From a virus, in the IMG/VR virus record IMGVR_UViG_3300031774_000201, positions 1 to 20,670 of that record: a DNA stretch of 20,670 nt. One strand, 5' to 3'. A program made the position numbers and the translations under genes. This document shows positions 1 through 20,670 of the stretch, one piece after another. A model generated the notes under the pieces. The model saw only the letters and a list, made by a program, of their open reading frames with translations. It had not been told where the DNA came from and searched no databases. How positions within the stretch are numbered: position 1 is the stretch's first letter; each line of letters begins with the position of its first letter.

Positions 1-619
1 TAGCAGTCCATCCCGTCTCATTTGTAGTAAAACATTGAACATTATCAACTAATGCCTCAAATGTACCAGCACTCATCTCATTGGTAGTATTGATATCAAC
101 TGTAGCAATACCAGCAACTAATGCAGTTTTACCACGATAGATAAGATCTGCCTTTGGACTCTCTATGCAACTGTGAGCAAGACGATTAGTTCCACCCTTT
201 ACTGGGTGTACAATATCAAATAACTTACTCGTAGCAACAATAGATCCAGACCATGAGGCATATCCACCAATGGTCATATCACCACCAGTAGTAACATCAC
301 CCTCAAGATGACTAGTACCATCAACATGTAGATTAGACATTAAATCTGTATCATTACAGACATATAATTCTTTCTCTACCTGTAGTTCTTGTACTGTAGT
401 AATACCAGGTCTGACTAATACATTTCCAGTGTAAACTCTAATATCACCATTAGTAATCTCTATATTAGTAGGACGGGATGGTATACCCTGTACATCAATA
501 AATCCTGCAAATATACTAGGATCTTCCCAGTAATTAGTCTGATCACCAATTTTATATGGTTTGTTTGCTATATCTTCCTTAGCAGAACAATTGAATGAAT
601 TTGGATTAGATTCTGCCAT
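1..619 (-). CDS. Virion structural (tail/baseplate) protein, N-terminal part; 3' end outside window
   Basis: An open frame runs from an ATG at 619 through the window edge without a stop, so about 206 residues are visible and the C-terminus is missing. It starts MAESNPNSFNCSAKEDIANK and later reads LFDIVHPVKGGTNRLAHSCI followed by ESPKADLIYRGK. I recognise this last stretch as a module found in tail proteins of marine T4-like phages, often N-terminal to fibre-like regions. The middle part (LYVCNDTDLMSNLHVDGTSH, then GDVTTGGDMTIGG) has the repeated short beta pattern of fibre or needle proteins. It lies 3 nt downstream of the needle-like gene and is the last gene of the visible baseplate operon. 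The role in the virion is inferred from context; the specific gene number is unknown. Confidence 0.75.
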   Translation of the reverse strand, partial: MAESNPNSFNCSAKEDIANKPYKIGDQTNYWEDPSIFAGFIDVQGIPSRPTNIEITNGDIRVYTGNVLVRPGITTVQELQVEKELYVCNDTDLMSNLHVDGTSHLEGDVTTGGDMTIGGYASWSGSIVATSKLFDIVHPVKGGTNRLAHSCIESPKADLIYRGKTALVAGIATVDINTTNEMSAGTFEALVDNVQCFTTNETGWTA

Positions 620-622
620 AAT

Positions 623-2002
623 TTACCTAAGTTTAAATTTAGAAGCAACATTCTTAAGTTCACCAACAATCTCTTCACCCTTAAGTAATCGCTTCTCTAG
701 GTCTACATCCACTGCTTCACCAACCTTCTTAAGTACATTAGGTGTATTAGCAGCAGTAAGAAGATCTTGTTTCAAATCATCCATGTACATAGCAGTAGAA
801 TTAGAAAGATTCTTAATCTTCTGTTCTACTGACACATCTGGATGAGTAGGAATTGGACCTTTAGTAGGTAATGAAGCCAAGGCATCATTCGTAAAGTTAC
901 CAATAGTAGCAGCAGCACCTTTAGCAACACTTCCACTACCAATAACACTCTTAAGACCAGTAAGAGCAGTTCCACCTGGTTTGACACCTAATGCTGACGC
1001 AGCAGAAGATGTTAATGAATTTACACTACCAGTCAATACTTTATTACCCGTTCCACGAATGACATCCATAGCACCACCAACTCCAGGTAATTGACCACCC
1101 AAAAACTTAGCACCAGCACTAGCAATAGATGTAGAACCAGGAATTTTATCCAATCCACTAAGACCTAATGCAGTACCAACTGGATTATCTAATGCTTTTA
1201 AACCACCTTTAACTTGCCCTACTAGATCACCTGCACCAGAAGATTCTAACACTTTACCAAGTGGATCATCTAGTTTTCCCTTCAATAGATTAGATGCTTT
1301 TTGAAGTGGATCAATCAATCCTTCACTAGCTTCAACAACTGCTTTTTCAATAGATTCAATACCACCAGTTTGATCACTTATCCCCAAATCTTCAAGAGTA
1401 AATCCATATCCTTTTAATGCTCCACCAGGCACTCCATCAAAACTACCAGGAGCAGCACCTAATGCTGTAACTTGTGATTTAGGATCAAAAAGTTTTTCCT
1501 GTAAATCTTTAGGAACAAAACTATTCTTAAGAATTTTTTTACCCCAAGTTTCAGGACATAAATTACCCCTCTTAGCATGAACTTGAGCACTATTTCCTTT
1601 AATAAGAGTACGACCAGAACCTGATTTAAGATTAAGATTTCTATCCGCACTTATATCAATATCACGAGTAGCATGGAACATCATATCCTTTGCTTCAACC
1701 CTAACTCTTCCTCTAGGAGCAACTATAACAATATCACCTGTAGCTGCACATATTCTAATATCAATACTATTAGGATTATTCTTATCACCAGCATTTATCT
1801 CAATAGATTTATCACATGCTATCCTACCCAATCCTTGACCATGACCATGAGCAATTAAAAATACTTCACCATTATCATTATGTGAAACTATTTTAGTAGG
1901 TTCAGGACCATCTCTTCCCTGTTTTGGGCTGCCTGTTTCAATACGGAAATGTCCTCCCCGTGTATCTACCGTTCTTCTTGCCCAATTCTCAGCGTTTGCC
2001 AT
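623..2002 (-). CDS. Beta-rich virion structural protein, possible hub spike/needle component
   Basis: This 459-residue protein starts at an ATG directly after the TAA of the gp5-like gene, so the two are probably translationally coupled. Residues ~66-136 form a run of short alternating strands (SIEINAG..., SIDIRI, GDIVIVAPRGRVRVEAKD, DIDISADRNLNLKSGSG) like the triple-stranded beta-helix of gp5/VgrG-type spikes. The remainder (~160-400) is Gly/Ala/Ser/Leu-rich low complexity, resembling the middle of the upstream gp5-like protein, and the C-terminus (SVEQKIKNLS...VDVDLEKRLLKGEEIV) is predicted helical. T4 gp5 carries its own beta-helix at the C-terminus; here the equivalent pattern appears in this separate gene. 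The needle role is inference; that it is structural is well supported by position. Confidence 0.6.
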   Translation of the reverse strand: MANAENWARRTVDTRGGHFRIETGSPKQGRDGPEPTKIVSHNDNGEVFLIAHGHGQGLGRIACDKSIEINAGDKNNPNSIDIRICAATGDIVIVAPRGRVRVEAKDMMFHATRDIDISADRNLNLKSGSGRTLIKGNSAQVHAKRGNLCPETWGKKILKNSFVPKDLQEKLFDPKSQVTALGAAPGSFDGVPGGALKGYGFTLEDLGISDQTGGIESIEKAVVEASEGLIDPLQKASNLLKGKLDDPLGKVLESSGAGDLVGQVKGGLKALDNPVGTALGLSGLDKIPGSTSIASAGAKFLGGQLPGVGGAMDVIRGTGNKVLTGSVNSLTSSAASALGVKPGGTALTGLKSVIGSGSVAKGAAATIGNFTNDALASLPTKGPIPTHPDVSVEQKIKNLSNSTAMYMDDLKQDLLTAANTPNVLKKVGEAVDVDLEKRLLKGEEIVGELKNVASKFKLR

Positions 2003-4303
2003 TTAATTACCTATACAATCTATTACAGTAAGAAGTTCTTGTTGAGCTTCTTCTGGTACATCACCAAATACAGGTCTAAGTACTGCACCTTGACCAGTTG
2101 AACTAAGAATTTTAAGTACGGGTGGAGTCTCAAATCTAAGGATATTTAGAACCCTAACAGCATTTACACCACCAGTTACAGGATCAACTACCAATTCAAA
2201 AATTGGTTTATCACTAACATTTTGTAATTGAACTTTTTGTGTGTCAGGTACAAGTTTTGTATATGGATCAGGAACTAAAGTTGGATCAACTGGAGCATCC
2301 TGAACATCACCACCACCTGTAGGAGATGGAAGTCCTGTTGGGAATACAAATACACTCTCATCCATTAAATCTCCTGGTGTATATCCAGAACCAGGATTTT
2401 CAACAAACACAGTGGTCAATCCAACATTTTGTGGAGGATCTTCTATAACTGGATAACCTTCACCCACACTATCCATAACAACAGCACCTATTGTACCATC
2501 CTCATTAAGTACAGCATGTCCATGAGCACCATGACCAATACCACACTTATCAGCAAAACTAATAGCAGGAGGAGATTTATAATTTCTACCAGGAACTTTT
2601 AAATTAACTCCCATTATACCAGCAGTTCTGCTAACAGAATCAGCAAGAGTGCTCAATCCTTTTGTATTATCAATAAATTTACCCATAACAACCTGACCTA
2701 TAGCACCTAATCCACCTCCACCAAATATTTGAACAGTTGGATTACCACAATTCTGCTTACCACCTGTGCAGGATCCACCACCACTCAATTCATCAATTAA
2801 ACCAGATACCCTACCAGCAGCACCAAGAGTCTTACTGACTCCAGGTGGAACAAGATTGCCAAATTTACTCTTAAGTTTACCAGTCAATCCACCTGTAAGA
2901 CTATCTGCTAATCCACTAACTAAATTTCCACTAGAAAGACTTTGAGCAGTATCAATAATACCACCTAATCCACTTGCTATACCACCAATACCACTTGATG
3001 CACCCTGCATCTGACCTAACACATAATTAAATGGATCTGCACCCTTCTCTAAAGGACCACCAGCAATCTCAAATTTCTTAACTGGAGGACACTTATCCTT
3101 ATTAGTTTGTCCACAGTCAAGGAAACCAGAAAAATCTTCCAATACAAATGCAGAACTTTTTAAGAAATCTGCAATATTAAGACCAGTATCTAAAAGATTA
3201 TCCAATCCACTCAACGGACCTTTCATACCATCCGCAATTCCATTAACAATCTTATTAAGAAAACTTCCAACAAAATTTGCACCAACACAACCAGCAAGAC
3301 CAAGACCAGAAGCAAGTAAATCCTTCAACATATCAGATACAGTGCCTCTCATTCCTTCCACAATTTTATTAGCAACACATGCTAAACCATTCTCTGCACT
3401 TTTTATATTAGAAACCTCTCCAACCTGAGAAGCAACCCCTGATGCATGAGCAGCAGCATATGACTGAGGGGAATTTCCCATCTGAGCAAATACTTTTCCA
3501 AAAGTCTCATTATATACTTTATCCAATCCAGATTGTAACTGTGGTTCCATCCACTCGTATGTTGCATCCATCATACGACCAACAAAACCATTAGCCATGG
3601 TCTCAACCTGATCTGCAACGGCATCAATTTCTGCCTCTAATGCCATTCCAGTCAAAGAAAGTTCCTCTACCCTCCTAGACATCTCTTCAACAGCTTGAGC
3701 CATCCTAGAGATACTATTAGGAGTACATGTATCAGGAGCAATTACTTTAGTACCAGCACCAGATTGATCTACATGTTGACCAGTTGTAGCACTAGAATTA
3801 GTTTCTTGTGAATCAGAATTTTGCTCACCTGATTGATCAGGAACACCAGTCTTCTCATCTTTAATTGTTTTTGGATTTATCTTAATTTCATCAGTAAATC
3901 CTGAAAATGGTGTAAATGGTTCTTTAAATTCTGCATCATCATCTACATGTCTTGGTCTTGCAAAATGCCCAAGAATAGCAGGTGTTTGTGCATCATCTCC
4001 ATCCAAAAAGAACCCAAATACAACATCTCCCTGTTGCAATTGAGTAGATTTAAAATAATTACCAGCACCACTACCTTCAGTATTGGGTAATAAAGCAATT
4101 GCCCAAGGGAGATCTTCATTAGGGAGATCATCTGTAAATGGATGATATCCCATAATACGAACTTTATATCTATTACCCCATCCTTTACCCTCATCTGTCT
4201 GGTCAGCTTGATCTTTCCTAGGTGCAACTTGACCGATCCACCAACGGAATCCATCTCTACCTAAAAAATGCGATTTACCTAAAATAGCTTCTTCTAAACT
4301 CAT
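2003..4303 (-). CDS. 5: gp5-like baseplate hub protein with N-terminal OB-fold, no evident lysozyme domain
   Basis: This 766-residue protein opens with a gp5-type OB-fold at residues ~12-117 (GRDGFRWWIGQVAPR, RYKVRIMGYHPFTDDLPNEDLPWAIALLPNTEG, QGDVVFGFFLDGDDAQTPAILGHF), the part of T4 gp5 that sits on the hub. After a Ser/Thr/Gln-rich linker (~130-185) comes a helical region, then a long Gly/Ser/Leu-rich stretch (~430-560), and a C-terminal part with GSGYTPGD and an ending rich in beta strands. I see no phage-lysozyme catalytic pattern as in T4 gp5, although the protein is longer than T4 gp5 (about 575 residues). The start ATG overlaps the preceding stop as TAATG. The muralytic activity seems to have moved to the M15 peptidase gene upstream. 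gp5-like assignment is firm for the N-terminus only. Confidence 0.8.
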   Translation of the reverse strand: MSLEEAILGKSHFLGRDGFRWWIGQVAPRKDQADQTDEGKGWGNRYKVRIMGYHPFTDDLPNEDLPWAIALLPNTEGSGAGNYFKSTQLQQGDVVFGFFLDGDDAQTPAILGHFARPRHVDDDAEFKEPFTPFSGFTDEIKINPKTIKDEKTGVPDQSGEQNSDSQETNSSATTGQHVDQSGAGTKVIAPDTCTPNSISRMAQAVEEMSRRVEELSLTGMALEAEIDAVADQVETMANGFVGRMMDATYEWMEPQLQSGLDKVYNETFGKVFAQMGNSPQSYAAAHASGVASQVGEVSNIKSAENGLACVANKIVEGMRGTVSDMLKDLLASGLGLAGCVGANFVGSFLNKIVNGIADGMKGPLSGLDNLLDTGLNIADFLKSSAFVLEDFSGFLDCGQTNKDKCPPVKKFEIAGGPLEKGADPFNYVLGQMQGASSGIGGIASGLGGIIDTAQSLSSGNLVSGLADSLTGGLTGKLKSKFGNLVPPGVSKTLGAAGRVSGLIDELSGGGSCTGGKQNCGNPTVQIFGGGGLGAIGQVVMGKFIDNTKGLSTLADSVSRTAGIMGVNLKVPGRNYKSPPAISFADKCGIGHGAHGHAVLNEDGTIGAVVMDSVGEGYPVIEDPPQNVGLTTVFVENPGSGYTPGDLMDESVFVFPTGLPSPTGGGDVQDAPVDPTLVPDPYTKLVPDTQKVQLQNVSDKPIFELVVDPVTGGVNAVRVLNILRFETPPVLKILSSTGQGAVLRPVFGDVPEEAQQELLTVIDCIGN

Positions 4304-4572
4304 TAGTCGTCGTATACTCTACATTCGAGTGAATCTGGATGATTATCACAATATACTTCAAGATTTTGATCTTGATGTCTGGTATGCCAATCATTAATCT
4401 TAGCATCACCTAGATTCTCTTCATTCTCTTCATGAGCATGAAAAGCATCATTGTGCATTTCTAAATCTTTTTCACTATATTCAATCATACCATGATTGAC
4501 ATGTTCTTTATGATCCTTAGGATCAATATAAACCTCGTGGTCGAGGTCATGATTAGGGACTTTAGTAGTCAT
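4303..4572 (-). CDS. Small His-rich acidic conserved phage protein
   Basis: An 89-residue protein rich in His, Asp and Glu (for example HDLDHEVYIDPKDHKEHVNH and NDAFHAHEENEEN), ending EVYCDNHPDSLECRVYDD with its only two cysteines. It has an SD-like AGGA 9 nt before its ATG and sits 9 nt after the gp27-like gene; its stop overlaps the gp5-like start by 1 nt. I recognise the Cys-containing C-terminus as a pattern seen in small cyanophage proteins near gp5 but know no function. The His/Asp/Cys content would allow metal binding, which is speculation. Placement between two hub proteins suggests a structural or assembly role. Confidence 0.7.
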   Translation of the reverse strand: MTTKVPNHDLDHEVYIDPKDHKEHVNHGMIEYSEKDLEMHNDAFHAHEENEENLGDAKINDWHTRHQDQNLEVYCDNHPDSLECRVYDD

Positions 4573-4581
4573 AGTTTTTTC

Positions 4582-5889
4582 CTATTTAAGACCTGAAGTA
4601 TCACGAATGACCTTCATGGCAGAGTAAGATCTATTACCAGAGACATAGTGACTTATCTCTTTGATAATATATAGACCACTTTGGGAATCGTCAACTGCAT
4701 CTTCAGTACTGACTTGTGGGAACAAACACTTAACAATATCACCAGCACATAATGCAACATTAATCGGAACTGTCATAGTAATAATTTGAGTAAATATGGA
4801 AGTAAATCTAGATATAGTTTGAGATACATCTTCAGTCTGATCCATATTAATAGCTGTTGCTGCAACACCAACTGCTGATGGTTCTAAAGTACCAACAGAA
4901 TAAACTCCCGAAACGATCCTGTGGCTCATTTCTGGGCTGGGAATTTTTTTCGGGTCTACTATCTCAGGAGGTTTGTTTTCCTCTGTACCTAATGTTGCTT
5001 GAGGTTTATCAGAAGCATTAAAAATAGATTCATTAGGCATTGTAAATTTCAAAGTGTTTGGATTAAAATAAATCCTATAAGTTGAATACTCACCTCTTGT
5101 TTGAGCACCAGTTATATTATTATTGTTCTCAACACCATATTCTAATATTTTAGAAAAAGAACTTTCAGGATTTTCTACACCTTCATTCTTTCTATCAAAA
5201 GCATATTCTTGTGCAAATTCTTCAGTTTGAGTAAGAGTTTCTACAGATCTAAACCTCATTCCCTTTCTAGTTTGCCATAAGAAAAATCCAGCACTTTTCT
5301 TATTAGCTCCTTCAGGGATTCCTCTAACACCTAACATAGGTGCTAAAGTAAAAGGTTTTCTCATATTACCTACAAAACTGTAAGTATTAATAGTCTTTTC
5401 AAGTTCCCCGTCTATCTCTTCACACTCAACTATATCTAAAAAATCTTTAATAATCTCATCAATTCGTTTTGCAGTATATTTTTTAATAATTCTCTTATTA
5501 AAATTAATAAGACCTTCTTTAGATATTAAATTAAGGATAAATGTTTCATCCTGCTTTTCTTGAACATAATCTTGTACACTATTAACATATAATGTAATTT
5601 CAAAAACACCTGGTGTTTCTTCTTTGTGTATTTCAAAAGGAGTAGTTAAATGTATCTCAACTTTCTCTCCACCTCTAATAGGAAGACCATTATACACACC
5701 CCTACCATTAATAGTCTGACCTGTATTAACTACTCTCATTGTAGCAGTTAAAGCAGGTGAATATAAATTCTCAAAATATTGAAATGCAGCAACACCCTGT
5801 TTCAAATCAACAGTCTTGCTACCATCCGCAGATGTAATTGTTATTTTTTCAAATCTTGATCCTTGGGTTGGTACTGCTGGAGCCGTCAT
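4582..5889 (-). CDS. 27: gp27-like baseplate hub protein
   Basis: A 435-residue protein, close to T4 gp27 (391 residues). The N-terminal half reads FEKITITSADGSKTVDLKQG..., LTATMRVVNTGQT, GGEKVEIHLTTP and FILNLISKEGLINFNKRIIK followed by TAKRIDEIIKDFLDI, the mixed beta/helix layout of gp27/gpD-type hub rings. The C-terminal part (ITMTVPINVALCAGDIVKCLF, SGLYIIKEISHYVSG) fits the second barrel-like domain with the 'low salt bridge' type ending of hub proteins. Its ATG overlaps the preceding TGA by 4 nt (ATGA). gp27 trimers carry the gp5 spike and cap the tape measure, and here it lies between the tape-measure/hub-lytic genes and gp5, as expected. Overall identity to T4 gp27 must be low; the call rests on pattern and order. 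Confidence 0.65.
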   Translation of the reverse strand: MTAPAVPTQGSRFEKITITSADGSKTVDLKQGVAAFQYFENLYSPALTATMRVVNTGQTINGRGVYNGLPIRGGEKVEIHLTTPFEIHKEETPGVFEITLYVNSVQDYVQEKQDETFILNLISKEGLINFNKRIIKKYTAKRIDEIIKDFLDIVECEEIDGELEKTINTYSFVGNMRKPFTLAPMLGVRGIPEGANKKSAGFFLWQTRKGMRFRSVETLTQTEEFAQEYAFDRKNEGVENPESSFSKILEYGVENNNNITGAQTRGEYSTYRIYFNPNTLKFTMPNESIFNASDKPQATLGTEENKPPEIVDPKKIPSPEMSHRIVSGVYSVGTLEPSAVGVAATAINMDQTEDVSQTISRFTSIFTQIITMTVPINVALCAGDIVKCLFPQVSTEDAVDDSQSGLYIIKEISHYVSGNRSYSAMKVIRDTSGLK

Positions 5890-7754
5890 GTATATGAACG
5901 ATTGATTTGTTTAACTATTGACATAATATTTACCCCTGCAGTGTTTTGAGATACTTCCATAGGAGAAGCAACTATAATAGGAGCAATATTAGCAGCTTTA
6001 GCAATCTTATTTATTGGCATAGGAACAGAGATAATCTCACCCTCACTTGGATCTCTATTAATCATATCAGCAGTTTGTCTACCTAAAGACATTGATTGCA
6101 TCCATTCAGTATTACCTTTCTTCAACCAATGCCTATTATCTGGATTGCCTCCCATGTAATCAAAGTGAACTGGATCAACATCCCCACGCCATCTCCACTT
6201 ATACTTTGAACCATTTCTAATCATCCATTCCCACTCAGGAGTATCAGCAGCAATATCAATAGCCCAACCTTGAACATGAGGTGATTGATCTACTGGTGCT
6301 GGCATAAAGACATTAGGATCATTCGCATTTGCTATCAATCTTCTTTGATCATCAGGAGTCCTATAAGATGAAGTTACCATTGAAGCAAGATCAACACCAT
6401 CTGCGGCTGCTGCTTTTGATACATCTTTAAAACCTGCTGCTGCATCAGGATTAAGAACAATTTTCTTACCATAATAATCTTCCCCTAAACCTGAAACCAA
6501 TTTACCACCAGGAGTATTTCTCATAGATCCATCACCTGCTCCAGGTTTAGGATTTAATCTTTTGAATGTGGCAAATGCATTTTCTGCCTGAACTTGATTG
6601 ATTGTAATCTTTTGATTTTCCGCATCATCCTTAGTGATAAGATCTGAAATTACAGGAACTGATGGAAACATCTTGTTAATAATACCACTAGCTTGTGTTG
6701 GTTTATCCCTAATCATACTAGGAGTAACACCAGCATCTTCTAACAACACTGCCAATATAGCATCCTGATTCTTTGAACTGAAAGGATCATCCATACTTAA
6801 CCCAAGAATTTGTGCTCCTTTCTCTATTTGTTCTTTAGTCAATCCATATCTACCATATTCACCTTTCTCACCCAGTAATCCTTCAGTCTCTATCGCCTCT
6901 TTAAGAGGCATTGTTTGTAAATTTACATTAACATCACTCTGTCCAACACTATCATATCCACCACCTCTGCTATCACCCTGTGCAGTTCCAATCATATCTA
7001 AAATAGGATTCCAATTCACCTTTTCTGTTTGACCACCTGTTGCTGTTGGTTCAATAGGTTCTTGTGAACCCATCATTTGAGCACCAAATCTTCTTATAAC
7101 TTCATCTTGAACTTTTTGTCTAGTAGAATCATCACCTGCATAATCCTTAACAGCCTTAATTACACCCTGTATACTCTCACCAAATATCTCTGCTTGACTA
7201 CCAATAGTACCAGCAAGATCATTCCATTTATCCCTTACCTCACCATCAGAATCTAACCAATCCCCATCCCTCATTGCTTGAACAACTTCTCCAGCAAGTG
7301 CTCCTACATCTTCACCTATCGCTATAAGTCCCGTCAAAAGATCACTAACTGTTTTAAAGACAGCCTTAACCACTGGCATCAATTGTTCAATAAATGTAAC
7401 GATCTTAGGAAAATGAGTAAGAAACCATCCAGTAAAAATAGATGCGAGAACAGTCATTATTCTCTGAAGGAATCCACCTTGAGATTTCTTAACTGCTGAT
7501 TTAGGATCAGTACTATCTGCTTTTCTTCCACCCAACTCAAGGAATTTTTCTTTCGATAACTTTTTATTATCAGCTGCTAGTCTTTTATCAGCAATCTTTT
7601 TATCAATTACCTTCTTCTGAGCATCTGTTGCCATACTCTCAAGGGATTTTTGAAGACCCTTAGTAGTATCTTGAATTGCTAACAATCCAAAAGAAAATAC
7701 ATCAAGAGCCTCACTAATCGGAATTAACTTTTTCTTATTTACTTTATCGCTCAT
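5886..7754 (-). CDS. Baseplate hub protein with C-terminal M15-type (VanY-like) peptidase and a degenerate lysozyme-like region
   Basis: In this 622-residue protein, residues ~1-90 are helical and charged, ~93-160 hydrophobic (FLQRIMTVLASIFTGWFLTH...). Residues ~249-342 (ILDMIGTAQG..., LQTMPLKEAIE, YGRYGLTKEQIEKGAQILGL, PFSSKNQDAILAVLLE) resemble the phage lysozyme-like fold built on an 'EG..YD..GRYQ..QD' pattern, but the expected catalytic Glu appears as Gln259. Residues ~418-548 carry the M15 metallopeptidase motifs: SSYRTPDDQ (462-470), SPHVQGWAID with Zn ligands His493 and Asp500, and DPVHFDY with Asp527 and His530. It should cleave peptide cross-links in host peptidoglycan during infection. 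Its N-terminus resembles that of the neighbouring tape-measure-like protein. The peptidase call is strong; the lysozyme-like region is inference. Confidence 0.85.
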   Translation of the reverse strand: MSDKVNKKKLIPISEALDVFSFGLLAIQDTTKGLQKSLESMATDAQKKVIDKKIADKRLAADNKKLSKEKFLELGGRKADSTDPKSAVKKSQGGFLQRIMTVLASIFTGWFLTHFPKIVTFIEQLMPVVKAVFKTVSDLLTGLIAIGEDVGALAGEVVQAMRDGDWLDSDGEVRDKWNDLAGTIGSQAEIFGESIQGVIKAVKDYAGDDSTRQKVQDEVIRRFGAQMMGSQEPIEPTATGGQTEKVNWNPILDMIGTAQGDSRGGGYDSVGQSDVNVNLQTMPLKEAIETEGLLGEKGEYGRYGLTKEQIEKGAQILGLSMDDPFSSKNQDAILAVLLEDAGVTPSMIRDKPTQASGIINKMFPSVPVISDLITKDDAENQKITINQVQAENAFATFKRLNPKPGAGDGSMRNTPGGKLVSGLGEDYYGKKIVLNPDAAAGFKDVSKAAAADGVDLASMVTSSYRTPDDQRRLIANANDPNVFMPAPVDQSPHVQGWAIDIAADTPEWEWMIRNGSKYKWRWRGDVDPVHFDYMGGNPDNRHWLKKGNTEWMQSMSLGRQTADMINRDPSEGEIISVPMPINKIAKAANIAPIIVASPMEVSQNTAGVNIMSIVKQINRSYT

Positions 7755-9496
7755 TAGTCTACTATTGCCTTAACTATAGATTGATTAGGATCCTTAACAT
7801 TAGAAGTTACTAACTCTGGAATTTGAGAAGAATCTTCTCCACTAGAACCCTGTTGATCAGATTTCACTCCACCATTATCAGGCTCAAATGGAACAATAAC
7901 AATCTTTACATTTTTCTCAGAATTAGCAAAAACAGTACTATTATCACCATTATTTGATGAAACAGTACTAATATTTCCAGTCACAGTACCACTACCTGAA
8001 CTATTTTGACTAAATGGTAGGTCAGGCTTTACAAGGAAACTGTCTTTCTCTAAATCATGCTTATGTCTAAACTTCAATTTCTCATTAAATAATGGACCTT
8101 GCCACCCTGAACTATTCAATATGGGGTCACCACCTGGCCAATTCGTAGTTCGCATTGATTCTAACAACTTATACATTTCACCCCTAACACCATTAATTCT
8201 TGCTTCTTCCCGTTCATCTTCTGGTAGATTCTCTACACTTGCATCTTTCATCACACTTATAATCGTTTTTATTTCAGGAATAGCATGTTCTTCCATTGCT
8301 GCTATTTCATCTCCTCGTCTAGTTAAAACTAACTGTAATCCACTAATCTTCTTTTGAATTTCTATTTTTTGCTCAGGTTTAGCACTCTCTAATTGTGTTT
8401 GAAGACCTTCAATCTGTGCTTGTATTTGACTATACCTACCCCATAATTGATTTAAATCATTTAAATATCTTACATTCTGTTCACTGGGCTCGAATGCCGA
8501 CAGAGCATAAAATATTGCCAACTCTTGAGTAGACAAATTCTCCAATCTATCCTTATGTAATCTTTTGTCTCTCCTATCTACTTCTCCAGCTTCTGTCATA
8601 TTAATCCCCCATTGCATCCACCAAGGTCTTTCATAATTCATTTTTTGGAATGTTAAATTTTGCTCTTCAACTAATTTTTCAGATGCAGTTAATTCTGGTA
8701 ACCCCTTTAGCTTTCTATCTAATTCAGATCTTCTCAATTCTTCATTTATTTCTTTTTTCTTTCCTTGATGCCAGAAGTAAGTTCCAACAGCAGCAATAAT
8801 AGCACCAAATGCTAACCAAGTTATTGGATTACCTAAAGCAGCAATGACCATAGGAATATTAAACATTATACTAGTCACTAAACTAGTCAGAGCACCAGTA
8901 ATAGCAGATATACCAATCTGTTGAGCAAGGAATAATCCTCCAATTACCATCAACCCTTTAGTCACATTCTCTTTAATCTCTTCTAACTTATCTAAATCTC
9001 CTGCTTTCCATGCTTCCATAGCATCGCCAAGTTTATCAATCAACCATCCACCAAATATAGCAGTTAATCCCTCAAACAATCTTTGGAAAATACCTTTTGC
9101 TTTCTTCTCTACACCCATTACTGGTTTGAGAATAGCATCCTCGGTTTGTCCAAGGAACTTACCCATATCTAATTTCTTATCCGCATCATTATCTCTTGCA
9201 TCTGCTAAATTTTGATCAGCAAGGGCATCTGCTTGAATATCATTAAGAACCTCAAAAGCAGTAGTAATTGCTCTTAAGTTAGAATCAATGGTATTCAGTG
9301 ATTTAGCAATACCCTTAAAAAGACCTTCAGATATACCATCTAACTTATCTACTCTCTTCTCTAATTTAATTAATCTTTCTAATGTTTTTCTCTGGAGACC
9401 AAAAGACTTCGACAGCTTACTATGAGTTGCAAACTTATCGACACCCGAATCCTTCTCACCAGGAGGTTTGGGCAAATTGTCTTTCATGTCAGCCAT
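7754..9496 (-). CDS. 29: Tape measure / gp29-like baseplate hub protein
   Basis: A 580-residue protein, near T4 gp29 (590). It has a helical charged N-terminus (LQRKTLERLIKLEKRVDKLD, coiled-coil-like, ~34-53), a hydrophobic stretch at ~181-245 (GLMVIGGLFLAQQIGISAIT...ITWLAFGAIIAAVGTYFW) with two or three potential membrane segments, a second coiled coil at ~350-395, and a Ser/Asn/Gly-rich tail at ~490-580. Tape measure proteins commonly carry such hydrophobic segments and are ejected with the DNA. It directly follows the gp26-like gene and its -1 frame extension, the usual tape-measure position after frameshifted chaperones. ATG at 9496 overlaps the end of the 59-codon gene by 8 nt. The assignment to gp29 is from length, composition and order, not from a diagnostic motif. 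Confidence 0.6.
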   Translation of the reverse strand: MADMKDNLPKPPGEKDSGVDKFATHSKLSKSFGLQRKTLERLIKLEKRVDKLDGISEGLFKGIAKSLNTIDSNLRAITTAFEVLNDIQADALADQNLADARDNDADKKLDMGKFLGQTEDAILKPVMGVEKKAKGIFQRLFEGLTAIFGGWLIDKLGDAMEAWKAGDLDKLEEIKENVTKGLMVIGGLFLAQQIGISAITGALTSLVTSIMFNIPMVIAALGNPITWLAFGAIIAAVGTYFWHQGKKKEINEELRRSELDRKLKGLPELTASEKLVEEQNLTFQKMNYERPWWMQWGINMTEAGEVDRRDKRLHKDRLENLSTQELAIFYALSAFEPSEQNVRYLNDLNQLWGRYSQIQAQIEGLQTQLESAKPEQKIEIQKKISGLQLVLTRRGDEIAAMEEHAIPEIKTIISVMKDASVENLPEDEREEARINGVRGEMYKLLESMRTTNWPGGDPILNSSGWQGPLFNEKLKFRHKHDLEKDSFLVKPDLPFSQNSSGSGTVTGNISTVSSNNGDNSTVFANSEKNVKIVIVPFEPDNGGVKSDQQGSSGEDSSQIPELVTSNVKDPNQSIVKAIVD

Positions 9497-9668
9497 GTTT
9501 TCTTTGCTCTGCTTTTAAATTCTCCTCTTCGATATACTGTTTCAATAAACTAAGATAAATCTCCCGTTCCCACGGAATCATATTTTCAATATCACTTAAG
9601 CTATATTTATGATGCTGCATGAGAGCGAAGTTGATCTTGTAATAGGAAACAAGATCCTCATGCAACAT
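9489..9668 (-). CDS. 59-residue tail assembly protein in the -1 frame after gp26-like gene; probable C-terminal half of a frameshift fusion
   Basis: A short frame, ATG at 9668 to TGA at 9489-9491, encoding 59 residues: MLHEDLVSYYKINFALMQHH, KYSLSDIENMIPWEREIYLS, LLKQYIEEENLKAEQRKHG. The pattern 'HEDL..YY..NFALM..H.YSL.DIE.M.PWEREIY' is coherent and helical, so it is a real coding region. It fills the only 170-nt gap in the operon. Its ATG is 2 nt past the gp26-like stop and in the -1 frame. It could start by itself (coupled re-initiation) or be reached by -1 slippage at U UUU UUC (9683-9677), which reads through QLA into this ATG and yields a 299-residue fusion. By position it matches the T part of lambda G/GT or E' of P2. 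No strong SD lies at the normal distance from the ATG, which favours coupling or frameshift. Confidence 0.85.
   Translation of the reverse strand: MLHEDLVSYYKINFALMQHHKYSLSDIENMIPWEREIYLSLLKQYIEEENLKAEQRKHG
9633..9656 (-). other. 8-bp perfect hairpin downstream of the frameshift site
   Basis: In mRNA sense GATCTTGT (9656-9649), loop TTCCTATT, ACAAGATC (9640-9633): a perfect 8-bp stem inside codons 5-12 of the 59-codon frame. It starts 20 nt after the heptamer, longer than the usual 5-9 nt spacer of stimulatory hairpins, so a role in frameshifting is uncertain. Confidence 0.5.
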
Positions 9669-9670
9669 CG

Positions 9671-10387
9671 CTAGTTGAAAAAAGCTGCTAATCCCTCCAA
9701 AGGTATTACATTTTCAACTTTAGTCTTTGGATTAACTACTTTTACTTCATGGTACAACTTAGGCATAGTTGCAAAGAATTTTTCAATTTCTTTAAACTGT
9801 GCTGATCCTAAACCTTCTAAGAATTCTTTCAATTCCTTCTTAGTACAATCCTTCTGAGTCCAAGTCTCTTCATCATTAAATATACATTCCACACAACTAA
9901 CAATCAAATCAAATGATTGATCAAATGATTTATCAGTTACATTAAAATTCTCTTGTATAAACTGATCCAATGAAGGATATGTCATCCTCAATGATAGAGT
10001 TTCATCCAATTTAATATCCTTACTATGTTCAGGATTCTCTTTAATCTGAATCTCATCTAAATTGACTGTAGTTTCTACAACCGTTTCTTTATCATCAGGA
10101 CAGGTTACCTTAATATCTACAGACTCACCGACTGATTTACCCCTAACATTAAGAAAAAGGTATTCAATATCAAATGTAGATAATTTATCAATCTTAGTTC
10201 CTCTAGTAAGAATACAATTACTTAAGACTTGTTTAACTGCTGTAGCAATCTCTTTAAGATCATTACTTTCCATCGCAATAACAAGAATTTTCTCTTCTTT
10301 TACAAGAAATGGTCTGTATTTAACTTTTCTTTTAGACGAAGGAATCACCAACTCATAAGTCGGTGCATTAATCTTTGGTAGTGGCAT
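9671..10387 (-). CDS. 26: gp26-like baseplate hub/tail assembly protein (T4 gp26/gp51 family)
   Basis: A 238-residue protein beginning MPLPKINAPTYELVIPSSKR, followed by KVKYRPFLVKEEKILVIAME. The 'Y-RPFLVKEEK-L--A' block is the hallmark of the T4 gp26/gp51 baseplate family as I know it (T4 gp26: 208 residues). The central part has paired short strands (SVDIKVTCPDDKETVVETTV) and the C-terminus is helical. In T4 these proteins act during hub assembly. The ATG overlaps the heme oxygenase end by 20 nt and is preceded by AAAGGA about 8 nt upstream, which supports this start. The last codons, GCT TTT TTC AAC TAG, contain an in-phase slippery heptamer, so two products (238 and 299 residues) are predicted. 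Confidence 0.85.
   Translation of the reverse strand: MPLPKINAPTYELVIPSSKRKVKYRPFLVKEEKILVIAMESNDLKEIATAVKQVLSNCILTRGTKIDKLSTFDIEYLFLNVRGKSVGESVDIKVTCPDDKETVVETTVNLDEIQIKENPEHSKDIKLDETLSLRMTYPSLDQFIQENFNVTDKSFDQSFDLIVSCVECIFNDEETWTQKDCTKKELKEFLEGLGSAQFKEIEKFFATMPKLYHEVKVVNPKTKVENVIPLEGLAAFFN
9677..9698 (-). promoter_or_regulatory. Candidate programmed -1 ribosomal frameshift site
   Basis: In mRNA sense the sequence is GGAGGG (9698-9693), a 9-nt spacer, then U UUU UUC (9683-9677) in the zero frame as GC(U) UUU UUC AAC UAG. This is a perfect X XXY YYZ heptamer. An SD-like element about 10 nt upstream stimulates -1 slippage in E. coli dnaX, and the layout here is almost the same. After slippage the ribosome reads CAA CUA GCG AUG and continues through the 59-codon frame. 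An 8-bp hairpin begins 20 nt downstream. Confidence 0.75.
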
Positions 10388-11060
10388 CAGTTTTTCCTTT
10401 AATTATACCACATATGTAAGCCATAGTGGATTTGAATGCATTGCCGTCTAACTCTTCAAACATAAACATATTCAAACGAAATGCATAGTTTGCCTCAGAG
10501 ATGATAGCAGAGACCTGTGATTCAGTCACTGGCAGTGTATTTAGTGTAGCACGATAGTTATTTTTAAACTCCTTCTTATTCTCTATATCAGGAAATTCAT
10601 AGAAGTCTAGACCACCATCATTTAACTTAAGAGCGTTTTGAGCAATATTTCTAAGGATCTGACCCCCAGAGAGATCACCCAGATATCTAGTATAATGATG
10701 ACCCACAAGAAGTTCAGTCTGGTCATGTGCTACTTCACGGATACGATTAACATACTGTTGACATGCTTCAGTAGGATAGATTGTCTTTGCCCAATTATCA
10801 CCATAGAAGTACTCACAGTCTTTTGCTAAATTACCATGCCGATAAAGTTCCTTGATGTTCAATGGTCCTACAATAGGATCATCTTTCAATCTTAGAACTT
10901 CCACTTCCATAGCATGATATATGAAATAGTAATTGGCAACAAGTTGCCTATACTTTTCTTTATTCACTACTCCACGAAGAAATGAGGATACAAATTTTGT
11001 ATTCTCTGCTGCGGAATGAGACTGTTTAGTCCCTTCCTTCAATTGTTGTGCTAATCCCAT
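10368..11060 (-). CDS. ho1: Heme oxygenase, cyanobacterial/cyanophage type
   Basis: A 230-residue protein of normal HO-1 length. It converts heme to biliverdin IXalpha, CO and iron using ferredoxin in cyanobacteria; biliverdin is the precursor of phycobilins. The start MGLAQQLKEGTKQSHSAAEN places the proximal heme ligand at His15, and residues 116-135 include ELLVGHHYTRYLGDLSGGQ, the distal-helix signature. The FYEFPDIE...FKNNYR block also matches cyanobacterial enzymes. It is an auxiliary metabolic gene sitting inside the tail operon: the ATG overlaps the gp54-like stop (TAATG) and its end overlaps the gp26-like gene by 20 nt. A possible sigma70-type promoter lies upstream at 11112-11140, inside the gp54-like gene. 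Confidence 0.95.
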   Translation of the reverse strand: MGLAQQLKEGTKQSHSAAENTKFVSSFLRGVVNKEKYRQLVANYYFIYHAMEVEVLRLKDDPIVGPLNIKELYRHGNLAKDCEYFYGDNWAKTIYPTEACQQYVNRIREVAHDQTELLVGHHYTRYLGDLSGGQILRNIAQNALKLNDGGLDFYEFPDIENKKEFKNNYRATLNTLPVTESQVSAIISEANYAFRLNMFMFEELDGNAFKSTMAYICGIIKGKTDATTKD

Positions 11061-11845
11061 TATGCAGTATTTGCGTTAATTTCTGAAAGTTCAGATTGTG
11101 TTCCTGCACCTATATTAGGGTAAACTTTACTTTCTGTCAAGTTGTTTGCTGTCTCCACTTTACCATCTTGTGCAGCAGTTACTGCAGGGAATAATGTTGG
11201 TGCAATACCATCAGGTTTTCTACGATCCATAGATGTAATCTTACCAAAGTAATATCTATCAAAAGCAAATGTTACCTGACATTCAAGAACACTATTACCA
11301 TCATATTGAACAGGCATAGAAGAGACATTAACTGGCCAAGCATTAAGGAATGTATATTCTACATTTCTAAAATGATCTTTATTAAATTTCTGTATTCTTA
11401 TAGTATCTACTTTATAGTTGTCTGGATATTTCATTCTATGGAAATATGCAAGATCAGACCTATCCCCACCATACCCTGAAGCAATATACTCATGCCATAA
11501 CTCAAAAAATTGTAAAGTTCTATAATCACTATCAACATAGAATGTCATAGTAGTATCAGTAAATACTCTAGAATGAGCAAACTTTTCAACTACACCCATC
11601 CTATTACCTTCAATCTGTGCTGTAGCAAAAGAAGTTGCAGGAAGTTCAGCACTATTACACAATAAACCAAGATCTCTACTAATAAAGAAATTACTTACCA
11701 ATGGTGCATTAGAAGTGATGTATTTTCTCAATCCTTGCATCATCCCAAAACCATTAAAAAATACTTCATAATGATTGGTAGTAGCAACCTTCTGAAATAG
11801 ACTTAATATTTGAGATGTTCTTTTAACTCTTGGGTAACTTGGCAC
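11060..11845 (-). CDS. 54: gp54-like baseplate tail-tube initiator (tail tube fold)
   Basis: A 261-residue protein with the tail-tube family layout: LGLLCNSAELPATSFATAQI, then TMTFYVDSDYRTLQFFELWH, then VEYTFLNAWPVNVSSMPVQY and a strand ECQVTFAFDRYYFGKI. The LCNSAELP...F and F.NAWP.NVS.M.. blocks are shared by gp19 tubes and by the gp48/gp54 junction proteins. Because gp48 lies just across the divergent junction and the neighbours are hub genes, gp54 is the best fit (T4: 320 residues); a gp19-like tube is the alternative. The start is GTG at 11845, preceded by TTTAGG 8 nt upstream; the next in-frame ATG lies about 35 codons later and would cut into the fold. It is the first gene of the long baseplate operon. 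Confidence 0.7.
   Translation of the reverse strand: MPSYPRVKRTSQILSLFQKVATTNHYEVFFNGFGMMQGLRKYITSNAPLVSNFFISRDLGLLCNSAELPATSFATAQIEGNRMGVVEKFAHSRVFTDTTMTFYVDSDYRTLQFFELWHEYIASGYGGDRSDLAYFHRMKYPDNYKVDTIRIQKFNKDHFRNVEYTFLNAWPVNVSSMPVQYDGNSVLECQVTFAFDRYYFGKITSMDRRKPDGIAPTLFPAVTAAQDGKVETANNLTESKVYPNIGAGTQSELSEINANTA
11112..11140 (-). promoter_or_regulatory. Possible sigma70-like promoter ahead of ho1
   Basis: Reading leftwards: TTGACA (11140-11135), 17-nt spacer, TAATAT (11117-11112), giving a start near 11105 and a ~45-nt leader before the ho1 ATG at 11060. The -35 is perfect; the -10 matches 4 of 6. It lies in coding sequence, so chance is a real alternative. Confidence 0.35.
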
Positions 11846-11846
11846 A

Positions 11847-11854
11847 ATAAATAC
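11847..11854 (+). promoter_or_regulatory. T4-type late promoter (AATAAATA) for the gp4-gp48-gp53 operon
   Basis: AATAAATA fits the T4 late consensus TATAAATA and the looser NATAAATA of cyanophages. It lies 21 nt before the gp4 ATG (11876) with AAAGGGA between, and almost abuts the start of the divergent gp54-like gene. Confidence 0.65.
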
Positions 11855-11875
11855 CTAAAGGGATCTTTACGACAT

Positions 11876-12310
11876 ATGGCTCGATCAGGAAGATTTATAC
11901 CTTCTAATATAAAAAAGTATAGAGGGGACTATCGTAACATTATTTATCGCAGTTCCTGGGAAAGAGTGTTTATGAAGTATTGTGATAAGAATGACAACAT
12001 AATTGAGTGGGGTAGTGAAGAGGTTATTATTCCTTACAGATCACCACTTGACGGTGGATTACATAGATATTTTCCTGACTTTTATATAAAAGTAAAAGAT
12101 AAATCAGGAGTACCTAAGAAGTATATTATTGAAATTAAACCTAAAAGACAATGCACTGAACCAAAAATTCAGAAGACTAAAAGTAGAAAGTATGTAAGAG
12201 AAGTGATGGAGTATGCTAAGAACCAAGCAAAATGGGGTGCAGCAAGAAACTGGTGTTCTGACAGAATGATGGAGTTTAAAATACTAACGGAGGATAATCT
12301 AGGTGTCTAG
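11876..12310 (+). CDS. 4: gp4-like head completion protein
   Basis: Start chosen at ATG 11876, giving MARSGRFIPSNIKKYRGDYR and a 144-residue protein, the length of T4 gp4 (150); the longer open frame to 11810 would run across the divergent promoter and the opposite gene start. The protein reads IIYRSSWERVFMKYCD, EWGSEEVIIPYRSPLDGGLH, RYFPDFYIKVKD, KKYIIEIKPKRQ. These match gp4, which finishes the packaged head before tail joining. The SEEVIIPY / RYFPDF / YIIEIKPK pattern is a TnsA-like PD-(D/E)XK fold with Asp68, Glu86 and Lys88 as likely catalytic residues. First gene of the plus-strand late operon; its last 8 nt overlap the next gene. Confidence 0.9.
   Translation: MARSGRFIPSNIKKYRGDYRNIIYRSSWERVFMKYCDKNDNIIEWGSEEVIIPYRSPLDGGLHRYFPDFYIKVKDKSGVPKKYIIEIKPKRQCTEPKIQKTKSRKYVREVMEYAKNQAKWGAARNWCSDRMMEFKILTEDNLGV
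11941..11947 (-). promoter_or_regulatory. Candidate late promoter (ATAAATA) for the baseplate operon
   Basis: On the minus strand GCGATAAATAATG lies about 96 nt upstream of the gp54-like GTG, inside gp4. It is the closest ATAAATA box in the right direction, so it may drive the long operon; a chance match in AT-rich DNA is possible. Confidence 0.4.
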
Positions 12311-12653
12311 ACTGCAGCCAATTGTAGATGACTTTATTGGGACTGAACAACCCGATGATACAATGCTGGAAATATTAGATGCTCTACAAGATACTAAAGT
12401 TATTCTACCAGAAGAAGGTGGGTTCTATACTTTTGTATATCTACCAAAGACTCCTATGATTGAATATGATGAATTTCCTCTAATAGCATGTATGGAATTA
12501 AAACAATGGGGTATTAGGGGATTTAGTTATCACTGGAATAAAATGAGAAATTATACATGGCAAGAAGTAATTGGAGAATTCCATGAACTATCAGTTGCTG
12601 AATTAAATCATGCTAGAGAACTGTCATATGCCAAATTCAAGCTAAATACATAA
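12303..12653 (+). CDS. Conserved phage protein of unknown function between gp4 and gp48
   Basis: A 116-residue protein starting at GTG 12303. A strong GGAGG (12289-12293) lies 9 nt upstream, inside the end of gp4, and fixes this start. The sequence reads FYTFVYLPKTPMIEYDEFPL, IACMELKQWGIRGFSYHWNK, MRNYTWQEVIGEFHELSVAE and ends LNHARELSYAKFKLNT. I recognise the 'YHW.K.RNYTW.EV...FH.L...EL..A' block as a conserved small protein of marine T4-like phages but know no function. With gp4 before it and gp48 and gp53 after it, a head-tail or baseplate role is likely. It has no signal peptide or membrane segment. Confidence 0.8.
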   Translation: MSRLQPIVDDFIGTEQPDDTMLEILDALQDTKVILPEEGGFYTFVYLPKTPMIEYDEFPLIACMELKQWGIRGFSYHWNKMRNYTWQEVIGEFHELSVAELNHARELSYAKFKLNT

Positions 12654-12667
12654 AAAGTAATCAATAA

Positions 12668-13726
12668 ATGGCAATCTCAGCTATAACAGATCTTGCTAGT
12701 AAAGCAAATCCAAAAAGATCGGAAAAAAGTGCTGGTAAGAGTAAGGGTGGAATGATGAGATATCCAATGGATATCATCGATTCTGCTACAGATTATTTTC
12801 AAATTGATATTTTAAAGTACGAACAAACTGGTAATAACCCTAATGCTGGTGTTTTTGGAACTGAAGTTGAGACTTTTAATGGACCATTCGCAAATCTAGA
12901 CGATGCAATTACTACAACTACTGAAGGAGGAATTAAAGGTCTTTTTGATGGTGGTATTGATAAAGGTAATGTTAGACAAGTAAGTAATGTCCTTAAAGGT
13001 AAACCTTCTTCTGAAACAATTATATTACCAATACCATCAAATATAGAAGATAATAATGGAGTTAAATGGGGTGAAGATCAATTGAATGATCTTGCTGCAT
13101 GGGGACTAGCAAAAATTGGAGGAGCAATTAATGCTAAAACTCCAACTGATATGTTAAAGCAAGGACAGGAGGCTTTAACAGAAGCATTTAATGCACCTGG
13201 ATCCGCAAGAGGAACACAGGCAATTAATTATCTAAAAACAACTGCAGCAGCTACAGCAGCAAATGCTTTAAATGCCAATGTAACTACTGCAGGACTACTT
13301 GCAAGGACTACTGGTCAAATAGTAAACCAGAATGTAGAACTCCTTTTTAATGGAGTACAACTTAGAACATTTAATTTTACTTGGGATTTAGTACCAAGAC
13401 ATAGTAAAGAAGCAGATGTAATAAAAGATATACTTAAAACATTAAAAGTCAGAATGTCACCCAAATTATCAGGTGGTAAAACTGGATTTTTAAACTCTCC
13501 TGATTTATTCAGAATAGCATATAAAACAGGTGGAACGGATCACAAATTCCTTAATAGTTTTAAAACATGTGCTCTAAAAAGCATGAATGTTAACTATACA
13601 GGAAGTGGAACATATGCAACATATGAAGATGGAACTCCTGTTCATATGCAACTAACTCTCCAATTTACAGAGTTAAACCCAATTTACTCTGAAGATCACA
13701 AAGATACACCAGGAGTAGGATACTAA
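12668..13726 (+). CDS. 48: gp48-like baseplate tail tube cap
   Basis: A 352-residue protein, near T4 gp48 (364). Near the N-terminus MMRYPMDIIDSATDYFQIDI is the gp48 block. The C-terminal part shows the tube fold: NVELLFNGVQLRTFNFTWDL, VPRHSKEADVIKDILKTLKV, FLNSPDLFRIAYKTGG and a final LKSMNVNYTGSGTYATYEDG plus HMQLTLQFTEL. gp48 binds the baseplate hub and starts tail tube growth together with gp54. A Gly/Ala-rich segment at ~155-220 is probably a loop region. The stop overlaps the gp53 start (TAATG). A CTAAATA sequence at 12642-12648 could be a weak late promoter variant. Confidence 0.9.
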   Translation: MAISAITDLASKANPKRSEKSAGKSKGGMMRYPMDIIDSATDYFQIDILKYEQTGNNPNAGVFGTEVETFNGPFANLDDAITTTTEGGIKGLFDGGIDKGNVRQVSNVLKGKPSSETIILPIPSNIEDNNGVKWGEDQLNDLAAWGLAKIGGAINAKTPTDMLKQGQEALTEAFNAPGSARGTQAINYLKTTAAATAANALNANVTTAGLLARTTGQIVNQNVELLFNGVQLRTFNFTWDLVPRHSKEADVIKDILKTLKVRMSPKLSGGKTGFLNSPDLFRIAYKTGGTDHKFLNSFKTCALKSMNVNYTGSGTYATYEDGTPVHMQLTLQFTELNPIYSEDHKDTPGVGY

Positions 13727-14373
13727 TGTCATACTATTTCAGAAATGTACCTAATCTTAGGTATAAAAATCCACTAGAATCTAGTAATACTAGAGATAAC
13801 TTTGTTCTTACCAAAAATCTTTTTCTAAGAACTAAACTTAGAAATGATGTTCAAGCAAGTATAACTTTCCTACAATCATATACAATTGATGATGGAGAAA
13901 GACCACAAGATACTGCTGAAACATTATACAATGATCCAACATATGACTGGATAGTATTAACAGTAGCTAATATTATTAATGTTAGAGATGAATGGCCTTT
14001 AGGTGGAAAAAATTTATATAAGTATGCACTATCCAAATATGGTAATGATAATATGAATGCTACAGCATTCTATGAAACTACAGAAGTAAAAGATGTACAA
14101 GGTAGATTAGTTCTTCCTGCAGGATTACAAGTAGATTCTACTTTTACTATTCCTCATCCAGATAATGTTGCAATTACACTTAATCCAGTTATAGGAATAA
14201 GTAATTACCTAGCAGAAACTAGAAAAAATGAAAGAAAAAGACAGATTAAAGTAATGAGACCAGATTATCTAACTACATTCCTAATGGATATGAGAAAGGA
14301 ATTATCATACACCAAATCATCTCAATATGAATCTCGTGGTGTAAAGAAAGCACATAATCCTAGCGTAACTTAG
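13726..14373 (+). CDS. 53: gp53-like baseplate wedge protein
   Basis: A 215-residue protein, close to T4 gp53 (196). It begins MSYYFRNVPNLRYKNPLESS and carries the family blocks VQASITFLQSYTIDDGERPQ, DTAETLYNDPTYDWIVLTVA and NIINVRDEWPLGGKNLYKYA, which resemble a LysM-like fold ('Y.I.dGe.Pe..A..lY.dP.y.Wvil..NNI.d...WPl'). gp53 joins wedges to the hub in the baseplate. The C-terminus (TRKNERKRQIKVMRPDYLTT) is basic and helical. It ends the plus-strand operon and its last 14 nt overlap the end of the opposing 2OG oxygenase gene. Confidence 0.92.
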   Translation: MSYYFRNVPNLRYKNPLESSNTRDNFVLTKNLFLRTKLRNDVQASITFLQSYTIDDGERPQDTAETLYNDPTYDWIVLTVANIINVRDEWPLGGKNLYKYALSKYGNDNMNATAFYETTEVKDVQGRLVLPAGLQVDSTFTIPHPDNVAITLNPVIGISNYLAETRKNERKRQIKVMRPDYLTTFLMDMRKELSYTKSSQYESRGVKKAHNPSVT

Positions 14374-14920
14374 GTCCACTTGCCCATCCAACTAAAACTA
14401 ACCTCTCACCAGAGGTGACAGGTTCTGCTTTATGAGGGCATCTAGAATCAAAAACAATAGATGCTCCTTTTGCTTTAGGTACTTCACATTGCCTATTAAC
14501 ATAATCAACAATAATTAACTCTCCACCTTCATAATCCTTTGGATCAGAAAGTTGAACGCTTAAGCTTAATTTTCTCCAAACTTGCTTATTTGGAGCAATT
14601 CCATAATCACAATGCCAATTAAAATTTCCACCTACCCCATATCTAAGAATTTGAAATTCAAATAACTCTATATCAAATTCATATTTTTTATTAATAGTTT
14701 CAAATATACTTCCACCTATTGATCCTATAACACTATCAGCACAAGGACAGTGAATATCACATAATCTAAAATTTTTCTGATCTTTATAATCAGTCTGGTG
14801 AGTTTGCCACTGATCATCAGTCAAATTGGAAAGATAATCCTCTATCTCAGTAAGTGCTTCATCACTTAAACCAATAATATAAAAAGGATCCTCTTGAGAA
14901 TAATTAAAATCGTCACTCAT
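14360..14920 (-). CDS. 2-oxoglutarate/Fe(II)-dependent oxygenase
   Basis: A 186-residue protein of the prolyl 4-hydroxylase-like 2OG-Fe(II) superfamily. Iron ligands are His103 and Asp105 (NWHCDYG) and His163 (CPHKAEPVTSGERLVLVGWA), with Arg173 as the likely 2-oxoglutarate anchor. The strand FQILRYGVGGNFNWHCD and the GGELIIVD turn are typical. The substrate is unknown; members hydroxylate protein side chains or nucleobases. The start ATG overlaps the preceding stop by 1 nt (14920), so it belongs to the 54-residue / 134-residue operon. It faces gp53 tail to tail with a possible bidirectional hairpin in its last codons. Confidence 0.9.
   Translation of the reverse strand: MSDDFNYSQEDPFYIIGLSDEALTEIEDYLSNLTDDQWQTHQTDYKDQKNFRLCDIHCPCADSVIGSIGGSIFETINKKYEFDIELFEFQILRYGVGGNFNWHCDYGIAPNKQVWRKLSLSVQLSDPKDYEGGELIIVDYVNRQCEVPKAKGASIVFDSRCPHKAEPVTSGERLVLVGWASGPKLR
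14400..14424. terminator. Inverted repeat between convergent operons, possible bidirectional terminator
   Basis: AACCT-C-TCACC AGA GGTGA-C-AGGTT: two 5-bp stems with one C/C mismatch and a 3-nt loop, 26 nt past the gp53 stop. On the minus strand it is followed by AGTTTTAGTT, a modest U-rich run; on the plus strand the run is poor. Confidence 0.4.
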
Positions 14921-15324
14921 TAAATCAATGCTTCAAGTTGCGATACAGCAGTTGCGTTAGTAATTGTTGAATATGGTACTGCAGGATTTGATTTAAGGGA
15001 TGCAGATGCCCCCTTCATATCTGCTATTGATTGTATGTCCACATTCTCTTTCTTTATGGAAAGATATCTTGTTTCTAAAATTTCTGTGGTAATGGTCTTA
15101 GCATCTGCTAATTCCGCAATAACATTTTTGCTTCCATGATAATACTTCCATGCAGATCTAAATGCCGTATTAGGCAATTCAGAAGCATCGATTACTGAAT
15201 ATTCTGATGCAGAAATGTCCTTTGAGATGATAGCATCGTCTGATAGAGTGCAATCCACTGTGGGAATTACAACTCTACACTTACCATCTGCTCCATTAAA
15301 GACAATAACTTTGTCTCTTGCCAT
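14920..15324 (-). CDS. Conserved phage protein with tail-fibre-associated C-terminal module
   Basis: A 134-residue protein, MARDKVIVFNGADGKCRVVI then ISKDISASEYSVIDASELPN, TAFRSAWKYYHGSKNVIAEL, ADAKTITTEILETRYLSIKK. The block 'lP...FR.AW........v...ADAK.I..E..R' is one I recognise from small phage proteins and from C-termini of tail-fibre related proteins; the biochemical role is unknown. The C-terminus (DMKGASASLKSNPAVPYSTI) is small-residue rich. The ATG overlaps the stop of the 54-residue gene (TAATG), so the two are coupled, and both probably derive from the late promoter at 15514-15520. Confidence 0.75.
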   Translation of the reverse strand: MARDKVIVFNGADGKCRVVIPTVDCTLSDDAIISKDISASEYSVIDASELPNTAFRSAWKYYHGSKNVIAELADAKTITTEILETRYLSIKKENVDIQSIADMKGASASLKSNPAVPYSTITNATAVSQLEALI

Positions 15325-15488
15325 TACTCGTCACCACGAGTAGCAGATAAGTTCTGAGCCCATGAATAAGCAATTAGAACCTTTGCTTTAGCATCTGCTT
15401 CATCCTTTGCATATACATCGGCAGTGAAGTCACCATTACTGGCATCTTCATAAGTGACGACATAATGATCTCCTTTGTACGCAGCCAT
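15324..15488 (-). CDS. Small conserved hypothetical protein (54 residues)
   Basis: ATG at 15488 to TAA at 15324-15326 encodes MAAYKGDHYVVTYEDASNGD, FTADVYAKDEADAKAKVLIA, YSWAQNLSATRGDE. The strand-strand-helix layout with 'DEADAKAKVLIAYSW' looks like a small alpha/beta fold. It fills what would otherwise be a 190-nt gap, its stop overlaps the next ATG (TAATG), and a late-type ATAAATA box lies about 25 nt upstream, so it is probably a real first gene of a late operon. No SD is evident before the ATG. Function unknown. Confidence 0.75.
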   Translation of the reverse strand: MAAYKGDHYVVTYEDASNGDFTADVYAKDEADAKAKVLIAYSWAQNLSATRGDE

Positions 15489-15513
15489 TTTAATAAATTT
15501 AAGATCTATGTTT

Positions 15514-15520
15514 TATTTAT
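15514..15520 (-). promoter_or_regulatory. Late promoter (ATAAATA) ahead of the 54-residue gene
   Basis: CATAAATAAAAC on the minus strand overlaps the stop of the upstream 2OG oxygenase gene and lies 25 nt before the ATG at 15488, a normal distance for a T4-type late promoter. Confidence 0.55.
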
Positions 15521-16071
15521 GCTTGTAAAGCAACTTCGGTTAACCCCATAGATCCAGTATACCATCCTGTAGCAATATACTTATCACTCATAGGAGGATT
15601 GCCTCTATGTAAATGGGTATAAGAACCTGGCCAAATAACCACAGTTCCCTTTTTTGGTTTAATCTTATATTGTTGATATAAAAACTCAGTTTCTCCACCC
15701 TCTTCTACATCATTCAAGTATACCATCCAAGCAATTGCTCTAGAATTACAATTCCAATTGATATTCTCTTCATGGAATGTATGATATCCCTGCTTAGGTT
15801 CCGTTTTTTGGAGTAGAGTAAGTGAACTTATATACCTATGTTCTTGAAGATATGGATATTCGTCAACATATTTTTTAAGACATTCATTAACGAATCCATT
15901 CAATGCTTGTGCTTCTCCTGGTGAGAAAGCATCCATACAAATTTGGGTATCCTTAACATGTTTATAATTTCTAGGAACCACCTGTGGTGACCTATTAATA
16001 AACTGAACTACCCAATCACAAAGATCGGGGTCTACAGCATTTCTGTAAACCCCGATAAATTCATGTATCAT
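15517..16071 (-). CDS. 2-oxoglutarate/Fe(II)-dependent oxygenase immediately after gp32
   Basis: A 184-residue protein with the prolyl-hydroxylase-like core: TLLQKTEPKQGYHTFHEENI, AIAWMVYLNDVEEGGETEFL, IKPKKGTVVIWPGSYTHLHR and DKYIATGWY. Likely iron ligands are His100 with Glu102 (an H-x-E instead of the usual H-x-D) and His153 or His155; Lys164 could bind 2-oxoglutarate. The ATG overlaps the gp32 stop as ATGA, so it is coupled to gp32 expression. Codons 6-16 are encoded by a strong 14-bp hairpin, which may limit read-through from gp32. The substrate is unknown. Confidence 0.9.
   Translation of the reverse strand: MIHEFIGVYRNAVDPDLCDWVVQFINRSPQVVPRNYKHVKDTQICMDAFSPGEAQALNGFVNECLKKYVDEYPYLQEHRYISSLTLLQKTEPKQGYHTFHEENINWNCNSRAIAWMVYLNDVEEGGETEFLYQQYKIKPKKGTVVIWPGSYTHLHRGNPPMSDKYIATGWYTGSMGLTEVALQA
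16024..16056 (-). other. 14-bp stem-loop just after the gp32 stop, inside the next coding sequence
   Basis: In mRNA sense ATCGGGGTTTACAG, loop AAATG, CTGTAGACCCCGAT: 13 Watson-Crick pairs plus one U-G pair. It starts 12 nt past the gp32 stop. The following CTTTGTG is not a good U-tract, so an mRNA-stabilising or attenuating structure fits better than a classic terminator. Confidence 0.6.
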
Positions 16072-16931
16072 TCTTCCGCTAACTGTTGGAAGTATTTTAA
16101 TGCATCATCATCTGCTGAAGGTGCTGCTGCAACTGGTGCAGGTTCACGATCAACATCTTCTTCCTCTTCAACTACCTGACGAGCAGGTGCAGCACTAGTA
16201 AGTTTTAGAACTGACTCAAGACGCTTCTTAAGTTCATCATAAGACTTAAACTTATCAGCAGCGACAAGTTCTGCAAGAGAGTATTCTTTCTTCCAGACTG
16301 CCTCTAGAGCATCATCATCATCTAAAAGTGGTTCAACCTTACCGAACTCTGAACTATCATAGTTCCAGTATCCTGCAACTTTTTTGATTTTGATTTTGAA
16401 GTTTGCACCTGCCCAGAAATCAAATGGGTTGATTGCTTCTTCATCTTCAAACTCAGGTTGCATAGCACCCATGATCTTATCAAAAATCTTCTTACCGAAC
16501 TTATAAAGGAATACTTGTCCTTCATTATCAGGATTAGTAGGATCCTTTACAACATAGATATTTGCAAAGTAAGAAAGCTTACGCTTTTGTTTGCGAGCAA
16601 TTTCCTTATCAGAATCAACTCCACTATTCCAAAGACCAGTGTTAAATTCTGAAACTGGATCTTTCTGATTAAGAGTTGTGAGACTGTTCTCAATATACCA
16701 TCCACCACCACCTTGGAAGGCGTGTGAATACATTTTTACCCAAGGAAGATCTTCTCCATTAGGTGCTGGAAGAAAACGAATAACTGCGTATCCGTTACCT
16801 GCTTTATCTACTTCAGGTTTCCAGAGACGCTCATCTCCTTTATTTGCTGAATTGGTTTTTTCAACCTCTTTAACGAGTTTGGCAGTAAGACTACCAAGGG
16901 AAGATTGCTTTTTAAGTTTTGCAAACGACAT
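16068..16931 (-). CDS. 32: gp32 single-stranded DNA binding protein
   Basis: The start is taken at ATG 16931, giving MSFAKLKKQSSLGSLTAKLV and 287 residues (T4: 301). A longer frame to TTG 17003 overlaps the promoter -35 and must be wrong. The N-terminus carries the basic cooperativity (LAST-like) segment KKQSSLGSLTAKLV. The OB-fold core includes AVIRFLPAPNGEDLPWVKMY, SHAFQGGGGWYIENSLTTLN, KRKLSYFANIYVVKDPTNPD and VFLYKFGKKIFDKIM. The acidic tail (EEEEDVDREP...DDDALKYFQQLAEE) recruits partner proteins in T4. The protein has no cysteine at all: where T4 has the zinc-binding CPVC, this one reads DPVS. It coats ssDNA during replication and recombination. Confidence 0.95.
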   Translation of the reverse strand: MSFAKLKKQSSLGSLTAKLVKEVEKTNSANKGDERLWKPEVDKAGNGYAVIRFLPAPNGEDLPWVKMYSHAFQGGGGWYIENSLTTLNQKDPVSEFNTGLWNSGVDSDKEIARKQKRKLSYFANIYVVKDPTNPDNEGQVFLYKFGKKIFDKIMGAMQPEFEDEEAINPFDFWAGANFKIKIKKVAGYWNYDSSEFGKVEPLLDDDDALEAVWKKEYSLAELVAADKFKSYDELKKRLESVLKLTSAAPARQVVEEEEDVDREPAPVAAAPSADDDALKYFQQLAEE

Positions 16932-16974
16932 AGATTTGGCCTGTGTTAATTGGATTTGGCTTTTGTACGAGTCT

Positions 16975-17003
16975 ATTATAAGCCGCTCATAGTGCTTTGT
17001 CAA
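16975..17003 (-). promoter_or_regulatory. Consensus sigma70 promoter for gp32
   Basis: TTGACA (17003-16998), a 17-nt spacer, TATAAT (16980-16975): a perfect host-type promoter. The start would be near 16968, leaving a ~37-nt leader before the gp32 ATG. The -35 lies in the last codons of the DUF1825-like gene. It implies early transcription by unmodified host polymerase. Confidence 0.9.
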
Positions 17004-17325
17004 TCCCCTTGCGAACCTTATCGAGAGTCTCTCTCATGTTAGCAAAAAGGACATTACAATCAATGTTCTTGGGGAATCCCATTACTATAGCAGATTGCCG
17101 AACATTATCAGCAATTTCTTTAGCACGGGGATCATCAGACAGTTTCATGCGAGTATAAAGGACTTGCTGTTTATCTAACAGATCATCCAACATCTCTAGA
17201 TGCTCAACCTGCTCTTCCAATGGAAGTGTAGGAAAATCAAAGACCTTACCATAGATCTCTTCTTGCATCTCGTTAATTGTTTCCATCTCGTCTTGAACGA
17301 TATCGGAGTCAAAAAAACCTGACAT
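16987..17325 (-). CDS. DUF1825-like protein, family shared with cyanobacteria
   Basis: The start is taken at ATG 17325 (MSGFFDSDIVQDEMETINEM, 112 residues) because GAGAGGGG lies just upstream; an earlier GTG at 17346 would lie in the late promoter box. The opening FFDSDIVQ-E, the middle LEMLDDLLDKQQVLYTRMKL then SDDPRAKE, and the end VLFANMRETLDKVRKGID match the layout of cyanobacterial DUF1825 proteins (about 108 residues) as I remember them. No biochemical role is established to my knowledge. The protein is acidic and helical. It sits between a 2OG oxygenase and gp32, with its own late-type and extended -10 promoter candidates. Confidence 0.75.
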   Translation of the reverse strand: MSGFFDSDIVQDEMETINEMQEEIYGKVFDFPTLPLEEQVEHLEMLDDLLDKQQVLYTRMKLSDDPRAKEIADNVRQSAIVMGFPKNIDCNVLFANMRETLDKVRKGIDKAL

Positions 17326-17346
17326 AAACCCCTCTCTGAACACCAC

Positions 17347-17353
17347 TATTTAT
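17347..17353 (-). promoter_or_regulatory. Late promoter (ATAAATA) ahead of the DUF1825-like gene
   Basis: ACATAAATAGTGG on the minus strand lies 21 nt before the ATG at 17325, in the only gap between two genes. The SD-like GAGAGGGG would be in the leader. Confidence 0.55.
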
Positions 17354-17357
17354 GTGT

Positions 17358-17366
17358 ATTATACCA
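17358..17366 (-). promoter_or_regulatory. Possible extended -10 promoter ahead of the DUF1825-like gene
   Basis: TGGTATAAT fits the extended -10 form (TGN-TATAAT) but no convincing -35 lies 17 nt upstream. With the adjacent ATAAATA it would give the gene both early/middle and late expression. Confidence 0.35.
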
Positions 17367-17874
17367 TAGTTGCAACTAAAATCACCCTACGGTTTTCCGC
17401 AGGACTTTGCATATAGTGCTCTCCTGTAAAGACAATAACATCGTCTTCCTCAGGGGAATATTCCTCACCTTCTACAAAGGTAGACCCACCAGAATCATCC
17501 AAATATATTACTATATTACCATGAGGAAATTGATGATCCAAATGCGGTATAGAAGATTTTATCTCTTTCTCTGGATGAACAGCATTGACAGATATACGAA
17601 CAAAATTATTCATCAATACTTCATTACAATCAAGAATATTCTTTAAAATCTGAACAACACCATGTACTTCCTCAGAATTATGAACTCTAGAATAAAAATC
17701 AGATTCTGGTCTTCCTAAAAATGTATGTGTATAAAAGGGTAAATCAGTATGAGTAGAATTTTTTATATCAGGGGTTGATGCTCCATTATAATGCCATGCA
17801 AATTCAGGACTTAAAACCCACCGTTTAAAATCACAATAATCTTTAGTTTTTGGGTTGTGTAAGAGTTTTATCAT
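17359..17874 (-). CDS. 2-oxoglutarate/Fe(II)-dependent oxygenase-like protein
   Basis: A 171-residue protein. The C-terminal half has the double-stranded beta-helix motifs: IPHLDHQFPHGNIVIYLDDS with His111 and Asp113, GGSTFVEG, then DDVIVFTGEHYMQSPAENRR with His153 and Arg162/163. The N-terminal half (FKRWVLSPEFAWHYNGASTP, LPFYTHTFLGR) resembles phage members that act on unknown substrates. The ATG overlaps the end of the next upstream oxygenase gene by 4 nt (ATGA), so the two are coupled and could work as a pair. It differs clearly in sequence from the other oxygenases in the window. Confidence 0.85.
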   Translation of the reverse strand: MIKLLHNPKTKDYCDFKRWVLSPEFAWHYNGASTPDIKNSTHTDLPFYTHTFLGRPESDFYSRVHNSEEVHGVVQILKNILDCNEVLMNNFVRISVNAVHPEKEIKSSIPHLDHQFPHGNIVIYLDDSGGSTFVEGEEYSPEEDDVIVFTGEHYMQSPAENRRVILVATMV

Positions 17875-18470
17875 AATCCAAATTTTATATTAAAACTAAT
17901 ACTAATTCTTTCATTATCAGTTTTATTAGTTTCTGTATTATGCTGAAGTATAGATGGCCATAATGCTATTATACCATTCTCTAAAGGAAGTCCTGCATAA
18001 GATCTTGATATTTGAGAGAATATAAAATTACAAGCATATTGCTTCTGAGGATTTGGGAACATCAAATGACCATCCTTACCATTAGTATTAAGATAATATA
18101 CACCAGATATATCATACCATCCATGATCATGTAGATGTGCATATTTTCCTTTTTTAGTCTTAGTAAACCAAGAATTAGCAATTACATATGACCTTTTCTC
18201 TGTACAACCAATCTCATTTAAATAAGTTATTACATTCTTATCAATAAACTTCAAGAATTTATCTGCACCATTTTCCGATAAAATATCATCATCAAAGAAA
18301 CTACCACTTTTACCCAGACTTAAATCATGAGTATCAGATGTCCAATTTGGATTTTGTGTAAAATCTAAATTATCACAAATATCACCTAATTCTTTTTGAA
18401 TAGTATCAAACTCTTCTCCTTCTGCTTTATTAATATAAACAGGAATTGGGAACCAAGGATGAGTGGTCAT
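17871..18470 (-). CDS. Putative 2OG-Fe(II) oxygenase (PF13759-like)
   Basis: A 199-residue protein starting MTTHPWFPIPVYINKAEGEE; the 'WFPIPVY' opening is usual for this family. The core reads NSWFTKTKKGKYAHLHDHGW, YDISGVYYLNTNGKDGHLMF and the end LWPSILQHNTETNKTDNERI followed by SISFNIKF. The His112/His114/Asp115 cluster and His177 are the likely iron ligands, Arg188 the 2-oxoglutarate anchor. The ATG overlaps the gp33 stop by 4 nt. The family is widespread in T4-like cyanophages; its substrate is unknown. Confidence 0.9.
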   Translation of the reverse strand: MTTHPWFPIPVYINKAEGEEFDTIQKELGDICDNLDFTQNPNWTSDTHDLSLGKSGSFFDDDILSENGADKFLKFIDKNVITYLNEIGCTEKRSYVIANSWFTKTKKGKYAHLHDHGWYDISGVYYLNTNGKDGHLMFPNPQKQYACNFIFSQISRSYAGLPLENGIIALWPSILQHNTETNKTDNERISISFNIKFGL

Positions 18471-18721
18471 AATGGCAATTTAGCACGAGTAGTCTTCTTC
18501 ATAAAGTTTAACTGTTGTGCATCACACTTTAATTTCTCTTTAAGAGGTTTAGATATCAGTTTAGTAATAGAATCAATCTCAATACTATTCTCTTCACAAA
18601 AAAGAACAATAGCATCAATATAATTAAGTTTTTCATTCTTAACTAATTTTTCTATTTCTACCGCAAATTTTGCGGGATTCATAAACTTTTTATTTAAAGC
18701 TGATGTGAATTCATTTTCCAT
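18467..18721 (-). CDS. 33: gp33-like late transcription coactivator
   Basis: An 84-residue protein containing FAVEIEKLVKNEKLNYIDAI, VLFCEENSIEIDSITKLISK, PLKEKLKCDAQQLNFM. The 'EKLV....-YIDAI--FCEENSIE...-KLI' block lines up with T4 gp33 (about 112 residues; 'MSYLEATTAFLEENSIPE'). In T4, gp33 bridges RNA polymerase and the gp45 sliding clamp to activate late promoters, which suits the ATAAATA boxes in this window. The ATG lies inside the end of the exonuclease gene (11-nt overlap) and the stop overlaps the next oxygenase. The T4 extension at the C-terminus that contacts gp45 is represented here by RAKLPL. Confidence 0.85.
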   Translation of the reverse strand: MENEFTSALNKKFMNPAKFAVEIEKLVKNEKLNYIDAIVLFCEENSIEIDSITKLISKPLKEKLKCDAQQLNFMKKTTRAKLPL

Positions 18722-19388
18722 GTAATTGCAGGTGATAATCTAAGAATGTTTTAATGTAAGTAACGAGTAATCTCATATATTTTAACTTATCTCGTTCTTC
18801 ATAAACAACACACTCACCATCCTCACATGCCATAATAATGACCAGTTTTTTAACAGGAGTGCCTGTTAGTTCATAGTACATACACGCATATGCTGCTGCT
18901 TGAACAAAATATCCATCAATCCACTCTCGTGGTTTAGGTGCTTTAGAAGTCTTAAAGTCAATGACTGCTAATTCTCCTTCATACTCTGCTATACAGTCTA
19001 CTGTACCTGCAACACCCAACTCTTTACTATAAAGAGATCCCTCTAACGAATGAATATTGTCAATTTTGTTAAGGGTAGGTTTCGCAATTTTATAGAGATA
19101 ATCTGATAATGGCTGAACTTTAGGAAGATTGTCATTTAACAAATAATGCTCTACTAAAGTATGCATATCAGTTCCACGAGAAGTTGCCTTACGAGTAATC
19201 TCATTAGCTTTCTTCTCACCAATCTTCTTACGCCATTTAGCGAATTTTTCTCTATTGTAGTGACTAGTTACCGAAGTAATAGATACTAATTTTAATAATT
19301 CTTCCCCATTGGGAACTTTATAGTATCTGACACCATCAACAGTTTCTCTCTCCAATGGAGGGAGTACTACTGGTACATGATTAAACAT
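18711..19388 (-). CDS. PD-(D/E)XK exonuclease, RecB/Cas4-like phage type
   Basis: A 225-residue nuclease of the RecB/Cas4-like (also called MGME1-like) group. Motifs: RGTDMH (71-76) with His76, GTVDCIAEYEGELAVIDFKT with catalytic Asp131, Asp144 and Lys146, and the QAAAY helix with Gln163. An iron-sulfur cysteine set as in Cas4 is not visible. It probably processes DNA ends in phage recombination or host DNA degradation. The ATG overlaps the phoH stop by 1 nt and its end overlaps gp33 by 11 nt, so it is in the phoH-exonuclease-gp33 operon. Confidence 0.9.
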   Translation of the reverse strand: MFNHVPVVLPPLERETVDGVRYYKVPNGEELLKLVSITSVTSHYNREKFAKWRKKIGEKKANEITRKATSRGTDMHTLVEHYLLNDNLPKVQPLSDYLYKIAKPTLNKIDNIHSLEGSLYSKELGVAGTVDCIAEYEGELAVIDFKTSKAPKPREWIDGYFVQAAAYACMYYELTGTPVKKLVIIMACEDGECVVYEERDKLKYMRLLVTYIKTFLDYHLQLHGK

Positions 19389-20143
19389 TACATAGACATT
19401 GCGTGTTTGGTAGTTAGATACTCTTTACATAAACCTGAACGGACTATATCTTCAAGACCGAATTCGATACATGAAAATGATTTCATCTGTTGCAAGATTC
19501 TCATAAAGTCAATGATACCATTTCTCTCTCTATCTCTGGTAAGGTCACTTTGAGTAGCATCACCACAGAACATGATTTTGGTATCTTCTCCAACTCTTGT
19601 TATTATACTATCTAACTCGTGAAAATTCAAGTTTTGGCATTCATCTACTATTACAATAGAACTATCAAGTGTAGTTCCCCTTATAAAAGAAGTACTCCAA
19701 AAGGAAATGGTCTCCTGCATTTTAAGGTTTCCATACAACATCTCAAAATCTGCATCAGTATTCATCTCGAACATGTATTTCACCATGTTCTTATAAGGAA
19801 TCTGATATAGTGCAGACTTATCTTCATGGTCACCAGGTAGGAAACCAATCTCACGAGTGCTTACAAGAGACCTAACCATGTAGATCTTCTGATAGGGTGT
19901 CGTATGATCTAATACCTCTTTAAGAGCATTGTAGAGTGCTATAAAGGTCTTTCCTGTACCAGCACAACCATATGCAAAAAGATGTTTACCTGCTTTATAA
20001 TCATCAAAAAATCTTTTCTGATTATCTGTTAATGGTTGAATATCATTTAAGAAATCACTACTAATAGGTTTCTTTCTCTTCATTTGCTTGGCAGTTAATC
20101 CAATACCAGTAACAGCATTAGCAGTTTTTCTTTTCCGTGGCAT
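19388..20143 (-). CDS. phoH: PhoH-like P-loop NTPase
   Basis: A 251-residue PhoH-family protein. Walker A is GCAGTGKT (59-66), followed by KIYMVRSLVSTREIGFLPGD, the Walker B-type IVIVDECQN (163-171) and the GDATQSDL motif (194-201). It has the NQK...AGKHLFAYG entry typical of PhoH and is slightly shorter than bacterial PhoH (about 250-350). The family is an ATPase/helicase-like group that is a common marine phage marker gene; the exact role is not settled, and I see no Pho-box nearby. The N-terminus is rich in Lys/Arg. It starts 1 nt after the preceding gene and its stop overlaps the exonuclease start. Confidence 0.95.
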   Translation of the reverse strand: MPRKRKTANAVTGIGLTAKQMKRKKPISSDFLNDIQPLTDNQKRFFDDYKAGKHLFAYGCAGTGKTFIALYNALKEVLDHTTPYQKIYMVRSLVSTREIGFLPGDHEDKSALYQIPYKNMVKYMFEMNTDADFEMLYGNLKMQETISFWSTSFIRGTTLDSSIVIVDECQNLNFHELDSIITRVGEDTKIMFCGDATQSDLTRDRERNGIIDFMRILQQMKSFSCIEFGLEDIVRSGLCKEYLTTKHAMSM

Positions 20144-20144
20144 A

Positions 20145-20399
20145 TTAGTCTAAAGTAAGTTTTTGGCGATTTTGACCTGTTTTCTGAGCTCTTCCTAAGA
20201 TCTCATTCCATCCAGGTTTAGATTTTCTAAGTTTATCTTTCCACTCACCAACTTCTCCTACACCAGGCATTGTTGATGGATCAGACCAATCTCTAGTCCA
20301 ATCGGGATTATCTTCAGTCCATTTACTCCATTCATGTACGCTCATTGCGACTTCTTTTTGTTCGCCAGTCTCTTTGTGAATTACAGGATAGGTAGCCAT
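20145..20399 (-). CDS. Small conserved hypothetical cyanophage protein upstream of phoH
   Basis: An 84-residue protein: MATYPVIHKETGEQKEVAMS, VHEWSKWTEDNPDWTRDWSD, PSTMPGVGEVGEWKDKLRKS, KPGWNEILGRAQKTGQNRQK. The 'YPVI.KETGE.KE...S..EW..W...NPDW.RDWSDP' and 'GVGEVGEW.DKL.KS.PGWNE.L' blocks are characteristic of a small gene I recognise from many T4-like cyanophages; function unknown. It lacks the cysteines of zinc ribbons. It immediately precedes phoH with a 1-nt gap and so shares its transcript. Confidence 0.85.
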   Translation of the reverse strand: MATYPVIHKETGEQKEVAMSVHEWSKWTEDNPDWTRDWSDPSTMPGVGEVGEWKDKLRKSKPGWNEILGRAQKTGQNRQKLTLD

Positions 20400-20422
20400 A
20401 AAACTTTACAAGGTAGTGTTAT

Positions 20423-20670
20423 TTAGAGTGGTACTAAATTGTCTTCTTTAGTAGTTCCACTATTAGCAGGATTGCTAAGAACTATATCAAAAGCAATAGT
20501 AATCCTAGGAACATCATCTTCATGAATAGTACAATCATGAATAACCCAACTAGGGAACATAGTCATTCTACCATCAATATTATCACTAGTATATACATCA
20601 TGATTAAAAGGATGGTAATAATTTGTAGAAGTATCATATGATTGAACTACAAAATTACCACTTAAATAGG
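20423..20670 (-). CDS. 2OG-Fe(II) oxygenase (PF13759-like), C-terminal part; 5' end outside window
   Basis: An open frame enters from the window edge and stops at TAA 20423-20425; about 82 codons are visible. It reads YLSGNFVVQSYDTSTNYYHP then FNHDVYTSDNIDGRMTMFPS, WVIHDCTIHEDDVPRITIAF, DIVLSNPANSGTTKEDNLVP. The 'GRM.MFPSWVIH......D.PRITIAFDIVL' ending is the C-terminal half of a 2OG-Fe(II) oxygenase with a distal His iron ligand (WVIHD) and an Arg (PRI) for 2-oxoglutarate. It resembles the 17871-18470 protein in this ending. Expected to be the fifth such enzyme in the window. Confidence 0.8.
   Translation of the reverse strand, partial: YLSGNFVVQSYDTSTNYYHPFNHDVYTSDNIDGRMTMFPSWVIHDCTIHEDDVPRITIAFDIVLSNPANSGTTKEDNLVPL

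Follow-up and report, generated by a model that had tools for sequence, protein, structure and literature searches.

Our sequence analysis suggests that gene 26 and the 59 codons that follow it very probably constitute a single tail-assembly-chaperone locus with -1 frameshifting. The locus lies on the minus strand of a T4-like cyanophage contig of 20,670 nt (the whole stretch of DNA that was analysed, hereafter the window), and all the coordinates given below refer to that strand. Gene 26 (9671..10387) encodes a 238-aa protein of the T4 gp26 family (PF12322 T4_baseplate, E 1e-70 in Pfam; phrog_150, E 8e-75 in PHROG), the putative short tail assembly chaperone (TAC-N-like). Its 3' end reads GAG GGA TTA GCA GCT TTT TTC AAC TAG, in which the slippery heptamer U UUU UUC (9677..9683) is in the zero frame and the UAG stop (9671..9673) follows one codon later. 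An SD-like GGAGGG (9693..9698) is located 9 nt 5' of the heptamer. The -1-frame extension (9489..9677), whose first base is shared with the heptamer, reads CAA CTA GCG ATG TTG CAT and stays open for 62 codons (QLAMLHEDL...KHG), of which 59 lie past the end of gene 26, until a TGA at 9489-9491. If slippage takes place on T TTT TTC, the predicted fusion product would have 237 + 62 = 299 residues and the predicted junction peptide GLAAFFQLAMLHEDL. Note that, although 39 in-frame XXXYYYZ heptamers occur in the 25 genes of the window, just the one in gene 26 reads beyond the end of its gene.

A preliminary description of this DNA had already pointed to the GCU UUU UUC AAC UAG gene end with its in-phase heptamer, to the GGAGGG 9 nt upstream, to a -1 frame open through CAA CUA GCG AUG into 59 codons, and to products of 238 and 299 residues; each of these was found again here, the last as coding capacity. 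The 8-bp perfect hairpin that it placed downstream is also present (9656-9649 with 9640-9633), but is merely the inner part of a larger stem-loop (9611..9669) with a 13-bp outer stem (9669-9657 with 9623-9611), which starts 7 nt past the heptamer (dG -24.1 kcal/mol, z = -5.9). The 59-residue product, which it called hidden, is unannotated in the window contig, but belongs to a known family, phrog_634 'baseplate hub assembly catalyst' (gp51; E 2e-27), that is annotated in many cyanophages and omitted from the annotation in others. That the 59-aa stretch also matches phrog_150, at the C-terminal end of this profile, indicates that both parts are fused elsewhere.

The arrangement is conserved well beyond the window. 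In the closest loci (80 viral contigs and the window) T TTT TTC was in phase in 81/81, always with a stop one codon past the heptamer and with gp51 in the -1 phase. A zero-frame U UUU UUY heptamer and a second ORF in the -1 phase were likewise found in 64/64 non-redundant relatives, a set of loci with less than 80% protein identity and with the two parts in separate frames, which omits the T4-type fusions and three heptamer-less Ackermannviridae-like Vibrio phages (K444, 1.244.A and D495). This set includes KVP40 (junction GAT TTT TTC GTA TAA), HTVC008M (AGT TTT TTT TAA), S-PM2 and phages of Desulfovibrio, Stenotrophomonas, Aeromonas, Sinorhizobium and Pseudomonas. The heptamer, with C or T as its last base, is present in S-CRM01, BUCT-ZZ01, SRB7757, Mendera, AS-zj, phiM19, Milchi and S-PM2, and it also occurs in Aeh1, S13, VmeM-32, ACG-2014d, P-RSM4, S-H34 and further environmental clades. 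The use of HTVC008M, KVP40 and BUCT-ZZ01 as queries yielded few or zero additional viral contigs. These results support the proposal that the T4-like gp26 family uses the strategy of lambda and P2, and the alignment across relatives, which had been suggested as a check, revealed that homologues retain the heptamer in phase and the second ORF in the -1 frame, and that those of cyanophage type also retain the GAGG. One of the relatives (L100, 1501 onward) has gene 26 interrupted by a stop at codon 163 that is missing in neighbours 97-100% identical to it; this is probably a sequencing or assembly error.

Codon choice at the heptamer is also constrained. The residue before the Phe-Phe pair varies (Ser, Asp, Ala, Asn or Thr), yet its codon (AGT, GAT, TCT, GCT, AAT or ACT) ends in T in all 64 loci (log10 P -14.4), and the first Phe codon is UUU in every locus (log10 P -11.1). 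In the Ackermannviridae-like Vibrio phages (loci L088, L092 and L093) the two ORFs overlap at TAATG, the second one being in the -1 phase, and CTT TTY replaces the slippery heptamer, which suggests re-initiation or another path to the long form.

The putative SD-like GAGGG upstream is kept by codon choice. A Glu-Gly pair is located 14 nt upstream, and its Glu is encoded by GAG in 37/44 cyanophage-type loci, compared to 31% gene-wide (p 4e-13); loci with GAA instead tend to have GGG for the Gly (p 0.002), so that the purine-rich core is kept. The predicted anti-SD pairing peaks at about -7 kcal/mol at the offset of this site; none is predicted at the spacing required for the gp51 ATG.

Downstream of the heptamer, the RNA is predicted to fold more stably than shuffled sequence (mean z -2.0, with 33/63 loci below -2, compared to a mean z of -0.4 and 9% below -2 in control windows). 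Most cyanophage-type loci have a common stem, AGUAUGGCUC/GAGUCAUACU, 5 nt past the heptamer. In 74 distinct cyanophage-type sequences 87% of the cells of this stem were paired, versus 49% at most when it was slid. In the main class 97.8% were paired, versus 47% at most, with 15 compensatory cells, although this figure is favourable since the 37 main-class loci are a subset picked by sequence class. RNAalifold recovered the stem de novo from these 37 loci and gave almost no consensus when all 40 cyanophage-type representatives were mixed, because the small clade of the window and some others use different stems. Thus, the window, its three nearest relatives and L054 have a longer alternative stem in the same place, the Milchi-type phages have another one, with the compensated changes GCAGGCCGA/TCGGTCTGC and GCAAGCCGA/TCGGCTTGC, and in some lineages the AGUAUGGCUC/GAGUCAUACU stem is missing or different. 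The wobble base of an Ala codon varies in step with the second base of its partner codon (GCU-GAG 35, GCA-GUG 11, GCG-GCG 10), a silent substitution thus being accompanied by an amino acid replacement. This clearest compensation concerns one base pair, and on the gene 26 tree the informative independent pairs agree 4 to 0, for which the sign test is underpowered (p 0.125). Taken together, the SD-like site, the heptamer and the stem-loop with its compensatory changes would constitute a dnaX-like three-part signal, whose stimulators are present at the right spacing (SD-like site upstream, stem-loop 5-9 nt downstream), but not in every lineage.

The ATG just past the stop (9666..9668) could serve for re-initiation and give a stand-alone protein of 59 aa. 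It is conceivable, though in our judgement improbable, that frameshifting generates the fusion while re-initiation generates free gp51, and that the two products are used. The two signals are compatible and each is present in the window, and some stand-alone gp51 may be made in the loci with an ATG. About two thirds of the non-redundant loci have such an ATG near the stop, as do 72/80 cyanophage-type loci, but it is missing in the other 8/80, with 6 changes on the tree, so free gp51 is not generally required.

We consider it very unlikely that coupled re-initiation operates without frameshifting, with ribosomes stopping at the UAG and restarting at the ATG 2 nt on to produce a separate 59-aa gp51, and with the -1 phase as a by-product of close packing. 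In addition to the frequent ATG, the treatment of gp51 as a gene in public annotation and the Ackermannviridae-like relatives with TAATG and no heptamer are in its favour, but it leaves the invariant U UUU UUY, the preceding NNU codon and the stem-loop unaccounted for, and the SD-like site, 9 nt before the heptamer, is too far from the ATG. Moreover, 23/64 non-redundant loci have no ATG within 12 nt past the stop, 11/64 have no ATG, GTG or TTG in the next 16 codons, and in the T4-type phages the domain is encoded solely as a fusion. Marine contigs of one clade have a -1 frame that lacks a start codon: it is open only from the heptamer onward, 7 nt ahead of the stop, and its continuation, FFLVSLSHDNLVNYY, contains no ATG. 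Since about a third of the relatives lack a nearby ATG, an independent start cannot be the general route, and re-initiation as the sole mechanism was rejected on the start-less loci and on the -1 frame that opens at the heptamer. Of the re-initiation alternative offered in the preliminary description, what stands is a possible side route where the ATG exists.

Transcriptional slippage on the U-run, which would give mixed mRNAs and through them the fusion, has even less to recommend it: some relatives carry runs of 7-8 T (HTVC008M: AGTTTTTTTTAA), but the SD-like site and the stem-loop are typical of ribosomal slippage, and we rejected this possibility because the heptamer has the form TTTTTTC, with just six T, in 54/64 loci. 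The chance that the heptamer is an accident of the Phe-Phe motif in AT-rich DNA is negligible and was rejected, since, although F236 and F237 are invariant in the family, the codon usage above has a joint log10 P of about -25 (indicative only, as relatedness is ignored), just 2/54 internal FF pairs form the heptamer, and the FF pair retained in T4 gp26 is encoded as G TTC TTT.

The frameshifting reading also relates gene 26 to the two genes of T4. T4 gp51 (249 aa) matches phrog_150 over almost its full length: PF12322 covers its N-terminal 201 residues, and its C-terminus can be aligned with the 59-aa domain of the cyanophages. T4 gp26 (208 aa) is a short paralogue, divergently encoded and related to gp51 (BLASTP E 2e-6). 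T4 and its enteric relatives have a separate short gene (gp26) and an in-frame long gene (gp51), a layout also present in Moon, TNG87, Aes012, Proteus PM2 and Ac42. Short and long forms with a common N-terminal part are thus found as coding capacity in the window and as separate genes of the same family in the T4-type phages. We think it likely that the frameshift state is the older one, the separate T4 genes having arisen from it by duplication, fusion and divergence, and that in the cyanophage-type (Kyanoviridae) phages 'gp51' is no independent gene and the locus carries the full three-part dnaX-like signal.

Both lambda (gpG/gpGT) and P2 (E/E+E') encode, between the tail tube and tape measure genes, a short product and a -1 frameshifted long product, and P2 E/E+E' also uses a U-run heptamer. 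The window locus resembles them in its predicted pair of products and differs in having the SD-like site and the stem-loop; no sequence similarity to the lambda and P2 proteins was found in the family searches. In E. coli dnaX, an SD-like element about 10 nt upstream, a slippery heptamer and a stem-loop a few nt downstream occur as in the window, but the dnaX heptamer is A AAA AAG and its frameshift product is the shorter one.

As for the gene neighbourhood, a tail tube gene is located upstream of gene 26 in all 80 loci; in the window it occupies 11060..11845 (phrog_45, E 9e-46; PF23849, E 2e-15), and a heme oxygenase gene stands between it and gene 26. The next gene after the extension (7754..9496, 580 aa) is plausibly the tape measure, judging from its position, its length near that of T4 gp29 (590 aa) and its hydrophobic segments; profile searches gave no significant family or tape measure match for it. 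The 622-aa protein encoded after it (5886-7754) also has hydrophobic segments, and towards its C-terminus there is a region like VanY peptidases (PF02557, E 7e-5, under the curated cut-off; phrog_23178, E 3e-36).

Metabolic genes are found in this tail module. The heme oxygenase gene (PF01126, E 3e-76; 10368-11060) overlaps the start of gene 26 by 20 nt and, among the 80 relatives, is found at this site only in the three nearest ones (L002-L004); its placement may tie a metabolic gene to late tail expression. A second one, between the gp5-like and gp27-like hub genes, encodes a CP12-domain protein (PF02672, E 7e-8; 4303-4572) of a Calvin-cycle regulator family. Three 2OG-Fe(II) oxygenase-family proteins (PF13640 twice, PF13759 once) are encoded near each other at 14360-18470.

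Regarding function, the highest-probability PDB matches of the AlphaFold model of gp26 (pLDDT 86) were the tail assembly chaperones 2ob9_A (HK97 gp13; probability 0.63, rmsd 3.8) and 3fgx (0.47), both with E >1. Neither a fold search with the T4-type long form nor a sequence search of solved structures gave an informative match. T4 gp51 is required for assembly and is missing from the particle (PMC3004832). These matches, the role of T4 gp51 and the lambda and P2 precedents support the idea that the two products are a short and a long chaperone.

From the observed anatomy, phase, conservation, codon bias and compensatory pairing we infer that slippage occurs, and we propose the following model, in which its rate and the chaperone roles are also conjectural. 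Most ribosomes would stop at the end of gene 26 and produce the short chaperone of 238 aa. A minority would pause on U UUU UUC with the help of the stem-loop 5-7 nt downstream and of the pairing between 16S rRNA and the SD-like GGAGGG upstream. The two tRNAs would then move back one base, and reading would enter the gp51 domain, generating the 299-aa long chaperone. By analogy, the short form would coat the tape measure, and the C-terminal domain of the long form would join the tape measure to tail tube or hub subunits.

It appears that frameshifting of this gene has previously been reported for T4-like phages. Vladimirov, Gautam & Davidson 2022 (Virology 566:9-15) is the reference given for -1 frameshift signals of poly-T type in the TAC-N genes of T4-like phages (PMC12846349), and the PRFect paper cites it for separate short and fused long chaperone genes that replace frameshifting in some T4-like phages (PMC10885494). 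As represented in these citations, that system very probably involves the same protein family as gp26/gp51 of the window; the central idea would therefore be already known, with the window as a further member, and the preliminary remark that no established case was known among T4-like phages is outdated. The SD-like site with its codon bias and the stem-loop with its co-variation may be new, as we did not meet them in the literature examined, which covers Vladimirov et al. 2022 through the papers that cite it. At the locus level there is also a likeness to the TAC locus of phage Adele and the Vandenendeviridae/Andersonviridae, whose short TAC gene has a conserved -1 frameshift at a terminal poly-T motif (PMC12846349), but the motif there is GTTTTT.

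Finally, the locus accounts for two earlier observations on gp51, its absence in Aeh1 and its reduction to about 20% of the usual length in cyanophages and vibriophages (Sullivan et al. 2010, PMC3037559). Aeh1, S13, VmeM-32, AS-zj and ACG-2014d have the -1 ORF without an annotation, which would explain the 'missing' Aeh1 protein, and the cyanophage gp51 would be short because it is the C-terminal part of a fusion. The frameshifting reading would correct the annotation of several hundred T4-like genomes, in which the long chaperone is missing, split or omitted, and would bring T4 gp26 and gp51, traditionally described as a hub subunit and as a catalyst whose action is unknown, into the general tail-chaperone scheme. 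It would also provide a signal that can be mutated and measured in viruses that are among the most abundant of the ocean.
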